From an uncultured Eubacteriales bacterium (GTDB lineage Bacteria > Bacillota > Clostridia > Christensenellales > Aristaeellaceae): 64,000 bases of DNA. Below, piece after piece: positions 1 through 64,000 of this stretch. Numbering within the stretch: the stretch's first letter is position 1; each line of letters opens with the position of its first letter. The stretch is taken from NCBI GenBank assembly GCA_902781095.1, contig CACZHW010000014.1:1-64000 (forward strand), read 5' to 3'. The notes under the pieces are model-generated. The model searched no databases. It worked only from the letters and a program-made list of their open reading frames with translations, and was not told where the DNA came from. The translations under genes were made by a program, and so were the position numbers.

Positions 1-59
1 TGTATTCGACAGCCACTGCCTCTTTTCCTTTTGGTTTCTTTTGGCTTTTTGCAAAAAAT

Positions 60-129
60 CTCACATCTTTGTCAGATGTGAGACTTTGTTGATGGTCTGG
101 AATCCGCAAAGGCGATACCTTTGCGGATT
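60..129. terminator. two consecutive stem-loops, probable terminator
   Basis: A 9-bp inverted repeat (60-68 with 74-82, 5-base loop) is followed by a perfect 12-bp inverted repeat (101-112 with 118-129, 5-base loop) and a short T-rich stretch. It lies just beyond the 3' end of the reverse-strand gene at 181-798. It would fit as a terminator for that gene or for a gene entering from the left. The T tract is short on both strands, so termination is inferred from the stems. Confidence 0.5.
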
Positions 130-180
130 TTCGTTTATTGACAGCGTTTCATCTCACCGGAAGATGGGATTTTTACATCC

Positions 181-798
181 TCAGCGCTTGGTCTTCTGGC
201 ACTCCCCGCTGAGAGCCGTCTCCATCTGTTCCCGGACGAGCGCCTTGTCCTGCTCCCTGTCGTTGGTCAGTTTGGCACCGTAGACGAGGATGCGCAAATC
301 CCGGCTGCCGTACTTGTTGTCCAACTCGTAGCAGACGCCGCGCAGCTCGTCGCTGAGCAGCTGAATCTGCGTGACGCCGCCTTTCCTGTACCGGTAGGTG
401 TCCGGGATCCCTTCCCAGATGTCCCATACGTCCTGCGCGGAGAGCGGCGTCTGCTTCCCCCAGCCGATTTCCGCCACGACGACGGTGCCCTTGTGCTTGT
501 AGTCCTGCGGAAGCCCTTTGGCGGACGGCTTTACGGTATAGAGGATGCCTTTACCCGCATAATCTTCATACTGATAGAACTTGCGCCCGCCGTGGCCTTC
601 GGGAGAGGTGCCCTCCACGTACCATTCATGGGTGTTGTCCCACTCCCAATGGCCCTGCGTAGCGTTGCCCGTGCTCCAGGTGGGCTTGAGAAACAGCGCC
701 AGGTTTCCGCTCTTCGCGGCAATGTCTGCACTGCCGGGTACAGGCAGCATTGCCAGAAGCAGGATGATGGCCAGAATGCTGAAGAAATGCTTGCTCAC
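181..798 (-). CDS. secreted protein of unknown function
   Basis: The 205-residue product starts with a clear Sec signal peptide: basic MSKH, a hydrophobic core to about residue 18, then a likely cleavage after GSA near residue 24. The mature part is soluble, rich in Trp and Tyr, with no motif I recognise and no membrane segment. The start is GTG, chosen because GGAGG lies about 8 bases upstream. AT-rich, -10-like TATAAT sequences sit about 80-100 bases upstream (around 885-900). No neighbour suggests a role. It is presumably exported; family unknown. Confidence 0.7.
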   Translation of the reverse strand: MSKHFFSILAIILLLAMLPVPGSADIAAKSGNLALFLKPTWSTGNATQGHWEWDNTHEWYVEGTSPEGHGGRKFYQYEDYAGKGILYTVKPSAKGLPQDYKHKGTVVVAEIGWGKQTPLSAQDVWDIWEGIPDTYRYRKGGVTQIQLLSDELRGVCYELDNKYGSRDLRILVYGAKLTNDREQDKALVREQMETALSGECQKTKR

Positions 799-988
799 AG
801 AGATCCCTCCTCCTGATATTCAATAACGGTCCACAGTGTGCAGGGTCTTCCCAGCAGATTCGCGAACGGTATCGGGGACAGGATTATTATAACATATTAT
901 ATAGGGTTGCAGCACGCTCAATCCGGTTCATTTTATAAAGAATAGAAAGAAAACCGCTTCCTTCAGGAAACGGCCGGGACATAAGAAA

Positions 989-1008
989 GGAGCTGCCGAA
1001 GCAACTCC
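989..1008 (-). terminator. terminator after the PepSY gene
   Basis: On the reverse strand GGAGTTGC and GCAGCTCC form an 8-bp stem (one G-U pair) around a TTCG tetraloop, followed by TTTCTT. It sits 20 bases past the stop codon of the PepSY gene. Confidence 0.65.
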
Positions 1009-1028
1009 TCCTATTAATCTTATTGATC

Positions 1029-1334
1029 TTAATCAAAGAAATCAAACATGTCATCAAAGTCGTCATCAGATTCATATCCGTGGTAGTCGACATCGTAGTC
1101 CCTGATCCTGCCGGTCGCAGCATCGACTTCCATGTCGTACTCGGTGTTACCCTTCCAGAACTCCAGCTCGAAGACCTTGCGCCCGTCGTCATAGTCCTGG
1201 TGTGCTTTGGTGAACCGGACTTCGCTTGCCTTGACGCCGGCGCGGTTCAGCGCCGCCTGCTTGGCTTGTTCCAGTGTCACATTGCCCTGCGCCAGAGCAC
1301 CGGCGGCCATCATGACCACCATCATGAAGTACAT
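1029..1334 (-). CDS. PepSY-domain exported protein, probably 5'-truncated
   Basis: From the sequence GNVTLEQAKQAAL to GRIRDYDVD the product is a recognisable PepSY domain (about 60 residues), ending in an acidic Asp/Phe-rich tail. PepSY proteins in Clostridia are usually exported and have a full signal peptide. Here only a short Met/Val/Ala stretch ending ALAQ remains in front, and no Shine-Dalgarno sequence precedes any of the possible start codons. The frame is open further upstream only because it runs antisense through the ferredoxin gene. I infer that the original 5' end was lost at a junction near 1324-1334. Confidence 0.6.
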   Translation of the reverse strand: MYFMMVVMMAAGALAQGNVTLEQAKQAALNRAGVKASEVRFTKAHQDYDDGRKVFELEFWKGNTEYDMEVDAATGRIRDYDVDYHGYESDDDFDDMFDFFD

Positions 1335-1509
1335 CGTCAATGAAGGATGCATCGGCTGCGGCCTTTGCGAAGCAACCTGCCCCGAGGTCTTTTCCATGAG
1401 CGATGCGGGTGTCGCCGTGGCTATTGAGGGCGAAGTGCCGGAGGAAGCGCTGGACACCGCCGCTGAAGCGAAAGAGGGCTGCCCCGTGGGCGCTATCGAG
1501 GAAGCGTAA
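1324..1509 (+). CDS. 4Fe-4S ferredoxin
   Basis: A 61-residue protein of standard small-ferredoxin length. Residues 8-20 carry C-I-G-C-G-L-C-E-A-T-C-P, and a fourth-cluster cysteine follows in KEGCPVGAIEE near the C-terminus, the Fer4 pattern for one [4Fe-4S] cluster. It would be a cytoplasmic electron carrier, plausibly for the flavodiiron protein whose first part follows 12 bases downstream. No ribosome binding site or promoter precedes the ATG, because the upstream DNA is a reverse-strand PepSY gene; the coding part looks intact but may be silent. Confidence 0.75.
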   Translation: MKYIVNEGCIGCGLCEATCPEVFSMSDAGVAVAIEGEVPEEALDTAAEAKEGCPVGAIEEA

Positions 1510-1521
1510 AGGAGAGCGAAC

Positions 1522-2028
1522 ATGAGAAAACACGTCAAGGGGAATGTCAGCTGGGTAGGCTTCATCGACTGGGAGTTGGAGAGCTTTCATGGGGACGACT
1601 ACTCCATCATGAACGGCTCCAGCCAGAACGCCTATCTGATCGAAGAAGAAAAAGGTGGGACAGAAAACAGCATTCAATTTGATATGTTTAATAGTTTAGA
1701 TGAACAGGTAAACAGCGAAGACAATGCAAGCCGTAAATTGATTACGATAAATAAAGTCAGCAAAGATCATTGGATTGTGACAGCGAAAATACCCGCGATA
1801 AATGATAAGAACTATGTCATTGAGAAACCCGTTCTTGGTTACTCAACCATATATAAAAACGTTGGAGAGCATTATGGCGAGACAGATCGGTGTTACGCTG
1901 GGGGAACAATAATCAATACCAAGATCCCTAAAACCGGGGATGACTCTAGACTGAAACTATTCCTTACATTGTTCTGTATTTCAGCTGTATTGCTTGCTTT
2001 GAATAAGAGAACTACTGATTCCAGATAA
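1522..2028 (+). pseudogene. chimeric ORF: flavodiiron-protein N-terminus joined to sortase-anchored tail
   Basis: Residues 1-44 (from MRKHVKGNVSWVG to YLIEEEK) match the start of an A-type flavoprotein (FprA/flavodiiron), which would normally continue into a beta-lactamase-fold and a flavodoxin domain of about 350 more residues. Instead, from about base 1655 the base composition turns AT-rich and the frame encodes an extracellular, Asn/Lys-rich stretch ending in IPKTGDD, a hydrophobic segment and a charged tail, which is a cell-wall sorting signal. GGAG lies upstream of the ATG. No known protein has this architecture, so I read it as two gene fragments fused in frame. Confidence 0.75.
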
Positions 2029-2143
2029 AATCTAGTTTTCTTATCAACATTACCTCACCAGATGATGTAATCATCTCCACTTTCTTTCACAGTCAAGCTA
2101 GTAACAATATCGTGACAGGCCCAAGCATTAACATATAAGAAGT

Positions 2144-2168
2144 GCCGTCCAGTTTCGTGCTGGACGGC
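2144..2168 (+). terminator. terminator
   Basis: GCCGTCCAG and CTGGACGGC form a perfect 9-bp stem with a 7-base loop, followed by TTTCTCT. It lies about 115 bases after the chimeric ORF and probably belonged to the sortase-anchored gene. Confidence 0.65.
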
Positions 2169-2723
2169 TTTCTCTATTCTGTTTGGTGATTTACCTTGCT
2201 GGAAGCTGTCAGAGTGCAAATAAAAAGGCCAGCGTTGTTCAAACCGGGGCCGCCAATAACGGCGAGATTCTCGGCAACGCTGGTCCTAAAAAGGTGGACA
2301 CGCGCGTTGCCCATGCCAATAATGACCTTGGGGCCTACGTCCTAGACGATCACGCCACTCCATCCGTTTGTGCCTGATTTCTTTTCCAGATAAGGCTGCA
2401 GGGAGGCCTGCAGTTCCCCGGGTGTACGTCCAAGACGGTCAAATCAAGCACAGAGCAGAGGGTCTCTGAGGCACCAGTGAATCGGAAAAAACCGTCGCTG
2501 TAAATACCCCTGCCTCTGCCGGAGCTCAGCAAACGCTCCCTGCAGTACCCTCGTTAACGCGGGTAGCCATGGGGCCAGACGTCCGAAACGTAAATGCCGA
2601 CCACTCCAAGGCCAATATAGCACAAGAGAATATTATCGTCAATTATCCTGCTGGGTTACTTTCTCTTCCAGTATTCTTCAGAAAAGAACAGCTCCAGCAG
2701 TTTTCTTTTCATTATTGAAAAAT
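2169..2723. other. gene-poor stretch, no supported gene
   Basis: About 550 bases between a terminator and the 3' end of the ArdC-like gene. A 64-codon open frame on the forward strand (2183-2377) and a 60-codon frame on the reverse strand (2350-2532) lack ribosome binding sites and recognisable content. The stretch may be remnant DNA of the mobile segment. Confidence 0.4.
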
Positions 2724-3587
2724 TTAAGCGAGATTCCCCTCGTTTTCAATATGTTGTGGTTTTTCTGCTGGATTATTCAATATATAGTCAACTGCCTTCT
2801 GGGCTTGACCGGCAGCGCTGACGATGAGCCGCTTGTCGTTCTTCAAAGCTTTGAGCCAGGAGGCAATGTAGGCTGCATTGTTCCGAAAGCTCTCAGGTGT
2901 CTCCAGACCAACCATATTGACAAGAAAGCTCGCCCCGATCTCTGCGACCAGTTCTTCCTTGCTGTAGGGTTCAGAGCCGAAGCCATTCTTGATCAGGCGG
3001 TTAAGCCTTTTCTCTGCACCAGAGCTGTGAATCGACTCGTGGCATGCTGCCGAATAGTACTCAGCGGTGCTGAGGAACCTGTCTTTGCTGGGCAGGGTGA
3101 TGGTGTCGCTCCCCGGTGCATAGGAGCACTCATTTCCTTCTGTCACATGAATGCCCTCACGATCCCAGTAGTCATGGAGGATGCGTTCAGCCTGCTCATT
3201 GGGCTGAACGCAATCGGGCAGGGGAGCATCATACCTTGGTTTGATGCCTTCCACTTGGCTGATATGAAAGACATTGAAGTATCGTAGCAGGGGCTTTCTC
3301 TCAGTCTCACCCGTGTCCTTGTTTTCAATGTCCAGCCATTTCCAGAAGACCACGATCTTGGACTTCTCACCTTTGCGCACATGCCCACCCTCGGCAAGTA
3401 CTTGGTTGAAGGTCACATGCTCTCCTGGCTGTTCAAGTAGCATCTGGTTCATAATGCTGTAGGGCTTTCCGGTGACGTGCGAGATGGCAAACCTGCTGCC
3501 AACCCATGGACGCTGCCAGGGTGCAGTACCGGCTTCCAACTCTGAGACAATCCTGTCTGTGATGTGCTGATACAGATCGAATCCCAT
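2724..3587 (-). CDS. ArdC-type antirestriction protein (ssDNA-binding plus zincin peptidase domains)
   Basis: 287 residues. The N-terminal part (about 1-115) is the DUF1738/ArdC_N single-strand DNA-binding domain, with the typical WQRPW and GKPYSIMNQMLL stretches. The C-terminal part is a zincin-like metallopeptidase with HESIH (residues 183-187) and a downstream EELVAEIGA helix (211-219) supplying the third ligand. ArdC proteins of plasmids and ICEs protect incoming single-stranded DNA during conjugation. AAAGGAG lies upstream of the ATG. It is the second gene of a two-gene reverse-strand unit, 23 bases after the unknown gene at 3611. Strong marker of a conjugative or mobilizable element. 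Confidence 0.88.
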   Translation of the reverse strand: MGFDLYQHITDRIVSELEAGTAPWQRPWVGSRFAISHVTGKPYSIMNQMLLEQPGEHVTFNQVLAEGGHVRKGEKSKIVVFWKWLDIENKDTGETERKPLLRYFNVFHISQVEGIKPRYDAPLPDCVQPNEQAERILHDYWDREGIHVTEGNECSYAPGSDTITLPSKDRFLSTAEYYSAACHESIHSSGAEKRLNRLIKNGFGSEPYSKEELVAEIGASFLVNMVGLETPESFRNNAAYIASWLKALKNDKRLIVSAAGQAQKAVDYILNNPAEKPQHIENEGNLA

Positions 3588-3610
3588 AGGGTTCTCCTTT
3601 CATTTGCATG

Positions 3611-4267
3611 TCAGGTATGAACACCGTAGCTGTAGCAAGGGTGCTTCAGACCGTCTTTTCCCAGGACTGCTGACTGGGACAAACACAACCCGCCGACAAT
3701 CCCAATGTCGCTGCCGCGCTTCTCGCGGAACCCAAAGTCATTGTTGAAGTCGCCGTACAGCTCAATCGAGCTGTCTTTCCACTGAAAGCTGTCACGCATG
3801 GCTTTAACGAAGGCCCGCTTCTTCAGCTTCTTGTCAGACAGATGCCTGATCTGTCTCTGGGCAGATTGGGTGAGGGTAATCTGCGCTTTGTAATGGACGG
3901 GATCAATGGCAGCGGCGAGGGAGGTGGGAACTCTCTGGTCAATGGCGTCAAAGACATCCATAAAAGGAAGCGTGAAGATTTGCCGGTTGCCAACCACTTC
4001 GGTATCCCCAAGCGGTAACAGCCAGAAGAGGGTGAAGCGCAGCCTGCCGTCATTCTGGCCATTGACTTTGAGGAAAGAGCAACCGTCATTCTCAAGGAAG
4101 GCCGTACTCAGCCACGGAGCCTGATTCAGCCAGGTTCTGAAACTTTGGCGGTTGATGTAAAAAGAACGGCTTTTGCCGTGCTCAAAGGAATTGGTGTGCA
4201 GAATGCAATACCCGAAGTCGGTGCCCTCGAAGCTTACGAGGATGCGTGTCTGATTGCTGATCATCAT
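3611..4267 (-). CDS. mobile-element protein of unknown function
   Basis: 218 residues, no signal peptide and no membrane segment. The fold looks mixed alpha/beta; a basic helical stretch around residues 150-165 contains KLKKRAFVKAMRDSFQW. I do not recognise the family. AAAGGAA precedes tandem ATG codons (4267 and 4264). It is upstream of and probably co-transcribed with the ArdC-like gene, in a segment ending at an integrase and tRNA, so it is presumably cargo or an accessory gene of that element. A partner role in antirestriction or establishment is only a guess from position. Confidence 0.6.
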   Translation of the reverse strand: MMISNQTRILVSFEGTDFGYCILHTNSFEHGKSRSFYINRQSFRTWLNQAPWLSTAFLENDGCSFLKVNGQNDGRLRFTLFWLLPLGDTEVVGNRQIFTLPFMDVFDAIDQRVPTSLAAAIDPVHYKAQITLTQSAQRQIRHLSDKKLKKRAFVKAMRDSFQWKDSSIELYGDFNNDFGFREKRGSDIGIVGGLCLSQSAVLGKDGLKHPCYSYGVHT

Positions 4268-4304
4268 TGATTCCTTTCTATTGATATGTCGAAAAACTGA
4301 GAAT

Positions 4305-4336
4305 GCCCCGACCGGTCTGCTGTGACCGGTCGGGGC
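4305..4336. other. perfect 13-bp inverted repeat upstream of two divergent genes
   Basis: GCCCCGACCGGTC and its exact complement are separated by TGCTGT. Each arm also contains the 8-base palindrome GACCGGTC. No T tract follows on either strand, so it is not a typical terminator. It sits between the reverse-strand element genes and the integrase. A second 8-bp hairpin (CCCGGGCA, 4437-4444 with 4449-4456) lies between it and the integrase start. Protein-binding site or leader structure is possible. Confidence 0.5.
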
Positions 4337-4539
4337 AACGCTTGTTTCTTGAGTTATAGGGGTCCAAAAATCTCACCGTTCAAAAATCCCCCTAATGGAG
4401 AGAGAAAGTGCATCGTCTGAATTGCCTCTCTATTTCCCCGGGCATGCCTGCCCGGGCGTATTGGAGAAGGCGGAAGAAGTTGCCGGTACTTTCATAGATT
4501 ACTGCCCAAAACGGCAGAATATGCAAAGGAGATTAAAGA

Positions 4540-5901
4540 ATGAGCGATAAAAATATTGCAACCAAGGCTGTTGTCAGCGAAGAGAAGCCAAGGTCGATGA
4601 AGACCTTTAAAAGCAGTCACCGTCTGCACGTCAGCCGCAATTCTGGCCTGTCGGCGAAAATGAACGACAAGCCAGAGAGTACAGAACCGCAAGACAGCAT
4701 CAAGGAAGCTGATCTGCAGCGGCTCATTTCAGGTGTAGCCGAGTCACTCAGGAAAGAATGGGGCAGGCTGCTGCCCTTTGAAAACTCAAAAGCAGAAGCC
4801 CAGGTCATACCGGGGACGGAGGAAGATGAGATGGCGAAGAGACAACGGGCCTGTGTAATGATCGATGACCAGCCTGTCTGGCTGTCTGGCGAAAGCCAGC
4901 AGGATCTGTTCGATGCCTATGTGGGCAGGCTCATCCGCTCAGGCAAACTTGCCGCCCCTGGATCTGTCCCAGAAAAGAAGGAGACACCCATGTTTGGCGA
5001 ATACTGCCTGAACTTCAATAGGCAGTATAAGAGCGGCCAGGAGTCCAATACCATTAAAATGCGCGAATATCTCACCAGAAGGCACTTGATTCCTCGCTTT
5101 GGTATGACACCTGTTGGTGACATTACAACCGGCGACCTTCAGCAGTGGTTCGATGGGCTGTGCAAGCAAGGGTACAGTCGCGAAGCGCTGTTGAAGATCA
5201 AAAACATCATGAGTCCTGTTCTGGACAGCGCAGTAGAAGACGGCATCATACCGAAGAACCCATTCAAATCGAAGCGGTTCAAGATCAACACTGACAAGGG
5301 TGGACACCATAAGGCCATACCCATTGAGCTGTTCAAGAGAATCAGGGAAGGTCTGCATGAGCTTCCAGACAATGAACGGAGAATGATGGCAATCCTTACC
5401 TATACTGGTCTTCGCCTTGAAGAAGTCCTTGGCCTCAGGTGGGAAGACATTGACATAGCGCACATGCGGCTGAGTGTTCGTCGGGCGGTTGTTCACGCGG
5501 ATCGCAACAAGCCCGAGATCAAAGCCCCCAAGACAGTCTCCAGCAGAAGGACGATACCGATCACAGAGGAGTTTGTGGAAGAGATGAAACCGCTTGGCAC
5601 CACAGGCTTTGTCCTGGGAGGAGAGGAGCCCCTCACCTATACCGTACAGAAGAAGATGTTCATTCGGATTCGCAAGAAGATGGGATTTGAGGGTTATTCA
5701 GCGCATGACTTTCGGGCAACCTGTGCGACCGTGTGGCGTGAAAACGGCATGCAGCTTGACCTGGTCAAGAACATGCTGGGCCATGGAGACACCGCTGTGA
5801 CAGAGAGATGTTATGTCAATTATCGTGACCAATCGATGGACGAAGCGCGGGATGTATTAAACTCGTTATTTGCCAAAAATCTTGCCAGCAAAGAGGGCTG
5901 A
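4540..5901 (+). CDS. tyrosine site-specific integrase
   Basis: 453 residues. After an atypically long, polar N-terminal extension (about 150 residues) come a SAM-like core-binding domain (about 150-245) and the catalytic domain. Catalytic residues are visible: R292 in TGLRLEEVLGL, the beta-hairpin K331, H389-x-x-R392 in AHDFRATC, H415 in LGHGDTAV and Y425 as nucleophile. AAGGAG lies 8 bases before the ATG. The gene ends 226 bases from the 3' end of tRNA-Thr, the usual place for an integrase of an element inserted in a tRNA. It presumably catalysed integration of the ArdC-bearing segment to its left. Confidence 0.92.
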   Translation: MSDKNIATKAVVSEEKPRSMKTFKSSHRLHVSRNSGLSAKMNDKPESTEPQDSIKEADLQRLISGVAESLRKEWGRLLPFENSKAEAQVIPGTEEDEMAKRQRACVMIDDQPVWLSGESQQDLFDAYVGRLIRSGKLAAPGSVPEKKETPMFGEYCLNFNRQYKSGQESNTIKMREYLTRRHLIPRFGMTPVGDITTGDLQQWFDGLCKQGYSREALLKIKNIMSPVLDSAVEDGIIPKNPFKSKRFKINTDKGGHHKAIPIELFKRIREGLHELPDNERRMMAILTYTGLRLEEVLGLRWEDIDIAHMRLSVRRAVVHADRNKPEIKAPKTVSSRRTIPITEEFVEEMKPLGTTGFVLGGEEPLTYTVQKKMFIRIRKKMGFEGYSAHDFRATCATVWRENGMQLDLVKNMLGHGDTAVTERCYVNYRDQSMDEARDVLNSLFAKNLASKEG

Positions 5902-5966
5902 AAAATCAAACAATAGCAGGAATTAACAAGCGTTATTTAACGACGGAATTGCCAAATTTCTTGCCA
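5870..5966 (+). repeat. paired TTGCCA repeats, candidate integrase arm-type sites
   Basis: TTGCCA occurs at 5870 and 5882, and again at 5949 and 5961. Each pair is spaced exactly 12 bases start to start, and both 18-base units fit TTGCCAAA-N4-TTGCCA. The units lie 79 bases apart, one inside the last codons of the integrase and one between it and the tRNA. Tandem short direct repeats close to an att site are typical of integrase arm-binding sites; function here is inferred. Confidence 0.5.
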
Positions 5967-5979
5967 AAAAGCGAAAAAT

Positions 5980-6017
5980 GCTGCCTGAGGCCGCTTTTGG
6001 AGGCGGCCTTGGGCAGC
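5980..6017 (+). terminator. stem-loop downstream of integrase
   Basis: GCTGCC...GAGGCCGC pairs with GGCGGCCT...GGCAGC to form a long, slightly imperfect stem with a TTTT-containing loop. It starts about 80 bases after the integrase stop. There is no real T tract, so its role as terminator is tentative. Confidence 0.4.
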
Positions 6018-6088
6018 AAAGAGTGACCCACACAGGGAGGGGAAACTGGCAGTGAAAACCCCAAAAAATCAAGTAATAATTGAAAAAG

Positions 6089-6124
6089 AAAAACCCCTGT
6101 ATTTCTAACAATACAAGGGTTTTT
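6089..6124 (-). terminator. terminator of tRNA-Thr
   Basis: AAAAACCCCTGTATT and AATACAAGGGTTTTT flank a short loop. Read on the reverse strand the stem ends in a run of T directly after the tRNA CCA end. Confidence 0.75.
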
Positions 6125-6127
6125 CAG

Positions 6128-6203
<76 letters not shown>

Positions 6204-6213
6204 GACAAACGGT

Positions 6214-6242
6214 ATTCTAACAGAAATGATCGGAAGTTTCAA
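6214..6242 (-). promoter_or_regulatory. promoter of tRNA-Thr
   Basis: Reverse strand: TTGAAA, 17-base spacer, TAGAAT, ending 10 bases before the tRNA 5' end. Confidence 0.7.
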
Positions 6243-6279
6243 GCCCCAAAATGGACTTTTTGCGGAATTGATCCGGCAT

Positions 6280-6308
6280 TTGCCAAGTATTCCCATCTTG
6301 TGTATAAT
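6280..6308 (+). promoter_or_regulatory. promoter of murA
   Basis: TTGCCA, 17-base spacer, TATAAT, 26 bases before the murA start codon. Confidence 0.75.
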
Positions 6309-6334
6309 AGGAGGACACCATCAGGGGAGGAGGG

Positions 6335-7609
6335 ATGATCGTGGGTGCGGAACGGATGCTTATCGTCGGCGGGCAGCGGCTGGAAGGCGTCGTACACGTA
6401 AGCGGCGGCAAAAACACCGCCGTTGCGATCATACCCGCCACCATCCTGAGTGAGGGGCCCTGTGTCATCGAGAATCTGCCGGATATCGAAGACGTACACG
6501 TCTCCATCGATACGCTGCGCCATCTGGGCGCGCAGGTCGACTGGAATCCGGTGGAAGGGACCATGCGCGTGGACGCTTCCACGATCTGCCGGACGGATGT
6601 GCCGCTGGAGCTCTGCCGCAGGATGCGCGCTTCCTATTACTATATCGGCGCTCTGCTTGCCCGCTTCGGCGAGGCGACGGTTCCGCTGCCCGGCGGCTGT
6701 GATATCGGCCGGCGGCCGATTGACCAGCACATCAAGGGGCTGCGCGCGCTGGGCGCGGAGGTGGACAACCACGCGGGTACCGTGTTCGCCCGGACGGAAG
6801 GGCTCGTCGGGTCGGATATCTTCATGGACATGGTTACCGTCGGCGGCACGGTCAACGTCATGCTGGCCGCCACGCGAGCCAAAGGCGTCACCACCATCTA
6901 CAACGCCGCCAAGGAGCCGCACATCGTGGACCTGGCCAACTTCCTGGGCTCCATCGGCTGCCGCGTGAAAGGCGCCGGAACGGACGTCATCCGCGTCTAC
7001 GGCGCGGAACGGCTGGCGGCCAGGCGGCCCTACGCCGTCATTCCGGACCAGATCGAGACCGGAACCCTGATGATCGCGGCTGCAGCGACGCACGGGGACG
7101 TGACCATCACCGGGTGCATCCCCACGCATATGGAGGCGCTGACCGCCAAGCTGCTGGAGATGGGCGCGCGCGTGGACGAGCGCGACGACGCCATCCGCGT
7201 CCGCTCGCTGGGGGCGCACCGCGGTGTGTCCTTCAAGACGCAGGTCTACCCGGGCTTCCCGACCGACCTGCAGCAGCCCATGAGTGCGCTGCTGTGCACG
7301 GCCATGGGCACGAGCACCATCGTGGAAAACATCTTCGAGTCCCGCTTCCGCCATCTCTATGAGATGGAGCGCATGGGCGCGAACGTGCGCATCTATGAAC
7401 AGACCGCGGTCATTCAGGGCATCCCGCAGCTGCACGCCGCGGCGGTGGAAGCCTCCGACCTGCGCGCGGGCGCCGCGCTCGTCGTCGCCGGCCTTATGGC
7501 GCAAGGTACGACGGAGATTTACAATACGCACTTCATCGACCGCGGTTACGAGCACCTGGAGGAGAAGCTGAACAGCCTCGGTGCGAAAATTTCCCGTATC
7601 CGGGATTGA
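6335..7609 (+). CDS. murA: UDP-N-acetylglucosamine 1-carboxyvinyltransferase
   Basis: 424 residues, normal length. MurA transfers enolpyruvate from PEP to UDP-GlcNAc, the first committed step of peptidoglycan synthesis, in the cytoplasm. The two inside-out alpha/beta domains of the EPSP-synthase family are covered end to end. SGGKN near residue 24 binds substrate and the fosfomycin-target cysteine is present as C122 in LPGGCDIGRRP. GGAGGAGGG lies directly before the ATG. It has its own promoter and stands alone between the tRNA and glgP. Clostridia often carry two copies; which paralogue (MurA or MurZ) cannot be told here. Confidence 0.95.
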   Translation: MIVGAERMLIVGGQRLEGVVHVSGGKNTAVAIIPATILSEGPCVIENLPDIEDVHVSIDTLRHLGAQVDWNPVEGTMRVDASTICRTDVPLELCRRMRASYYYIGALLARFGEATVPLPGGCDIGRRPIDQHIKGLRALGAEVDNHAGTVFARTEGLVGSDIFMDMVTVGGTVNVMLAATRAKGVTTIYNAAKEPHIVDLANFLGSIGCRVKGAGTDVIRVYGAERLAARRPYAVIPDQIETGTLMIAAAATHGDVTITGCIPTHMEALTAKLLEMGARVDERDDAIRVRSLGAHRGVSFKTQVYPGFPTDLQQPMSALLCTAMGTSTIVENIFESRFRHLYEMERMGANVRIYEQTAVIQGIPQLHAAAVEASDLRAGAALVVAGLMAQGTTEIYNTHFIDRGYEHLEEKLNSLGAKISRIRD

Positions 7610-7622
7610 TTTTCGGTTTTGC

Positions 7623-7652
7623 TTGTCACAGGCTTGTCATTCATGTTATAAT
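7623..7652 (+). promoter_or_regulatory. promoter of glgP
   Basis: TTGTCA, 18-base spacer, TATAAT with an extended TG one base upstream. It is 69 bases before the glgP start. Confidence 0.75.
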
Positions 7653-7721
7653 ACCCGCCGTGTGTCCGGGAAACCGGCGCGCACGTCGGGTTTTTGATTA
7701 TTGACCGGGAGGATTTGAAAT

Positions 7722-10181
7722 ATGCCGCTTAAAAGCGAATACAACCGAGAAACCATTAAAGAATCCATTCTCGACAAACTGCTGCGCTATTACGGCTGCA
7801 CCATCGAGGAAGCGACGCCCAAGCAGATTTACGCCGCCGTGGCGTCCACCGTCCGCGACCAGATCATGCTCAAGTGGCGGTTTGAGAAAGAGGCGCGCCG
7901 TGCCACGCACGCCAAGCGCCTTTACTACCTTTCCATCGAGTTTCTTACGGGCCGCTGGCTGCACAACAACCTGCTGAACCTGTGCTACACCAAGGAGTAC
8001 GAGGCGGCCTTCGCCGATCTCGGGCTCACCCTGCGCGGCGTGCTGCACGAGGAGCCGGAACCGGCGCTGGGCAACGGCGGCCTGGGCCGTCTGGCTGCCT
8101 GCTTCCTCGATTCCATGGCGACGCTGGATCTGCCCGCGATGGGCAGCACCATCCGCTACGAGTACGGCCTGTTCCGCCAGCGCATCGTGGACGGCCAGCA
8201 GGTGGAAGTGCCGGACGAGTGGCTGACTTACGGCAACGCGTGGGAGATCCCCACCCAGCGGGATGCGGTGCGGATCCGCTTCGGCGGCAAGCTCGTCGAG
8301 CAGTGGGGCGTGGACGGCCACAACTATGTGAGCCTGGAGGATACGGAAGACGTCATCGCCGTGCCGTATGACCTGCCCATCGTCGGCTACAACAGCGACG
8401 TCGTGGACCGCCTGCGCACCTGGAGCGCCGTTCTGCCCAAGAACTTCAACCCGGACGAGCCCGTGGAGAGCTACGCCAAGCAGGACGACAACTCCATTGC
8501 GGCGCAGATCTCCAAGGTGCTCTATCCCGAGGACAACACGCCCGAGGGCAAGAAGCTGCGCCTCATGCAGGAGTACTTCCTGGTCAGCGCCACGCTTCAG
8601 TACGCGATGAAGGATTTCAAGCGCGTGCACGGCAACGATATGAGCCTGCTGCCGGAGAAGGTCGCCTTCCACATCAACGATACGCATCCCGCGATGGTCA
8701 TTCCGGAGCTGATGCGCATCCTGGTGGACGAGGAGCACCTGCCGTGGGAGGAGGCGGAGCGCATCACGGAGGCGACCGTCGCCTACACCAACCACACCAT
8801 CATGGCGGAAGCGCTGGAGAAGTGGCCTGAGAGCATGCTGAGGGAGACGCTGCCTCGCATCTACTCCATCATGCAGGAACTCAACCGCCGCCTGTGCCAG
8901 CACCTGTTCGACTGCTTCCCCGGACAGTGGGAGCGCATTGGCCACATGGCCATCCTCGCTTACGACCAGGCGCACATGGCCAACATGTGCATCGCCTATT
9001 CCCACGCCATCAACGGCGTCTCGCAGCTGCACGGCGAGATTCTGAAGCGCAGCACCTTCGCCGACTACTACCAGATCATGCCGGAGAAGTTCATGGCGAT
9101 CACCAACGGCATCACGCCCAGACGCTGGCTGATGCTGGCCAATCCCGACCTGTCCGCCCTGCTGGACGAGGCCATCGGACAGGGTTGGCGCACCGATCTC
9201 ATGGAGCTCAAGAAGCTGATGCCCCTGGCGGACGACGCGGCGTTTGCCGAGCGGTTTGCTGCCATCAAGCACAGCAACAAGGAGCGCTTCGCCCGCTGGA
9301 TCAACCGCCATCAGGGCCTCGTGCTGGATCCGGACAGCATGTTTGACGTCCAGGTCAAGCGCCTGCACGAGTACAAGCGCCAGCTGCTCAACGCCCTGCA
9401 TATCCTCGTGCTCTACAACCGCATCTGCGACGACCCGAACTTCACCATTTCGCCGCGCACCTTCATCTTCGGCGCGAAGGCGGCTCCGGGTTACCGCAGG
9501 GCGAAGGAGATCATCCACTTCATCAACGTGCTCGCCGCGAAGATCGAGAAGGACGAGCGCGCGAACAAGATGCTGAAGATCGCCTTCCTGCGCAACTACA
9601 ACGTCTCCACCGCCGAGGTGCTGATTCCCGCCGCCGAGGTTTCCGAACAGCTGTCCACCGCCTCCAAGGAGGCCAGCGGCACCGGCAACATGAAGTTCAT
9701 GATGAACGGTGCGGTCACCCTGGGCACGCTGGACGGCGCCAACGTCGAGATCGCGGACCTCGTCGGCCCGGACAACTGCTACATCTTCGGCATGCGCTCC
9801 AAGGAGGTTGAGGCGCTCTACGCGACGGGCTCCTACCGTTCGCTGGACATCTACGAGAACAACGCGGAAATCCGCCGCGCGCTCAACATGCTCTTCGACG
9901 GATCTCTCACGCCGGAGAACCCCAAGATGTTTGAGGGCCTCTACCGTGCGCTCGTCTTCTCGGACAACGGCGGTATGGCTGATCCGTACCTCGTGCTCAA
10001 GGACTTCGGCTCCTATCAGCAGGCCCGCCAGCGCATGGCCCGCGATTACGAGGATTCCCGCGCCTGGACGCGCAAGGAGATCGTCAACGTCGCCCAGTCC
10101 GGCATCTTCTCCTCTGACCGCACCATCCGCGAGTACAACGAGAACATCTGGCACCTGACGCCGCTTATCAAGAACAAATAA
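7722..10181 (+). CDS. glgP: glycogen/maltodextrin phosphorylase
   Basis: 819 residues, the full length of GT35 phosphorylases. It cleaves alpha-1,4-glucans with phosphate to give glucose-1-phosphate, in the cytoplasm. Family hallmarks are LGNGGLGRLAACFLDS near the N-terminus and the PLP-binding loop EASGTGNMKF with Lys at residue 658. GGGAGG lies about 9 bases before the ATG, and it has its own promoter. No glycogen-synthesis genes (glgC, glgA, glgB) lie in the window. The alpha-amylase and a sugar ABC importer lie 5-9 kb away, so use on imported maltodextrins as well as stored glycogen is plausible. Confidence 0.96.
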   Translation: MPLKSEYNRETIKESILDKLLRYYGCTIEEATPKQIYAAVASTVRDQIMLKWRFEKEARRATHAKRLYYLSIEFLTGRWLHNNLLNLCYTKEYEAAFADLGLTLRGVLHEEPEPALGNGGLGRLAACFLDSMATLDLPAMGSTIRYEYGLFRQRIVDGQQVEVPDEWLTYGNAWEIPTQRDAVRIRFGGKLVEQWGVDGHNYVSLEDTEDVIAVPYDLPIVGYNSDVVDRLRTWSAVLPKNFNPDEPVESYAKQDDNSIAAQISKVLYPEDNTPEGKKLRLMQEYFLVSATLQYAMKDFKRVHGNDMSLLPEKVAFHINDTHPAMVIPELMRILVDEEHLPWEEAERITEATVAYTNHTIMAEALEKWPESMLRETLPRIYSIMQELNRRLCQHLFDCFPGQWERIGHMAILAYDQAHMANMCIAYSHAINGVSQLHGEILKRSTFADYYQIMPEKFMAITNGITPRRWLMLANPDLSALLDEAIGQGWRTDLMELKKLMPLADDAAFAERFAAIKHSNKERFARWINRHQGLVLDPDSMFDVQVKRLHEYKRQLLNALHILVLYNRICDDPNFTISPRTFIFGAKAAPGYRRAKEIIHFINVLAAKIEKDERANKMLKIAFLRNYNVSTAEVLIPAAEVSEQLSTASKEASGTGNMKFMMNGAVTLGTLDGANVEIADLVGPDNCYIFGMRSKEVEALYATGSYRSLDIYENNAEIRRALNMLFDGSLTPENPKMFEGLYRALVFSDNGGMADPYLVLKDFGSYQQARQRMARDYEDSRAWTRKEIVNVAQSGIFSSDRTIREYNENIWHLTPLIKNK

Positions 10182-10283
10182 TAAAACCCGGCTGCTGTAA
10201 ATTCACGTATTTTTTGGTTACAATGAAGACAGACGGAGTGGTAGGGTTAGAGCTCTCCTTCTTCGTTAGTTGAAAGATCAGAA

Positions 10284-10316
10284 GAACCGCCAACGGATGC
10301 CAGCCGTTGGCGGTTC
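10284..10316 (+). terminator. stem-loop after glgP
   Basis: GAACCGCCAACGG and its exact complement form a 13-bp stem with a 7-base loop, followed by GCATTTATATT. It ends about 35 bases before the promoter of the next gene. About 100 bases between glgP and this stem hold nothing else I can support. Confidence 0.65.
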
Positions 10317-10352
10317 GCATTTATATTCCGGGAGCAATCCCGCAATCCGCCA

Positions 10353-10381
10353 TTGCTTCTGCATTGTCCCGGCGCTATAAT
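10353..10381 (+). promoter_or_regulatory. promoter of the NhaC-type gene
   Basis: TTGCTT, 17-base spacer, TATAAT. The predicted transcript start near 10388 lies after the upstream in-frame ATG at 10380, which supports the TTG start at 10416. Confidence 0.7.
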
Positions 10382-10415
10382 GACCGTGCATCAACCTGGG
10401 AGAAGGAGGGGTTTC

Positions 10416-11729
10416 TTGGAAGGGCTGACCCTTTTGGCCTTCTGCTGCGTGCTGGTCGGCTGTATCATCCTGCACGGGTCGCTGGTCGCCGCGCTGGCCG
10501 TCGGCCTTTTCATCTTCCTTTCCTACGGAAGGGCGAAGGGACATTCGCTGCGGGCGCTTTGCGGCATGTGCCTCTCCGGCGTCCGCTCGGCGCGCAACAT
10601 CCTGATCAATGTTCTGCTCATCGGGATTCTGACGGCCCTGTGGCGGGCCTCCGGCGCGATCCCCGTCATCGTCAGCTGGGCCTCACGGCTCATCCGGCCG
10701 TCCGACTATCTGCTGATGACCTTCCTTCTGTGCGGCGCGATCTCGACGCTGACCGGGACGGCGCTGGGTTCGGCGGCCACGATGGGCGTCATCTGCGCGA
10801 CGATGGGGCGCAGCCTGGGCATCGATGGCAGCCTCATCGGCGGTGCGGTTCTCTCCGGCATTTTCGTGGGCGACCGCTGCTCGCCCGTATCGACCAGCGC
10901 GCTGCTCGTCGCGGAGCTGACCGGGACGGACATCTACGACAATATCCGCAGGATGCTCCGCACGGCCTTTTTTCCGGCCCTGGCGGCGGCGTTCCTTTAC
11001 GCCGTGCTGGGGCATCGCTATGCCGGAGCGGGAGAGATTCCGGATCTTGGCGGCGTCTTTGCGGCGGAGTTTCGGCTTCTGCCTGTCTGCGTGCTCCCGG
11101 CGCTGACCATCCTCGTGCTGTCCGCCCTCCGCGTCCCGGTCAAACGGGCGATGCTGTGCAGCATTGCCGTCTCGCTGCCGCTGGCGCTCTTCGTCCAGCA
11201 TATCGCGCCGGCTTCACTTGTCCGCATGGCGGTCTTCGGCTTTGCCGCGGGCGACGCCCGGGCGGCGGAACTCATCGACGGCGGCGGCATCCTCTCCATG
11301 CTCCGCGTCTTTTGCATCGTCTGCCTGTCCTCCGCCTATGCGGGTATCTTTCGGAAGACCGGTCTGCTGGACGGGGAGACGCGCCTGCTCCGGCGGCTGG
11401 CCGCGCGGACGAACCCGTATGCGGCGGCGCTCGTCACGTCCCTTCCGGCTTCCATGATCGCCTGCAACCAGACGCTGACCGTCATGCTGACCCACCAGCT
11501 GTGCAGCGGCTTTTATGAGGACCGGAAGGCGCTGGCGATCGACCTGGAGGATTCAGCCATTATCGTGGCGCCGCTCATTCCCTGGTCCATCGCGGGCGGA
11601 GCGCCGCTCTCGGCCATCGGGGCGCCGCACAGCGCCCTGCTGTTCGCGTTTTACCTGTATCTGCTGCCGCTCGCCCGGCTGGCCTTCAGCTTCCGGGCGC
11701 AGAAGAGAGAGAAAGAGGGTTTCGCCTGA
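10416..11729 (+). CDS. NhaC-family Na+/H+ antiporter
   Basis: 437 residues from a TTG start preceded by AGAAGGAGG at 6-base spacing; upstream ATG codons lie at or before the promoter -10. The protein is almost entirely hydrophobic, with about 11-12 membrane segments. NhaC-type features include GTALGSAATMGV and FVGDRCSPVSTSALLVAELTGTD in the central part and a conserved SMIACNQTLTVML stretch. It probably exchanges Na+ (or an amine/organic acid) for protons at the cell membrane; related members exchange malate/lactate or tyrosine/tyramine, so the substrate is open. Its stop overlaps the next start by one base (TGATG). Confidence 0.88.
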   Translation: MEGLTLLAFCCVLVGCIILHGSLVAALAVGLFIFLSYGRAKGHSLRALCGMCLSGVRSARNILINVLLIGILTALWRASGAIPVIVSWASRLIRPSDYLLMTFLLCGAISTLTGTALGSAATMGVICATMGRSLGIDGSLIGGAVLSGIFVGDRCSPVSTSALLVAELTGTDIYDNIRRMLRTAFFPALAAAFLYAVLGHRYAGAGEIPDLGGVFAAEFRLLPVCVLPALTILVLSALRVPVKRAMLCSIAVSLPLALFVQHIAPASLVRMAVFGFAAGDARAAELIDGGGILSMLRVFCIVCLSSAYAGIFRKTGLLDGETRLLRRLAARTNPYAAALVTSLPASMIACNQTLTVMLTHQLCSGFYEDRKALAIDLEDSAIIVAPLIPWSIAGGAPLSAIGAPHSALLFAFYLYLLPLARLAFSFRAQKREKEGFA

Positions 11730-12466
11730 TGAAGAGCATTATGGATAAACTGAAGGACATCCTTCCCGGTTCCGACAAGGAAAAGGAAGAAAAGACGCCC
11801 GCCGGACCTGAGGCGCAGGAGCAGGCGGAAAGCCCCGCGGAACCGGAGAAAGCGGACGCCGCGGCGGCGGAGGAAGCCCGGAGCGGCGTACAGGAGGACG
11901 GGAACGAGAGCGCGGCGCCCGCCGCGGAGGAGCATCTGACCATCCGCGTCGATTACGGGGAAGAGGAGAAACCGGGGGAGCCCGCCCCCGTATCCCAGCG
12001 CGACCTGCTCGCCGCCCGCGTGCTGGAGTGCCTGCGCGCCCGGAAGTTCCGCTACAGCGTCCAGCGGGACGACGCGAAATTCTTCCACGTCACGATGAAC
12101 ATGCTGCTCTCCGGCAAGCTGACCTCCTGCATGCTGCACATCTTCGTCAATCCGGGCGACATCGAGGTGCTGGCCGTCTGCCCCGTCAAGGCCACGGAGG
12201 ACGTCCGGCCCCAGGTGGCCGAATACATCACGCGCGTCAACTGCACCCTCAAGTTCGGCGGCTTCCGCATGGACTACGGCAGCGGCGAGGTCCGCTTTTC
12301 CTGCGCGCTCTCGGCGATGGAAGGCATGCCCTCCCTGCGGGATGTGGACCGCACCATCGCCCTGCCCATCCTCATGATGAACCGTTACGGGGACGGGCTC
12401 GTCAAGAACCTGATGGGTTACGGCGATCCGGCGGCGGACGTCGAAGCCGCGCAGCGAAAGAAGTGA
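11729..12466 (+). CDS. YbjN-domain protein with acidic N-terminal region
   Basis: 245 residues. Residues 1-70 are a charged, low-complexity linker (Glu/Ala/Pro/Lys-rich). From about residue 85 to the end is a YbjN-like alpha/beta domain (related to type III secretion chaperone folds), seen in IEVLAVCPVKA, YITRVNCTLKFGGFRMDYG and EVRFSCALSAMEG. YbjN proteins are poorly understood modulators in bacteria. No signal peptide or membrane segment. It overlaps the antiporter stop by one base and is translationally coupled, so a regulatory link to that transporter is possible but not shown. Confidence 0.72.
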   Translation: MKSIMDKLKDILPGSDKEKEEKTPAGPEAQEQAESPAEPEKADAAAAEEARSGVQEDGNESAAPAAEEHLTIRVDYGEEEKPGEPAPVSQRDLLAARVLECLRARKFRYSVQRDDAKFFHVTMNMLLSGKLTSCMLHIFVNPGDIEVLAVCPVKATEDVRPQVAEYITRVNCTLKFGGFRMDYGSGEVRFSCALSAMEGMPSLRDVDRTIALPILMMNRYGDGLVKNLMGYGDPAADVEAAQRKK

Positions 12467-12567
12467 AGATTTTTCAGCTATTACTGAAAAAAGCAGACGC
12501 CTGAGGCTGAAAAAAGGAGAAAAACGGAGAAAAATGAAGAAAATTCGCGTTTTTTGCGTTTTTTCTG

Positions 12568-12596
12568 TTGACACCCCCGCACCTCTGCCGTATAAT
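12568..12596 (+). promoter_or_regulatory. consensus promoter of rpmG-secE-nusG-rplK-rplA
   Basis: Exact TTGACA, 17-base spacer, exact TATAAT, 60 bases before the rpmG start; the best sigma-A promoter in the window. Confidence 0.9.
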
Positions 12597-12656
12597 AGCG
12601 GAGCATGTTTAGCAGGCGGACTTTCCGTCTGCCGTAAAGGATAAGGAGGTGCCAGG

Positions 12657-12821
12657 ATGGCTCAAGCCGGATCGCGCGTGAAGATCGTGCTGGCGTGCAC
12701 GGAGTGCAAGCAGCGCAATTACAATACGATGAAAAACAAGCGCAATGACCCCGACCGTATCGAAATGCGCAAGTACTGCCGTTTCTGCAAGAAGCACACG
12801 GTTCACAAAGAAACCCGCTGA
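12657..12821 (+). CDS. rpmG: 50S ribosomal protein L33
   Basis: 54 residues, too short for many gene callers. It has the zinc-binding (C+) form of L33: C14-x-x-C17 and C41-x-x-C44 with the family stretch [22 protein letters not shown] lies 6 bases before the ATG. It is the first gene of the rpmG-secE-nusG-rplK-rplA operon, its usual place in Bacillota. Zn-dependent L33 copies are often matched by a Cys-free paralogue elsewhere; none is visible here. Confidence 0.95.
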
Positions 12822-12855
12822 CGCTTACGCACAACGGAATAAGGATGTGAGAGAG

Positions 12856-13119
12856 ATGTCTGAGAAAAAGGAAGTCAAAACGACGGAGAAGCCCGGCTTC
12901 TTCAGCCGCGCAGCCGCCTGGTGCAAGGCCCTTCCCGGCCGCATTCAGGGCGCGTTCAAGAACATGGTGGCCGAGCTTAAGAAGGTCGCCTGGCCTTCCC
13001 GCGAGGATCTCATCAATTACTCCCTCGTCGTTATCGCCTTTGTCGTCGTGCTGGCCATCGTCGTCGGCGTGCTGGATACGGCCTCTTCCTTCCTCGTGAA
13101 ACAGCTGATCGCGCTGTAA
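12856..13119 (+). CDS. secE: preprotein translocase subunit SecE
   Basis: 87 residues, the short Gram-positive form with one transmembrane helix (about residues 57-78, IAFVVVLAIVVGVL). The amphipathic region before it carries the conserved AELKKVAWPSREDL. SecE clamps SecY in the membrane channel. The start chosen is the ATG at 12856; a longer in-frame frame reaching back into rpmG has no ribosome binding site. It sits between rpmG and nusG as in most bacteria. Confidence 0.95.
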   Translation: MSEKKEVKTTEKPGFFSRAAAWCKALPGRIQGAFKNMVAELKKVAWPSREDLINYSLVVIAFVVVLAIVVGVLDTASSFLVKQLIAL

Positions 13120-13142
13120 GACGGGCGAGAGGAGCAGAGGGT

Positions 13143-13664
13143 ATGGCGCAGGAAAAAGCCCTTTGGTATGTGGTGCATACCTATTCGGGTTACGAGAACA
13201 AGGTGGCGACCGATCTGCGCAAGACGGTCGAGAACAACGGCATGGGCGATCTCATTCAGGAGGTCATGGTACCGATTGAAGAGGTTGTGGAGATCCGCAA
13301 CGGCAAGCCCCATACCATCCAGCACAAGATCTTTCCGGGCTATGTGCTGGTCAAGATGATCAAGACCACGGAGAGCTGGTATGTCGTGCGGAATACGCGC
13401 GGCGTCACGGGCTTCGTGGGCCCGGGAAGCGAGCCGATCCCGCTTACGGACGAGGAGTTCGAGCGGATGACCAGCTGCCAGGGGACGGTGCACATCGACC
13501 TGCAGGCCGGTGACAACGTCCGCATCAAGCAGGAGAATCTCGAGAATGCCATCGGCACGGTGGAGCAGGTCTTCGCCGAGGAGCACAGGGTGCAGGTTTC
13601 CATCTCCATCCTGGGCCGCAAGACGATGGTGGAGCTCGATATCTCGGAGGTGGAGCGCCTGTAA
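13143..13664 (+). CDS. nusG: transcription termination/antitermination protein NusG
   Basis: 173 residues. The N-terminal NGN domain begins WYVVHTYSGYENKVATDL and contains KIFPGYVLVKM and WYVVRNTRGVTGFVG. A C-terminal KOW domain follows, ending in a FGRKT-like sequence (ILGRKTMVELD). NusG binds RNA polymerase, modulates pausing and links to Rho or ribosomes. It lies 23 bases after secE, with GAGGAGCAGAGGG before the ATG. Length and domain order are standard. Confidence 0.96.
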   Translation: MAQEKALWYVVHTYSGYENKVATDLRKTVENNGMGDLIQEVMVPIEEVVEIRNGKPHTIQHKIFPGYVLVKMIKTTESWYVVRNTRGVTGFVGPGSEPIPLTDEEFERMTSCQGTVHIDLQAGDNVRIKQENLENAIGTVEQVFAEEHRVQVSISILGRKTMVELDISEVERL

Positions 13665-13679
13665 GGCGCGCCGCGACGC

Positions 13680-13711
13680 GTGGGAGGAACCGGAAGGTTC
13701 CGCATAACCAC
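13680..13711 (+). promoter_or_regulatory. candidate ribosomal protein L1 operator before rplK
   Basis: GTGGGAGG is closed by ACCAC at 13707-13711 with an inner GGAACC/GGTTCC hairpin, 20 bases before the rplK start. The GTGG...CCAC closed loop resembles L1-binding leaders in other Bacillota. Confidence 0.5.
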
Positions 13712-13730
13712 AGATTGAGGAGGAACAACC

Positions 13731-14159
13731 ATGGCAAAGAAAGTTACAGGCATGATCAAGCTGCAGGTGCCGGGCGGAAAGGCCAATCCGGCGCCGCCTA
13801 TCGGCCCTGCGCTGGGCCAGCACGGCGTTAACATCCCGGGCTTCTGCAAGGAGTTCAACGAGCGCACGAAGAACGACGTGGGCATGATCATCCCCGTCGT
13901 CATCACCGTGTATTCCGACCGCTCCTTCACCTTCATCACCAAGACGCCGCCCGTCCCGGTCCTCATCAAGAAGGCCCTGGGCATTGAGACGGCCAGCGGT
14001 GTGCCGAACAAGACGAAGGTCGGCCAGCTGACGCAGGCGCAGGTCCGTGAGATCGCGGAGAAGAAGATGCCCGACCTGAACGCCGGCAGCATCGAAGCCG
14101 CGATGAGCATGGTCAAGGGTACCGCCCGCTCCATGGGCGTCACCGTGGCCGAGGACTGA
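13731..14159 (+). CDS. rplK: 50S ribosomal protein L11
   Basis: 142 residues, normal length. N-terminal [32 protein letters not shown] is the L11 hallmark (proline-rich, thiostrepton-binding and RelA-activating part). The C-terminal RNA-binding domain contains GTARSMGV. It binds the GTPase-associated centre of 23S rRNA. GAGGAGG precedes the ATG. The intergenic spaces on both sides carry similar GTGG...CCAC structures that may let L1 control translation of L11 and L1. Confidence 0.96.
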
Positions 14160-14173
14160 GCACCCTGAACGGA

Positions 14174-14229
14174 ATCCCCCGACGCGGGGATGAAGACTGT
14201 GGAAGGCGCGATGGCGCCGTTTGCACCAC
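14174..14229 (+). promoter_or_regulatory. candidate ribosomal protein L1 operator before rplA
   Basis: A 6-bp hairpin (ATCCCC/GGGGAT) is followed by GTGGAAGGCGC, GGCGCC and a closing CCAC at 14226-14229. This repeats the layout seen before rplK and ends just before the rplA ribosome binding site. Confidence 0.5.
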
Positions 14230-14244
14230 AAGGAGGAACGAAAA

Positions 14245-14934
14245 ATGAAACACGGCAAGAAGTATCTGGAGAGCGCTAAGCTCATCGAAGCCGGCAAGCT
14301 CTACGACCCGGAAGAGGCCGTCAAGCTGGCGATGCAGACCGCGAAGTCCAAGTTTGACGAGACCATCGAGGTTTCCGTCCGTCTGGGCGTCGATCCCCGT
14401 CAGGCCGATCAGCAGGTCCGCGGCGCCGTCGTGCTGCCGCACGGCACCGGCAAGACCGTCCGCGTGCTCGTCTTCGCCAAAGGCGACCAGGCGAAGGAAG
14501 CCGAGGCGGCCGGCGCGGATTACGTCGGTGCCGAGGAGCTCGTCCAGAAGATCCAGAGCGAGAACTGGTTTGAGTTTGACGTCGTCGTCGCGACCCCCAA
14601 CATGATGGGTGTCGTCGGCCGTATCGGCCGTATCCTTGGCCCGAAAGGCCTCATGCCTAACCCCAAGAGCGGCACGGTCACCATGGACGTCGCCAAGGCG
14701 ATTTCCGAGATCAAAGCCGGTAAAGTCGAGTACCGTCTCGACAAGCAGGCCATCATCCACTGCCCGGTCGGCAAGAAGTCCTTCACCGCCGAGCAGCTGA
14801 CCGAGAACCTGAATGCCCTGATGAGCGCGATCGTCCGCGCGAAGCCCGCCGCTGCCAAGGGCACCTACCTGCGCAGCGTGGTGCTCTCTTCCACGATGGG
14901 CCCCGGCATCAAGATCAACGGCCTCAAGTTCTGA
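14245..14934 (+). CDS. rplA: 50S ribosomal protein L1
   Basis: 229 residues. The RNA-binding domain I/domain II split is recognisable, with [32 protein letters not shown] in the middle and [19 protein letters not shown] at the end. L1 forms the L1 stalk that moves E-site tRNA and often represses its own operon. The start at 14245 follows AAGGAGG; eight upstream in-frame codons overlap the leader and have no better site. The gene ends the operon: a strong terminator follows within 16 bases, where rplJ-rplL would usually be found. Confidence 0.96.
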
Positions 14935-14949
14935 TTTCGAGCTGAACAC

Positions 14950-14985
14950 AAAAACCCCGCCTTCTGAACAGAGGGCGGGGTTTTT
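14950..14985. terminator. bidirectional terminator between rplA and amylase
   Basis: AAAAACCCCGCC and GGCGGGGTTTTT form a strong stem with A and T tracts on both sides. It serves the convergent rplA and alpha-amylase genes. Confidence 0.9.
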
Positions 14986-15010
14986 ACCGTTTTGTGCGCA
15001 GCCTCTCGCA

Positions 15011-16498
15011 TCAGCGGTGAAAGAACCGCCAGAGGCGCGTGAGCAGGCCGGGCACAGGGGTGTAGACGCTCATGCCGCCGTCTGCCACGGAGAAGGTGCC
15101 GAACCCCTCCGGATCGATCGTGACAGGCGGCCTTCCGCCGAGGTCGCAGCGGAAGACGCGGCCGGCAAAGGCACGCCCGACGTACATTCGCTTTTCGCCG
15201 CCCTGCGCGTCGGTGCACAGGAAGGCCAGGCCGCTGCCGGGGACAGCGCCCGTGCCCTCCCGGGTAAAGCCGGCGAGGCTGGGATTGTCGAGGTAGCGGT
15301 GCTCTTCGCCGAAGGCGCTGGTCCGGCGCAGGCGCATGAGCGCGGGCAGCTGGGATACCGCGCCGATGCCGCGGGAAGGGATGCCGTACAGATCCCCCCA
15401 GAAGACGCAGGGGAAACCGCTGCGCCCGAGCAGGATGAAGCCGTAAGCCGCGGCCTTGAACCAGCCGTCCACCCAGCTTTCCAGAGACTGGCCGGGCTGT
15501 GTGTCGTGGTTGTCCACGAAGGTGACGGAAAGCTCCGGGCGTGAATCCGTGAGCGTATCCGCGAACAGGCCGCGCATGTCGTATGTGCCGCCGCTGTGAG
15601 AGGCCTCCCGGAAGTGGCCGTGCAGCGGTACGTCAAAGAGGCTCATGCAGTTGCCCGTGCGTGACAGGAAGGCCTCAAGCGCGGAGCGGTCGTAGTTCCA
15701 GTATTCGCCGACGGCAAAGAGCTCCCGTCCCGTCGCCTCCCGGAGCGCGGAAAGCCATCCGGCGAGGAAGGAGGCGCTGATGTGCTTGACGGCGTCCAGA
15801 CGGAAACCGTCGGCGCCGCTCTTCTTCAAAAACCAGAGGCCCCAGCGCCGAAGCTCCGCACCGACCTCCGCGTCGCAGACGTCCACGTCGGCGCCCATCA
15901 GGTAGTCGAAATTACCGTTCTCGCCGTCCACGTCCGCAGCCCACTGCTTGCCGTCCAGCAAAAACAGGGAACGCTGCTGACCCTGCGTGCTGGTATCGAC
16001 GCCGGTGAAGCGTCGGTGGTCCCAGACGAAGGGGGAGTAGCGGTCTTTCCGGCCGGGGAAGGTGAACCGGGTGTATACCTCGGCCTCCTGCGCCTGGCCG
16101 GGAGGCGCCAGCCGGTTGCCGGGATCGACGGGCCGCACGCGCACGCGCTCCGGTTCATCCGCGCCCAGCCGGTGGTTCAGCACGACGTCCGCCAGCACGA
16201 GCAGGCCGGCACGCCGCAGGGCACGGATACAGTCGGCGTACTCCTCCGCCGTGCCGTATTTGGTGGCCACGGTGCCCTTTTGATCGAATTCGCCGAGGTC
16301 ATAGAGATCGTAGACGCCATAGCCGACGTCGTTTTTGCCGCTGGCGCCCTTTGCGGCGGGCGGCAGCCAAATGGCGGTAAAGCCCAGCCGCGCCAGCGCG
16401 CGGGCGTTCTTTTTCAGCAGCCTCCAGTGTCCGCCGTCCGCGGGCAGTTCCCACTGGAAGGCCTGCAGCATCATTCCGTTGATTTCGTCGCGAGTCAA
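15011..16498 (-). CDS. cytoplasmic alpha-amylase, GH13 family
   Basis: 495 residues. The (beta/alpha)8 GH13 signature regions are present: DVVLNHR (104-110), GFRLDAVKH with nucleophile D235, the acid/base glutamate E265 in VGEYW, and FVDNHD with D332. There is no signal peptide, so it acts inside the cell, like the cytoplasmic AmyS-type GH13_5 enzymes, hydrolysing maltodextrins or glycogen. The start is TTG with GGAGG 7 bases upstream and a promoter further up. Together with glgP and the sugar importer nearby it forms a plausible maltodextrin-use set. Confidence 0.92.
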   Translation of the reverse strand: MTRDEINGMMLQAFQWELPADGGHWRLLKKNARALARLGFTAIWLPPAAKGASGKNDVGYGVYDLYDLGEFDQKGTVATKYGTAEEYADCIRALRRAGLLVLADVVLNHRLGADEPERVRVRPVDPGNRLAPPGQAQEAEVYTRFTFPGRKDRYSPFVWDHRRFTGVDTSTQGQQRSLFLLDGKQWAADVDGENGNFDYLMGADVDVCDAEVGAELRRWGLWFLKKSGADGFRLDAVKHISASFLAGWLSALREATGRELFAVGEYWNYDRSALEAFLSRTGNCMSLFDVPLHGHFREASHSGGTYDMRGLFADTLTDSRPELSVTFVDNHDTQPGQSLESWVDGWFKAAAYGFILLGRSGFPCVFWGDLYGIPSRGIGAVSQLPALMRLRRTSAFGEEHRYLDNPSLAGFTREGTGAVPGSGLAFLCTDAQGGEKRMYVGRAFAGRVFRCDLGGRPPVTIDPEGFGTFSVADGGMSVYTPVPGLLTRLWRFFHR

Positions 16499-16525
16499 AA
16501 AATCGCCTCCGTTTGCATTGCGGGG

Positions 16526-16554
16526 ATTATACGCCTTTTCCCGGGAAAATGCAA
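16526..16554 (-). promoter_or_regulatory. promoter of alpha-amylase
   Basis: Reverse strand: TTGCAT, 17-base spacer, TATAAT, 28 bases before the TTG start. Confidence 0.75.
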
Positions 16555-16588
16555 AACAGGGGCAGAGGCGGCCGTTTTCGGTGTAAAT

Positions 16589-16613
16589 AAAAAACCTCCC
16601 CCGCAGGGGAGGC
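16589..16613 (-). terminator. terminator of the sugar ABC operon
   Basis: On the reverse strand GCCTCCCC pairs with GGGGGAGG and is followed by six T residues, 15 bases after the last permease gene. Confidence 0.85.
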
Positions 16614-16627
16614 GGTTTGTCAGGAGA

Positions 16628-17476
16628 TTATTTGACGGAACCCGTAATGCCTTCCGCGAACTGCTTTTGCAGCACGAAGAAGATGATGATCGTGGGCAGC
16701 GAGCAGAAGAGGACGCCCAGCATCATCATGCCGTAGTCCACGGCGTAGCCGTTGGACAGGTTGGCGATGAGCATCGGCATGGTCTGCGCGCTGTTGTCCT
16801 TCATAACCACGCGGGGCCACATGTAGGCGTTCCACGAGTTCATGAAGGTGATGACCGCCGCCGCGGCGTACGTGGACTTCATGATCGGGAAGTACATGTT
16901 GAAGAAGATGCGCAGCTCGCTCTCGCCGTCGATGCGCGCCGCTTCCAGCACGTCGACGGGGAAGTTGCGCGAATTCTGGCGGAACATCATGATCATGAAG
17001 GGCGTCGAAATGGAAGGCAGGATGAAGGCCCAGACCGTGTTGAGCAGCTTCATCTTGGAGACCATCATGAACAGCGGGATCAGCGTCGCCACCTGCGGCA
17101 CCATCATGGCCAGCAGCAGGATAGAGAAGAGGCGGTCCTTATGCTTGTCGTGGTAGAGCTCGAAGCCGTAGCCGGCCAGGGAGCAGACGAACAGGCATAC
17201 CACCGTCTGAACGGTGGAATACAGGAAGGAATTGCCCATCGCGCGCCAGAGGTCCTGCTGCTTGATGAGGTTCTGGTAGTTGACGAGCAGGTTGGTGCCG
17301 AACCAGATTTTGCCGCGCGCGACCTCCACCGTGGTGTTGGTGGCGGCCGTCAGCATCCAGTACAGCGGGAAAACGGAGATGAGGGACACGATGATGAGGA
17401 AGATATAGCTGGGGATGAGCCGCAGCTGAATGTGCGAAACGTTGGTTTTGCGGGGCGCCTCAGTCACGGGTATCAC
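16628..17476 (-). CDS. sugar ABC transporter permease (MalG/LacG type)
   Basis: 282 residues, about six membrane segments. The EAA loop that docks on the ATPase reads EAARIDGESELRIFFNMYFPIMK, and the C-terminal QKQFAEGITGSVK is typical of MalG-type CUT1 permeases. It pairs with the upstream permease, whose 3' end overlaps its start by 17 bases. The set lacks an ATPase gene, as is common in Bacillota where a shared MsmK/MalK-type ATPase serves several CUT1 importers. The sugar cannot be read from the sequence; maltodextrin is suggested by the amylase next door. Confidence 0.92.
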   Translation of the reverse strand: MIPVTEAPRKTNVSHIQLRLIPSYIFLIIVSLISVFPLYWMLTAATNTTVEVARGKIWFGTNLLVNYQNLIKQQDLWRAMGNSFLYSTVQTVVCLFVCSLAGYGFELYHDKHKDRLFSILLLAMMVPQVATLIPLFMMVSKMKLLNTVWAFILPSISTPFMIMMFRQNSRNFPVDVLEAARIDGESELRIFFNMYFPIMKSTYAAAAVITFMNSWNAYMWPRVVMKDNSAQTMPMLIANLSNGYAVDYGMMMLGVLFCSLPTIIIFFVLQKQFAEGITGSVK

Positions 17477-18359
17477 CCACCTTCAGGTTGATCGCGGCCA
17501 GTACGGCCACCAGGATGAAGACGATGAAGGACAGCGCGGAGGCGTAACCGAAGTTGGCGACGCCCTGGCCCAGCGAGTTGTTGTAGATGTAATGCGACAT
17601 CGTGATGGTGGTGTTGGCCGGGCCGCCGTTGGTGAGGTTCACCGATTCATCGAAGAGCTGCAGCGTGCCGTTGATGGACATGATGCCGGTCATGACGATG
17701 ACGGGCTTGAGCAGCGGAACGGTGATGTTCCAGAAGGTCTTCCAGGCGTTGGCGCCGTCGATCTTCGCGGCCTCGTAAACCGAGTACTCGATGTTCTGCA
17801 GGCCGGAGAGGAAGAAGACCATGTTGTAGCCTGTCCACCGCCAGAGCAGGGCGATGATGATGACCGCCTTTGCGCTGGCAGGATTGCCGAGAAAGTTGTA
17901 GTTTTCCTTGAGGATGCCGATACCGACCAGAGCGGAGTTGATGAGGCCCTGCGTGGCGAAGAGGGATTTGAAGATGATGGCGTAGGAGACCAGCGCCGTG
18001 GCGCAGGGCAGGAAGATCATGGTGCGGAACAGCCCGCGGAACTTGAGGTCCTTGTTGTTGAGCAGCTGTGCCAGCAGGATGGCGAGCACCAGCATGATGG
18101 GGACCTGGATGACGAGGTAGAGGAACGTATTGCCCATGGCTGTCTGGAACATCTTGTCCTGCAGCATGCGCTGATAGTTCTTCGTGACGGGCTCCGCCCA
18201 CTTGAGGTTGGCGGCCGAGCCCGTCTGGAAGGAAATGATGAAGGCCCGGACCATCGGCCAGAAGCTCATGACAAAGATGAGCAGGGTGGCCGGCGTCAGA
18301 AATGCCCAGCCGGCAGCCTGCTGCCTGGCGAGCAGCCCCATCCCTTTTTTCTTGTTCAT
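17460..18359 (-). CDS. sugar ABC transporter permease (MalF/UgpA type)
   Basis: 299 residues from the ATG at 18359, which has AAGGAGG 11 bases upstream; an in-frame TTG ten codons earlier lies inside the intergenic stem-loop and is less likely. About six membrane segments, and an EAA motif reading EAAKIDGANAWKTFWNITVPLL. It forms the heteromeric channel with the following permease. It is second in the order binding protein, permease, permease, the usual CUT1 arrangement. Confidence 0.92.
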   Translation of the reverse strand: MNKKKGMGLLARQQAAGWAFLTPATLLIFVMSFWPMVRAFIISFQTGSAANLKWAEPVTKNYQRMLQDKMFQTAMGNTFLYLVIQVPIMLVLAILLAQLLNNKDLKFRGLFRTMIFLPCATALVSYAIIFKSLFATQGLINSALVGIGILKENYNFLGNPASAKAVIIIALLWRWTGYNMVFFLSGLQNIEYSVYEAAKIDGANAWKTFWNITVPLLKPVIVMTGIMSINGTLQLFDESVNLTNGGPANTTITMSHYIYNNSLGQGVANFGYASALSFIVFILVAVLAAINLKVGDTRD

Positions 18360-18385
18360 AGGGGCTAAAACCTCCTTGCTGAAAC

Positions 18386-18423
18386 CCAAAGCAGGGAACC
18401 GGACATCCGATTCCCCGCTTTGG
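18386..18423 (-). other. stem-loop between binding-protein and permease genes
   Basis: An 18-bp stem with a 2-base loop. Two positions are A/C mismatches if transcribed forward but G-U pairs in the reverse-strand RNA, so the structure belongs to the operon transcript. Such stems after malE-like genes stabilise the binding-protein message and lower permease expression. It ends just before the permease ribosome binding site. Confidence 0.7.
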
Positions 18424-18456
18424 ACTTTTTACAGCGTGAAGCTGTGCGTATTCGGA

Positions 18457-19713
18457 TTACAGATCCATCGCGAAGCGCAGCTGGCTCTCCGCGTTCTGCA
18501 GGGCGGTCGCCACGTCGCTGCCCATCAGGATTTCCTGGATGGCGGCGCCGATGTACTGGCGGCAGGTGTAGTGATAGTCGTTCTGCTCGACGATCGGCAC
18601 GTGAGAGCCCATCTCGACGATGTCGGAGTAGATCGGCTGGCCGTTGAAGAAGGGGACGCCCTCTTTGTACACGTCGGACTGGCCGGCGCTGATGCAGCAG
18701 GTGATGACGCCGCCGTCGCGCAGCGCGGCATCATAGGTCTTGGTGCTGCCGCCGAAGGTCTTGGCCAGGAAGTCCTTGGCCAGGTCGGGGTTCTTGCAGT
18801 TGGCGGTGATGTACAGGGAGGAGCCGCCGTTGGCCGCATAGCCTTCCGCGCCGGTCAGGGTCGGCAGGGTGGTGATTTCCCACTTGCCGCTGTTGTCAGC
18901 CACCTGGCTGATGGTGGGGATGATCCAGTTGCCGTTCATGACGCCCGCAACCTGGTCGCCCATGATGCTGCCGTCGGTGTAGCCGGTCCAGTCGTTGGAC
19001 AGGAAGAGGATGTTCTTCTGGATCATTTCAACCAGCTTGGAGATGATCTGGACCATGGCCTCGTTCTCGACGATGAAGGGCTCGCCGTCCTTGAACTGGG
19101 AGAGGCCCTCGGCCTGGAGCATCATGTAGGGCAGGTCGTTGCCGCTGCCGTCCATGGAGAGGAGGTACTTGCCGGTCTTGGCCCAGACGTCCTCACCGAT
19201 CTCGATGAAGCGGTCCCAGGTGATGCCGGTCACGTCGGCCAGGGTGTAGCCGCACTGCTCAAGGATGTCGACGCGGTACGCGAAGATCGCGGTGCCGTTG
19301 TCGACCGGAACGCCGTAGTGCGTGCCGTTGATGGTGGAGTAGGAGAGCTTCTCGGCACCGAAGTCATCCCAGTTGATGGCCGCGCCTTCCAGGTTCTGCC
19401 ACGCGTCCGGATAGTCGGCGACGTAGCGCTGGATATAGTGATCCTGGAACAGCACGATGTCGGGCAGGGTGCTGTAGTCGCCGGAGGAACCGGCGGTCGT
19501 CATGGCCAGTTCCACGTCGGAGGAGCCGGACACGGTGTTGATGACCAGCTCAAAGTCCGGATGCTCGGCCTTGTAGTCTGCGGCGGCGGCCTCAAGCGCG
19601 GGGATGTTGAAGTTCGGATCCCACGCGGTGACGGTCAGGGTCTCGGCCATGGCGAAGCAGGCGACGAGCGTCATCATGCAGGCCAGGACCAGAGCAAGGA
19701 TCTTCTTGTTCAT
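18457..19713 (-). CDS. sugar ABC transporter substrate-binding protein
   Basis: 418 residues. An N-terminal signal sequence is clear; it contains LVAC (Cys19), which fits a lipobox, but AMA followed by ET also fits ordinary signal peptidase, so lipid anchoring is not certain. The mature protein has the extracellular family 1 binding-protein fold, with LVINTVSGSSDVELAM and GTHYGVPVDNGTAIFAYRVD. It captures the sugar outside the membrane and hands it to the two permeases downstream. GGAGGAATTCAC precedes the ATG and a promoter lies about 60 bases upstream. Confidence 0.92.
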   Translation of the reverse strand: MNKKILALVLACMMTLVACFAMAETLTVTAWDPNFNIPALEAAAADYKAEHPDFELVINTVSGSSDVELAMTTAGSSGDYSTLPDIVLFQDHYIQRYVADYPDAWQNLEGAAINWDDFGAEKLSYSTINGTHYGVPVDNGTAIFAYRVDILEQCGYTLADVTGITWDRFIEIGEDVWAKTGKYLLSMDGSGNDLPYMMLQAEGLSQFKDGEPFIVENEAMVQIISKLVEMIQKNILFLSNDWTGYTDGSIMGDQVAGVMNGNWIIPTISQVADNSGKWEITTLPTLTGAEGYAANGGSSLYITANCKNPDLAKDFLAKTFGGSTKTYDAALRDGGVITCCISAGQSDVYKEGVPFFNGQPIYSDIVEMGSHVPIVEQNDYHYTCRQYIGAAIQEILMGSDVATALQNAESQLRFAMDL

Positions 19714-19771
19714 GTGAATTCCTCCTTAAATTATGCAGCCCCTCTAAAGCACAGAGCTGCTCTTCGAACCA

Positions 19772-19800
19772 ATTCTATCATACATAGTGCAGGATGTCCA
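19772..19800 (-). promoter_or_regulatory. promoter of the sugar ABC operon
   Basis: Reverse strand: TGGACA, 17-base spacer, TAGAAT. No clear LacI-type operator palindrome was found around it. Confidence 0.65.
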
Positions 19801-19888
19801 TGAAGGATAGATAGTTTTAGCTATTTGCACAAAAAGGGATTCATAACGGACAGTTCGACAAAGAGTGTCGCAATACAGCGGGCTGCGC

Positions 19889-20386
19889 TCAGTTCAGGCG
19901 GACGCAGCCGGCGTTTTTCCGGCGGAAGACGGCGATCGCTTCCGGCGGAAGCTCGCACAGCAGCTTGACGCGCTGCCCGTTCTCCTTCGCGATGAGCGTA
20001 TACCAGGGGACGTCCTCCCGGTAGGAGGTGTAGTCGAATTTGGGCAGGCGGACGCCGCCCTTTTTATAAGGAAGAACGGCTTCCCCGTCCGGCAGAGACA
20101 GGATTTCGACGTCCGCCAGCGGAATCTCGTGGAGCCGGTGCCGCCCGCGGTCGCCGACGCGGTCGATGGAAAGCTTCGCGTCTTCCAGCGTGTATTCAAA
20201 CTCGCGGACCCGGACGGCCCCGTAGACGAAGCGGCAGGCGGCCATGCAGAAGCAGGACAGCATAAACGCGCGGGAGAAGTAGATACCTTCCAGAAGGAAG
20301 AAGACGGCAAGCGCGCTCATCGCGGCGGACAGCGCGCGCTCCGACGGGCGTTCCCGCCTGCGGACGGACCAGACGATGCTCGGCAT
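19889..20386 (-). CDS. small membrane protein of unknown function
   Basis: 165 residues from the ATG at 20386, which follows AGGAGG; longer in-frame starts lie upstream of the promoter -10. A basic N-terminal segment is followed by two hydrophobic helices (about residues 18-50) and a soluble, beta-rich cytoplasmic part containing FEYTLEDAKLSIDRVGDRGR and HEIPLADVEILSL. This layout recalls small clostridial two-helix proteins of the DUF6106 kind, which I name only tentatively. It is divergent from the FtsW/PBP operon, with back-to-back promoters. Confidence 0.65.
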   Translation of the reverse strand: MPSIVWSVRRRERPSERALSAAMSALAVFFLLEGIYFSRAFMLSCFCMAACRFVYGAVRVREFEYTLEDAKLSIDRVGDRGRHRLHEIPLADVEILSLPDGEAVLPYKKGGVRLPKFDYTSYREDVPWYTLIAKENGQRVKLLCELPPEAIAVFRRKNAGCVRLN

Positions 20387-20416
20387 AAGGGCCTCCTGCT
20401 GTGGAACTGTGCAACC

Positions 20417-20445
20417 ATTATAGCGGCAGCTGCGGGCCGGGGCAA
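20417..20445 (-). promoter_or_regulatory. promoter of the small membrane protein gene
   Basis: Reverse strand: TTGCCC, 17-base spacer, TATAAT, 31 bases before the ATG at 20386. Confidence 0.7.
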
Positions 20446-20455
20446 GGGTCACGCA

Positions 20456-20484
20456 TTGCGCAACCCAGCGAATGATGCTACAAT
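20456..20484 (+). promoter_or_regulatory. promoter of the FtsW/PBP operon
   Basis: TTGCGC, 17-base spacer, TACAAT. Transcription would begin near 20491, which rules out the ATG at 20487 and supports the start at 20517. Confidence 0.7.
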
Positions 20485-20516
20485 AAATGGACATTTTCGG
20501 ACGAGGGGGAAGCGGT

Positions 20517-22448
20517 ATGGACGGGGCGTGGTACAGGGCGGCCGGGCTGGCGTACGGCTATTTCGCCTCCCTCTGTGCCGTGCTGATCGCGCTGCTGCTG
20601 CTGAAGCGATGGCGCTCGGAGCGCGCGCTTTGGCGGCGCATCGCGAAAAGCGTGCCGGGCGTCGGCTGTGCCTGTGTCTTCCGCGTGATGAGCGAGGGAG
20701 GAAAGCGGCTTGCGAAGGGTGCCGAGCTGCGCGTCCCCATGGAGGGGACGATGGGTTCCGCCGCCGGGTGCGACGTCTGCATCCCCTACCGCAAGGTCCA
20801 TCTGCGTTCCGCATTCTTCTGGATGGAGGAGGACGGACTGCACATGGCGCCCCTGCACAGGGACGGTTTCCTCGTGGACGGCGTTCAGGCGCAGCCCGGA
20901 GACGAGGCCATCCTCCGGGACGGCGCGGAGCTTCGCCTTGGCGACCTGCGGCTGCGGTTGCGCATGCAGCGCGACAAGCTGACGGCCGCGGAGGCGGCGG
21001 CAGGCCCTTACGTCACAAGAAAGCGGCGCGAAAGCGCGCAGCGCGGCAGGGGGAACGGCCTGGGGGCGCCCGGCCGCACGCGGGAGGCACGGCGGAAGGA
21101 CAGGAAAGCCGGAAGGGAGCGCTCCGCCTCCCAGAGAGAGGCCAAGCGCATGGACGCGGCCGCGGCCGACAGAAGGAAGGTGCTCTCCCGCGCCGCCGGC
21201 GCGGAGGCGGCGCTGTGTGCGCTGCTGACAGCGGCCTTCCAGATCACCGGCATGCTGCTGGCCCTGGGGCGGCCGGGCACCGAACCGTCCCAGACGGCGC
21301 AGGCGCTCTGCATGATGGTCGTCGCGGCCGGCCTGTTTACGACGCTCGTCCTGCCCCGCTTTCTGCCCGTCGATCCGCCCGTCATGGCGCTGACCAATTT
21401 CTTCTGCGGGACGGGCATCGTCATCCTGCTGACCGTCTCACCGATGCGCGGGCAGCGGCAGATGATCTGCTATCTAGGCGGCCTCGTCTTTATGGTGCTG
21501 ATGAGCCTGACGGTGACGCGGCTGCGCCACACGCGCCTGCTGAGCGTTCTTGCTATCACGGGCGGCCTCACGCTGCTCGTCCTGCCGCTGCTCTACGGAG
21601 AGTGGATCAACGGCGCGAAAAACTGGGTGACGCTGCCCCTCATCGGCTCCTTTCAGCCCAGCGAGCTCGTGAAGCTGTGCCTCATCCTCGTCCTGGCGCG
21701 CTATTTCAGCGCCCACCGGACGATCCTGCAGATGATGCCGGCCGTGTTCTTTGCCGCGTCCTGCATGCTGCTGCTGATGCTCCAGCGGGACCTGGGCACG
21801 GCCCTCATCTACTACCTGACGACGCTGATTCTCTTCTACGCGGCCTGCGGCAACGTGCCGATGACCGTCGCGGGAATCGGCGGCGGCGTCTTCGCGGCGG
21901 GTCTGGGTTACCGGCTCTTCTCCCACGTAAAGGTACGCGTGGCGATGTGGCGCAACCCGTGGAGCGATCCGAACGGCGGCGGCTACCAGATCATCCAGGC
22001 GCTGCTGGCTATCGGGTCCGGCGGGCTCTTCGGCGTCGGCCTCGGACAGGGAACGCCGGAGAAGATCCCGGAGTTCTACAACGATTTCATCTTTGCCGTG
22101 ATCTGCGAGCAGCTGGGCCAGGTTTTCGGCGTGCTGCTGCTCCTGCTCCACGTTCTGCTGATTCTGCGGGGTGTAGCTCTCGTGTGCCGCGCGCGGCGCT
22201 CCTTTGACATGCTGCTCGCGTGCGGCGTGCTGGCGTCGCTGGGGATACAGAATTTCATGATCGTGGCCGGCGTCATCAAGCTGATACCCCTCACGGGCGT
22301 CACGATGCCCTTCCTCAGCTACGGCGGCTCCTCGCTGATCTCCTGTATGGGCATGATCGGGATCCTGCACGGGACCTGTTTCGGCGCGCGGGACGCGCTG
22401 GCGGCGGATCTCTTTGCCGCGATGCCCCGCCGGGAGGTGAAGCTATGA
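20517..22448 (+). CDS. FHA-domain fused to FtsW/RodA/SpoVE-family glycosyltransferase
   Basis: 643 residues. One N-terminal membrane helix is followed by an FHA-like domain (about residues 55-145: GSAAGCDVCIPYRKVHLRSA, then RDGFLVDGV and GAELRLGDLRLRL), a basic linker (about 150-205), and a ten-helix SEDS domain with GEWINGAKNW, PSELVKL, QRDLGTALIYY and the C-terminal LPLTGVTMPFLSYGGSS. SEDS proteins polymerise glycan strands from lipid II with a class B PBP, and that partner is the next gene, overlapping by ATGA. FHA domains bind phosphothreonine; the classic Ser-Arg-x-x-His is degraded here, so binding is uncertain. Confidence 0.85.
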   Translation: MDGAWYRAAGLAYGYFASLCAVLIALLLLKRWRSERALWRRIAKSVPGVGCACVFRVMSEGGKRLAKGAELRVPMEGTMGSAAGCDVCIPYRKVHLRSAFFWMEEDGLHMAPLHRDGFLVDGVQAQPGDEAILRDGAELRLGDLRLRLRMQRDKLTAAEAAAGPYVTRKRRESAQRGRGNGLGAPGRTREARRKDRKAGRERSASQREAKRMDAAAADRRKVLSRAAGAEAALCALLTAAFQITGMLLALGRPGTEPSQTAQALCMMVVAAGLFTTLVLPRFLPVDPPVMALTNFFCGTGIVILLTVSPMRGQRQMICYLGGLVFMVLMSLTVTRLRHTRLLSVLAITGGLTLLVLPLLYGEWINGAKNWVTLPLIGSFQPSELVKLCLILVLARYFSAHRTILQMMPAVFFAASCMLLLMLQRDLGTALIYYLTTLILFYAACGNVPMTVAGIGGGVFAAGLGYRLFSHVKVRVAMWRNPWSDPNGGGYQIIQALLAIGSGGLFGVGLGQGTPEKIPEFYNDFIFAVICEQLGQVFGVLLLLLHVLLILRGVALVCRARRSFDMLLACGVLASLGIQNFMIVAGVIKLIPLTGVTMPFLSYGGSSLISCMGMIGILHGTCFGARDALAADLFAAMPRREVKL

Positions 22449-23848
22449 AGGCAATCAGACGGCGCGTCCGCCTGCTGACGGCGTGCTTCGGCCTCATGAC
22501 CGGCCTTATGATCGCCTATTTCGGCTATTCCGTCTCCTTCTACGGGGGCCGGTGGATCGCCAGCCCGCACAATCCGCGCATCAGCAGCCAGAAGAAGAGC
22601 GTCGTCATGGGCGCGGTGACGGACCGGGACGGCGCGATGCTGGCGTGGACGAACGAGGCGGGCGAGCGCCATTACAACCCGGACCGCGCGACGCGCATGG
22701 CGGTCTCCCAGGTGGTCGGCGACAGCGAGGGAAAGGTCTCCACAGGTGTGGATACTTTCCATGCGCAGTACCTGCTGGGCTTCAAGGCAGGGCTGTTCGA
22801 GCGGCTGAGTGACGCGCTTTCCGGCGAAACGCTCCACGGGGACGACCTGGAGCTCACGGTGTCGGAGCGGCTTTCCAGGTACATTACGGAGCAGTTTCCG
22901 CGGGGCAAACGCGGGGCAGCCGTCGTGATGAACTGGAGGAGCGGAGAGATTCTCTCCATGGTCTCCCTGCCGCAGTTCGATCCGGAGAATATGGACGCGG
23001 CGCTTTCGGACGATACGGCAGGCGCGCTGATGAACCGCTGCACGCAGGGCCTGTATCCGCCCGGATCCACCTTTAAGATCGTGACCCTCGCCTCGGCCCT
23101 TGAGAACCTTTCCGGGGCGGATTCGATGACCTTCGACTGCAGCGGCCGCTATTCCGTGGGCGGGTATTCGGTGACGGAGCAGAGCGCGCACGGCAGGCAG
23201 ACCCTTTCGGAGGCTTTTTCCCACTCCTGCAATACGGCCTTTGCGTCCCTCTCCCAGAAGCTGGGCTACGAGGGGCTGGGCAGTACGGCGGAGGCGCTCC
23301 GCTTTAACGAGAATTTCCTGTTTGACGATCTCATCGTGTATAATTCCAGCTATCCCATCGACAACCTGAGCGCGGAGGACCTCGCGTGGTCTTCCATCGG
23401 CCAGGGGCGCGTGCTGGCGACGCCGCTGCACATGACGCTGATCGCCTGCGCCGTGGCAAACGGCGGCCAAATGCCGGAACCGAGGCTGATTTCGAGGATC
23501 CTGACGCCGCACGGGACGGAGCGGGCGCTGCCCGCGGGCAAGGGCGCCGTGAGTGTGATGCCCCGCAGCGTCGCCGACAGGGTGGAAGCGGAGATGATCC
23601 GCGTGGTGGAGCGCGGAACGGGGAGCCGGGCAGCCCTCAGCGGTTACGTGGTGGCAGGAAAGACCGGCACCGCGGAGGCGAGCAACGACAAGAGCATCGC
23701 CGCCCACGCCTGGTTTGTCGGGTATATCACCAATCCGTCCGCCCCTTACGCGGTCTGCGTGCTGGTGGAAAACGGGGGAAGCGGCGGCAGCGTGGCGGCT
23801 CCGCTTGCCCGGCGGATACTGAAGAAAACAGTCGATTTGAAGCTGTAA
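22445..23848 (+). CDS. class B penicillin-binding protein (PbpA-type transpeptidase)
   Basis: 467 residues. A single N-terminal membrane anchor (about 10-33) precedes a short pedestal and the transpeptidase domain with S208-T-F-K211 in PPGSTFKIVT, SCN at 261-263 and KTGTAE from 406. It cross-links peptidoglycan outside the membrane. Its short pedestal resembles actinobacterial PbpA, which also sits next to RodA and an FHA protein. GGAGG precedes the ATG, which overlaps the stop of the FHA-FtsW gene, so the two are translationally coupled and most likely form one complex. Confidence 0.92.
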   Translation: MKAIRRRVRLLTACFGLMTGLMIAYFGYSVSFYGGRWIASPHNPRISSQKKSVVMGAVTDRDGAMLAWTNEAGERHYNPDRATRMAVSQVVGDSEGKVSTGVDTFHAQYLLGFKAGLFERLSDALSGETLHGDDLELTVSERLSRYITEQFPRGKRGAAVVMNWRSGEILSMVSLPQFDPENMDAALSDDTAGALMNRCTQGLYPPGSTFKIVTLASALENLSGADSMTFDCSGRYSVGGYSVTEQSAHGRQTLSEAFSHSCNTAFASLSQKLGYEGLGSTAEALRFNENFLFDDLIVYNSSYPIDNLSAEDLAWSSIGQGRVLATPLHMTLIACAVANGGQMPEPRLISRILTPHGTERALPAGKGAVSVMPRSVADRVEAEMIRVVERGTGSRAALSGYVVAGKTGTAEASNDKSIAAHAWFVGYITNPSAPYAVCVLVENGGSGGSVAAPLARRILKKTVDLKL

Positions 23849-23867
23849 ACAGCAGGAGGAATGGAAC

Positions 23868-24962
23868 ATGAAACGGAATGCCCTTTTGCTGCTGTGCCTC
23901 GCGCTGGCGCTTGCGCCCGTGCTGTCCACGGCGGCTGTTCTGCGCGTCTACACGCCGTTTGCGGACATGGATCCCGGCGCGCAGGGATGGGAAGAACTGG
24001 TGCGCGCCTGGGAAGAGGAGACGGGAAACGCCTGCGAGGACTATTCCGCGCTGCAGGATGAGCCCTGGTTTGAAGCGCTGCGCCGCGCCGTCGGTGCGGG
24101 GGAGGCGGATCTCGTCGTCCTGCCCGTCGGATCCGGGCTGGGGGCAAAGGACCTGGTCCCGGCGGAGGAGCTCTCGCAGGCCGGCGCGGCGGGCGTGCGC
24201 AGCCTTGCCGCGATGGCGGAAAAGGACGGCAGCGTATTGCTGACGCCGGTGCGCTTCCACTTTGAGACGCTGTTCGTCAACACCGACGTGCTGGAAAAGG
24301 CCGGCCTTGCGGCGCCGGAGAGCTGGGAGGACCTGGTGGTCGCCTGCGCCGTGCTCTCCCAGACGGGCGTGACGCCCATTGCCAACGCGCTGACGGAGTG
24401 GCCGGAAATCGTGTTGGATTGCGCGGCGATGATGGGTGCGCCGGCGGCGGAATTCGGCAGCGAAGCGTCGAAAGAGGGCGCCGCTCTCGTCCTGTCGCAG
24501 CTTGTGGCGGTCGGCGCTTTCGGACAGGATCCGTGGAACGCGGAAGATCAGCCCAGTGCGGAGGCTTTCCTCTCCGGCAAGGCGGCCATGCGCTTTGATT
24601 CGTGGGACTTCTCGCTCTCTGTCCCGGAGGAGCGCCGGGACGCCGTGCGGGCCATCGCCCTGCCGGGGCTGGACGGCGAGAGGCGCACGGCGCTGGTCGG
24701 CACGCCGGCCTGCGGCCTGGCGCTGACGCAGGCATGCAGGCAGGACCCGGAAAAATGGAAAGCCGCCCTCTCGCTGGCGCAGAAGATCCTGGGCGCCGAA
24801 GGAGAGAGCGGGCTGGTTACGGCCGCAGGCGGCAAGCTTGCGGAAAGCATGGCGGAGCTGACGATGTCGGCGCAGGACGTATCCGGCATCCTGTACGACA
24901 GGGATCCGGAAGGGTTCGACGACTGGGCGGAACGCGTTATTTCCGGCCTTATGGGAGAATGA
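23868..24962 (+). CDS. orphan extracellular solute-binding protein
   Basis: 364 residues with a clear signal peptide (KRNALLLLCLALALAPVLSTA) and a family 1 solute-binding fold: LRVYTPFADMDPGAQGWEELVRAWEEETG, LFVNTDVLEKAGL and AFLSGKAAM are typical. No lipobox cysteine at the right place. No permease or ATPase genes are nearby. It lies 19 bases after the PBP gene with its own AGGAGG, so it is co-transcribed with the cell-wall genes. It may have become a sensor or wall-associated factor rather than part of a transporter; that is inference. Confidence 0.75.
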   Translation: MKRNALLLLCLALALAPVLSTAAVLRVYTPFADMDPGAQGWEELVRAWEEETGNACEDYSALQDEPWFEALRRAVGAGEADLVVLPVGSGLGAKDLVPAEELSQAGAAGVRSLAAMAEKDGSVLLTPVRFHFETLFVNTDVLEKAGLAAPESWEDLVVACAVLSQTGVTPIANALTEWPEIVLDCAAMMGAPAAEFGSEASKEGAALVLSQLVAVGAFGQDPWNAEDQPSAEAFLSGKAAMRFDSWDFSLSVPEERRDAVRAIALPGLDGERRTALVGTPACGLALTQACRQDPEKWKAALSLAQKILGAEGESGLVTAAGGKLAESMAELTMSAQDVSGILYDRDPEGFDDWAERVISGLMGE

Positions 24963-24988
24963 GGCCGAACCCCCAAAGTCCGTAAAGG

Positions 24989-26191
24989 TCACGCCGTCCC
25001 TTCAAGCATCACCGGGCTGGTTGTGAAATCCGATCCCGCGGCGCGCGCCGCGGGATTTTCGCATCCGAGCGCCCAGAGGTCCCGCGCGCGGACATCCAGG
25101 GCGAAGAGGGGATTCGCCCTGTCGAAATCCGCGCACTTGGCGACAAGCGGCACACAGGTGCGCCTGCCAATGGCGCCGAGAAGCGGCCGGGCGCTCTGCC
25201 TGAAGCCGAGGATGCGCGCGTATTCGGGCGACGGATGCGCCGACGCGAGCGGCTGTGTGAGGCCCAGCAGGGCACAGATGAAGATGCGGGAAAGACGCGC
25301 CCGGGTGTAGCGGCGCGTCTTGCACAGGGAAAGCCACGTCTCCCGGTCCCCGGCCTGCCGGGCCGCCTGTGCGATGCGGTTCTCCAGCCCCTCGCTGACG
25401 CCTGCAAGGCGGGCGAGTTCTGCGGCGGAGAGGCTGCGCAGGCGCCACAGGGCGGGCAGCTCCAGCGCATTTTCGGGGTGGACGAAGCCGCGCTGCTCCG
25501 CTTCCGCTACCGCACGGGAGAAAGGCAGCGAGGGAGCGATATCGGAGGCGGGCAGCCCGTCTTCCAGCGCGCGGCGGATGGCGGAGGCCCCGGCCAGCGG
25601 ATGCAGACCGGGCTCGTCGTGCCGCCTGCCGGTGCGCGCGACGGGAACGGGCGTGATGTCCGGCGGCAGGACGCGCAGGTATTGCAGCGCCAGCGCGGCG
25701 TTGGGCTGTGAGAGCAGCTCGGCCGTTCCGTCCGGCGCCAGCGTGTCTTCGGCAGCCTTTGCGTAAGCGGCGGGGTAGGGAATCCCGCTTTGAAGCGCGG
25801 AGGCCAGCGCATCCCTGAAGGCGGGGGTCTCCGCCCGGAGCGCCCGGGCCGCGGGCAGCAGGACGGGCAGCGTCTCCGGCTCGCAGCCGAAGGACAAGTG
25901 GGTCACTACGCCGAGCGCCGAGAGGAGCGCGACGCCGCCTGCGGCGAATTCGTCCGCCGCGGCACAGGAAAAGCGCGTGGGCAGCTGGAGGACGAGGTCA
26001 GCCCCGCCCTGCAGCGCCATCCGCGTGCGGAGGAACTTGTCGTGCCGGGCAAAGGTGCCCCGCTGGGTGACGTCCCCGCTCATGACGCAGACGACGTAAT
26101 CCGCCCCGCTCTGACGGCGGGCCTGCGCCAGGTGGAAGAGGTGCCCGTTGTGGAAGGGATTGTATTCGCAGATGACGCCGCAGACGTTCAT
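24989..26191 (-). CDS. tmcAL: tRNA(Met) cytidine acetate ligase
   Basis: 400 residues, standard length. The nucleotidyltransferase N-terminus MNVCGVICEYNPFHNGH contains the HxGH motif (14-17), followed by VMSGDVTQRGTFA. TmcAL makes N4-acetylcytidine at the wobble position of elongator tRNA-Met using acetate and ATP, which protects against AUA misreading in Bacillota. Its start overlaps the stop of the AAA ATPase gene upstream by four bases. Acetate made by the adjacent pta/ackA pathway is its substrate, though the proximity may be coincidence. Confidence 0.9.
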   Translation of the reverse strand: MNVCGVICEYNPFHNGHLFHLAQARRQSGADYVVCVMSGDVTQRGTFARHDKFLRTRMALQGGADLVLQLPTRFSCAAADEFAAGGVALLSALGVVTHLSFGCEPETLPVLLPAARALRAETPAFRDALASALQSGIPYPAAYAKAAEDTLAPDGTAELLSQPNAALALQYLRVLPPDITPVPVARTGRRHDEPGLHPLAGASAIRRALEDGLPASDIAPSLPFSRAVAEAEQRGFVHPENALELPALWRLRSLSAAELARLAGVSEGLENRIAQAARQAGDRETWLSLCKTRRYTRARLSRIFICALLGLTQPLASAHPSPEYARILGFRQSARPLLGAIGRRTCVPLVAKCADFDRANPLFALDVRARDLWALGCENPAARAAGSDFTTSPVMLEGTA

Positions 26192-26922
26192 GGCTCTTCC
26201 TCCAGCAGCTTGCGGAGCAGCCGCTCGCGGTCGCTCATAAAAAGGGAGGTGACGCGGTAGCTGTCCGTTTCCTCATAACGTATGGGGTGAACCGGCCCTC
26301 CGTCGAAGCTCTGGATGTCGGCTCCGGGAAGCCCGAGCAGGATTGGCGAATGCGTGGCGACGATAAACTGCGCGCCGGCGGCAGCGCAGCGGTGGATTTC
26401 GATGAGCAGGGTCAGCTGCCGCTGGGGCGAGAGCGCGGCCTCCGGCTCGTCCAGCAGATAAAACCCGCCGCCGGCGAAGTTTTCCCGGGCGAGCAAAAGG
26501 AAGCTTTCGCCGTGCGAGCGTTCGTGCAGGTGCAGCGGCACGCCGCCGGGCCCGCGGCTGTACTCTTCTTCCCGCGTCGCGACGTTGTAAAAGCTCTCCG
26601 CGCGCAGAAAATATCCGTTCCGCGGCCGCCGGGCGCCGCGCAGGAGCCGCAGGGCTGAGAAGAGTTCGGAGTGGGAATCGTACGTGGAGAAGCTGTAGTT
26701 CCGGGTGCCGCCCTCCGGATTGAAGCCCCAGGCTACCGCGATGGCTTCCAGCAGGGTGGATTTGCCGCTGCCGTTTTCCCCGACGAAAAAGGTGACGGGC
26801 GAGCAAAAGGACAGGGGGCCGGGGCCCGAAAGCGCCGGGATGCCGCGCAGATAACTGCCCTGCGGAATCCGCTCCCAGTTGATGGAAAGGCCGCGAAGAA
26901 AAAGCGGAAGATCGGTCTGCAT
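26188..26922 (-). CDS. AAA-type ATPase of the RecF/ABC-ATPase class
   Basis: 244 residues from the ATG at 26922, which has GGAGG 7 bases upstream. Walker A GENGSGKST (48-56), an ABC-like signature region around SHGES (136-140), Walker B FYLLDEPEAALSP (154-166) and the switch histidine in ATHSPIL are all visible. Such stand-alone soluble ATPases resemble SMC/RecF heads; their cell role is not known. ATGA overlap couples it to tmcAL. No nuclease partner is present, so it does not look like an OLD-type defence pair. Confidence 0.82.
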   Translation of the reverse strand: MQTDLPLFLRGLSINWERIPQGSYLRGIPALSGPGPLSFCSPVTFFVGENGSGKSTLLEAIAVAWGFNPEGGTRNYSFSTYDSHSELFSALRLLRGARRPRNGYFLRAESFYNVATREEEYSRGPGGVPLHLHERSHGESFLLLARENFAGGGFYLLDEPEAALSPQRQLTLLIEIHRCAAAGAQFIVATHSPILLGLPGADIQSFDGGPVHPIRYEETDSYRVTSLFMSDRERLLRKLLEEEP

Positions 26923-26953
26923 CGCATGTCCTCCGGGGGAAGGTTTAAAAGAA

Positions 26954-26981
26954 CACGCGCCGCCCTTTCGGACGGCGCGTG
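26954..26981 (-). terminator. terminator of pta
   Basis: CACGCGCCG and CGGCGCGTG enclose a 10-base loop; on the reverse strand the stem is followed by TTCTTTT. Confidence 0.75.
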
Positions 26982-26999
26982 ATGGCTGACGGTCGTGCC

Positions 27000-28025
27000 T
27001 CAGCTCTGGCAGGCCGTGATCAGGCTCATCTTGTAGACTTCGTCCGCGTTGCAGCCGCGGGAGAGATCGTTGATGGGCGCGTTCAAACCCTGCAGGATCG
27101 GGCCGTAGGCCGCATAGCCGCCCAGTCGCTGGGCGATCTTGTAGCCGATGTTGCCGGCCTCGATGCAGGGGAAGATGAAGGTGTTGGCCTGGCCGGCGAC
27201 CTTGCTGCCCTTGCACTTGGTTGCGGCGACTTCCATGGAGACCGCGGCGTCAAACTGCAGTTCGCCGTCGATCGCCAGTTCCGGCGCCTTCTCCTGGGCG
27301 ATGGCGGTGGCGTCGTGGCTCAGCTGCACGGTGCCGCCCTTGCCGGAGCCCTTGGTGGAGAAGCTCAGCACCGCGACCTTCGGATCGATGCCGAAGATCT
27401 TCGCGGTTTCGGCGGTGGAAACGACCACCTCGGCGAGCTTCGCGGCGGCGGTCTGCTTCACTTCGCCGGTCGCCTTGTCGACAGAATCCTGATAGTCGAT
27501 GTTGATGGCGCAGTCGCCCATGGCGATGCGGCGCAGCCCTTCGTCGCCGAAGTCGCGGTCCAGGATGAAGCAGGAGGAGACCAGGGAGGCGCCCTTCTTG
27601 GTCTTGATCAGCTGCAGCGCGGGACGGACGGTATCGGCGGTGGAGTAAGTGGCGCCGCCCAGCAGGCAGTCGGCCTTGCCGATCTTCACCAGCATCGTGC
27701 CGAAGTAGTTGGACTTCTTCAGGGCCGCGGCGCAGTCTTCGGCGCTCATCTTGCCCTTGCGCAGCTCCACCATCTTGGCGACCATGTCGTCGAAGCCCTC
27801 GTAGGTCTCGGGGTCGACGATCTCGGCGCCGCTGATGTCGAAGCCGGAGGCGGCGGAAGCCGCTTCAATCTCGGTCTTGTTGCCGACCATCACCACGTTG
27901 AGCACCTTTTCGGCGAGCAGACGGGCAGCCGCCTCCTGGATGCGGGGATCGGCGCCCTCGGTGAAGACGATGGTCTTCGGGTTCGCCTTCAGTTTTTGGA
28001 TCATCGGTGCAAACATATCAGCCAT
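27000..28025 (-). CDS. pta: phosphate acetyltransferase
   Basis: 341 residues, the short clostridial Pta form. It converts acetyl-CoA and phosphate to acetyl phosphate in the cytoplasm. Family stretches include IVFTEGADPRIQEAA at the start, DCLLGGATYSTADTVRPALQ, LSFSTKGSGKG and FPCIEAGNIGYKIAQRLGG. The ATG at 28025 follows GGAGGG; a longer frame upstream crosses the promoter. It is divergent from ackA, not in an operon with it as in many bacteria, but the two promoters share a sequence motif. Confidence 0.96.
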   Translation of the reverse strand: MADMFAPMIQKLKANPKTIVFTEGADPRIQEAAARLLAEKVLNVVMVGNKTEIEAASAASGFDISGAEIVDPETYEGFDDMVAKMVELRKGKMSAEDCAAALKKSNYFGTMLVKIGKADCLLGGATYSTADTVRPALQLIKTKKGASLVSSCFILDRDFGDEGLRRIAMGDCAINIDYQDSVDKATGEVKQTAAAKLAEVVVSTAETAKIFGIDPKVAVLSFSTKGSGKGGTVQLSHDATAIAQEKAPELAIDGELQFDAAVSMEVAATKCKGSKVAGQANTFIFPCIEAGNIGYKIAQRLGGYAAYGPILQGLNAPINDLSRGCNADEVYKMSLITACQS

Positions 28026-28067
28026 TTCAAAACCCTCCAGATCTCTTTTTTGTTTGAAGATAGACGA

Positions 28068-28097
28068 ATTGTAGCACATAGAGCGCCCTCTTTTCAA
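28068..28097 (-). promoter_or_regulatory. promoter of pta with candidate operator
   Basis: Reverse strand: TTGAAA, 18-base spacer, TACAAT. The spacer begins with AGAGGGCGCTCT, an inverted repeat whose core AGGGCGCTC recurs in the ackA promoter at the same place. Confidence 0.7.
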
Positions 28098-28169
28098 TGC
28101 CCCGGGGGATTCTTTCCCGGGCGAATTCTTTTGCAGGGTTTCCGGGCGTCCCTTTTTCCGTGAACTTCC

Positions 28170-28198
28170 TTTACAAAAGGGCGCTCATTCAGTATAAT
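28170..28198 (+). promoter_or_regulatory. promoter of ackA with candidate operator
   Basis: TTTACA, 17-base spacer, TATAAT. AAAGGGCGCTCA starts directly after the -35 box, matching the pta promoter spacer. Confidence 0.75.
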
Positions 28199-28280
28199 TT
28201 ATATGTGTTATTATGCCTTGCATAAGGCAGTATGCATTTTCCGGCCATCCCAACTGAATACTGTATTGGAGGAGATACCC

Positions 28281-29477
28281 ATGAAAATTCTTGTCATCAA
28301 TTCCGGCTCTTCTTCCCTCAAGTACCAGCTGATCGACATGGACGACGAGTCCGTCAAGGCGAAGGGCCTTGTGGAGCGCATCGGCATCGAGGGAACGCAC
28401 TTCAAGCACAGCGTGCTGGGCACCGACAAGGGCATTGAGTTCACGCGCAACATGAAGAATCACTCCGAAGCGATTTCCGCCGTTCTGGAGGCGCTGACGG
28501 ACAAGGAAAACGGCGCCATCGCCTCTCTGGACGAGATCGGCGCCTGCGGCCACCGCGTGCTGCACGGCGGCGAGACCTTCAAGGAGTCCGCGCTGGTGAC
28601 CCCGGAGACCCTCGCCGAGATCGAGGCGCTGGTGCCGCTTGGACCGCTGCACCAGAAGGCGAACATCGCCGGCATCCGCGCCTGCCAGGAGGTCATGCCG
28701 GGCAAGCCCAACGTCGCCGTGTTCGATACCGCTTTCCACCAGACGATGCCGCCCAAGGCGTACCTCTACGGTGTGCCGTATGAGTACTACAAGACCCTCA
28801 AGGTCCGCCGCTACGGCTTCCATGGCACCAGCCACCGCTTCATCGCGGGCGAGGCGCCCAAGTACATCGGCAAGCCGGCCGACGCCTGCAAGCTGATCAT
28901 CTGCCACCTGGGCAACGGCTCCTCCCTGTCCGCCGTGGTCAACGGCAAGGTCGTGGACACCTCCATGGGCCTTACGCCTCTTGAGGGCCTGCTGATGGGC
29001 AGCCGTTCCGGCGACGTGGATCCCGCCGTGCTGGAGTACATCATGGACAACACCGGCATGGACATCCACGAGATGCTGAACACCCTCAACAAGAAGTCCG
29101 GCTTTGCCGGCCTGTCCGTCTCCTCCGACATGCGCGACGTGAAAGCCGCCGCCGCTGCGGGCGACGAGCTGGCGCAGGCGGCCATCGCCGTGTGGACCTA
29201 CCGCGTGCAGAAGTACATCGGCGCGTACAACGTCGCCGTGGGCGGCGCGGACGCCATCATCTTCACCGCCGGCATCGGTGAGAACGACACGCAGGCCGCG
29301 GTCGACGTCATCAGCGGGCTGGCGTTCCTGGGCGTCAAGATCGATCCCGCCAAGAACGTGCGCGGCAACGCGGGCGTCATCAGCACGGACGATTCCACGA
29401 TCAAGGTGCTGCGCCTGGCGACCAACGAGGAGCTGCCGATCGCGCGGGATACGCTGGCCATCGTCAACGCACTGTAA
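28281..29477 (+). CDS. ackA: acetate kinase
   Basis: 398 residues, normal length. It makes acetate and ATP from acetyl phosphate. Phosphate-binding and family motifs are plain: MKILVINSGSSSLKYQL at the start, VFDTAFHQTMP, YGFHGTSHRF, HLGNGSSLSA and FTAGIGEN. GGAGGAGATACCC precedes the ATG. Its own promoter faces away from pta. With pta it yields ATP from acetyl-CoA, consistent with a fermentative anaerobe. Confidence 0.97.
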   Translation: MKILVINSGSSSLKYQLIDMDDESVKAKGLVERIGIEGTHFKHSVLGTDKGIEFTRNMKNHSEAISAVLEALTDKENGAIASLDEIGACGHRVLHGGETFKESALVTPETLAEIEALVPLGPLHQKANIAGIRACQEVMPGKPNVAVFDTAFHQTMPPKAYLYGVPYEYYKTLKVRRYGFHGTSHRFIAGEAPKYIGKPADACKLIICHLGNGSSLSAVVNGKVVDTSMGLTPLEGLLMGSRSGDVDPAVLEYIMDNTGMDIHEMLNTLNKKSGFAGLSVSSDMRDVKAAAAAGDELAQAAIAVWTYRVQKYIGAYNVAVGGADAIIFTAGIGENDTQAAVDVISGLAFLGVKIDPAKNVRGNAGVISTDDSTIKVLRLATNEELPIARDTLAIVNAL

Positions 29478-29513
29478 AGAAAGCGCGAAATCTGCGCAAA
29501 GGGGGAACATTCT

Positions 29514-30104
29514 GTGAAGAAGCGTTTCATCTTTCTGGCTCTCATGCTGACGCTGGCGCTGGCGGCCTTCCCGGCCCTGGCGGAGATTACCGCCTCGGAC
29601 GAAGGCGCCGGCGGGACGGGAGAACAGGCGGAAGCCGCGGAAACCGCCGCCCCGGAAGAGAACAAAGAGGATTCCCGTTATCCGGCCTATGCCTGCTGCA
29701 CGGGCGAGCGCGTCAACGTCCGCGTAAACCCGGGCGAGCGCTATCCCCGCCGCGGGGAACTGATCCGCAGGGCGCCCGTGGTCGTACTCGGCGAGGAGGG
29801 CGACGAGTACCTGTGCCGCACGGTGTTCGGAGACGGGTACGTGCCCAAGCAGTACATCCGGATCTTTGAGGGAATGACGGAGAGCGAGTTTGCGGATTAC
29901 ACCGCCGAGCACCCGAACTTCTACCGCCGTGCGCCCAAGGATCACCCCGGTTACAACAAAAAGCTGATGGAGCAGTACAAAGCCGGAAAAATTACGGAAG
30001 CGGAACTGAAAGCCAAATGGTACCGCGAGCCGGGCACCGGCTATACGGGCCTGACGCACAACAGCAAGGGCGAGCTGGTCGTCTTCCGCCACAGCTGGTG
30101 GTAA
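29514..30104 (+). CDS. secreted SH3-like domain protein (paralogue 1)
   Basis: 196 residues, GTG start after GGGGGAAC. A signal peptide (to about ALAE, residue 24) is followed by an acidic linker and one bacterial SH3-like domain (about 60-120: VNVRVNPG, GELIRRAPVVVLGEEGDEYLCRT, GYVPKQYI), then a charged C-terminal region. SH3b domains usually bind peptidoglycan peptides. The next gene encodes a paralogue with the same central pattern. It starts 36 bases after ackA and may be co-transcribed with it. Role unknown. Confidence 0.75.
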   Translation: MKKRFIFLALMLTLALAAFPALAEITASDEGAGGTGEQAEAAETAAPEENKEDSRYPAYACCTGERVNVRVNPGERYPRRGELIRRAPVVVLGEEGDEYLCRTVFGDGYVPKQYIRIFEGMTESEFADYTAEHPNFYRRAPKDHPGYNKKLMEQYKAGKITEAELKAKWYREPGTGYTGLTHNSKGELVVFRHSWW

Positions 30105-30219
30105 GTCGGCCGGCTCCCCGGCAAGGCAACCTTTCTTCGCGCGCGGTCCAGGCTTTCGTCAATCCGGATGACAAAGGATTCAGGGAGTTTTGACAGAGAC
30201 GACGGAAGGAGGCAACTTC

Positions 30220-30756
30220 GTGAAAAAGATCGTTTGCATGCTGCTTCTCGCCGCGCTGCTTCTCGCGACGGCTGCAGCCGCGATGGGTGACTCCATGGTG
30301 AACCCGAAAGTCTTCAAAGAGCCGGGCTGGAGTCAGAATTCGGAAAAGGTGTGGATTTACAAGGTGCAGAATCCCTTTACGGAGTATGAGAAGCCGCAGT
30401 ACGGCTACTGCACGCGGCACAAAGTCAACGTCCGCAAGGTGCCGGACGTCACCTGGCGCAAGTGGGGCCAGCTGATCGAAGGCGCGCCGCTCATCATGCT
30501 GGGCGAGTGCATGGACACCTACCTCTGCGACACGGCCTTCGGGCAGGGATGGATTCCGAAGGACTACATCGAGTTCCTGGAGAACGAAGACGAGTACTGG
30601 AACTACAGGACGTATCACCCCAGCATTTTTAACCACGATCCGGGGCCGGACAAAAAACCTGACCCGTGGGGGGACGAGTGGGACGATCCGGGACCTGGCA
30701 ATAACTATTATCCCGATTATCCCAGCAACGGCGGCAGAGGGGAGCCGAAGGGCTGA
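30220..30756 (+). CDS. secreted SH3-like domain protein (paralogue 2)
   Basis: 178 residues from a GTG with AAGGAGG 7 bases upstream. Signal peptide to about residue 24, then a SH3-like domain aligning with the upstream paralogue (VNVRKVPD, GQLIEGAPLIMLGECMDTYLCDT, GWIPKDYI). The C-terminal 50 residues differ completely: a Pro/Asp/Gly/Tyr-rich low-complexity tail. The pair looks like a tandem duplication followed by divergence of the tails, presumably two extracellular wall-associated proteins. Confidence 0.72.
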   Translation: MKKIVCMLLLAALLLATAAAAMGDSMVNPKVFKEPGWSQNSEKVWIYKVQNPFTEYEKPQYGYCTRHKVNVRKVPDVTWRKWGQLIEGAPLIMLGECMDTYLCDTAFGQGWIPKDYIEFLENEDEYWNYRTYHPSIFNHDPGPDKKPDPWGDEWDDPGPGNNYYPDYPSNGGRGEPKG

Positions 30757-30792
30757 GCCCACCTGCGGCAGGCCGGATTCGCGGATTGACGC

Positions 30793-30821
30793 TTGACAAG
30801 CCAACGGCGTGCGCGTATAAT
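30793..30821 (+). promoter_or_regulatory. consensus promoter of yceD-rpmF
   Basis: Exact TTGACA, 17-base spacer, exact TATAAT, 29 bases before the yceD start. Confidence 0.88.
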
Positions 30822-30850
30822 GCGGGATGGTCATTTTTCGAGGTGGTACG

Positions 30851-31384
30851 ATGAAACTGGATATAACCCGAGGCGTGCAGACCAAGGGAATCGATGTTCC
30901 CTTCACGCTGGAGGAGACCTGGGGGGAAGACCGCTGGGGCGGGGATACCGTCCGGTACGTCAGCCCGGTCAGGCTGTCCGGTACGTACATGATCACGGGG
31001 GAAACCGTCGTGATCAATGCGCAAGCCCAGACGGTGGTGGAATCCCGCTGTGCGCGCTGTCTGGCTCCGGCGCTGACAGAGGTTTCGGCGCCTGTCAGCG
31101 AGGCCTTCGTCCGCGAGACGGAGGGAGAGGAGCCGGCTGAAGAGCAGTACACCTATCAGGGACATGTGCTGGATTTAACCGACGCGGTGCGGACCTCCGT
31201 GCTGCTGGAGGTACCGACGCGCATCCTCTGCAGGGAAGACTGCAAAGGTCTGTGCGACCAATGCGGCGCAAACCTCAACGTAACGACGTGTTCATGCCGG
31301 AAGGAATCCCTTTACAGGAACCCCTTCCAGGCCTTAGCCGAACGCATGGAAGAAATCATTCCCACGGAGGATCAGGAGGTGTAA
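30851..31384 (+). CDS. YceD/DUF177 family protein
   Basis: 177 residues. The family (YceD, DUF177) is needed for 23S rRNA accumulation or stability in bacteria and plants and nearly always precedes rpmF, as here. Cysteines form two likely metal sites: C67-x-x-C70 (CARCL) and a C-terminal cluster with C127, C131, C135, C138, C147 and C149. The ATG at 30851 was chosen over an ATG 24 bases upstream because it follows GAGGTGG and the promoter spacing fits. Confidence 0.88.
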   Translation: MKLDITRGVQTKGIDVPFTLEETWGEDRWGGDTVRYVSPVRLSGTYMITGETVVINAQAQTVVESRCARCLAPALTEVSAPVSEAFVRETEGEEPAEEQYTYQGHVLDLTDAVRTSVLLEVPTRILCREDCKGLCDQCGANLNVTTCSCRKESLYRNPFQALAERMEEIIPTEDQEV

Positions 31385-31386
31385 AC

Positions 31387-31584
31387 ATGGCAGTCCCGAA
31401 AGGTAAAGTATCGAAGTCCCGCGGCCGTATGCGCCGTGCGAACTGGAAGCTGACTGCGCCGGCTATCGTCAAGTGCCCGCGCTGCCAGCAGATGATGCTC
31501 GTTCACCGTATCTGCAAGCATTGCGGCTATTACGATGGCAAGCAGATCATCAACATGGAAGAGAAAGCCGCTTCCGAAAACTGA
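31387..31584 (+). CDS. rpmF: 50S ribosomal protein L32
   Basis: 65 residues. MAVPKGKVSKSRGRMRRANW is the standard L32 start, and the zinc ribbon C30-x-x-C33...C43-x-x-C46 is complete. GGAGGTGTAAAC precedes the ATG, overlapping the end of yceD. L32 sits near the exit tunnel. The yceD-rpmF pair is conserved; plsX or acpP, which often follow, are replaced by a terminator and an unrelated gene. Confidence 0.96.
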   Translation: MAVPKGKVSKSRGRMRRANWKLTAPAIVKCPRCQQMMLVHRICKHCGYYDGKQIINMEEKAASEN

Positions 31585-31603
31585 TCGATCAAAGGCAAAG
31601 TAT

Positions 31604-31629
31604 CCGCCCTCCGGTTCCGGAGGGCGGTT
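31604..31629 (+). terminator. terminator of rpmF
   Basis: CCGCCCTCCGG and CCGGAGGGCGG are separated by TT, followed by TTGCTGTTTT. Confidence 0.85.
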
Positions 31630-31642
31630 GCTGTTTTGGGAC

Positions 31643-31676
31643 AAAAAAAGAGGCGGCCCTTTGGGCTGCCTCTTTT
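31643..31676. terminator. terminator of the XRE regulator gene
   Basis: AAAAGAGGC...GCCC and GGGC...GCCTCTTTT flank a TTTG loop. On the reverse strand the stem is followed by seven T residues, 22 bases after the regulator stop. A and T tracts on both sides allow use in either direction. Confidence 0.8.
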
Positions 31677-31697
31677 AAGTATAGAAAACTATTCGGC

Positions 31698-31988
31698 TCA
31701 TTCCAAACCAAGATGGTTTTCAATACGGGAGACGCGCACTGCAAGATTCTCATCCGACGCTTCCGAAGTCTGAGCCGTCTTTTTTGCTTCCGTGCGGGCC
31801 AGAAGGTAATCACAGGATACATCCAGAGTGTCAGCCAGAAGGCAAAGGGTTTCCAGGCTGGGCTGCCGGAGTCCGCGCTCATAAAGCCCGACGGTGTTGA
31901 GGCTCTTTCCGATGATATCTGCTAATGCCTGTTGGCTCAGATGTTTGGCGGTGCGCGCTGCTTTCAGGCGTTCACCAAACTTGACCAT
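31698..31988 (-). CDS. XRE-family transcriptional regulator
   Basis: 96 residues. A five-helix XRE/Cro domain occupies residues 4-65 (FGERLKAARTAKHLSQQALADIIGKSLNTVGLYERGLRQPSLETL region), followed by a short, possibly coiled tail ending ENHLGLE. It would bind DNA as a dimer. AGGAGGTGTTGTC precedes the ATG. Its own promoter carries TAAG-N5-CTTA over the -10 box, a candidate self-operator. It is divergent from the acyltransferase-like gene, whose AT-rich upstream region it could also bind; target not known. Confidence 0.85.
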   Translation of the reverse strand: MVKFGERLKAARTAKHLSQQALADIIGKSLNTVGLYERGLRQPSLETLCLLADTLDVSCDYLLARTEAKKTAQTSEASDENLAVRVSRIENHLGLE

Positions 31989-32029
31989 GACAACACCTCC
32001 TCAGTCAGCTGCTCCCTTCAACCGACCTC

Positions 32030-32060
32030 TAAGATTAGCTTAAGTATACGTTTCAAACAA
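32030..32060 (-). promoter_or_regulatory. promoter of the XRE regulator, candidate autoregulation site
   Basis: Reverse strand: TTGTTT, 17-base spacer, TAATCT. The inverted repeat TAAG-N5-CTTA (32030-32042) covers the -10 box. Confidence 0.5.
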
Positions 32061-32183
32061 TTTACGTCTACGGACAAAAATGATGTATTTTCCATTTTTT
32101 CACACTATTGTTTGCTTTTTGGCACGTTTGGCGAAATTCAATTTGAAAAAAAGACAGGGAAATTGGTTTAAAACAGGCAGACT

Positions 32184-32211
32184 TTGCCCACGGGTAAAAA
32201 GATGTTATAAT
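32184..32211 (+). promoter_or_regulatory. promoter of the acyltransferase-like gene
   Basis: TTGCCC, 16-base spacer, TATAAT with an extended TG. The AT-rich 120 bases upstream hold no gene. Confidence 0.65.
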
Positions 32212-32242
32212 AAGCTGGAACCGATAGGAAGGAGGCCCCTTT

Positions 32243-33346
32243 ATGCAGACGGGAGAACGGGAGAACCGGACGATGCGCGCCCTCTATCTGCTGGCGATCC
32301 TCTTTGTCGTGGACGGACATCTGCCTCTGCCCGACCTGATGGACTTCGGGGGTCTCTTTGGCTACTACTCCTTCCATCTGCTGCTGTTTGCGTTCGGATC
32401 GGGGTACTTTTTCAGGCTGCACGGCACGGCCGTGCAGGACGCGCTGCACCGGGCCCGCAAGCTGCTGCTGCCGCTCTACGGCTGGAACCTGTGCTACGGC
32501 CTTCTGGCCGCGGCGCTGCGGCGCTTCGGCGGCTTTACCCTTGGGCAGCCGCTTTCGCCCTACACCCTGCTGCTGGCGCCGCTGACCGACGGAGAGCATT
32601 TTGTCTGGAACCTGGGGGCCTGGTACCTCTTCCCGCTGTTTGCCGTGCAGGTCCTCTACGCGGGCGTGCGCCGCCTGCCCGGGCCGTGGAAACGGGACGA
32701 GCGGGCCACATTTTTGCCGTGCCTTGCCGCGGGGATGGCGGCGGCCTTCTGCCTGCACGGGGGGACGAACCGCCCGCTCTGGCTGCTGCGCACGCTTTTC
32801 CTGCTGCCCGGGTATGCGGGCGGCGCCCTTTACCGGGCCAGGCTGGAGAAAAAGGATACCCTGCCGACGTTCCCGTATCTTTGCGGTCTTGCCGCGGCGC
32901 GGGCGGCGCTTTTGATCGGCTGCGGCAGCCTGTCCTACCTGCTGTCCTCCGGGACGTATTTCGGCCAGGGGCCCGTCGTGACCTATCTGGGGGCGGCGCT
33001 GGCCATCGCCTTTTGGCTGCGCGTCGCGCGCGTCATCGCGCCCGGCGTGGCAAAATGCCGCCCGGCACTTTTTGCCGCGCGGCATACGCTGGATATCATG
33101 ATGCACCATTACATGGGCTTCTTCGCCCTGAATATGCTTTTTCTGCTGCTGAACAAAGCCGGGATCGCCGCGCCGGATTTCAGCGTCGGCGCGTTCCGCA
33201 GCCAGAGCGGCTACGTCTACGCGCCGGGGAATGCCGCGGGCTTTACCGTGCTGTATCTCTCGTGCGGCCTGGCGCTTTCCCTGGGAATCGCATGGATCCG
33301 GGAGCGTGCAGCGCGCAGGCTGAAAGCAGGATCATCTGGAACATGA
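32243..33346 (+). CDS. acyltransferase-3-like integral membrane protein
   Basis: 367 residues with about ten membrane helices. The start MRALYLLAILFVVDGH resembles the first helix of acyltransferase family 3 proteins, where an Arg and a His near the membrane are catalytic (here D23-G-H25). Such enzymes O-acetylate or succinylate envelope sugars. Similarity is weak in the middle, so the enzyme class is a moderate call. AAGGAGG precedes the ATG. The last 104 bases overlap the convergent gene on the other strand. Confidence 0.65.
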   Translation: MQTGERENRTMRALYLLAILFVVDGHLPLPDLMDFGGLFGYYSFHLLLFAFGSGYFFRLHGTAVQDALHRARKLLLPLYGWNLCYGLLAAALRRFGGFTLGQPLSPYTLLLAPLTDGEHFVWNLGAWYLFPLFAVQVLYAGVRRLPGPWKRDERATFLPCLAAGMAAAFCLHGGTNRPLWLLRTLFLLPGYAGGALYRARLEKKDTLPTFPYLCGLAAARAALLIGCGSLSYLLSSGTYFGQGPVVTYLGAALAIAFWLRVARVIAPGVAKCRPALFAARHTLDIMMHHYMGFFALNMLFLLLNKAGIAAPDFSVGAFRSQSGYVYAPGNAAGFTVLYLSCGLALSLGIAWIRERAARRLKAGSSGT

Positions 33347-34772
33347 AGAAATAGCGGGCCTTGGTCTCCCACAGACACAGGTAGAGAAACGCGCCCAGCA
33401 GCGTGAGAAAGAGCGCGGAGGCACCCGTGTCGCCGCGGCGCAGATACGAAAGGCAGCAGAGCAGCAGCAGCGCGAGCTGCCACGCGGTGCACAGGTGCTG
33501 GTAGACGCCGTGGAAAGCGCCGCGCCCGTAGACGACCTGCTTGACGGCGTTGTCGGGCGCGTGCTCGTCCCCCTCGATAATCTCATTCAGCCGGAAGGTC
33601 CCGTCCCCGAAAGAGGAGAGATTCTTCCGGCTCATCATATGCAGCATGCGGGAGGGATAACGGAGATAGTAAACGCGGTCGCGGATTTCGGAGCGCAGGG
33701 CCGCGTCCCGCTCGGCCGGGTCTTCAAAGGAAGTGGAGAAGATCAGCCAGCCGCCCTCCCCGTACTGCCCGTACCCCTCGTCCACGCGAACGGGCAGGCC
33801 CATGGCCAGATAGTGCCATACGGAGAGGCGGTGGGCGGCGAGATTGTCCGCGCCCAGGTGGCGGGCGTTGACGGATTCGACGGCACGCGTGCCCGGCACA
33901 AGGACGGCGAGCGTGCACAGCGCGAGCGCGAGAAGCGTGCGCAGACGCCCTTCAAAGAGCGCGCGGAGAAAGCAGGCGATGAGGGCGATGGCTGCCGTCG
34001 CGCGCAGCTGGATGCCGGCAAAGGAGAGCAGCGCGAAGGCGAGGGCGTGAAGCAGGCGTTTCCGCCTGCTTTTTGCGTCCAGCGCATTCTGGAAGGCCAG
34101 CAGGATCATGGGCGGAAAGGAGACGGCAAAGACGTCCGTGTAAACTTCCGCACAGCAGATTAAAAAGGGCAGGCACAGGGGAAAGAGGACGAGCAGGCGC
34201 GCCTGCGCGCCGGGCCCGCCCAGCCGACGTGTCAGCTTTGCGGTGCACAGAAGGCCGGCCGAAAAGAGCAGCGCGCCGAAGACGACGGCCGCGGCAAAGC
34301 GGTCCGTCCAGCCCAGCCACCCGCAGAAGCGGAAGAGGGCCGAGAGGAGGTAGACGAAGCCCAGGTTGAACGGATACCGCGAGAAATAGACATATGCGCG
34401 CTCCGAGGTTTCAAACGCGCCGGTGTCGCACAGCAGGGAGGCGGCGGTAAAGCACTGCTCGGCGTCCGTGATGGGGATGTGGCGCAGCGTAAGCGAGAGG
34501 GCGACCTGCACGAGAAAAAAGGCTGCGGCAAAGATACAGAGCACGACGCGCTCCCGCCGCTGCAGCAGCGGCGAAAGGATTCCGGCGATGCGCGGCAGCA
34601 GGAACAGCAGAAAAGCCAGGCAAACGGGCGTGAGGAGCAGCAGACAAAGCCGGCTGCGGTGATACAGCGGCCATGGGGAGAGCAGCACGTTGCCGGCTGT
34701 AAACAGAAAGCAGGGGAGAAGCAGCGCCGTGCCGAAGAGCAGCAGGCGCGTTGGCAGGGCGGAGCGTTTCAT
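33243..34772 (-). CDS. polytopic membrane protein, glycosyltransferase-39-like
   Basis: 509 residues from the ATG at 34772. About ten to twelve membrane segments, with an extracytoplasmic loop after helix 3 (LRHIPITDAEQCFTAASLLCDTGAF) that includes an Asp-Ala-Glu typical of GT-C enzymes, followed by AYVYFSRYPFNLGFVYLLSALF. GT-C proteins use polyprenyl-phosphate sugars outside the membrane. It is the last of three large polytopic genes in a row. Its 3' end overlaps the acyltransferase-like gene by 104 bases, an unusually long convergent overlap. Confidence 0.65.
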   Translation of the reverse strand: MKRSALPTRLLLFGTALLLPCFLFTAGNVLLSPWPLYHRSRLCLLLLTPVCLAFLLFLLPRIAGILSPLLQRRERVVLCIFAAAFFLVQVALSLTLRHIPITDAEQCFTAASLLCDTGAFETSERAYVYFSRYPFNLGFVYLLSALFRFCGWLGWTDRFAAAVVFGALLFSAGLLCTAKLTRRLGGPGAQARLLVLFPLCLPFLICCAEVYTDVFAVSFPPMILLAFQNALDAKSRRKRLLHALAFALLSFAGIQLRATAAIALIACFLRALFEGRLRTLLALALCTLAVLVPGTRAVESVNARHLGADNLAAHRLSVWHYLAMGLPVRVDEGYGQYGEGGWLIFSTSFEDPAERDAALRSEIRDRVYYLRYPSRMLHMMSRKNLSSFGDGTFRLNEIIEGDEHAPDNAVKQVVYGRGAFHGVYQHLCTAWQLALLLLCCLSYLRRGDTGASALFLTLLGAFLYLCLWETKARYFFMFQMILLSACALHAPGSMRFPGKAPGRTRDTAR

Positions 34773-34819
34773 GTGCGGTCCTTTCCGGCGGCCGGCTGCC
34801 GCGCTGGGTCCGGGGAGCG

Positions 34820-36295
34820 TCACGGCGTGACGAGGCGCAGCAGCTGGTATTCGCCCGCAGCCTCCACGAACGCGTACCGCGTGCGGAAGATTTCCGCCAC
34901 GCGCGGATCGTAGGGCGGGCTGAAGGCGCGGTTGTAGTAGATGACCAGCCACAGGGGCGGGTCTGTTTGGAAGGTCTCCACGATTTCATCCATCACCGCG
35001 GGGTTGGCCTGCGCCAGCGTCTCCTGCAGGAAGTAGAAGCGCATGCAGGGGAGGGCGCCGGTGACGGCGTACCAGCGCGGTTCCACGCGGTAGGCCATAA
35101 AGCGCCCGCGCTCCGCCTCCGGTACTTCCGCGTAGAGACGCTGCGCGTCGGCCGTGAAGGCGGGAAGATCTGCCCGCGCGGCCAGACGGCCGTCGTTCGT
35201 CGTCTTTCCCTGGACGGCCAGCACGCCAAGGCAGAGCAGGCAGAGCGCAAGGGAGACGCCCCGCCGCAGGCGCGGCCGAAAGAGGCACCCGAGCAGCAGG
35301 GCGGCGCCCAGGGCGGCGGCCGGCACGGCGATCATCAGGTAGTGCTGATAAAACTTATGGGAGATAAAAGCGGCATAGAGGCCGGCCAGGGCCGAAAGCA
35401 GCATGGAGAAAGCGAAGGCAGGGGCGCGGCGCAGCCGGGTCAGCGCGCCCGCGCAGGCGAGCGCGAGGGTCCCGAGCGCCAGATGGCCGTACGCGGAATG
35501 CAGCAGCATATAGACGCGGCCGGTGTCCCCCGTTTCCGCGTAAAGCAGGTTGTGCACGATGGCGCCGTAGAAGGCCGCGCCAAGCGCGCCGTGCAGCGCG
35601 AGCCAGCAGACGACGGGCAGCAGCGCGGCGGCAAAACCCGCGAGAAAGCCCGCCGCGCAGCGGCCGAGCGCCGCAAAGCGCCGGGACAGCAGCAGGCAGA
35701 GGGAGAGACCTGCGGTAAAGGCGCACAGGGGAAGTGCGTTGTTGGCGCGCACGAGAAAGCAGACGGCGCAGCAGAGGCCCAGGAGAAAGGCGGACCGCAG
35801 CAGCGCGCGCCCGTCCGCCGGCAGCTCTTCAAGAGGCGCATCGAAGACGCGCAGGATCAGCAAAAGGCCGAGCAGGGTGGGCAGCGCGGTGTACTCTTCC
35901 GTGAGGTTCCCGCCGCCGGTGATGGCACACAGGAGCGCGAGGTAAACGAGCTGGACGGGGCCTTCAGGCGCCCGCAGCCGGCCGGCGATTGCGGTAAGGA
36001 CGCGCAGGCAGCAAAAGAGGACGAGCGCTTCCTGAAGGAAGACGGCGAGGGTGCTGTACCCGCCGGAGAGCGCCTGCGGCAGCCACTGGATGAGGAACAG
36101 CAGGGGTCCCTTGTGGTCGAAAATCTCCGTATACGGCGAATACCCGCGGGCGAGCGCCGTGCCCATGGTGAGGTAAATGGCGTTGTCGCTGCCAAGAGAC
36201 GCTCCGAGAGGCGTATTGAAGGAATAAAAGACGAGCGAGAAGCAGCCGGCCGCCAAAGCGGAAAAGAGGAGGGACAGCATCCGCTTCTTATTCAC
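34820..36295 (-). CDS. polytopic membrane protein, GT39/mannosyltransferase-like
   Basis: 491 residues from a GTG that overlaps the stop of the upstream gene by 8 bases. After the first helix comes LGSDNAIYLTMGTALARGYSPYTEIFDHKGPLLFLIQWL, the typical GT-C first-loop pattern (Asp, then RG-x-x-PY, then DHK-x-P). About ten helices follow and a soluble C-terminal domain of about 110 residues ends the protein. Likely a sugar transferase for a cell-envelope glycan using a lipid-linked donor; acceptor unknown. Confidence 0.7.
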   Translation of the reverse strand: MNKKRMLSLLFSALAAGCFSLVFYSFNTPLGASLGSDNAIYLTMGTALARGYSPYTEIFDHKGPLLFLIQWLPQALSGGYSTLAVFLQEALVLFCCLRVLTAIAGRLRAPEGPVQLVYLALLCAITGGGNLTEEYTALPTLLGLLLILRVFDAPLEELPADGRALLRSAFLLGLCCAVCFLVRANNALPLCAFTAGLSLCLLLSRRFAALGRCAAGFLAGFAAALLPVVCWLALHGALGAAFYGAIVHNLLYAETGDTGRVYMLLHSAYGHLALGTLALACAGALTRLRRAPAFAFSMLLSALAGLYAAFISHKFYQHYLMIAVPAAALGAALLLGCLFRPRLRRGVSLALCLLCLGVLAVQGKTTNDGRLAARADLPAFTADAQRLYAEVPEAERGRFMAYRVEPRWYAVTGALPCMRFYFLQETLAQANPAVMDEIVETFQTDPPLWLVIYYNRAFSPPYDPRVAEIFRTRYAFVEAAGEYQLLRLVTP

Positions 36296-38063
36296 GCTGC
36301 GCGCCCCCTTTTCCGAAGGCGAGCATGAGCGCCCCGGCCATCGCGGGCAGGGCGTAGAGCACGGGCAGCAGGTAGCGGATCTCCCCGCTCTTCGGGGAGA
36401 GCAGGCAGATGAGCGCCTGGCCCAGGAAGAAGCCCCAGGGGGCGGCGGCGGCAAACCCGCCGCAGGCCCAGAGGGCCGTCAGCAGGAAGAGAAAGACCCA
36501 GGTGACGGTATCCACGTAGAACAGGCGGCCCAGGCCCGGGATGCGCCGCAGACGGTAGTAGATAAAGTTGTGCAGTTCCAGCCGGAGGCCGGAGAGCCCC
36601 TCGTCCTGCGAGAGCCTAAGCCCGTCCTGATCCGGGGAGTTGAGGGTGAGGCAGACGATGGTGTTGTCCTCCGACGGATAGAAGTAGCCGTAGACGAGGT
36701 TGGCCCAGGCGGACACGTAGCACGAGGGATGGCGCAGCCCCATGGAGAGCCAGGCGAAGAAATAGGCGCGCAAATCCGCCGCGGTGAGATCGGGGTTGGT
36801 GGCGTCCTTTACGGGATCGGACAGCCGCGGATCGTAGACGTGCGGAGCGCTCTCCACGTCCAGTACGCGCCCGAGCGCGGCAAGCTCCTCCGGTGTGGCG
36901 TCGTCATACTCGGCGAGCGTGCGTGCGCTCTGCTGAAAGGGGACGGACAGGATTTCCCGCGTCTCCCCTGGAAGGACCCCCAGCGCCGGCAGGAGGGCCA
37001 GGCTGAAGACAAAGTAGCAGGCGCAGGCGCCCAGCATCGCCGCCGATAGGCGCAGGCGGGGCCTGACTGAGGGGAGCAGCAGGAGAAAGGCGAAGAGGAG
37101 CGCGTACACGGCGCTCTTGCGCAGCAACAGCAGCAGCAGCATGTTGGCAAAGAAAGCGAAGGCGAAGCCGCGCCGGCGAAGCGCGCCGCCCCCGGTCCGC
37201 CAGATGCGGATCATGTGACGGCAGTAGAGCAGCACGCAGGGCAGGACGGTCACGTCCTTGCACATGTTGAACGCATACAGCGCGGTGACCGGCCACAGGG
37301 CCCAGAAGACGGCGAGCCCGCGCACGAATCCGTCGGCAAGCCCTTCCTCCGCGAGGGTGAGCAGGAGGCCGGCCATGGCAAGGGAGACGGCGAGCAGGCT
37401 GCAGACGCTGTAGAGCAGCTGGCCTGCGTTGGCGCTGCCGAGCAGCAGGCCGGCGCGCATGAACAGGGCGTAGAGCAGCGTCGTCAGCAGCGGATGATGG
37501 TCGGTGAGGACGCTGCCGTCCCCGATGACGCTCGGATAGCCGAAAAACTGCAGGATCTGGTCGCGCGTATCGGCGATGTTGAGCCCGGGGGCGTACAGCA
37601 GCAGATACGGGACGGAGCCCAGAAAGAGCACGAAGGCCATGGAGAAGAAAAGCAGCCTGCGGTCCGCTGCGTAAAGCGGGCGCCCCCTTACGGCGAAGGC
37701 GGAGAGCCCGGAAAGCATGCGGAAGAACAGAACGCCGAAGCAGAGCGCCACGAGAAACAGGGCGCAGCAGGCGAGCAGGGAGAGCGCCATCGTGCCGGCG
37801 CTTTTAAAGACGAGACCGTGGGAATTCAGCCTGTCGTAGGAATGGCCGAAGAGGCGGCCGAGGGCGAAGACGGCGGCGGCAGGGACAAAGCAGGCCGTCT
37901 CCCTGCGGCCGGGGCGCAGCGCGGCCATTGCACACAGCAGCAGAAAGCAGCAGAGAAAAAGCGCGCCCGCCGAAACGCCGAAGGCGGCGGAGAGCGCCGC
38001 CGCGGCGGCGGAGGCCGCGAGGGTGCAGCAGAGAAGCTGCGCGGGGCGAAGAGAGGTGTTCAT
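36288..38063 (-). CDS. large polytopic membrane protein (DUF6020-like)
   Basis: 591 residues, about twelve to thirteen membrane helices. A loop near the middle contains ADTRDQILQFFGYPSV and DHHPLLTTLLYALF, a pattern I associate with DUF6020 family proteins of Bacillota, which are distantly GT-C-like; the family name is tentative. It follows a GNAT gene by 27 bases and is coupled to the next gene through an overlapping GTG. The three genes in a row suggest one envelope glycan or glycolipid pathway. Confidence 0.65.
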   Translation of the reverse strand: MNTSLRPAQLLCCTLAASAAAAALSAAFGVSAGALFLCCFLLLCAMAALRPGRRETACFVPAAAVFALGRLFGHSYDRLNSHGLVFKSAGTMALSLLACCALFLVALCFGVLFFRMLSGLSAFAVRGRPLYAADRRLLFFSMAFVLFLGSVPYLLLYAPGLNIADTRDQILQFFGYPSVIGDGSVLTDHHPLLTTLLYALFMRAGLLLGSANAGQLLYSVCSLLAVSLAMAGLLLTLAEEGLADGFVRGLAVFWALWPVTALYAFNMCKDVTVLPCVLLYCRHMIRIWRTGGGALRRRGFAFAFFANMLLLLLLRKSAVYALLFAFLLLLPSVRPRLRLSAAMLGACACYFVFSLALLPALGVLPGETREILSVPFQQSARTLAEYDDATPEELAALGRVLDVESAPHVYDPRLSDPVKDATNPDLTAADLRAYFFAWLSMGLRHPSCYVSAWANLVYGYFYPSEDNTIVCLTLNSPDQDGLRLSQDEGLSGLRLELHNFIYYRLRRIPGLGRLFYVDTVTWVFLFLLTALWACGGFAAAAPWGFFLGQALICLLSPKSGEIRYLLPVLYALPAMAGALMLAFGKGGAQRE

Positions 38064-38090
38064 CTGAATCCCCTTTCGGACGGAGTGGGG

Positions 38091-38675
38091 TTAAAACCGC
38101 TTTTGACCGGGCCTGGGGTCGCTCTTCAGGATGGCGTACAGGGCGACATCGACGTAGCGGCCTTTGTTGTAAAGCCGCTGACGCAGGACGCCTTCCCTGC
38201 GCATGCCGCATTTTTCCATCACGCGGCCGGAGGCGGGGTTTTCCAGCTCGTGCTGGGCCTCGATGCGGTTGACGTCCATGGTTTCGAAGGTGTAGCCGAT
38301 CACGCAGGCGAGCGCCTCGGTCATGTAGCCCCTGTTCCACAGCTCCCGGGCGAGCGAGTAGCCGACCTCGACGGTAGCGTTGTCGGCGTTGTACTCCATG
38401 TACCCGATGGTGCCGACGAGGCGGCCGGTATCGGCGAGGATGATACCCCAGCTGGAGGGCTCGTCGCTGCGGTAGCGCCGCTGCTGAAAGCGGCAGAATT
38501 CTTTGGCTTCGCGCAGGTTCTTCTGGGCGCTCCACAGCACGTGGCGGGCGACTTCCTCGTCCTGGCTGTAGCGGAAGATATCCGCGGCGTCCTTCATGGT
38601 GATGCGGCGGAGGATGAGGCGCGGGGTCTCCAGCCGCGGCATGGGGAAAAGGCCGTATTCCTGTATTCCGAACAT
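38091..38675 (-). CDS. GNAT N-acetyltransferase, RimJ/RimL type
   Basis: 194 residues. LETPRLILRRITMKDAADIFRY is the standard RimJ/RimL start, followed by GTIGYMEYNADNATVEVGYSLARELWNRGYMTEAL (acetyl-CoA-binding motif A) and NPASGRVMEKCGMRREGVLRQ. Members acetylate N-terminal or side-chain amines of proteins, or small molecules. It is the first gene of the operon with three polytopic membrane proteins, under its own promoter, so an envelope precursor could be its substrate; this is inference. Confidence 0.88.
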   Translation of the reverse strand: MFGIQEYGLFPMPRLETPRLILRRITMKDAADIFRYSQDEEVARHVLWSAQKNLREAKEFCRFQQRRYRSDEPSSWGIILADTGRLVGTIGYMEYNADNATVEVGYSLARELWNRGYMTEALACVIGYTFETMDVNRIEAQHELENPASGRVMEKCGMRREGVLRQRLYNKGRYVDVALYAILKSDPRPGQKRF

Positions 38676-38746
38676 CGTTTTACCTTTCAGGGTGACGGAA
38701 ATGGGCTTCCGCAGCGCGGCAGGGACGGCGCCGGGAGGCTTCCTTC

Positions 38747-38774
38747 ATTATACACGATGGCGTGGAAAAAACAA
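38747..38774 (-). promoter_or_regulatory. promoter of the GNAT-polytopic operon
   Basis: Reverse strand: TTGTTT, 16-base spacer, TATAAT. The -35 box is part of the T tract of the preceding terminator. Confidence 0.6.
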
Positions 38775-38799
38775 GGAGCCGCCCCGCCGGGCGGCTCCT
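38774..38799 (-). terminator. terminator of the CotH-rubrerythrin operon
   Basis: AGGAGCCGCCC and GGGCGGCTCCT form a perfect 11-bp stem with a 4-base loop; on the reverse strand it is followed by TGTTTTTT. Confidence 0.88.
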
Positions 38800-38810
38800 G
38801 GGCGGAGAGG

Positions 38811-39089
38811 TCACTCCTCCGGGAGAAAGACCTCTTCCGTCTCTTCGATGGTTTCCTCTTCCACGTCGAAGACGTCTTCCTCACCCTCCAGGATGAGGAT
38901 GTCGTCTTCCTGCGCGGTTTTGGCCTGCAGGATGAGCTCCATGCTGTCGATGTCGACGGCGAAGATGCTCTCCGGGGAGGCGCTGTGGTCTTTGAGATAA
39001 CGCGCCACCTGCTGCGCCTGCTTCCGGTTCATGCGGAAGACCAGCGCACGGTGCTCGCTGCGCGTCACTTGGGTTTCGTTTTCCGTCAT
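38811..39089 (-). CDS. small acidic protein of unknown function
   Basis: 92 residues, no signal peptide. The N-terminal half is basic to neutral with a helix (NRKQAQQVARYLKDH), then a beta-like stretch (IFAVDIDSMELILQAK). The last 30 residues are almost entirely Glu, Asp and Val. I do not recognise it. It is the last gene before a strong terminator, 23 bases after rubrerythrin, so probably expressed with it. No strong ribosome binding site is visible, which lowers confidence in the start. Confidence 0.55.
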   Translation of the reverse strand: MTENETQVTRSEHRALVFRMNRKQAQQVARYLKDHSASPESIFAVDIDSMELILQAKTAQEDDILILEGEEDVFDVEEETIEETEEVFLPEE

Positions 39090-39112
39090 CGTCTGTCACC
39101 CCGCGTCTTCCG

Positions 39113-39646
39113 TCAATAATTCTCGGCGCGGACTTCGAAGTAACTGCGCGGGTGGTTGCAGACGGGGCAGACCTCGGGCGCTTCCTTGCCCATGACGAGA
39201 TGCCCGCAGTTGCGGCATTCCCAGATCTTCATTTCGCCCTTCTCGAAGACCTGCTGGAGCTCCAGATTCTGGAGCAGGGCGCGGAAACGCTGCTCGTGCG
39301 CGCGCTCGATGGCCGCCACGCCGCGGAAACGCTCCGCCAGCTCGGTAAAGCCTTCTTCCTCCGCCTCCTTGGCGAAGCGGTCGTACATGTCGGTCCACTC
39401 GTAGTTCTCGCCTTCGGCGGCCGCGGCCAGGTTCTTCGCGGTGTCGCCGAGTTCGCCCAGCGCCTTGAACCAGAGCTTCGCGTGCTCCTTCTCGTTGTCG
39501 GCCGTCTTGAGGAAGAGCGCGGCAATCTGCTCGTAGCCTTCCTTTTTGGCGACGGAGGCGAAGTAGGTGTATTTGTTGCGCGCCTGGGACTCCCCGGCAA
39601 AGGCGGTCATCAGGTTCTGTTCGGTTTTGCTCCCTTTCAGTTCCAT
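39113..39646 (-). CDS. rubrerythrin
   Basis: 177 residues. The four-helix diiron domain carries E19, E52-x-x-H55 and E114-x-x-H117, and the C-terminal rubredoxin-like domain has C144-x-x-C147 and C160-x-x-C163. Rubrerythrin reduces hydrogen peroxide in the cytoplasm of anaerobes, with electrons from rubredoxin or NADH. GGGAGGAACAACC precedes the ATG. It lies 58 bases after the last CotH-cluster gene and shares a terminator with the next small gene, so it may be expressed with the spore-related operon. Confidence 0.95.
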
Positions 39647-39704
39647 TGGTTGTTCCTCCCGATTGTCAATCTATACCGTCCGGCCCGGCCGGAAGATACG
39701 CGTT

Positions 39705-40124
39705 TCAGCTGTCCAGTTCCCGCTCCAGCAGGGAGCGGATTTCGCGGATGCGCCCGGCGGCTTTGGCAATGCCGTCCCTGGCCTTTTCGATGCGCCGCTG
39801 CATCAGGGCGTCGGCGAGCAGGCCGTCGAAGAAGACGTCCGCAAAGCCGAGCAGATCGCCCGTTTCCAGGTTGAGGTCCAGGCTGCCCTGAACGTCCCTG
39901 AGCTCCCGGCCGAAATTGCGGACGGCGTCCTGCGCCGCCTGCAGTTCCCTGCGCGCGTCGGACATCTCGCCGTGCTTGAGCAGGGAGACGATGAGGCCGC
40001 CGCCCAGCATGTCCAGCCAGCCCCACCGGCCGGAACTGCGCAGCAGCATGTCCGCGCGCTCCAGATGGGCGAGCGCGGCATCGGCGGCGTCCAGCGCCTC
40101 AAGAAGCTCTTTTTCCCGGTTCAT
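39705..40124 (-). CDS. helical protein of unknown function in the CotH operon
   Basis: 139 residues, no signal peptide. Mostly helical with heptad-like regions (about 1-30, 55-75 and 110-135) and a central Gly-rich element RWGWLDMLGGGLIVSLLKHGEM that may touch membrane. I have no firm family; similar short proteins occur in clostridial genomes. GAGGAGG precedes the ATG, which overlaps the stop of the CotH gene upstream (ATGA), showing translational coupling to CotH. Confidence 0.7.
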   Translation of the reverse strand: MNREKELLEALDAADAALAHLERADMLLRSSGRWGWLDMLGGGLIVSLLKHGEMSDARRELQAAQDAVRNFGRELRDVQGSLDLNLETGDLLGFADVFFDGLLADALMQRRIEKARDGIAKAAGRIREIRSLLERELDS

Positions 40125-41773
40125 GGCGTCTCCTCCTCGGCTTCTCCCTCCGGCAGGGTGAACCAATCGCGGTTCATCTGCCGGCTCTTGTTTTCGTAAT
40201 CGGTGTACTGCAGCCATTCGATGCGCCCCGGCGCGGCCTCGAGATAATCGATAAAGTCGTCCATGAGGCGCAGGCGGACGCTGATGAAGGTGAGAAAAGG
40301 CTCCGGGTCCGCGAGGTAGGTGCCCAGATCCCAGCATTCCCCGTTGCGCTGCGCAGCGCCGGAATCGTTGAGCTCATGCGTGTAGCGAGCCAGATGCTCC
40401 TCGATGAAAGCCTCGCTGAAGGCGTTTTCCCGCAGGGCGCGCCACTGCTGCACGACGAGGGGACGGACGGCGCCGTCCGGGTTGAGGTCGATGAGCCGGT
40501 CCAGCGTCGGGAAATAGATCCAGTAGTCGAAATCCGGCCCGATGCGGTTCTCCCGGTCGCCCCAGGTGGCGTCCATGTCCCAGGGGAAAAAGCGGTAGGT
40601 GGTTTTCCCGTCCGCACGGTCCGCCCAGATGAAAAGGTTGTTCAGGATGTTGTCGGTCATCCCGCCGCCTTCCACCAGCAGCAGCTGCCGGATCATGGAG
40701 GGCAGGTCCAGAAGATCCAGCGCCTTTTTGCAGAAGGCCCTGTCCTCTTCTTCGCCGATGAGGTCCAGATATTCTGCGAGGCCGGCGAAGGGATCCGCCG
40801 CGCGGGCGGGGGCGTAGCGCAGCTCAAAGCCGCGGTCCGGTGCATATGCGCCGGCTGCCCAGGGCTTGCTCTTTTGGGTTCCGACGCGGTAGACATAGTC
40901 CGTCTCCAGGTGGCGCAGGCTCTCTTTGGCGAGCGTCTCGCGCATGTCGAAGGGCTCCAGCAGGAGATAGACGCCCCGGTATTCGGCGTTGACGAAGAGC
41001 TCGACGTACTGCATGGCCGGCGCGCCGAAAGCTTCGCCCTCTGAAAGCGAGGCAGCGTACACGTCCCAGGAGAGTCGGTCGCGCATCAGCGTCCGGTCGT
41101 AGACCATGGGGATGAGGATGAGGTTTTTGACGCTACCCATACCGGGGATTTCGCGCGGGATCTTTTCCTTGCCGTTGGTCTTGCGCGTAAATTCCAGCCG
41201 GTAGGCCGCCTTGGGGGATCCGCGCGTCACGCCGCCGCGGTAGTGGACGCGGGCGCTGCTGAGAACCGAGGCTTCTGCGCCCGTATAGGCGGCCTGAACA
41301 GGCACGTCCTCGTCCGAGAAGCTGTCCTCATCGCCGTAGAGGCACAGCTGCGCCATGCCGGTGAAGACGATATCAAAGTACGAAAATGCGCTTTCGGTAT
41401 AGGCGAAGACGCGGTAATGCGTCCCCTGCGCCATCGCGTCCGCGGGGCTGTCGTAGAGATAGTCGTCCGCAAAGCACAGGTTCAGGCCGGGGACGCCGGG
41501 CGCGGTGAGGGTGAGGGAAGGCCACTCCTGCGTGTCGAGCGGGAGGGGGCAGAAGAAGGCGTTCTGCGCCTCGTCATACCCGAGCGGCACGCCGTCCCGC
41601 TCCAGCCGCGTTACCAGCGGGGCTTCGCTCTCCAGCCGCTCGTCCTCCAGATCCCACAGCTGCTCAATAGGGCGCAGGGGCCCGATGACGGGTGAAGAGG
41701 GCGAAGCGAGCAGGACCGTCAGCACACACAGGAGGGAAAGCAGCAGCGCGCCGCCGATCAGACGGATTCTCAT
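40121..41773 (-). CDS. CotH-family protein kinase (spore coat), copy 1
   Basis: 550 residues. A signal anchor (about 5-24) is followed by an extracellular CotH domain. Matches to the family are RDRLSWDVYA (231-240), VELFVNAEYRGVYLLLEPFD (257-276), TDN with D374, and the metal-binding PWDMD with D399 and D401. CotH proteins are atypical kinases that phosphorylate coat proteins such as CotB and CotG. GGAGGAGGG precedes the ATG, and its start overlaps the stop of the second CotH gene (ATGA). Closely resembles copy 2, so a tandem duplication. Confidence 0.85.
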   Translation of the reverse strand: MRIRLIGGALLLSLLCVLTVLLASPSSPVIGPLRPIEQLWDLEDERLESEAPLVTRLERDGVPLGYDEAQNAFFCPLPLDTQEWPSLTLTAPGVPGLNLCFADDYLYDSPADAMAQGTHYRVFAYTESAFSYFDIVFTGMAQLCLYGDEDSFSDEDVPVQAAYTGAEASVLSSARVHYRGGVTRGSPKAAYRLEFTRKTNGKEKIPREIPGMGSVKNLILIPMVYDRTLMRDRLSWDVYAASLSEGEAFGAPAMQYVELFVNAEYRGVYLLLEPFDMRETLAKESLRHLETDYVYRVGTQKSKPWAAGAYAPDRGFELRYAPARAADPFAGLAEYLDLIGEEEDRAFCKKALDLLDLPSMIRQLLLVEGGGMTDNILNNLFIWADRADGKTTYRFFPWDMDATWGDRENRIGPDFDYWIYFPTLDRLIDLNPDGAVRPLVVQQWRALRENAFSEAFIEEHLARYTHELNDSGAAQRNGECWDLGTYLADPEPFLTFISVRLRLMDDFIDYLEAAPGRIEWLQYTDYENKSRQMNRDWFTLPEGEAEEETP

Positions 41774-43431
41774 GGCGAACCCTCCTCTTCCGGGCCGTAG
41801 GAGAGGATGGCCCCGCCCTTCGCGCCGTCGAACTCGCTGGAGGAGAGGAAGGGGAGCGGAGCGTCGCCGGCGGCCATCCGGGAGACGGCGCTGTCCAGCA
41901 GCGTGAGACGCTGCGCGTAAAAGTCCAGGATTTCCTGGCCGTCCGCCGTATAGCGCTCCGTCTGCCAGCGCTCCGCATCGCGCGCCATCGCGCCGGAATC
42001 GTTCAGCTCCGCGGCGCACGCTTCCACGATCGCCTGCACGCTCTCATAGGAGAACAAACCGCTCCGCAGCCGGGACCAGGTTTCGGCAAGGCGGCTGCGC
42101 AGATGGCCGGCGTCGAGGTTCAGCGCCCTGTCCAGCACGGGGAAATACAGCCAGTTTTCGTACTCCTGGCCGATTTCCTCCTTCTTCAGCCCCCAGCTCA
42201 TGTCGAGGTCCCAGGGGTAGAAGCGGAAGATCGTCTTTCCGTTTGAGACGTGGGCCCAGATGTACATGTTGTTGAAGAAATTGTCCGTCATTCCGCCCGC
42301 CTGGACGAGGAGCGCGTGGCGCAGCGCGGAATCGGCGTCAACGTACGCCTCAAAGGCACGGGCAAAGGCATCGTCGTCCGGCTCCCGGACCAGGTCAAGG
42401 TAGGGAAGCAGGGGCGCGAACGCGTCCGCACCGGCCGGGCCGTAGTACAGCGTGTAGCCGGTATTGGCGCGCCGCGGATGCGGGTAATACGCCCTGTCAT
42501 GGGCGGAAAGGCTCAGCACGGTCGTACGGTAGACGCCGTCGCGCAGCAACGAGCCGCTGCCCGAAAGGGCGAGCTCCTGCCCGATCTGAAAGGGCTCGAT
42601 GATGAGATAGATACCGCGGTAATCGCCGTTCAGGAAGAACTCGCAGTAGGTAAGCCGGCGCGCGCCGAAGGGTTCGCCGGCCGGGGCCAGGCGGTTCCAA
42701 AGCTCCCAGCCCAGGCGGTCGCGGATCAGCGTTTCATCGTAGATGAGGGGCAGCAGCACGAGCGTGTCCGCCTCGCCGTAGCCGGGGACGGGGGCCCTGT
42801 ATTTCTTGCGGCCGTCCTGCGTGCGGGTGAATTCCACGCGGTAACCGTGCTTGGGATTGTCGGACAGCAGGCTGGATGCGCCCCTGCGGTGGATGCGCGC
42901 GGCGCTTGCGAGCGCGCCCTCCGCGGCGCTGTAGACGGCCCCGCACGGGACGTCTTCCCTTCCGATCTCGGCGGCATCCGTGCGGACGGAGAGAATGGGC
43001 AGCCCGGTGAAGACGATGTCCTGGTAGCAGTACGCGTCCTCCGTCCAGACGAGCAGCCGGTAGCGGGTGCCGTCGCGGACGGCGTCTCCGCAGGCGTCAA
43101 AGAGGTAATCGTCCGCAAAGCAGGCGGAGATTCCCGCGCCCTCCGGCAGCGTCAGCTCCAGCTGCGGCCACTCCTCCCCGCGGGACAGGCCGAGCGGGCA
43201 GTAAAAGGTCCCGCTGGCTTCGTCGCAGGGCAGGGGAACGCCGTCCCGCCTGAGCGTCAGCAGCAGCGGCTCCGCGGAGGGGGCATGGGTGTCCTCAATC
43301 TCCCATACGGCTTCGATTTCAGGAAGCGGGGCGACCCGAGGAGGCGGGGCGGAGGAGCCCAGCAGCACGCAGGAGGACAGCAGCACGGCCATCAAAAAGG
43401 CCGCGGCGGCGAGAAACAGACGCCGACTCAT
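41770..43431 (-). CDS. CotH-family protein kinase (spore coat), copy 2, lipoprotein
   Basis: 553 residues. The N-terminus is a lipoprotein signal with lipobox LLSSC (Cys21). The CotH domain shows RDRLGWELWN (237-246), CEFFLNGDYRGIYLIIEPFQ (263-282), TDN with D383 and PWDLD with D408 and D410, so the catalytic aspartates appear intact. AAAGGAGGGCGC precedes the ATG, which overlaps the stop of a possible 21-codon leader ORF. It is directly upstream of CotH copy 1. Presumably a membrane-tethered spore-coat kinase. Confidence 0.85.
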   Translation of the reverse strand: MSRRLFLAAAAFLMAVLLSSCVLLGSSAPPPRVAPLPEIEAVWEIEDTHAPSAEPLLLTLRRDGVPLPCDEASGTFYCPLGLSRGEEWPQLELTLPEGAGISACFADDYLFDACGDAVRDGTRYRLLVWTEDAYCYQDIVFTGLPILSVRTDAAEIGREDVPCGAVYSAAEGALASAARIHRRGASSLLSDNPKHGYRVEFTRTQDGRKKYRAPVPGYGEADTLVLLPLIYDETLIRDRLGWELWNRLAPAGEPFGARRLTYCEFFLNGDYRGIYLIIEPFQIGQELALSGSGSLLRDGVYRTTVLSLSAHDRAYYPHPRRANTGYTLYYGPAGADAFAPLLPYLDLVREPDDDAFARAFEAYVDADSALRHALLVQAGGMTDNFFNNMYIWAHVSNGKTIFRFYPWDLDMSWGLKKEEIGQEYENWLYFPVLDRALNLDAGHLRSRLAETWSRLRSGLFSYESVQAIVEACAAELNDSGAMARDAERWQTERYTADGQEILDFYAQRLTLLDSAVSRMAAGDAPLPFLSSSEFDGAKGGAILSYGPEEEGSP

Positions 43432-43493
43432 GCGCCCTCCTTTTGCCCGGCGCGGGCCCTGGCCCTGCTCCGGGCGCATCTGCTTACGGACAT
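43428..43493 (-). CDS. candidate 21-residue leader ORF before cotH copy 2
   Basis: An ATG at 43493 follows CCGGAGGAAACC, one of the best ribosome binding sites in this operon. It opens a 22-codon frame beginning MSVSRCARSRARARAG whose TGA overlaps the ATG of the CotH gene (ATGA), the same coupling used between the operon's real genes. The peptide is Arg-rich (six Arg in 21), including several AGA/AGG/CGG codons. It may be a leader peptide that couples or meters CotH translation. Chance occurrence cannot be excluded. Confidence 0.4.
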   Translation of the reverse strand: MSVSRCARSRARARAGQKEGA

Positions 43494-43521
43494 GGTTTCC
43501 TCCGGTCTTAATGCAATGGGG

Positions 43522-44100
43522 TCAGTCAGCAGTCTGATCCTCAACAACAACATACGGTGTCAGGTGAAAAACGCCGAGATCGCGCCCGTCCACCATAAGA
43601 CGGACCTCCCTGCCGTCGGGGGTGAGCAGCGCCTCCTGCGGCGTGCTGTAGGCCAGCAGCCAGTCTGCCGATTCGCCGATTCCCAGAAGGTCCGCCGAGG
43701 CGGATTTGACGCGGACTTTCCGCGAAATCTCCTTCAGGCTGATCCGGTACGAGGCTTCCTCGTCCGTCGGGAGTGCCTCGCTCTGCGGTGCGTAGACGTG
43801 GGCGGCCCAGTCCGCGTCCGCAAAGCCCTCCGCGGTGAGGGTTACGCGGGCGGGGAGCCAGTCGGCATCCGCCGAAAGGGCCGGGCCGAAGCGGATCCGC
43901 ACGAGGGGGAGCGCGGTGTCCGGAACGTTTGTGTCCAGCGGGGAGGTCATCAGGGCGAGCAGGCACCGGGCTTCCTCACCCGCGGTCTTCGCGTCCGTAA
44001 CGCCGCTGTTGACGGGGTAGCCGGAAACCAGGAAGGTGAGGGCGCCGAGAAGGACGGCGCACAGGATCAAAAGCACCCAGGTCTTCGCGCGGTTTCGCAA
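43522..44100 (-). CDS. degenerate, truncated CotH-like exported protein
   Basis: 192 residues with an N-terminal signal anchor (about 7-27). The C-terminal half reads like a shortened CotH domain: YRISLKEISRKVRVKSASADLLGI, then SADWLLAYS, then EVRLMVDGRDLGVFHLTPY, which lines up with the family's DDW-x-L and F-x-N-x-x-Y-x-G-x-Y elements. The helix with RDRL and everything after the second element, including the catalytic TDN and WDxD motifs, is absent. It is therefore probably not a kinase. It lies directly upstream of the two intact CotH genes in the same operon. Confidence 0.6.
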   Translation of the reverse strand: MRNRAKTWVLLILCAVLLGALTFLVSGYPVNSGVTDAKTAGEEARCLLALMTSPLDTNVPDTALPLVRIRFGPALSADADWLPARVTLTAEGFADADWAAHVYAPQSEALPTDEEASYRISLKEISRKVRVKSASADLLGIGESADWLLAYSTPQEALLTPDGREVRLMVDGRDLGVFHLTPYVVVEDQTAD

Positions 44101-44126
44101 TTCGGCTCACCCCTCCCCGTAAAGAA

Positions 44127-44939
44127 TCAGATGTTGCGGCCCAGCAGCAGCTCTTCCGTCCGGATCCAGTCGAATCCGCAGCGCTGGAAAAGGCGGGTCG
44201 CGTTGCCGTTTCGCCGCTCCGCACGGGCCGTCAGCCAGGGCACGCCCTGGGTTTCCAGCAGGGCCTGCGCTTCGCCGACGAGGGCGGCGGCCGTGCCGCG
44301 GGAGCGCCATTTGGGTGTGGTGTAGACCATTTCCAGAACCGCCTCGCTTTGCTGGCCGGTCATCAGCAGCTCGCCGGCGAGGTCGCTGCCCGAGTAGACG
44401 GCGCGCGCAAAGAAGACGGAGCCGCGCATGCGCTCTTCCAGCCATTCGCTGGCGTGCTCCGGCGCGCCGTAGGCCTTGAGCCGCAGCAGAAACTGTTCCC
44501 TGCGCACGCGGGTAGCCAGGTCGATGTCGATGCTCTTGGTACCGGCGGGCGGATAGGTTTTGCGCAGGCCGGAGGCCTTCTCGACGTTCAGCACGAACAG
44601 CTCCGTGCCGTCGAAGTCGTCAAAGCCCATGCGCGCAAAGTATTCCTTGCGCGCCTCGTCCTCCACGCCGCAGCGCGTGAACAGGCGCGCTGCGGCGGCG
44701 CCGGTCTGCACCTTCATGCGCTCCGCCCGGGCGCTCAGCGCGCCGAAGAGCATGTCCGCAGCCTCGGGCCGGGCGTCGAAGGTCATCTCCAGCGCCAGGG
44801 GCCGCTCCGGATACATGCGCTCCAGCATGCGCCCCGTCAGGCCGCCGAAGCCGATTTCCGTACCGACGTCGTCGATAACGATAAAACTGTTTTCCTGCAG
44901 CGCCGAGCCGACGCCTCTTGCAGGCTGATAGATCCTCAT
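44127..44939 (-). CDS. GNAT N-acetyltransferase
   Basis: 270 residues from the ATG at 44939 with GGGAG 13 bases upstream. The C-terminal half is a GNAT domain: LEMVYTTPKWRSRGTAAALVGEAQALLE (motif A), then RRNGNATRLFQRCGFDWIR. The N-terminal half looks like a second, degenerate acetyltransferase-like unit. Substrate unknown. It is the first gene of the long reverse-strand operon leading to the CotH genes, 26 bases before the degenerate CotH gene. A TATAAT sits at 45006-45011 on that strand. Confidence 0.8.
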   Translation of the reverse strand: MRIYQPARGVGSALQENSFIVIDDVGTEIGFGGLTGRMLERMYPERPLALEMTFDARPEAADMLFGALSARAERMKVQTGAAAARLFTRCGVEDEARKEYFARMGFDDFDGTELFVLNVEKASGLRKTYPPAGTKSIDIDLATRVRREQFLLRLKAYGAPEHASEWLEERMRGSVFFARAVYSGSDLAGELLMTGQQSEAVLEMVYTTPKWRSRGTAAALVGEAQALLETQGVPWLTARAERRNGNATRLFQRCGFDWIRTEELLLGRNI

Positions 44940-45055
44940 TGATTGACTGTATCTCCCGGTTACGCGCGGACGAGTCCGGCGTGTTGTTGCAGTTTCAGGC
45001 CTTTCATTATAACACAGCATGCAGGGTACTTGCCATAAGAAATCGCAGGGATCGG

Positions 45056-45083
45056 GCTGCGGCGGTAAAGAAATCGCCGCAGC
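45056..45083. other. 9-bp stem-loop in divergent intergenic region
   Basis: GCTGCGGCG and CGCCGCAGC enclose a 10-base A-rich loop, followed by GTTAAAAAATTTT on the forward strand. It lies between two divergent genes, where a terminator is not needed; it could end a short transcript or be a protein-binding site. The rest of 44940-45225 shows nothing else clear. Confidence 0.4.
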
Positions 45084-45225
45084 GTTAAAAAATTTTGTGT
45101 AATCCTTCGCTTTTGTGGCGAATATGGTGTATCATAGACGGGATAGCCGCCCCGGCGAACGGTGAGCGCGGCTGCGGGAAAGGGAATCTTCGGCCGGCTG
45201 CCGTGCCGGCCCTGTGGGGTATGGA

Positions 45226-46266
45226 ATGAAAGAACGCATCAAAAAATTCGTGGGCCTGCCGCTCATTCTGCTCATGTTTGTCATCATCCTCGCCCTGGGG
45301 ATCCAAAGCGGCGAGCTGAGCGCGGCAAAGGCTGCACTGGCGAAGATGAAAAACGGGTGTATCCTCGGGTGCGTCCTCTGCATGGCCGGATACATCATGG
45401 TCGATGCGATGGGCATCCACTCGGCGCTGAAGCGGCAGGGGTTTTACCTTCCGTTCAAGGATACGCTGATGGTGTCCCTGCGCGGCCAGTATTATTACTA
45501 CATCACGCCCAGCGCTTCGGGCGGGCAGCCGATGCAGATTTACTATCTCCGGGAACTCGGGGTGCCCGCCGGCGTCGGCACCTCCGTGCTGGTCTGCCAC
45601 TTCGCGGCGTTCCAGTCCATGCTGGCTGTGCTGATGACGATTTTCTTCATCCCCTATTACCGGTTTATCCGTGAAAACATCGATCCGCACCTGCCGCTGC
45701 TGGTGATCGGCTATATCGTCAACCTGGGCATGGTCTTCCTGGTCCTGCTCCTCTCCTTCAGCAGGCGGCCCGTCCGCTTCCTGATCGGCCTTAGCACGCG
45801 CCTGGCGGCCCGCTTTCACCTGACGCGCAAACCGGATGCGCTGCGCGAACGGCTGCAGCATACGGCCGACCTGTTTCACGACAGCATGGACCGCATGCGC
45901 CAGCACCCGATGGAGATCGTGCGCCAGCTTTTCCTGGGCGCCGTGCAGCAGCTGCTGCTTATGAGCGTGCTCTACATCATCTACAGGGGTCTCGGCCTTT
46001 CAAAGGAAACGCCGGGCCACCTCATCGCGATGGGCCTCACGCAGTATATCACGGCAGCCTATGTGCCGATCCCCGGCGCGTCCGGGGCGCAGGAAGGCGT
46101 CTTCTCCCTGTTCTTCCGGCAGATCTTCCCGGGCGGCAACTGCTTTGCGGCGATGCTCCTCTGGCGCTTTACGACCTTCTACCTCCCGCTGGTCGCCAGT
46201 GCGGTTTCCATCTTTTACTACCGCATCCGTAAGGGCGACAAGCCCGTCATCCGGAAGAGAAAGTAA
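45226..46266 (+). CDS. LPG synthase-type flippase family membrane protein (UPF0104)
   Basis: 346 residues from the ATG at 45226; a GTG four codons earlier is an alternative. About eight membrane helices. Family features are LRGQYYYYITPSASGGQPMQIYYLRELGVPAG in the first third and YVPIPGASGAQEGVFSLFF in the last third, typical of the lysylphosphatidylglycerol synthase transmembrane region. No soluble MprF synthase domain is attached, so it is a stand-alone flippase-like protein for a lipid or glycolipid. It stands alone between two terminating structures. Confidence 0.85.
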   Translation: MKERIKKFVGLPLILLMFVIILALGIQSGELSAAKAALAKMKNGCILGCVLCMAGYIMVDAMGIHSALKRQGFYLPFKDTLMVSLRGQYYYYITPSASGGQPMQIYYLRELGVPAGVGTSVLVCHFAAFQSMLAVLMTIFFIPYYRFIRENIDPHLPLLVIGYIVNLGMVFLVLLLSFSRRPVRFLIGLSTRLAARFHLTRKPDALRERLQHTADLFHDSMDRMRQHPMEIVRQLFLGAVQQLLLMSVLYIIYRGLGLSKETPGHLIAMGLTQYITAAYVPIPGASGAQEGVFSLFFRQIFPGGNCFAAMLLWRFTTFYLPLVASAVSIFYYRIRKGDKPVIRKRK

Positions 46267-46312
46267 AGAGCCGGAGGAATCCGGGGCGCTTACGGATCCT
46301 GATTCATACAAA

Positions 46313-46342
46313 TGCTGCCGCGGAACGGATTCCGCGGCAGCA
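46313..46342. terminator. terminator between convergent genes
   Basis: TGCTGCCGCGGAA and its complement form a perfect 13-bp stem with a CGGA loop. It lies between the flippase-like gene and the convergent membrane-protein gene. The T tract is weak on both sides. Confidence 0.65.
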
Positions 46343-46378
46343 TCTGTATAGAAGGCGGCCCATACACGGCCTGTCGGA

Positions 46379-47656
46379 TCAGACGAAGCGCTGCGCCCGG
46401 TCTGCGTCCGGCCGGAGGCCGGTGAGGCAGGCGAGACAGGAGAGCGCGGAGAAGAGGAAGCCGCACAGGCTGCGATACGTATAGTAGTAGTGGTCCCAGA
46501 TGTGGTTGGGGGTGGCCAGCATCCAGAACAGCGCCGCGGCGCCGGGAATGAGCAGCGCGAGGGCGCGCGCGTCCAAACGCAGCGGACGGCGCAGGCCGCA
46601 GGCGAGACTGCAGACCGCGGCGGCCGCGAGCAGCAGCAGGTAGGCGGCCTTGGAGAAGAGGACGGATGCATTCCGGCGGAGGGCCTGCAGCCGGGAAAAA
46701 GCCACGCCGCCCGATTCGCCGGAGAGGCGCAGGGCGATCTGGGAGAAGACGCCGGCAGCGTATCCCGTGCCGAAGAGGAAGGCGTTCAGCGCCCATTTGA
46801 GGGCCCACATACCCGCGTAGCCGAGTACCCAGCCCGCGCAGCAGCCGGCGGCAAGACGGATGAGCGAGGGCAGCGTCCGGCCGCGCTGCAACTCCAGCGC
46901 CAGGGCGAAGACGAGCGGTATGCACAGGGTGAGGACCGGCGCGGTCAGCAGGTCCAGCCAGGAGGTAAGCAGGCCGAGCACGGCGAAGAGGAAGGGCCGT
47001 GCCGGCGCTTTCGTGTCCCGGCCTGCGGCGAGCACCGCCGCGCTGCCGCCGAGGGAAAGGAGGCTGACCGGGATGAACTGGATGCACAGCCCGGTTACTG
47101 CGGGCATGGTGAAGAAGTATGCGATGAGGAGGCCCGGGCAGAGCGCCGAAAGCCCCCGGCGCACGGCCAAAAGGAGCAGCAGGACGAACAGGGCCGTCTG
47201 TGCCCCGTAGAGCAGCATGCGGATGTTGGAGTAATTGAAGAAACACAGCAAAAGACGCAGGGGCAGCAGATAGCCGTGCCAGTAGCGGCTGTAGGAGAGG
47301 CCGCCCGTGGGGGATTCGCGCCCGTCCGCGTAGGTGCAGAAGGCTTCCCACGCGTCTTCGCCCGGGGCTGCGGCAAGGTCGGTCCGAAAGCCGCCGAAGG
47401 CGCGCTGGAGCGGCGTCTCCCCGCCGGTATACGCGGCGGTTTTGAGGATGAGGACGGCGGTGAAGTTGTCGGCCTGGCTGCTGCGGAAGCCGCCGGCCAG
47501 TTCCGGGGTCGCCCCTTCGCGGCAGAGCAGCTGGCAGCCGTCCGCGGCGTTTTCCCGCAGGGCCGGGGTATCGATCATGGCGGCGAGGAGATTGCAGGCC
47601 GCGCATACGGCGGCGAGGAGCAGCAGGGAGAAAACAGAACGGCACAGCTGTTTCAT
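46379..47656 (-). CDS. polytopic membrane protein of unknown function
   Basis: 425 residues with about nine to ten membrane helices. After the first helix there is a soluble extracytoplasmic loop of about 90 residues that contains RSSQADNFTAVLILKTAAYTGGETPLQRAFGG and SYSRYWHGYLLPLR, resembling the loop of GT-C-like or YfhO-like envelope proteins, but I cannot assign a family. Its start overlaps the stop of the flavin reductase gene upstream by four bases, so the two are translated together although their functions look unrelated. Confidence 0.65.
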   Translation of the reverse strand: MKQLCRSVFSLLLLAAVCAACNLLAAMIDTPALRENAADGCQLLCREGATPELAGGFRSSQADNFTAVLILKTAAYTGGETPLQRAFGGFRTDLAAAPGEDAWEAFCTYADGRESPTGGLSYSRYWHGYLLPLRLLLCFFNYSNIRMLLYGAQTALFVLLLLLAVRRGLSALCPGLLIAYFFTMPAVTGLCIQFIPVSLLSLGGSAAVLAAGRDTKAPARPFLFAVLGLLTSWLDLLTAPVLTLCIPLVFALALELQRGRTLPSLIRLAAGCCAGWVLGYAGMWALKWALNAFLFGTGYAAGVFSQIALRLSGESGGVAFSRLQALRRNASVLFSKAAYLLLLAAAAVCSLACGLRRPLRLDARALALLIPGAAALFWMLATPNHIWDHYYYTYRSLCGFLFSALSCLACLTGLRPDADRAQRFV

Positions 47657-48300
47657 TTGCGGCGCTCCTTTTTATGCGGCCCGTCCTTGGCAAGCCGGCG
47701 GGAGAGGACGTCCGGGCGCGCGACGGAATAGCCGAAAAAGCCGAGCGCTTCCCGCGTCAGTCCGTAGTAGCGGCCGTGGGCGTAGGAGACGAGGTCCGCC
47801 CGTTCCAGGTGAAGGGCGCCCTTCTCGTCCAGCAGGTCCGGCTTGACGTAGACGTTTTCGATTTCGGACAGAAAGAGATCGTGGGAACCGAGGGGCAAGA
47901 TCCGGCGCACCCGGCAGGTCAGAAAGGCGGGCGCCTCTTCAAGGGCCGGCGCGTCAAACCCATCCGGTGTCCAGGGGTGCAGGCCGAGGGAGCGGAACTT
48001 GTCCACGTCCCTACCGGAGCGCACGCCGCAGAAATCCGCCGCGCGGCAAAGCTTCCGGCTGACCAGGTTGAGGCAGAAGCAGCCGCTCTTCTCAATCAGG
48101 GCGTGGCTGTAGCGCTCCGGCCGGATGGAGACCGAAACCATCGGCGGCTCGGAGCAGACGGTGCCGGCCCAGGCGATGGTGATGAGGTTGGCGGGGGAAT
48201 CTTCACCCTCGCCGCGGCAGGAGAGCAGCACGGCGGGGACGGGGGAGAGCAGTGCGGCGGGACCGATGGGGCGGAAGGCCGCATTTGTCGTTTCGGGCAT
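47653..48300 (-). CDS. flavin reductase-like FMN-binding protein
   Basis: 215 residues from the ATG at 48300, which follows GGAGG. It has the split-barrel flavin reductase fold of the DIM6/NTAB (flavoredoxin) family: LLSPVPAVLLSCRGEGEDSPANLITIAWAGTVCSEPPMVSVSIRPERYSHALI and FCLNLVSRKL are typical, as is FRSLGLHPW later. Members bind FMN and reduce flavins or act as small electron carriers in anaerobes. It heads a two-gene operon under its own promoter. Confidence 0.9.
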   Translation of the reverse strand: MPETTNAAFRPIGPAALLSPVPAVLLSCRGEGEDSPANLITIAWAGTVCSEPPMVSVSIRPERYSHALIEKSGCFCLNLVSRKLCRAADFCGVRSGRDVDKFRSLGLHPWTPDGFDAPALEEAPAFLTCRVRRILPLGSHDLFLSEIENVYVKPDLLDEKGALHLERADLVSYAHGRYYGLTREALGFFGYSVARPDVLSRRLAKDGPHKKERRK

Positions 48301-48328
48301 GGCAAACCTCCGGGGCTTTGATGCCCCT

Positions 48329-48357
48329 ATGATAGACTGCACGGGGATAAAATGCAA
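48329..48357 (-). promoter_or_regulatory. promoter of the flavin reductase operon
   Basis: Reverse strand: TTGCAT, 17-base spacer, TATCAT. Confidence 0.7.
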
Positions 48358-48422
48358 CTTTTTTGAGGGAAGGCGGGATAAAACGCGGCGGGTGCGCCGT
48401 CATACGGACAGGTGCGCCTCGG

Positions 48423-48451
48423 TTGCGCAAAAGGGGCGTGCGTGATACAAT
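48423..48451 (+). promoter_or_regulatory. promoter of the peptidoglycan-binding protein gene
   Basis: TTGCGC, 17-base spacer, TACAAT, 31 bases before the start codon. Confidence 0.7.
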
Positions 48452-48482
48452 AAACGCATACAAGAGTCTATACCGGAGGAAT

Positions 48483-50477
48483 ATGACGATGATTCGAAAG
48501 ATAAGGCGCAAGGCCGTTGCGGCTTTTCTTGCCGCCGGAATGATGCTCGGCGCGTGCGCGCAGGCGGAAATCATTGCTGCGGATACAGAGGAAGAAGAGG
48601 AAGCGGCGGCTTATTCGGCCGGCGCAGCGGATACGGAATGGATTACGGAGCAGGCGGCGCCGGAAGGCGACGTCTCCCTGCTTGTGCCCGAAAGCAAAAC
48701 CGTGACGGTTGAACCGGTGGAGCGGGTAAACCGCGGGGACCTGGTGGAACTGATCACGCCGGAGAAGACGGAAGAGCCGGAAGAGACCGAAAAGCCGGCG
48801 GGACAGGAAGACTCCGGAAATCCGGTGGAACTGATTACGCCGGAGAAGACGGAAGAACCGGAAGAGACCGAAAAGCCGGCGGGACAGGAAGATCCCGGGG
48901 ATCTGGTGGAGCTGATTACGCCGGAGAAGACGGAAGAACCGGAAGAGACCGAAAAGCCGGCGGGGCAGGAAAGCGACGGGGACCTGGTGGAACCGATCAT
49001 TCCGGTGAAGCCGGAAGAAACGGAAAAACCGGATGCACCGGAAGAGACTGAAAAGCCGGCGGGGCAGGAAACCCCCGGGAGCCAGGCCGAGCTGATCACG
49101 CCGGAGAAGACGGAAGAGCCGCAGGAGACCGAAAAGCCTGCGGAGACGGAAGAACCGCAGCAGGCGGAAGTCGTGGTGCAGGCGCCGCAGCTCTCGTCGC
49201 TGACGGTACGGAACGTGACCGTGCTCAAGTCGCCGAAGTCGCCGGAGACGACCAAGAAGGGCAGCATCACCGGAACGGTCGGCATCGAGGGATCGGCCAA
49301 GGTGACGGTCACCCTCACCTGCAAGGACCCGATCGTCCTTCGGACGAAGACCTGTACGGCCAGCGATCCGGGCTTCACCTTCGACGAACTGGACGCCGGC
49401 GAATATACGCTGACCCTCTACTATGAAGGCATCGACGGGCCGGTGCTTACGCTGACCCGCGTCATCAAGTCGGAGGACGATCCGCAGCCCGACAAGAAGA
49501 CCATCGCCATCACCGGCGTGACGCCGGGCGAAAACAAGATCGTCATCAAGGGCACGGCGGACGCGAAGGCGGAACTGAAGGCCGGAACGGAGCCCTCCTC
49601 CGTGGAGTTGACGGTGACGTCGGACAGCACGGGCGCCTTTACGGCGACCCTCGTATGCAGCGCCAAGGAGTATACGGCGGTCTGGGTGCAGTACGGATCG
49701 GACAAGACGACGCGCACCAAGCTGGAAGGCAAGTTCGTCGTGACGGACGAGGAGATGGACAAGTACCCGACCTTCCGCCGCGGCGACCGGTATCATCCCC
49801 TGATTTACAGGATGCAGCAGCGGCTTGCGGATCTGGCCTACTATACCATCCGCGTGGACGGCATTTACGGCAGCGGGACGGAGCGTGCGGTCCGCCTCTT
49901 CCAGCAGATCAACGGGCTGAAGCCCACGGGCATCGCGGATGGCGCGACCCAGGCCCGCCTCTATTCCAAGGACGCGAAGAGCTACCACGACTGGATTCCG
50001 GGCGGAACGAGCTACACGCTCTACCGGAGCAACTATTACCAGGCGGCCGTCGTGCCGCTGCAGCGCAGGCTGAGGGAACTCGGCTACTATGCGGGCGCGG
50101 CGGACGGCTACTTCGGCAGCGCGACGTACCGCGCGGTGCGCAACTTCCAGAGCCGCAACGGCCTGGTCGTGACCGGCGCGGCGGATCCCGCGACCCAGGC
50201 GCGGCTGTATTCCGCATCCGCCAAGCCTGCTTCGTCCGCCCCGTCCGGCTCCCCGGCGGGTTACCGCCTGCTGTACTGGGGCTGCAAGGGCGAAGCCGTC
50301 CTGCGGCTGCAGCGCGCGCTGCTGGCCGCCGGCTACACGCAGGTCCGCACGGCGGACGGCATCTACGGCAAGTGGACCTATGACGCGGTGCGCGCTTTCC
50401 AGCGCAACCACGGCCTTGCGGTGGACGGCATCGCGGGCAGAAAGACGCAGAACGCGCTGTACGGCACGCACTATTGA
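48483..50477 (+). CDS. secreted repeat-linker protein with three peptidoglycan-binding domains
   Basis: 664 residues, ATG after GGAGG. A signal peptide (to about residue 29) contains LGAC, a possible lipobox. Residues 86-225 are five tandem copies of a 27-28 residue unit rich in Pro, Glu, Thr and Lys (VELITPEKTEEPEETEKPAG), a likely rigid linker through the wall. Then come one or two Ig-like beta domains (about 235-425) and three peptidoglycan_binding_1 modules (about 430-500, 518-585 and 595-664), each with a D-G-x-x-G/Y-G-x-x-T-x-x-A-V-R-x-F-Q core. No catalytic domain is attached, so it is a wall-binding or spore-cortex-binding structural protein. Confidence 0.85.
   Translation: MTMIRKIRRKAVAAFLAAGMMLGACAQAEIIAADTEEEEEAAAYSAGAADTEWITEQAAPEGDVSLLVPESKTVTVEPVERVNRGDLVELITPEKTEEPEETEKPAGQEDSGNPVELITPEKTEEPEETEKPAGQEDPGDLVELITPEKTEEPEETEKPAGQESDGDLVEPIIPVKPEETEKPDAPEETEKPAGQETPGSQAELITPEKTEEPQETEKPAETEEPQQAEVVVQAPQLSSLTVRNVTVLKSPKSPETTKKGSITGTVGIEGSAKVTVTLTCKDPIVLRTKTCTASDPGFTFDELDAGEYTLTLYYEGIDGPVLTLTRVIKSEDDPQPDKKTIAITGVTPGENKIVIKGTADAKAELKAGTEPSSVELTVTSDSTGAFTATLVCSAKEYTAVWVQYGSDKTTRTKLEGKFVVTDEEMDKYPTFRRGDRYHPLIYRMQQRLADLAYYTIRVDGIYGSGTERAVRLFQQINGLKPTGIADGATQARLYSKDAKSYHDWIPGGTSYTLYRSNYYQAAVVPLQRRLRELGYYAGAADGYFGSATYRAVRNFQSRNGLVVTGAADPATQARLYSASAKPASSAPSGSPAGYRLLYWGCKGEAVLRLQRALLAAGYTQVRTADGIYGKWTYDAVRAFQRNHGLAVDGIAGRKTQNALYGTHY
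48738..49163 (+). repeat. coding tandem repeat, 81-bp unit
   Basis: Units start at 48738, 48819 and 48900 (81 bases each, highly similar), then 48981 (99 bases, with an 18-base internal expansion) and 49080 (84 bases, most divergent). All stay in frame. The first three are nearly identical in DNA, so copy number may vary between strains. Confidence 0.9.
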
Positions 50478-50545
50478 ACGGAATGTTCTTCGAGGCTCTT
50501 TCCGGCAGGGAGGAGCCCCGAAGCGTTTTGGGAAGGAGACGGGGT

Positions 50546-51391
50546 ATGAAAAAAATGCTGCTGTGGGTCCTGATCGGCCTCCTGCTCTTCCTGGCGACGG
50601 GTTCGGCGCCCGCCTGGGCGCAGGAGGACGCGACGCTGAGCGTGCAGTTTTTCAGCATCGGGAAAGCGGACGCCCTGCTGATTACGACGCCGGACGGTTC
50701 CAGAATCCTCATCGACGCGGGCACGAACAAAAACGGGAAAGCGCTTGCGCAGCGCTTCCGGAAGGAGGGCGTGGAGGACATCGACCTCATGATCATCACG
50801 CACTTCGACAAGGACCACGTGGGCGGCGCGGACCAGATCCTGGATGAGTGCAGCGTCGCGCGGGTGCTCATCCCCGTCTATGCCAAAGAGAGCAAACAGC
50901 ACACGCAGTTTATGGAGGCGCTGGGCCGAAGCGCCGGAACGCAGGTGACGGAGATGGGGCAGAAAGAGACGCTCGAACTGGATTTCGGCGCGGTGCACCT
51001 GGGCGTCACATCCGCGCACGAGCTGGATTACGGCTGGGATGAGGAGAACGACTTTTCGCTGGCGACCCGGCTTGTCTACGGAAAGACCCGGTTCTTCTTT
51101 ACTGGGGACGCGGAGGGACCCCGCCAGCGGGAACTGCTGGAGGAGGGCGACGTCGCGTGCGACGTGCTGAAGGTTCCTTACCACGGCCGGGAAGTGGAGG
51201 TCAGCGAGGAGTTCCTTTCAGCCTGCGCGCCGAAGATCGCGTGGATTCCGGACAGCCAGGAGGAGCCTGTGGGCGAGGCAGTCGTGCAGTACCTGAAGGA
51301 GCAGCTGGGCGCGTCGGTTTACCGGAGCGCAGAGGACGGGGATCTGACCGTTCGCTCCGACGGGGAACGCGTGTGGACAGCGGAAGAGTGA
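50546..51391 (+). CDS. secreted ComEC-type metallo-beta-lactamase-fold hydrolase
   Basis: 281 residues from the ATG at 50546, which follows AAGGAG. A signal peptide (to about AWAQ, residue 26) precedes a beta-lactamase-like domain: VQFFSIGKADALLI, ILIDAGT, the metal motif THFDKDHVGG (H86, D88, D90, H91) and FFTGDAEG. This matches the stand-alone version of the ComEC C-terminal domain, often called ComE operon protein 3-like, which may degrade extracellular nucleic acid or wall teichoate. It lies 68 bases after the peptidoglycan-binding protein and may share its promoter. Confidence 0.85.
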   Translation: MKKMLLWVLIGLLLFLATGSAPAWAQEDATLSVQFFSIGKADALLITTPDGSRILIDAGTNKNGKALAQRFRKEGVEDIDLMIITHFDKDHVGGADQILDECSVARVLIPVYAKESKQHTQFMEALGRSAGTQVTEMGQKETLELDFGAVHLGVTSAHELDYGWDEENDFSLATRLVYGKTRFFFTGDAEGPRQRELLEEGDVACDVLKVPYHGREVEVSEEFLSACAPKIAWIPDSQEEPVGEAVVQYLKEQLGASVYRSAEDGDLTVRSDGERVWTAEE

Positions 51392-51399
51392 GACTCTAT

Positions 51400-51435
51400 A
51401 AAAGAAGGGGCGGCGCCTGCGGCGCTGCCCCTTTT
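51400..51435. terminator. bidirectional terminator
   Basis: AAAAGAAGGGGC-GGCGCC pairs with GGCGC-GCCCCTTTT around a TGC loop, between convergent genes. Confidence 0.85.
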
Positions 51436-51449
51436 GAAATGATTCCGGC

Positions 51450-51893
51450 TTATTCGACGCCCTTCTGCAGGATGACGCAGCCAAAGGGCTTGCGTTCGCT
51501 GGTGCAGACGGTGACGTAGGCGCGCCCGGCCTTCTCATAGAACTTCGTGCGCTCGATGGTGCCCACGCAGGAGACGTCGTAACCGTTGTTCTTTACGGCT
51601 TCCTTGATGCCGTCCCACACGGGGGAGGACTCCACGACCATGCCGGAGTCGGCGTCCGGGATCATGTACTGCACGGGATAGCGCTCGAAGTTCACGTCCA
51701 GCGGGACGAGCTTCAGGATGGCGTCCACCATCTCGGCGACGCCGGTCCCCTTGGCCTGGATGCTGACGGCGTTCGGCGCTTTGGTGACGGGCGGGTAGAA
51801 GTGATCCACCACGACGATGAGATCGCCGTGGCCGGTGTCGGCCAGCGCTTTGAGCAGGTCGGAGCCGATGATGTCCGGGATTCCTTTCAGCAT
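51450..51893 (-). CDS. RbsD/FucU-family sugar mutarotase
   Basis: 147 residues. MLKGIPDIIGSDLLKALADTGHGDLIVVVDHFYP carries the conserved histidine H22 in DTGHGD, and the C-terminal YEKAGRAYVTVCTSERKPFGCVILQKGV is characteristic of FucU. It interconverts anomers of fucose or ribose. GGAGGACACTTCC precedes the ATG. No fucose or ribose transport or catabolism genes are near; it follows parB by 55 bases, so it is an isolated member and its substrate is uncertain. Confidence 0.88.
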   Translation of the reverse strand: MLKGIPDIIGSDLLKALADTGHGDLIVVVDHFYPPVTKAPNAVSIQAKGTGVAEMVDAILKLVPLDVNFERYPVQYMIPDADSGMVVESSPVWDGIKEAVKNNGYDVSCVGTIERTKFYEKAGRAYVTVCTSERKPFGCVILQKGVE

Positions 51894-51948
51894 GGAAGTG
51901 TCCTCCTTTTGTCAAACGTTCGGTTCAGCTAAGCCCCGCAGGGCCCGT

Positions 51949-52821
51949 TTACATTTCTTCGCCCAGCAGATCCCACAGGCGCTGCAGTTCGTCCGGGCTG
52001 GAGTAGTGCAGCACGATGCGGCCCTTTTTCTCCGTCCCCTCCATCACGGTCTTCATGCCGGTGGAGCGGCGCAGGCGCTCGCACAGCTCGCCGTATTCGG
52101 ACGGCAGCGGGAGGGGCTTTTTTCTTTTGGCGGCCGGCCGAGCCTTTGCGGCTTCCTCCAGCTGGCGCACGGAGAGGCCGGCCTGCAGCGTCCGCTGAAA
52201 GAGCGCGCGCTGGAGCGCCTTGTCCCCGATGCCGCACAGCACGCGCGCGTGGCCTGCGGAAAGGCGGCCGTCCGTGACGGCCTGCCGGATGTCCTCGGGC
52301 AGGCTGAGGAGGCGCAGCAGGTTGGCGACGGCGGGGCGGCTCTTGCCCAGGCGGGCGGCGACGGCTTCCTGCGTCAGCGCGCATTCCTCCATCAGGCTGC
52401 GGACGCCCTCCGCCTCCTCGATGGGGTTGAGGTCCTCGCGCTGCATGTTTTCCACCAGCGCGGCCTCCCGGCGGCGTACGTCGTCCCACTCGCGCACGAT
52501 GGCGGGCACCTCGGTAAGCCCGGCCAGGCGGGCGGCGCGCCACCGCCGTTCCCCGGCGATGATGGTGTACCGCTCCCCCTCTCTTGCGAGCAGGAGCGGC
52601 TGCAGAATGCCGCTTTGACGGATGGAGTCGGCGAGGGAAGCGAGCGTCTCGGGGTCGAAGGCCTTTCTCGGCTGCCCCCGGTTGGGGTCGATCAGGCTAA
52701 CGGGAACCTGCAGGACGGCGTCCTCCGGCGTTTTGCCGGCGCGCTCGATCTCCGCGACCGTCTCTTCCACATCGGGCAGTATGGCGCTGAGGCCGCGCCC
52801 GAGCCCACCTTTCCTGGCCAT
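51949..52821 (-). CDS. parB: chromosome partitioning protein ParB/Spo0J
   Basis: 290 residues. The start MARKGGLGRGLSAILPD is the ParA-activating tail, followed by VPVSLIDPNRGQPRKAFD, the CTPase/clamp signature GERRWRAARLAGL, the helix-turn-helix around LTQEAVAARLGKSRPAVANLLRLLSLP, and a C-terminal dimer domain. It loads SMC at parS sites near the origin and regulates sporulation entry. It lies 3 bases after parA on the same strand. No parS site was spotted in this window by eye. Confidence 0.95.
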   Translation of the reverse strand: MARKGGLGRGLSAILPDVEETVAEIERAGKTPEDAVLQVPVSLIDPNRGQPRKAFDPETLASLADSIRQSGILQPLLLAREGERYTIIAGERRWRAARLAGLTEVPAIVREWDDVRRREAALVENMQREDLNPIEEAEGVRSLMEECALTQEAVAARLGKSRPAVANLLRLLSLPEDIRQAVTDGRLSAGHARVLCGIGDKALQRALFQRTLQAGLSVRQLEEAAKARPAAKRKKPLPLPSEYGELCERLRRSTGMKTVMEGTEKKGRIVLHYSSPDELQRLWDLLGEEM

Positions 52822-52824
52822 CGG

Positions 52825-53592
52825 TTATCTCCTCTCTGCGGAGGCGAGAAACTCCTCCGCCAGTCTTTGGTAGCTTTGCGCGCCGAGGGAGCGCGGATCG
52901 TACAGGTGAATGGGCAGCCCGTGGCTGGGCGCCTCGCTGAGGCGTACGTTGCGCGGGATGACGGTGTCATACACCTTTCCCTTGAAGACGCGGCGGACCT
53001 CCCGGGCGACCTGCATCCCCAGGTTTGTGCGCGAATCCAGCATGGTGAGCACGAAGCCCTCGATGGCAAGGCGCGGGTTGATCCCCTGAACCTTGCGGAT
53101 GGTGCCCATCAGGGCGCTGACGCCCTCCAGCGCGTAATACTCGCACTGGATGGGGATGAGCACGCTGTCGGCGGCGCACAGCGCGTTGAGAGTGATGAGC
53201 CCCAGGGAAGGCGGACAATCGATGAAAATCCAGTCAAACGCCTCGCGGGCGGGGGCGAGCGCTTCGGAGAGCACGCGCTCGCGCGCGGTCATGCCGGCCA
53301 GCTCGATCTCCGCGCCGGCCAGCCGCAGGTCGGAGGGGAGCAGCCGCAGATTCTTTTCCGGCGTCTTGAGAAGGGAATCGTTCAGGGCGGCTTCCCCGGC
53401 CATCACCTCGTAGACGGTGGGCATTTCCTCGGTGACGCGGGCGCCGAGGCCGGAGCTGGTGTTGCCCTGCGGGTCGATATCCACGACGAGCACGCGCTCT
53501 CCCGCCGCCGCAATGCAGGCGGAGAGGTTGACACAGGTGGTCGTCTTGCCGACGCCGCCCTTCTGGTTGGTCACAGCGATGATCTTTGACAT
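52825..53592 (-). CDS. parA: chromosome partitioning ATPase ParA/Soj
   Basis: 255 residues from the ATG at 53592. The deviant Walker A is KGGVGKTT (residues 11-18), followed by VLVVDIDPQGNTSSGLG and FDWIFIDCPPSLG. Soj/ParA binds DNA as an ATP dimer and works with ParB in origin segregation; in Bacillus it also controls DnaA. GAGGAAAAGC precedes the start. The gene pair is separated from its usual rsmG/mnmG neighbours, and an unknown gene lies directly upstream. Confidence 0.95.
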   Translation of the reverse strand: MSKIIAVTNQKGGVGKTTTCVNLSACIAAAGERVLVVDIDPQGNTSSGLGARVTEEMPTVYEVMAGEAALNDSLLKTPEKNLRLLPSDLRLAGAEIELAGMTARERVLSEALAPAREAFDWIFIDCPPSLGLITLNALCAADSVLIPIQCEYYALEGVSALMGTIRKVQGINPRLAIEGFVLTMLDSRTNLGMQVAREVRRVFKGKVYDTVIPRNVRLSEAPSHGLPIHLYDPRSLGAQSYQRLAEEFLASAERR

Positions 53593-53626
53593 GCTTTTCC
53601 TCTGTATCAAGAAAATCGGGCGAAAC

Positions 53627-54076
53627 TCAGGAGAGCTCTCCGTTTTCGCCCAGGATGCGCAGAATGGTTTCCCGTTCGTCCCCTTCCAGCGGATAGCGGC
53701 GGATGAGTTCACGCATGGCGGCGTAAGATCCGGCGCGCGCCAGATCGAACAGCGCGTCCGCCAGGAGCGGATCGGGCGTCCTGTCCCGGTAGACGAGCGA
53801 GAGCAGGCGGTCTGCCAGCTCCCGGATGCCGTCTTCGGTGATGCGCGCACTGCCTTTCGGGGTCAGGAGCGTCATCTCGCGCCCGGAAACCTGATAAACG
53901 GTATTGAACAGCAGGGAGTCCAGCTGGTCCCACAGCGCCGGGAGGGTGTCGTCCGTCCGGCCGAAGCGGACCAGGATGCGGTTGATCTGATAGACGAGAT
54001 CGGGCGCGGCTTCCTGCAGCGCGCCGCCCCAGACGTCCTCCAGCATGGACTGGATCTGTGTGAGCCGCGAGACCAT
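53627..54076 (-). CDS. protein of unknown function upstream of parA
   Basis: 149 residues from the ATG at 54076 with AGGAGGG 7 bases upstream. It is helical, with LTQIQSMLEDVWGGALQEAAPDLVYQINRILVR at the start and repeated Leu/Arg-rich helices later; no signal peptide, membrane helix or motif I recognise. It has a good promoter and ends 35 bases before parA, so parA and parB are probably transcribed from its promoter. A role with ParA is suggested only by position. Confidence 0.65.
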   Translation of the reverse strand: MVSRLTQIQSMLEDVWGGALQEAAPDLVYQINRILVRFGRTDDTLPALWDQLDSLLFNTVYQVSGREMTLLTPKGSARITEDGIRELADRLLSLVYRDRTPDPLLADALFDLARAGSYAAMRELIRRYPLEGDERETILRILGENGELS

Positions 54077-54101
54077 GGTAATCCCTCCTCTGCCACCCTT
54101 T

Positions 54102-54130
54102 ATTCTACACGCAAACAGGGGACGGCGCAA
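54102..54130 (-). promoter_or_regulatory. promoter of the unknown gene-parA-parB unit
   Basis: Reverse strand: TTGCGC, 17-base spacer, TAGAAT. Confidence 0.7.
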
Positions 54131-54189
54131 GGGTCAGCGCCGCCGGACGGTCTTTTTTCGGTAAAAAGGATGTTTTTGGCCGCAAGCCA

Positions 54190-54198
54190 TGTTATAAT
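54190..54198 (+). promoter_or_regulatory. extended -10 promoter of glf
   Basis: TGT-TATAAT (extended -10), with no good -35 box at the expected place. It lies 59 bases before the glf start. Confidence 0.55.
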
Positions 54199-54256
54199 GC
54201 TTTTGGACAGAGAATGTGTTTCTCATTTGGATAGTTTAGACAGGAGGGACTCGCAG

Positions 54257-55378
54257 TTGAAATACGACTATCTGGTTGTAGGCGCAGGGCTCTTCGGAGC
54301 GACGTTCGCCCAGCAGGCGCACGAGGCGGGGAAGACCGTTCTTGTAGTCGACCGCCGGGACCACATCGCGGGCAACGTGTACACAAGCCGGATCGAGGGC
54401 ATCAACGTCCACAGCTACGGCGCGCACATCTTCCATACGAACGACAGGCGCGTCTGGCGGTATGTCGGCCGCTTTGCGGAGTTTAACCGCTTTACCAACG
54501 CGCCGGTGGCCAATTACAAGGGCGAGCTGTATTCCCTGCCGTTCAATATGTATACGTTCAACCGTATGTGGGGCGTGGTGACGCCGAAGGAGGCCGCGGC
54601 GAAAATCGAGGAGCAGCGCAGGGCTGCCGGGATTACCCAGCCGCGCAACCTGGAGGAGCAGGCCATCAGCCTCGTGGGTACGGACATCTACGAAAAGCTG
54701 GTCAAGGGTTACACGGAAAAGCAGTGGGGCCGCGACTGCAGGCAGCTGCCGGCCTTTATCATCCGCCGCCTCCCCGTCCGCTTCACCTTTGACAACAACT
54801 ACTTCGACGCGCTCTATCAGGGTATCCCCATGGGCGGCTACACGGGGATGGTAGAGCGGATGCTGGAGGGCGTGGAGGTGCGCCTCGGCGTGGATTACCT
54901 GGAGCACAAGGCGGAGCTGGACGCGCTCGCGGAGCGCGTCGTCTATACCGGCGCCATTGACGCCTATTTCGGCTACAGCCTGGGCGCGCTGGCGTACCGC
55001 TCCGTCCGCTTTGAGACGGAGGTGCTGGACTGCCCGAATTTCCAGGGGAACGCCGCCGTCAATTACACGGACAGGGAGACGCCGTACACGCGCATCATCG
55101 AGCACAAGTGGTTCGAGTTCGGCCGGGACGAAAACGGGGCGGAGCTGCCGCGCACGGTCATCAGCCGAGAGTATTCCTCGGAGTGGAAGCCCGGGGACGA
55201 GCCGTACTATCCGGTCAACGACGAAAAGAACGGGGCGCTGTACGCGCGCTACCGCGAGCTGGCGGAGAAGGAGAAGAACGTGCGCTTCGGCGGCAGGCTC
55301 GGTGAGTACAGGTACTACGACATGGACAAGGTGATCGCCAGCGCGCTGGAAGCGGCGGAACGGGAACTGGGCCGGTGA
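54257..55378 (+). CDS. glf: UDP-galactopyranose mutase
   Basis: 373 residues from a TTG start with AGGAGG 9 bases upstream. The FAD-binding Rossmann start is YDYLVVGAGLFGATFAQQA, followed by HIAGNVYT, YGAHIFHTND and, in the C-terminal half, GYTEKQWGRDCRQLP and YYPVNDEKN. It converts UDP-galactopyranose to UDP-galactofuranose with reduced flavin, for galactofuranose in cell-surface glycans. No galactofuranosyltransferase lies beside it. The frame is open far upstream, but only through antisense DNA of the parA region. Confidence 0.95.
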   Translation: MKYDYLVVGAGLFGATFAQQAHEAGKTVLVVDRRDHIAGNVYTSRIEGINVHSYGAHIFHTNDRRVWRYVGRFAEFNRFTNAPVANYKGELYSLPFNMYTFNRMWGVVTPKEAAAKIEEQRRAAGITQPRNLEEQAISLVGTDIYEKLVKGYTEKQWGRDCRQLPAFIIRRLPVRFTFDNNYFDALYQGIPMGGYTGMVERMLEGVEVRLGVDYLEHKAELDALAERVVYTGAIDAYFGYSLGALAYRSVRFETEVLDCPNFQGNAAVNYTDRETPYTRIIEHKWFEFGRDENGAELPRTVISREYSSEWKPGDEPYYPVNDEKNGALYARYRELAEKEKNVRFGGRLGEYRYYDMDKVIASALEAAERELGR

Positions 55379-55394
55379 AGAGCGGGCAGCGGCC

Positions 55395-55450
55395 TTGACA
55401 GAAAGCCACAGGGGGTGTATCCTATGATCTGGTTTTAAAAACCAGATCAT
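55395..55450 (+). promoter_or_regulatory. promoter with 27-bp palindromic operator before the hemolysin-III gene
   Basis: TTGACA (55395-55400), 17-base spacer and TATCCT (55418-55423) are directly followed by a perfect palindrome at 55424-55450: 13-base arms ATGATCTGGTTTT and its complement around a single A. The palindrome covers the expected transcription start, a classic repressor position; it would also form a 5' hairpin in the RNA. Confidence 0.7.
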
Positions 55451-55469
55451 GTGGAAAGAAGTGATTCTG

Positions 55470-56141
55470 ATGAACAGGACGCCGCTCTCTCAGCGCAAGC
55501 TGCCCGACTATACGCGGGGCGAAGAGCACTTTAATATGATTTCCCACATCGTGGGCGCCGGGATTGCCATAGCGGGCATGGTGCTGTGCATCATCCGTGC
55601 TGCGCTGCACCACAACGGCTACGGCGTCGGCAGCTCCATCGTCTTCGGGGTTTCGATGCTCTTCATGTACACCATGTCCAGCCTCTACCACGGCCTGAGG
55701 GACGGCATGGCAAAGCGTGTGCTGCAGGTGCTCGACCACTGTTCCATCTATGTCGTCATCGCGGGCAGCTACACGCCTGTGCTCCTCTCAGCCATGCGGC
55801 CGCTGGATGCCAGGACCTCGTGGATCCTGTTTTACGTCGTGTGGGGCCTGGCCGCTGCGGCCATCGTGCTCAACAGCATCGACCTGCACCGCTGGCGCAA
55901 GCTCTCCATGGCGCTGTACATCGGCATGGGCTGGACGATCATCGTGCGGCTGCCGCTGCTGCTCGCGGCCATCGGGTGGGGCGGTTTCGCGCTGCTGCTG
56001 GCCGGCGGCATCTGCTACACCGCGGGCGCGGTGCTCTACGGCAAGGGGAAAAAGCGCCGCTGGATGCACAGTGTCTTCCACCTGTTCGTCGTCTTCGGCA
56101 GCATCTGCCACATCCTGGCGATCCTGCTCTTTGCGCTGTAA
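55470..56141 (+). CDS. hemolysin III family membrane protein (TrhA/YqfA type)
   Basis: 223 residues from the ATG at 55470; an ATG seven codons earlier lies inside the promoter palindrome. Seven membrane helices with the PAQR/hemolysin III motifs: EEHFNMISHIVGAGIA, SSLYHGL with the zinc-ligand histidine, VLDHCSIYVVIAGSYTPVLL, and a C-terminal HSVFHLFVVFGSICH. The family is linked to membrane-energy or fluidity control and putative zinc-dependent hydrolysis, despite its name. It stands alone with its own promoter and terminator. Confidence 0.9.
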   Translation: MNRTPLSQRKLPDYTRGEEHFNMISHIVGAGIAIAGMVLCIIRAALHHNGYGVGSSIVFGVSMLFMYTMSSLYHGLRDGMAKRVLQVLDHCSIYVVIAGSYTPVLLSAMRPLDARTSWILFYVVWGLAAAAIVLNSIDLHRWRKLSMALYIGMGWTIIVRLPLLLAAIGWGGFALLLAGGICYTAGAVLYGKGKKRRWMHSVFHLFVVFGSICHILAILLFAL

Positions 56142-56159
56142 AAAACTACAGGGGATTTC

Positions 56160-56195
56160 AAACAGGCTCCCGCGCTTTGTCGGGGCCTGTTTTTT
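56160..56195 (+). terminator. terminator of the hemolysin-III gene
   Basis: AAACAGGCTCCCG pairs with CGGGGCCTGTTT and is followed by further T residues. Confidence 0.85.
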
Positions 56196-56221
56196 GACAT
56201 AATAACGGCTGTTTTGCGCGC

Positions 56222-56250
56222 TTGCATTGTCGAAATGGAAATGATAAAAT
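56222..56250 (+). promoter_or_regulatory. promoter of pucR-azlCD
   Basis: TTGCAT, 17-base spacer, TAAAAT, 27 bases before the start. Confidence 0.7.
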
Positions 56251-56276
56251 AAACCTGTGTTTTCGGAAAGGAGGGC

Positions 56277-57428
56277 ATGGCGGTGATTCGGCTGAAGGAC
56301 CTGTTCAGGCTGCAGAGGATACACAATCTGCGCCTGATCGCGGGACAGGCGGGGCTGGACCGGGCTGTCCGCGCGGCCGTGCTCTTTGAGTACGACGCTT
56401 CGCGGATGATGCTGAACGACTTTTACCGCGGGGATCTCGTGGTGACGACGCTGGCCTACGCCCGGGAAGACGAGAGCCTGGTCGCCTCCTCCCTGCTGTC
56501 CCTGATGAAGCAGGGCGTTGCCGGCCTCATGGTGAAGACCGGGTATTACGACGCCCTGCCGGCGGCGGTAACCGAGGCTGCGGACAGGGAAGGCGTGCCG
56601 CTCTTCCTGTTCGACGACACCTATATCGAAGAGGCCATCCTCGAGGTCGCGGAGCTCATCCGCGGACAGCAGCATTTTCCGGGTTACGAAAAAGACCTGG
56701 ACGAGCTGATGGGCGGAAACCTCAGCCGGGATGAAATCCGCGAGAAGATGCGCCGGATCGATCCCTACGGCGGCGAGAGCAGGATTTACGCGCTCTTTGC
56801 CGGCAGCCAGCTGCACAGCGTGTCGGACAGGCTGTCCCTGCTGGACGGGGCGGTGCTGCGCCGCGAAAAGTGCGTCTTTATGAGCTGGCATCAGGGGCTC
56901 TTTATCCTGCTGCACCCGCTTCAGGGGGACGGGACGGATTTCGGGCAGATCGATTCACTGCTGGAGGAAGCGGGCGTTGCGCCGGAGGACGTCGTCATCG
57001 GCGCGGGCGAGCGGTACGCCCTGCCGGAGGAAGCGGGCGGCTCGCTGTGCGAGGCAGTTTACGCGGTGCGCGCGGCGCTGGCCAAGGGCGTGCGCCGGAT
57101 GTCTGCCGGGGAGATGGGCCTGTATGCGTGGCTGCTGCCGATGAGTGAAAACGCGTTCATCCGCAGCCGCTGCCGCAAGGTGATGGACAGGCTGCGCGAA
57201 TACGACCGGCGGAACAAGACGAACCTGGAGCAGACGGCGCAGGAATACGTGCGCTGCGGGCTGGAAATCGCGCCCACGGCGAAAGTGCTCTACCAGCACC
57301 CCAATACCGTGCGTTACCGGCTGGGAAAAATCCGCAGAATGATGGACATCGGCGAGGGGGAGAGCTTCGAGCTGCTGCTCAGCCTGATGATCCGGCTGTC
57401 GGATCTGCTGGAGCATGAAAACAGATAA
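56277..57428 (+). CDS. PucR-family transcriptional regulator
   Basis: 383 residues. The N-terminal PucR sensor domain (about 5-125: LFRLQRIHNLRLIAGQAGLDRAV, then LLSLMKQGVAGLMVKTG) is followed by a GGDEF-like middle part and the C-terminal HTH_30 domain (LEQTAQEYVRCGLEIAPTAKVLYQHPNTVRYRLGKIRRMM). Members activate purine, GABA or amino-acid genes in response to nutrients. AAAGGAGGGC precedes the ATG. It lies 24 bases before azlC on the same strand, so it probably controls that amino-acid exporter. Confidence 0.9.
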   Translation: MAVIRLKDLFRLQRIHNLRLIAGQAGLDRAVRAAVLFEYDASRMMLNDFYRGDLVVTTLAYAREDESLVASSLLSLMKQGVAGLMVKTGYYDALPAAVTEAADREGVPLFLFDDTYIEEAILEVAELIRGQQHFPGYEKDLDELMGGNLSRDEIREKMRRIDPYGGESRIYALFAGSQLHSVSDRLSLLDGAVLRREKCVFMSWHQGLFILLHPLQGDGTDFGQIDSLLEEAGVAPEDVVIGAGERYALPEEAGGSLCEAVYAVRAALAKGVRRMSAGEMGLYAWLLPMSENAFIRSRCRKVMDRLREYDRRNKTNLEQTAQEYVRCGLEIAPTAKVLYQHPNTVRYRLGKIRRMMDIGEGESFELLLSLMIRLSDLLEHENR

Positions 57429-57452
57429 AACGCTTTGGGTCGGAGGAAACCG

Positions 57453-58133
57453 GTGAAATCAAACGACAGGCAGAGGGCGGTTGCCGCCTCTCTGCCGGTA
57501 TTTTTCGGCTATGTCTTTCTGGGCACTGCCTTCGGCGTCACGCTTGCACAGGCGGGTTTCGGTCCCCTGTGGGCGCTCGCCTGCAGTGCCTTTGTCTATG
57601 GGGGAAGCCTGCAGTTCGTCATGGTGCCCATGATGGCTGGCAGTACGCCGCTTCTCACCGTCATGCTGACGGCGTTTATGGTGCAGGCCCGCCATCTCTT
57701 TTACGGGATTTCTTACATCGCCCGGTTCAGACGGATGGGGCGGCTCTGCCCGTACATGGTTTTCTCGCTTACGGATGAGACGTATTCCGTCTTCTGCTCC
57801 CTGCCGGAGGGGGAGAGCGACGGTCTGCTCTTTCGGATTGCGCTGTACGACCACCTGTACTGGATCGCCGGCTCTGTGCTCGGCGCGGTGCTGGGCACGG
57901 CGCTGCCGCTGGACTTTACGGGGATCGACTTTTCCATGACGGCGCTGTTCGTCGTCATCTGCGTGGAGAAGGGGCTGGACAGGAAGAGCCGGCCGGCGCT
58001 TGCGCTCGGCGCGGGGATCTCGATGCTGATGCTCTTCCTGCTCGGGCCGGACCGCTTTCTGGCCCCGGCCCTGGCGGCGACGGCAGCGCTGCTGGTGCTG
58101 ACGCGCCCGGTGAAGGGGGGTGCTGGAGGATGA
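57453..58133 (+). CDS. azlC: AzlC-family branched-chain amino acid exporter subunit
   Basis: 226 residues from a GTG with GGAGG 7 bases upstream. Membrane protein with about seven helices; the AzlC signature GYVFLGTAFGV-x-LAQAGFGPLWAL and the region VQARHLFYGISYIARFRRM are clear. With AzlD it exports branched-chain amino acids or analogues. Its stop overlaps the azlD start (ATGA). In Bacillus azlCD is controlled by the Lrp-like AzlB; here a PucR-type regulator sits in front instead. Confidence 0.92.
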   Translation: MKSNDRQRAVAASLPVFFGYVFLGTAFGVTLAQAGFGPLWALACSAFVYGGSLQFVMVPMMAGSTPLLTVMLTAFMVQARHLFYGISYIARFRRMGRLCPYMVFSLTDETYSVFCSLPEGESDGLLFRIALYDHLYWIAGSVLGAVLGTALPLDFTGIDFSMTALFVVICVEKGLDRKSRPALALGAGISMLMLFLLGPDRFLAPALAATAALLVLTRPVKGGAGG

Positions 58134-58447
58134 GGGTTCACGCGGCACTCATCGTGGCGCTCTGCGCGCTGATTACCGCCTTTCTGCGCGCCGCGCCCTT
58201 CCTCTTCTTCGGCGGGGCGCGGGAAATCCCGAAGGTCATTAGGAAACTCGGAGAGACGCTGCCGCCGGCGATTATGGCGGCGCTGGTGGTTTACTGCCTG
58301 AGGACGGTGCCCTTCGGCGGGGCGGCGCAGGGTACGCGGCAGGTTGCGGCGGCCGCGGCCGTCGTAGCGCTGCACCTCTGGAAGAAGAACACGCTGCTGA
58401 GCATTGCGGGCGGCACGGCGCTTTACATGGTGCTGCTGCGCGTCTGA
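58130..58447 (+). CDS. azlD: AzlD-family branched-chain amino acid exporter subunit
   Basis: 105 residues, three to four membrane helices, normal AzlD length. LITAFLRAAPFLFFGGAREIPKVIRKLGETLPPAIMAALVVYCL is typical, and LHLWKKNTLLSIAGGTALYMVL closes the protein. It partners with AzlC, whose gene overlaps its start by four bases. It ends 63 bases before the next gene. Confidence 0.92.
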   Translation: MRVHAALIVALCALITAFLRAAPFLFFGGAREIPKVIRKLGETLPPAIMAALVVYCLRTVPFGGAAQGTRQVAAAAAVVALHLWKKNTLLSIAGGTALYMVLLRV

Positions 58448-58510
58448 CAGGAAGGCTGCGCCTGCCGCCGGAGTGGCGGCGCGGGGGAAAGAGAAAAGGG
58501 GAGAGACACA

Positions 58511-59512
58511 ATGATCATACCCAGGGCGGTTTTGGTGCCTTATGTGAACGCGGCGGAGACGCCGGATTTTCCGGTGCGCGTCTTCGCGCCGGACGAGCGG
58601 GAGGGGGATTACCTTTCGCGCGTGGCGGAGCGCCTGATGACGGGGGACGGGAGCCGGGCGACGCGGCTGGCCGAGGGGAGCGTGCAGCAGAAACTGCTGA
58701 ACGACTTCCTCCTGCACGCTTTCGGGGAGGCGGCAAACGCGCTCCTGCCGGTTGCGGACGACGCGCTGCGCACCCAGGAGGCGCCGCTGGAGGGCTTCGA
58801 CCTGGCGCTTTTTTCTTTTGAGCGCGAGGGAGACCCGCACCTTTGCATGGCGCGCCTCGGTTGGAAAAACGTCCTGTTTCACCGGGACGACGCCGACGAG
58901 GAGGGCGTGTTTACCGCGAGAATGGCGGAAAACCGCCAGGGCATGCCGTCGCCGGGCGGCAGGGACGTGTGCGGGTTCGTGATCAACCTGTCGACGGGCG
59001 CGGTCCGGCTGAAGGACGCGGACGTTCCGTGCAGCGCGGGCGGCGCGCCCCTGTTCGGCAAACTGCTGTTTGCCATGGAAGACACGCGCACGGAAAAGGA
59101 CGCGGTGAAGGCCGTTCGGGAAGCGCTGCGCGACGAGGCGCCCTTTGACGTGGAACCGCAGGTTCTGGAGCCGGCGATCAGCCGGGCGATGTCGCGCTCC
59201 ATCGAGGAGACGGGCGCCATCGACGTGGAGAGCGTGGCGCAGGAGGTCTTTGCCGGCACCCCGCAGGGAAAAGAAATCGCCCGGCGCGTGGCCGAGCGGG
59301 TGCAGGAAGAAGAGGTGGAAAAGGTCATCCCGGTGGAAAGCCGCCGGGTGATGAACAGCCTTCAGAAAGTCAAGCTGCGCACGGATACGGGGATCGCGAT
59401 CACGCTGCCGGCAAGCCTGGCGGAAGACGCGGACAGCTTTTCCGTGATAAACAACGAAGACGGGACGATTTCCATCTATATCGGCAACATCGGCGAGCTG
59501 AAGACGGAATAA
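58511..59512 (+). CDS. nucleoid-associated protein of the NA37/NdpA type
   Basis: 333 residues, no signal peptide. The start MIIPRAVLVPYVNAAETPDFPVRVFAP and the C-terminal KLRTDTGIAITLPASLAEDADSFSVINNEDGTISIYIGNIGEL resemble the clostridial 37-kDa nucleoid-associated proteins (PF04245), whose function is poorly known. The middle holds a charged helical region. GGGGAGAGACACA precedes the ATG. Its last 37 bases overlap the convergent PAP2 gene. It may be read through from azlCD. Confidence 0.72.
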   Translation: MIIPRAVLVPYVNAAETPDFPVRVFAPDEREGDYLSRVAERLMTGDGSRATRLAEGSVQQKLLNDFLLHAFGEAANALLPVADDALRTQEAPLEGFDLALFSFEREGDPHLCMARLGWKNVLFHRDDADEEGVFTARMAENRQGMPSPGGRDVCGFVINLSTGAVRLKDADVPCSAGGAPLFGKLLFAMEDTRTEKDAVKAVREALRDEAPFDVEPQVLEPAISRAMSRSIEETGAIDVESVAQEVFAGTPQGKEIARRVAERVQEEEVEKVIPVESRRVMNSLQKVKLRTDTGIAITLPASLAEDADSFSVINNEDGTISIYIGNIGELKTE

Positions 59513-60000
59513 CCGGCGAAAGACAGCACGGCGGAAAGGCCGATCGCACAGAGCACGTCCCACTCGTCGTGCTGTCCGGAGAGTACCCGCAGCGCGGCGA
59601 TGACCAGCGCCAGCGCGCACATCGCGGCGCACAGGGCGGCGTTCGGGCAGGCGTAGCAGAAGGACAGCGCGATGGCGGCGGCGCTTGCCGTATGCCGGCT
59701 GGGCAGGCTGCGCCCCTTCCCCGCGGCGTAGCGGCCCACGGGCGGCAGGCCGTAGCGGTCGTAAGGCCGCTGCCGGTTGATGAGCCGCCGGAGGAGCGTC
59801 GCCGCGCCGAAACAGCAAGCCGGAACGACCAGTACGGGGAGAAGCTGCGCATCGCGGCTGAGCGCGAGGTACGCCGCAAAGGCCAGGTAGCCTGCAGCGC
59901 AGAGGACGGTGGGGACGGACAACAGGCGCTCGCCCAGGGGAAGCCCGGCAAGCGCCCGGCGCGTGCACCGGGTGATTCTCGAGTAAGATTCTCTGGTCAT
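59476..60000 (-). CDS. PAP2-superfamily phosphatase
   Basis: 174 residues from the ATG at 60000, which follows GGAGG. Four or five membrane helices. The three PAP2 motifs are RRLINRQRPYD (71-81), PSRH (100-103; usually PSGH) and SGQHDEWD with H144 and D148. Such enzymes dephosphorylate undecaprenyl pyrophosphate or phosphatidic acid at the outer membrane face. It is divergent from the HAD gene by 22 bases and converges on the NdpA-like gene with a 37-base overlap. Confidence 0.85.
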   Translation of the reverse strand: MTRESYSRITRCTRRALAGLPLGERLLSVPTVLCAAGYLAFAAYLALSRDAQLLPVLVVPACCFGAATLLRRLINRQRPYDRYGLPPVGRYAAGKGRSLPSRHTASAAAIALSFCYACPNAALCAAMCALALVIAALRVLSGQHDEWDVLCAIGLSAVLSFAGYSVFSSPMLPI

Positions 60001-60022
60001 GAAACCTCCGGGAGGGTGAAGG

Positions 60023-60688
60023 ATGCAAATCGAAGGAATGAAAATCGCCGTCTTTGACATGGACGGAACGCTGCTGGATTCGATGCCGTACTGGCGGAAG
60101 ATGACCTATGATTACGTCATCCGGCAGGGAATCCGGCCGACCGCGGAGGAGGAAGCCTACTTGCGGACGCTCTCCGGCATGCTGGTGGCCAACTACCTGA
60201 CGGAGCATTACGGGATCCCCACCGACTACGAGACGCTGAGCCGGGACAGCTGCGCGGGCATGGAGCCGGTTTACAGCGCTGGGGTCCCGCTGAAGCCGGG
60301 CGCACGCTGCTATCTGGAAGCGCTGGGCAGGCAGGGCGTCTGCCGGGCGCTGGCGACGGCCACGCCGGCCAGGCTGGCACTGCTGGGGCTGGACGGGGCT
60401 GACCTGGTGCGCTGTCTGGACCGCATCTGGACGACGGACGCGCTGGGCGGCTGGAAGGGCGAGACGGAATTCTTCGAGCGGCTGTGCAGGATGGCCGGAT
60501 GCGCGCCGCGGGAGATGGTGCTCTTTGAAGACTCGCTGTACGCCATCCGCACGGCGGCGGAGGTGGGCGTGCGCTGTGTCGGCGTACGGGACGCCACCAA
60601 CGTCCGCGAGCGGGAGGAGATGCAGCGCCACTGCCTGTGCCTCATTGACAGCTTTGAGGAGCTTATGCCTCCGGCAGCAGAAACGTGA
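60023..60688 (+). CDS. HAD-family hydrolase (phosphoglucomutase/phosphatase-like)
   Basis: 221 residues, ATG after GGGAGGG. Motif I is FDMDGTLLDSM with nucleophile D12 and acid D14; a helical cap follows; ALATATPA is motif II; the lysine of motif III lies in GGWKGETEFF and the acidic motif IV in LFEDSLYAI. It resembles beta-phosphoglucomutase-like phosphatases; a substrate cannot be named. The last 26 bases overlap the convergent patatin gene. Confidence 0.88.
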   Translation: MQIEGMKIAVFDMDGTLLDSMPYWRKMTYDYVIRQGIRPTAEEEAYLRTLSGMLVANYLTEHYGIPTDYETLSRDSCAGMEPVYSAGVPLKPGARCYLEALGRQGVCRALATATPARLALLGLDGADLVRCLDRIWTTDALGGWKGETEFFERLCRMAGCAPREMVLFEDSLYAIRTAAEVGVRCVGVRDATNVREREEMQRHCLCLIDSFEELMPPAAET

Positions 60689-61967
60689 GCGCCAGGGCGC
60701 AGACAAATTCACGCGGGAAGGAACCTGCGGCATAGGATGCCAGCGGGAAGTCCATCCCGCGTTTTTTCATCAGCAGGTACAGGCAGGTGACGGCGAGGCC
60801 GCGGTCGATCTGCGGCCGGGAGAACAGCGCGCCGATGTGGCCGCCGACGAGGGATTCGGAAAGCGTCTTTGCGTGTTCGAACGGGAGGAGGGAGGCGAGC
60901 TGCGCGGAAAGGGAATCAAGCGTCAGAACGCGGGTCGGGTCCAGCCGGACGGTTTCGGCGGCGAGCTCGCAGGCGCGCAGGAAATAATCGACGGCGCCGC
61001 AGGACGTGCCCATCTCTTCTTCCAGCAGGGTGAAGAAGGGGGCGCGGTCCTTTGCACCGAGGCTGACGGCGTGTGACGGGCGCAGGCCGGCTTCCATCCG
61101 GCTGAGGGCCACCGTGAAGGCCCTCGCACGGTCGGACGACGCCCCGGCGTCATCCGCGTCGAAGGCGTATTTGAACCCGCGCAGCAGGCCGAAGGCCCGG
61201 AGCGTATCGAGATAGCCGAGCTTCCGGTTCCATGCGGTGCGTTCCGGGTCAAAGGTCATCAGGCCCCCGATGGGGTGGGAGGCACGGATGTAGGTGACGT
61301 TGGGCCGCCGGTCGTAGCAGGCGTGGGATCGGTGTTTTCCGATATCGGCGGCGATGACGTGCCGGGCGCCGGCCCGGAGCGCCATGGAGACGGGGACGTT
61401 GTCGCAGAATCCGCCGTCGATGTAGCCCTCTTTGTCGATGGTGCGGACGGGAAAGACGGGGAAGCAGGCGGAACTGGCCAGCAGCCAGTCGACCAGCTGG
61501 CCCTCTTTCATCTCTTCGATGGGCTTCTCCGTCAGCGTAAGCCCGCTGACGCGCGTGGCGGTCAGGCCGAAACGCACGTCGCTGCGGCGCACGGCGTCCT
61601 CGTCGACGGCGGTGCGCAGCAGCGACTCGTAAGGGGAGATGTCGATTCCCTTGTTTTTACTGTACCGGGAGAGAAAACCCACCAGTTTCTCCGGATGGTC
61701 GAACAGATTTTCCGCGGCCTCGGCTAAAGAGAGGCTCTCCTCGTTTACGAGATCGTCCAGGCGGAGCTGGGACCACAGCCGGTCGGCTTGCTCCAGCGCG
61801 TGCTGCGCGTACAGAGCGGCGTTGAGCGCCCCGACGGAAACGCCATACACGCTTCCCGCATGGATGTTCAGCCGTTCCAGCGCTTCGATGACGCCGATCT
61901 CATAGCTGCCCTTGGCGCCGCCGCCGCCCAGCACAAGCGCAGTGTCCCTCGTGGATTCCGGGATCAT
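60663..61967 (-). CDS. patatin-like phospholipase
   Basis: 434 residues, no signal peptide. The oxyanion loop is GGGGAKG (14-20), the nucleophile elbow is G42-V-S44-V-G46, and the catalytic Asp is D184 in DGGF. The patatin domain occupies about residues 8-215 and is followed by a C-terminal region of about 200 residues of unknown fold. It would be a Ser-Asp lipid acyl hydrolase acting on membrane lipids from the cytoplasm. The start overlaps the stop of the upstream kinase-like gene by one base. Confidence 0.9.
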   Translation of the reverse strand: MIPESTRDTALVLGGGGAKGSYEIGVIEALERLNIHAGSVYGVSVGALNAALYAQHALEQADRLWSQLRLDDLVNEESLSLAEAAENLFDHPEKLVGFLSRYSKNKGIDISPYESLLRTAVDEDAVRRSDVRFGLTATRVSGLTLTEKPIEEMKEGQLVDWLLASSACFPVFPVRTIDKEGYIDGGFCDNVPVSMALRAGARHVIAADIGKHRSHACYDRRPNVTYIRASHPIGGLMTFDPERTAWNRKLGYLDTLRAFGLLRGFKYAFDADDAGASSDRARAFTVALSRMEAGLRPSHAVSLGAKDRAPFFTLLEEEMGTSCGAVDYFLRACELAAETVRLDPTRVLTLDSLSAQLASLLPFEHAKTLSESLVGGHIGALFSRPQIDRGLAVTCLYLLMKKRGMDFPLASYAAGSFPREFVCALALTFLLPEA

Positions 61968-62590
61968 CAGGCGCGCGCCGCGATACCGGCCAAATCGACG
62001 ATCATGTCCGCGGTCTTGTCAATCCCCAGAAGCGCCGCGTTGATGCACAGATCGTAGTTTTGCGCCTTGCCCCACTTGCGGTCCGTATAGCGGAAGTAGT
62101 GATTGCCGCGCTCCTTGTCGGAGGTGGCGAGCTTCTTCATGGCCGCAGCCTCGTCCAGCGAGTAGACCTTCATGACGCGCTCGATGCGCTTTTCCATCGG
62201 GGCGAAGATGAAGATGTTGATGGTGTTCTCCCGCTCGGACAGGATGTAGTCGGCGCAGCGGCCGACGATCACGGCGCTCTCCTTTTCCGCGATGTCGCGG
62301 ATGACCTGCGCCTGGGCTATGAAGATGTTTTCCGAAAGCGACATGTTCTGCGGCGAGAAATACCCGCCGTTGTACGTGGCGGACGCGGCGAGGCCCGCGA
62401 GGAAACTGCCTTGGCTACGCTGCTCGTGCCGCTCGATGAATTCGCCGGAAAGACCGCTCTTTTCCGCGGCGAGGTTGATCAGTTCCTTGTCGTAAAAGGC
62501 GATACCGAGCCGCTCCGCGACGCGCTTGCCGATTTCGTGTCCGCCGCTGCCGAATTCGCGGCCGATGGTGATAATCAGAGGATTGCTCAT
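61967..62590 (-). CDS. cytidylate kinase-like protein
   Basis: 207 residues. The start PLIITIGREFGSGGHEIGKRVAERLGIAFYDKELI contains the P-loop variant GREFGSGGHEIG typical of the cytidylate-kinase-like family common in Clostridia, distinct from true Cmk. It also shows SAVIVGRCADYIL, FIFAPMEKRIERVM and a C-terminal DLCINAALLGIDKTADMI. Its actual substrate is not known. It heads a two-gene operon with the patatin gene. GAGGGGAATAAAC precedes the ATG and a TATAAT lies at 62631-62636 on the reverse strand. Confidence 0.88.
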   Translation of the reverse strand: MSNPLIITIGREFGSGGHEIGKRVAERLGIAFYDKELINLAAEKSGLSGEFIERHEQRSQGSFLAGLAASATYNGGYFSPQNMSLSENIFIAQAQVIRDIAEKESAVIVGRCADYILSERENTINIFIFAPMEKRIERVMKVYSLDEAAAMKKLATSDKERGNHYFRYTDRKWGKAQNYDLCINAALLGIDKTADMIVDLAGIAARA

Positions 62591-62660
62591 GTTTATTCCC
62601 CTCTCAAAGGATTCTTACGGAACCGTCTTTATTATACCACGATTCTGCCCGAAAGTGTAT

Positions 62661-62689
62661 TTGTCATTTTGTGCGCTTTCTGCTACAAT
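62661..62689 (+). promoter_or_regulatory. promoter of the alanyl-tRNA editing gene
   Basis: TTGTCA, 17-base spacer, TACAAT, 33 bases before the start. Confidence 0.75.
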
Positions 62690-62722
62690 GCGCGGGAATG
62701 GAACGGAAAGGCGGGCAAAGGG

Positions 62723-63874
62723 ATGCAAACGGAAAAGCTGTACGAACGGGATTCGGAACTGAGGACTTTTGAGGCGGAGGTGCTCTCCTGCCGGCCGCAG
62801 GGGACGCATTACGCGGTCGTCCTCGACAGGACGGCCTTTTTCCCGGAGGGAGGCGGACAGCCGGCGGACCAGGGTGAACTCGGCGGCGCGCGGGTGCTGG
62901 ACGTTCACGTCGCGGGCGGGGAAATCCTCCATTATACGGACCGCGCGCTCGCTGTGGGGGAGCGGGTCCGCGGCGAGGTGGATGACGCCAGGCGGCGGGA
63001 GATGACCCAGCAGCACAGCGGGGAGCACATCTTCTCCGGGCTGACCCACCGGCTTTTCGGGTACGACAACGTCGGCTTCCACATCGGCAGGGACGCGGTG
63101 ACGATGGACTTCAACGGCTCCATGACGCGGGAGGATGCGCTGAAGATCGAGCGTTTGGCCAACGAGGTCATCTGGAAGAACGTGCCGATCGAGGCCTTCG
63201 TCCCGACCCCGGAGGAACTTACGCACCTGGAATACCGCAGCAAAAAGGAAATCGACGGCGACGTGCGCATCGTGCGGATCGAGGGTGCGGACTGCTGTGC
63301 CTGCTGCGGCACCCACTTTGCCCGCACGGGCAGCATCGGGCAGATCAAGGTGACCGGCATACAGAACTACAAGGGCGGCGTCCGCATCTCGATTCTCTGC
63401 GGCGTCCGCGCGCTGGCTTATGAAGACGCTGCGCTGGAAACGCTGAGGGAGGCGGCCGGCCTGCTGAACGGGAAGCAGGAGGAGACGGCGGAGCGCGTGG
63501 CGCGCCTGCTCTCCGAAAGAGATTCGCTGCGGCACGGCAGGGAAGCGCTGGCGCTGCAGCTGTTTGAACTGCAGGCGGCAAAGGAGGAGGGCCCCGTCCG
63601 CCTCGTGTGCGCGGCGGCGCCGCTTGCGCAGCCCGGAAAAGCCGCAGCGAAGCTGGCCGGGGAGGACGGAACCGGTCTGGCGCTGATCCCGCAGGAGGAC
63701 GGCGGCTGGCGTTTTGCGCTGTGCTCGCCGGTGAAGGACGTGCGCCCGGCGACGCGGGTGCTGATCGCCCGGTTCGGCGGAAAGGGCGGCGGGCCGGCCG
63801 ATCTTACGCAGGGCGTCCTTTCGGGCGGCACGGAATGGGAAATCCGGGCGGCCCTGAAAGAAGCAATGGCATAA
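62723..63874 (+). CDS. alanyl-tRNA editing protein (AlaX-L type)
   Basis: 383 residues from the ATG at 62723 with AAAGGG directly upstream. It has a free-standing form of the AlaRS editing domain with zinc ligands H98-x-x-x-H102 (QQHSGEH) and C194-x-x-x-H198 (CCGTH), preceded by FFPEGGGQPADQGEL. A C-terminal DHHA1-like domain follows (about 260-380: GGKGGGPADLTQGVL). It hydrolyses Ser- or Gly-mischarged tRNA-Ala in trans. It stands alone with its own promoter and terminator. Confidence 0.93.
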   Translation: MQTEKLYERDSELRTFEAEVLSCRPQGTHYAVVLDRTAFFPEGGGQPADQGELGGARVLDVHVAGGEILHYTDRALAVGERVRGEVDDARRREMTQQHSGEHIFSGLTHRLFGYDNVGFHIGRDAVTMDFNGSMTREDALKIERLANEVIWKNVPIEAFVPTPEELTHLEYRSKKEIDGDVRIVRIEGADCCACCGTHFARTGSIGQIKVTGIQNYKGGVRISILCGVRALAYEDAALETLREAAGLLNGKQEETAERVARLLSERDSLRHGREALALQLFELQAAKEEGPVRLVCAAAPLAQPGKAAAKLAGEDGTGLALIPQEDGGWRFALCSPVKDVRPATRVLIARFGGKGGGPADLTQGVLSGGTEWEIRAALKEAMA

Positions 63875-63879
63875 AAAAA

Positions 63880-63907
63880 GACCCCGGATGCCGAATGGCT
63901 TCCGGGG
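63880..63907 (+). terminator. terminator of the alanyl-tRNA editing gene
   Basis: CCCCGGA-GCC pairs with GGC-TCCGGGG around GAAT, preceded by an A tract on the forward strand. The A tract is a T tract on the reverse strand, so it may also serve the partial gene at the window edge. Confidence 0.7.
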
Positions 63908-63969
63908 CATCTTCTGCGCTCGCGCGGAGATGTGCAACCAAATCAACGGAGCGTCGAGAACAAAGGGAA

Positions 63970-64000
63970 TCAGTACTGGAGCGCCTTGACCTGCTCCCAG
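63970..64000 (-). CDS. 3' end of a gene entering from the right (partial)
   Basis: On the reverse strand the last bases read WEQVKALQY and then TGA. An A/T-flanked stem-loop follows 63 bases later. This looks like the C-terminus of a protein whose body lies outside the window; too little is present to name it. Confidence 0.35.
   Translation of the reverse strand, partial: WEQVKALQY

Follow-up and report, generated by a model that had tools for sequence, protein, structure and literature searches.

The window analysed here covers the first 64 kb of C14, a contig from the MAG of an uncultured Eubacteriales bacterium (2.7 Mb in 50 contigs, 89.6% completeness). The sequences it was compared with comprised 29 genomes of the same genus and 308 of the same family at the DNA level, and 200 genomes at the protein level. 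Near one end of the contig, a patch of about 1.1 kb (1029-2170) consists of pieces of genes: a PepSY-domain gene without its 5' end, an intact ferredoxin ORF, the beginning of a flavodiiron-rubredoxin gene and the end of a gene for a sortase-anchored adhesin. Beyond the patch lie a degenerate island and a tRNA-Thr(GGT) gene (Table 1). An earlier note on this DNA had described a patchwork with two sharp junctions. This description holds: identity to each parent falls from 75-97% to a random 25% within one base, at 1324/1325 for junction A and at 1652/1653 for junction B. All the pieces that the note listed are present; the ferredoxin and flavodiiron pieces, which it had counted separately, form a single natural piece, and its list lacked a third break, located within about 2029-2140.

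Table 1. Features in and around the patch, in window coordinates
Feature	Position	Strand	Evidence and remarks
99-mer	1-99		Contig end, with terminator-like hairpin; the same 99 bases end contig C20, and 97 of them occur within C45
Unknown secreted-type ORF	181-798	-	Without Pfam match; 82% DNA identity to G006, with a PepSY neighbour there too
PepSY-domain gene, 5' end cut off	1029-1325	-	Pfam PF03413, E=1.4e-8
Junction A	1324-1325		PepSY homology to 1325; ferredoxin homology from 1324
Single-cluster ferredoxin ORF, 61 aa, intact, no ribosome binding site	1324-1509	+	PF13370, E=5.9e-15; 88% identity to genes in other genera of the family
Flavodiiron-rubredoxin gene, codons 1-44 of 463	1522-1652	+	87-92% identical to genus g41
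Junction B	1652-1653		In frame, probably by chance
Sortase-anchored adhesin 3' end, AT-rich (last domain, IPKTGD, membrane stretch)	1653-2028	+	Adhesin homologues
Two blocks (2140-2208, 2494-2661) common to G006	2140-2661		In G006 just outside the attachment-site copy adjoining tRNA-Thr(GGT)
Degenerate island: ArdC-type antirestriction gene (-), unknown ORF (-), tyrosine integrase (+)	2724-5901		ORFs and Pfam
tRNA-Thr(GGT), integration target	6128-6203	-	tRNA gene

On its left side, junction A cuts a PepSY gene that had been noted as devoid of start signals, and comparison with three copies (on contigs C4 and C28 of the same genome and in the same-genus genome G006) bears this out: 45 of 60 positions are identical left of 1325 and 15-16 of 60 to its right. 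The PepSY domain is retained, while the first ~11 codons, with the start codon, the ribosome binding site, the promoter and the n-region of the signal peptide, are gone. PepSY genes are multicopy in this genome, with at least four copies (C4, C14, C16 and C28) that are 71-81% identical to the one in the window. On the right side, the ferredoxin matches the genes of two relatives, G263 and G136, at 58 of 60 positions from its ATG onwards and at 17 of 60 upstream. The observation that it lacks a ribosome binding site and abuts PepSY was also correct: relatives carry a GAGGAGG-type site before the ATG, and the window copy has PepSY sequence in its place. The alignments of the two parents overlap by only about 2 nt (AT).

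The ferredoxin itself appears in good order, with a Fer4_13 domain that has its cysteine ligands and with CIGCGLCEATCP present. Its codons differ from those of the G263 gene by 18 synonymous and 3 non-synonymous changes, and so few of the latter imply little decay and a recent arrival. The flavodiiron piece stops abruptly: identity to the relatives in genus g41 is 119-121 of 132 positions over 1521-1652 and then 16-17 of 60, which is the chance level, in agreement with the earlier statement that the first 44 codons are what is left. The complete metallo-beta-lactamase and flavodoxin domains of a flavodiiron protein (about 400 aa) are absent, and the stretch has no Pfam match. As the ferredoxin and flavodiiron genes are contiguous in contig C98 of G002, and thus natural neighbours, we regard 1324-1652 as one piece. 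In relatives, the operon also includes a D-lactate-dehydrogenase-like gene and a cupin. The patch resembles this flavodiiron-rubredoxin operon of the family in keeping the order of ferredoxin and flavodiiron genes, and differs from it in having 44 of the 463 flavodiiron codons and none of the upstream genes. A search of the contigs of the bacterium's own genome, which the earlier note had proposed as a check, yielded neither the rest of the flavodiiron gene nor any other gene of the operon, the best match to the dehydrogenase-like gene being 37%.

Elsewhere in the family, this operon shows other irregularities. Directly downstream of the ferredoxin, G136 and G263 carry the gene of a large serine recombinase (L158 5297-6847 and L159 12888-14459), which apparently displaces the flavodiiron gene; in G136, phage tail-type genes follow it. 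We considered junction B as a possible serine-integrase attachment site and rejected this, because both relatives break right after the ferredoxin stop and not at flavodiiron codon 44. The g41 flavodiiron gene on contig C7 of G217 (L123 1501-1632) has an in-frame TGA near its start and may be broken too.

The ferredoxin-flavodiiron piece and its chromosomal surroundings have different closest relatives. The backbone genes murA and glgP, which adjoin the patch, have 89% identity with G006, against 74-79% with G002 and G014 and 66-72% with genera g41 and g51. The piece shows the opposite ranking, with 88-92% identity to g41 and g51 and 71-85% to G002 and G014, its own-genus counterparts, from which it follows that the piece is a recent arrival, or a contamination, from another genus; by this sequence comparison, it is foreign. 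The presence of parts of the operon in G002 and G014 might otherwise have suggested a native ferredoxin-flavodiiron operon that was worn down at its original site by deletions to the left and right, but the reversed ranking and the absence of every other operon gene from the genome make this explanation highly improbable.

At junction B, base composition changes together with homology. The GC content is 56.5% at 1324-1652, 37.8% at 1653-2028 and 63.8% at 6301-64000, and the C-termini of adhesins from at least ten loci of the family align from codon 44 (.GG.E.SI...) to the IPKTGD anchor. The AT-rich, sortase-anchored tail joined in frame, as first reported, is therefore upheld, and the drop in GC is real. 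The resulting fusion ORF encodes 168 aa, made of the 44 flavodiiron-rubredoxin codons and the last domain and anchor of the adhesin. With Cna-B/SpaA-like sortase-anchored adhesins the tail shares this last domain and the LPXTG-like IPKTGD motif, followed by a hydrophobic stretch and a charged tail (NKR), and it is 36-47% identical to their C-termini. In contrast to them, the fusion has 38% GC and neither signal peptide nor extracellular domains, its N-terminus being flavodiiron sequence. No source of the tail was found among family genomes, phages, plasmids and viral contigs; from its composition, it is probably foreign too.

Given an open frame of 168 codons ending in a conserved sortase motif, the fusion might be taken for a functional surface protein, or the patch for a gene-shuffling cassette. 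We give this view hardly any credence, given that a sortase substrate would need the signal peptide that is missing here, that the flavodiiron part ends before most of the catalytic domain, and that no copy exists in the other genomes, phages and plasmids searched. Moreover, a join falls in frame one time in three, and the in-frame state of junction B is probably due to chance.

The earlier note had named full-length homologues with the same domain order in other genomes as a result that would overturn it. They were looked for and not found: the two parts of the fusion ORF occur together in none of 200 genomes at the protein level and in none of 308 at the DNA level. Likewise, no genome of the genus (n=29) or family (n=308) carries both sides of junction A or B, although each side is found separately, and phages, plasmids and viral contigs contained no fusion, neither junction, and no viral relative of the tail or of the ferredoxin. 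Its proposal of non-homologous joining gains support from the sharpness of the junctions, their absence from every other genome searched and the different phylogenetic sources of the pieces.

The main rival explanation is that the junctions are artefacts, formed by chimeric library molecules or by a misjoin near the contig end that brought together DNA from two or three species living side by side. We rate this explanation as a serious possibility, if the less probable one. The sequence comes from a MAG in 50 contigs; a contig end, itself a repeat, is 1.3-2.1 kb away from the patch, which has three breaks within 0.8 kb. The donor of the ferredoxin-flavodiiron piece, another genus of the same family, may share the habitat, so that a library chimera fits equally well. 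On the other hand, the overlap at junction A is far too short to be a shared k-mer of assembly size, which makes a k-mer-driven misjoin unlikely there; any chimera would need chimeric molecules. It is unlikely as well that chimeric joins arose twice, independently, at a distance of 328 bp and both survived in contig sequence, and the contamination estimate of the MAG is 0.5%. On balance, we judge it likely that the junctions are real. As to the contig end itself, the terminal 99-mer common to the window start and C20 suggests a short-read graph with k=99. It belongs to an intergenic repeat of about 97 bp with a terminator-like hairpin, present in at least three copies in the genome (window 1-99, the end of L036, and L037 88-184), that breaks the assembly.

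Next to the patch, the chromosome has the features of an integration hotspot. The integrase gene of the degenerate island ends 226 bp from tRNA-Thr(GGT). In G006, a 5.5-kb island with an integrase is flanked by a copy of the tRNA 3' end on one side and by the complete tRNA-Thr on the other, with an attachment-site duplication of about 90 bp. Integrases were also located near tRNA-Thr in G021 and G005 by tblastn, as in G006, and in G012, G013 and G026, where their presence was judged by ORF start only. That integrases adjoin tRNA-Thr(GGT) in several genomes of the genus (loci L078, L079, L083, L086, L092 and L095) identifies this gene as a hotspot. The window thus resembles known tRNA-gene hotspots with degenerate islands in having an integrase beside the same tRNA that is used, with attachment-site duplication, by the islands of relatives. 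It departs from tRNA-integrated islands in that no second attachment site is present in 1-6100, the sole other match of the site in the genome being 79% over 77 bp at tRNA-Ser genes, and in that the recognisable island does not include the patch. The suggestion that the patch is an element end is accordingly only roughly right: it is situated beside a tRNA-Thr island, but outside the segment shared with G006 (2140-2661), and no attachment-site copy delimits it.

Within this shared segment, block 2494-2661 is 83% identical to G006, where it precedes a thioredoxin-like gene, and is non-coding in appearance; a structured RNA was considered and rejected, with no Rfam match and a folding z-score of -0.01. 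On the other side of the island, synteny breaks at 6263-6277, between tRNA-Thr and murA, where this genome has either been rearranged or contains a further suspect join. In G006, the two genes are on different contigs, and murA lies beside tRNA-Thr in no other locus of the genus that was checked.

Taken together, we lean towards the patch being non-functional debris: short foreign fragments captured at an unstable spot beside the tRNA-Thr hotspot by illegitimate recombination, leaving dead genes behind. In this scenario, tRNA-Thr(GGT) would repeatedly receive integrase-carrying islands, and short foreign fragments would have been joined to the chromosome beside it. About 330 bp would derive from a flavodiiron operon, of the nitric-oxide/oxygen detoxification type, in another genus of the same family, and a third source would have supplied some 380-490 bp from the 3' end of an adhesin gene rich in AT. 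These joins would have cost PepSY its start, the ferredoxin its ribosome binding site, the flavodiiron gene nine tenths of its length and the adhesin nearly everything. The comparisons show directly where the breakpoints lie, that the ferredoxin-flavodiiron piece has its affinity outside the genus, that this assembly has no operon elsewhere and other genomes no such junctions, and that the setting is a hotspot. We infer from the sequence the presence of the joins in the cell, their order, their mechanism and the lack of function.

The kind of event is either already known or an artefact. Illegitimate recombination produces junctions mostly of 3-10 bp microhomology, with insertions or deletions that average about 1 kb (PMC3240628). 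In homology-facilitated and double illegitimate recombination, described in Streptococcus pneumoniae, Acinetobacter baylyi and Pseudomonas stutzeri, short foreign segments are likewise gained with loss of resident sequence at non-homologous breakpoints; the inserts are some hundreds of bp to 1 kb long (PMC3240628). The size of the patch fits, and the patch shares with such insertions a foreign segment with non-homologous junctions. At junction A, where both parents can be compared, the overlap of about 2 nt is shorter than the 3-10 bp usual for the homology-facilitated form, and no homologous anchor was identified. Because no Ku gene was found, Ku-dependent end joining is unsupported.

If the joins are not real, the lesson concerns gene calls near contig ends of MAGs, such as the 168-aa 'fusion protein' here, which need to be checked against reads. 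If they are real, the patch offers a clear recent example of foreign scraps trapped beside an integration hotspot, as raw material for chimeric genes. More tentatively, and with considerable doubt, it may point to a single tRNA hotspot at which several short foreign fragments of different species were captured, and to recurrent uptake and non-homologous insertion of such scraps in uncultured gut bacteria.
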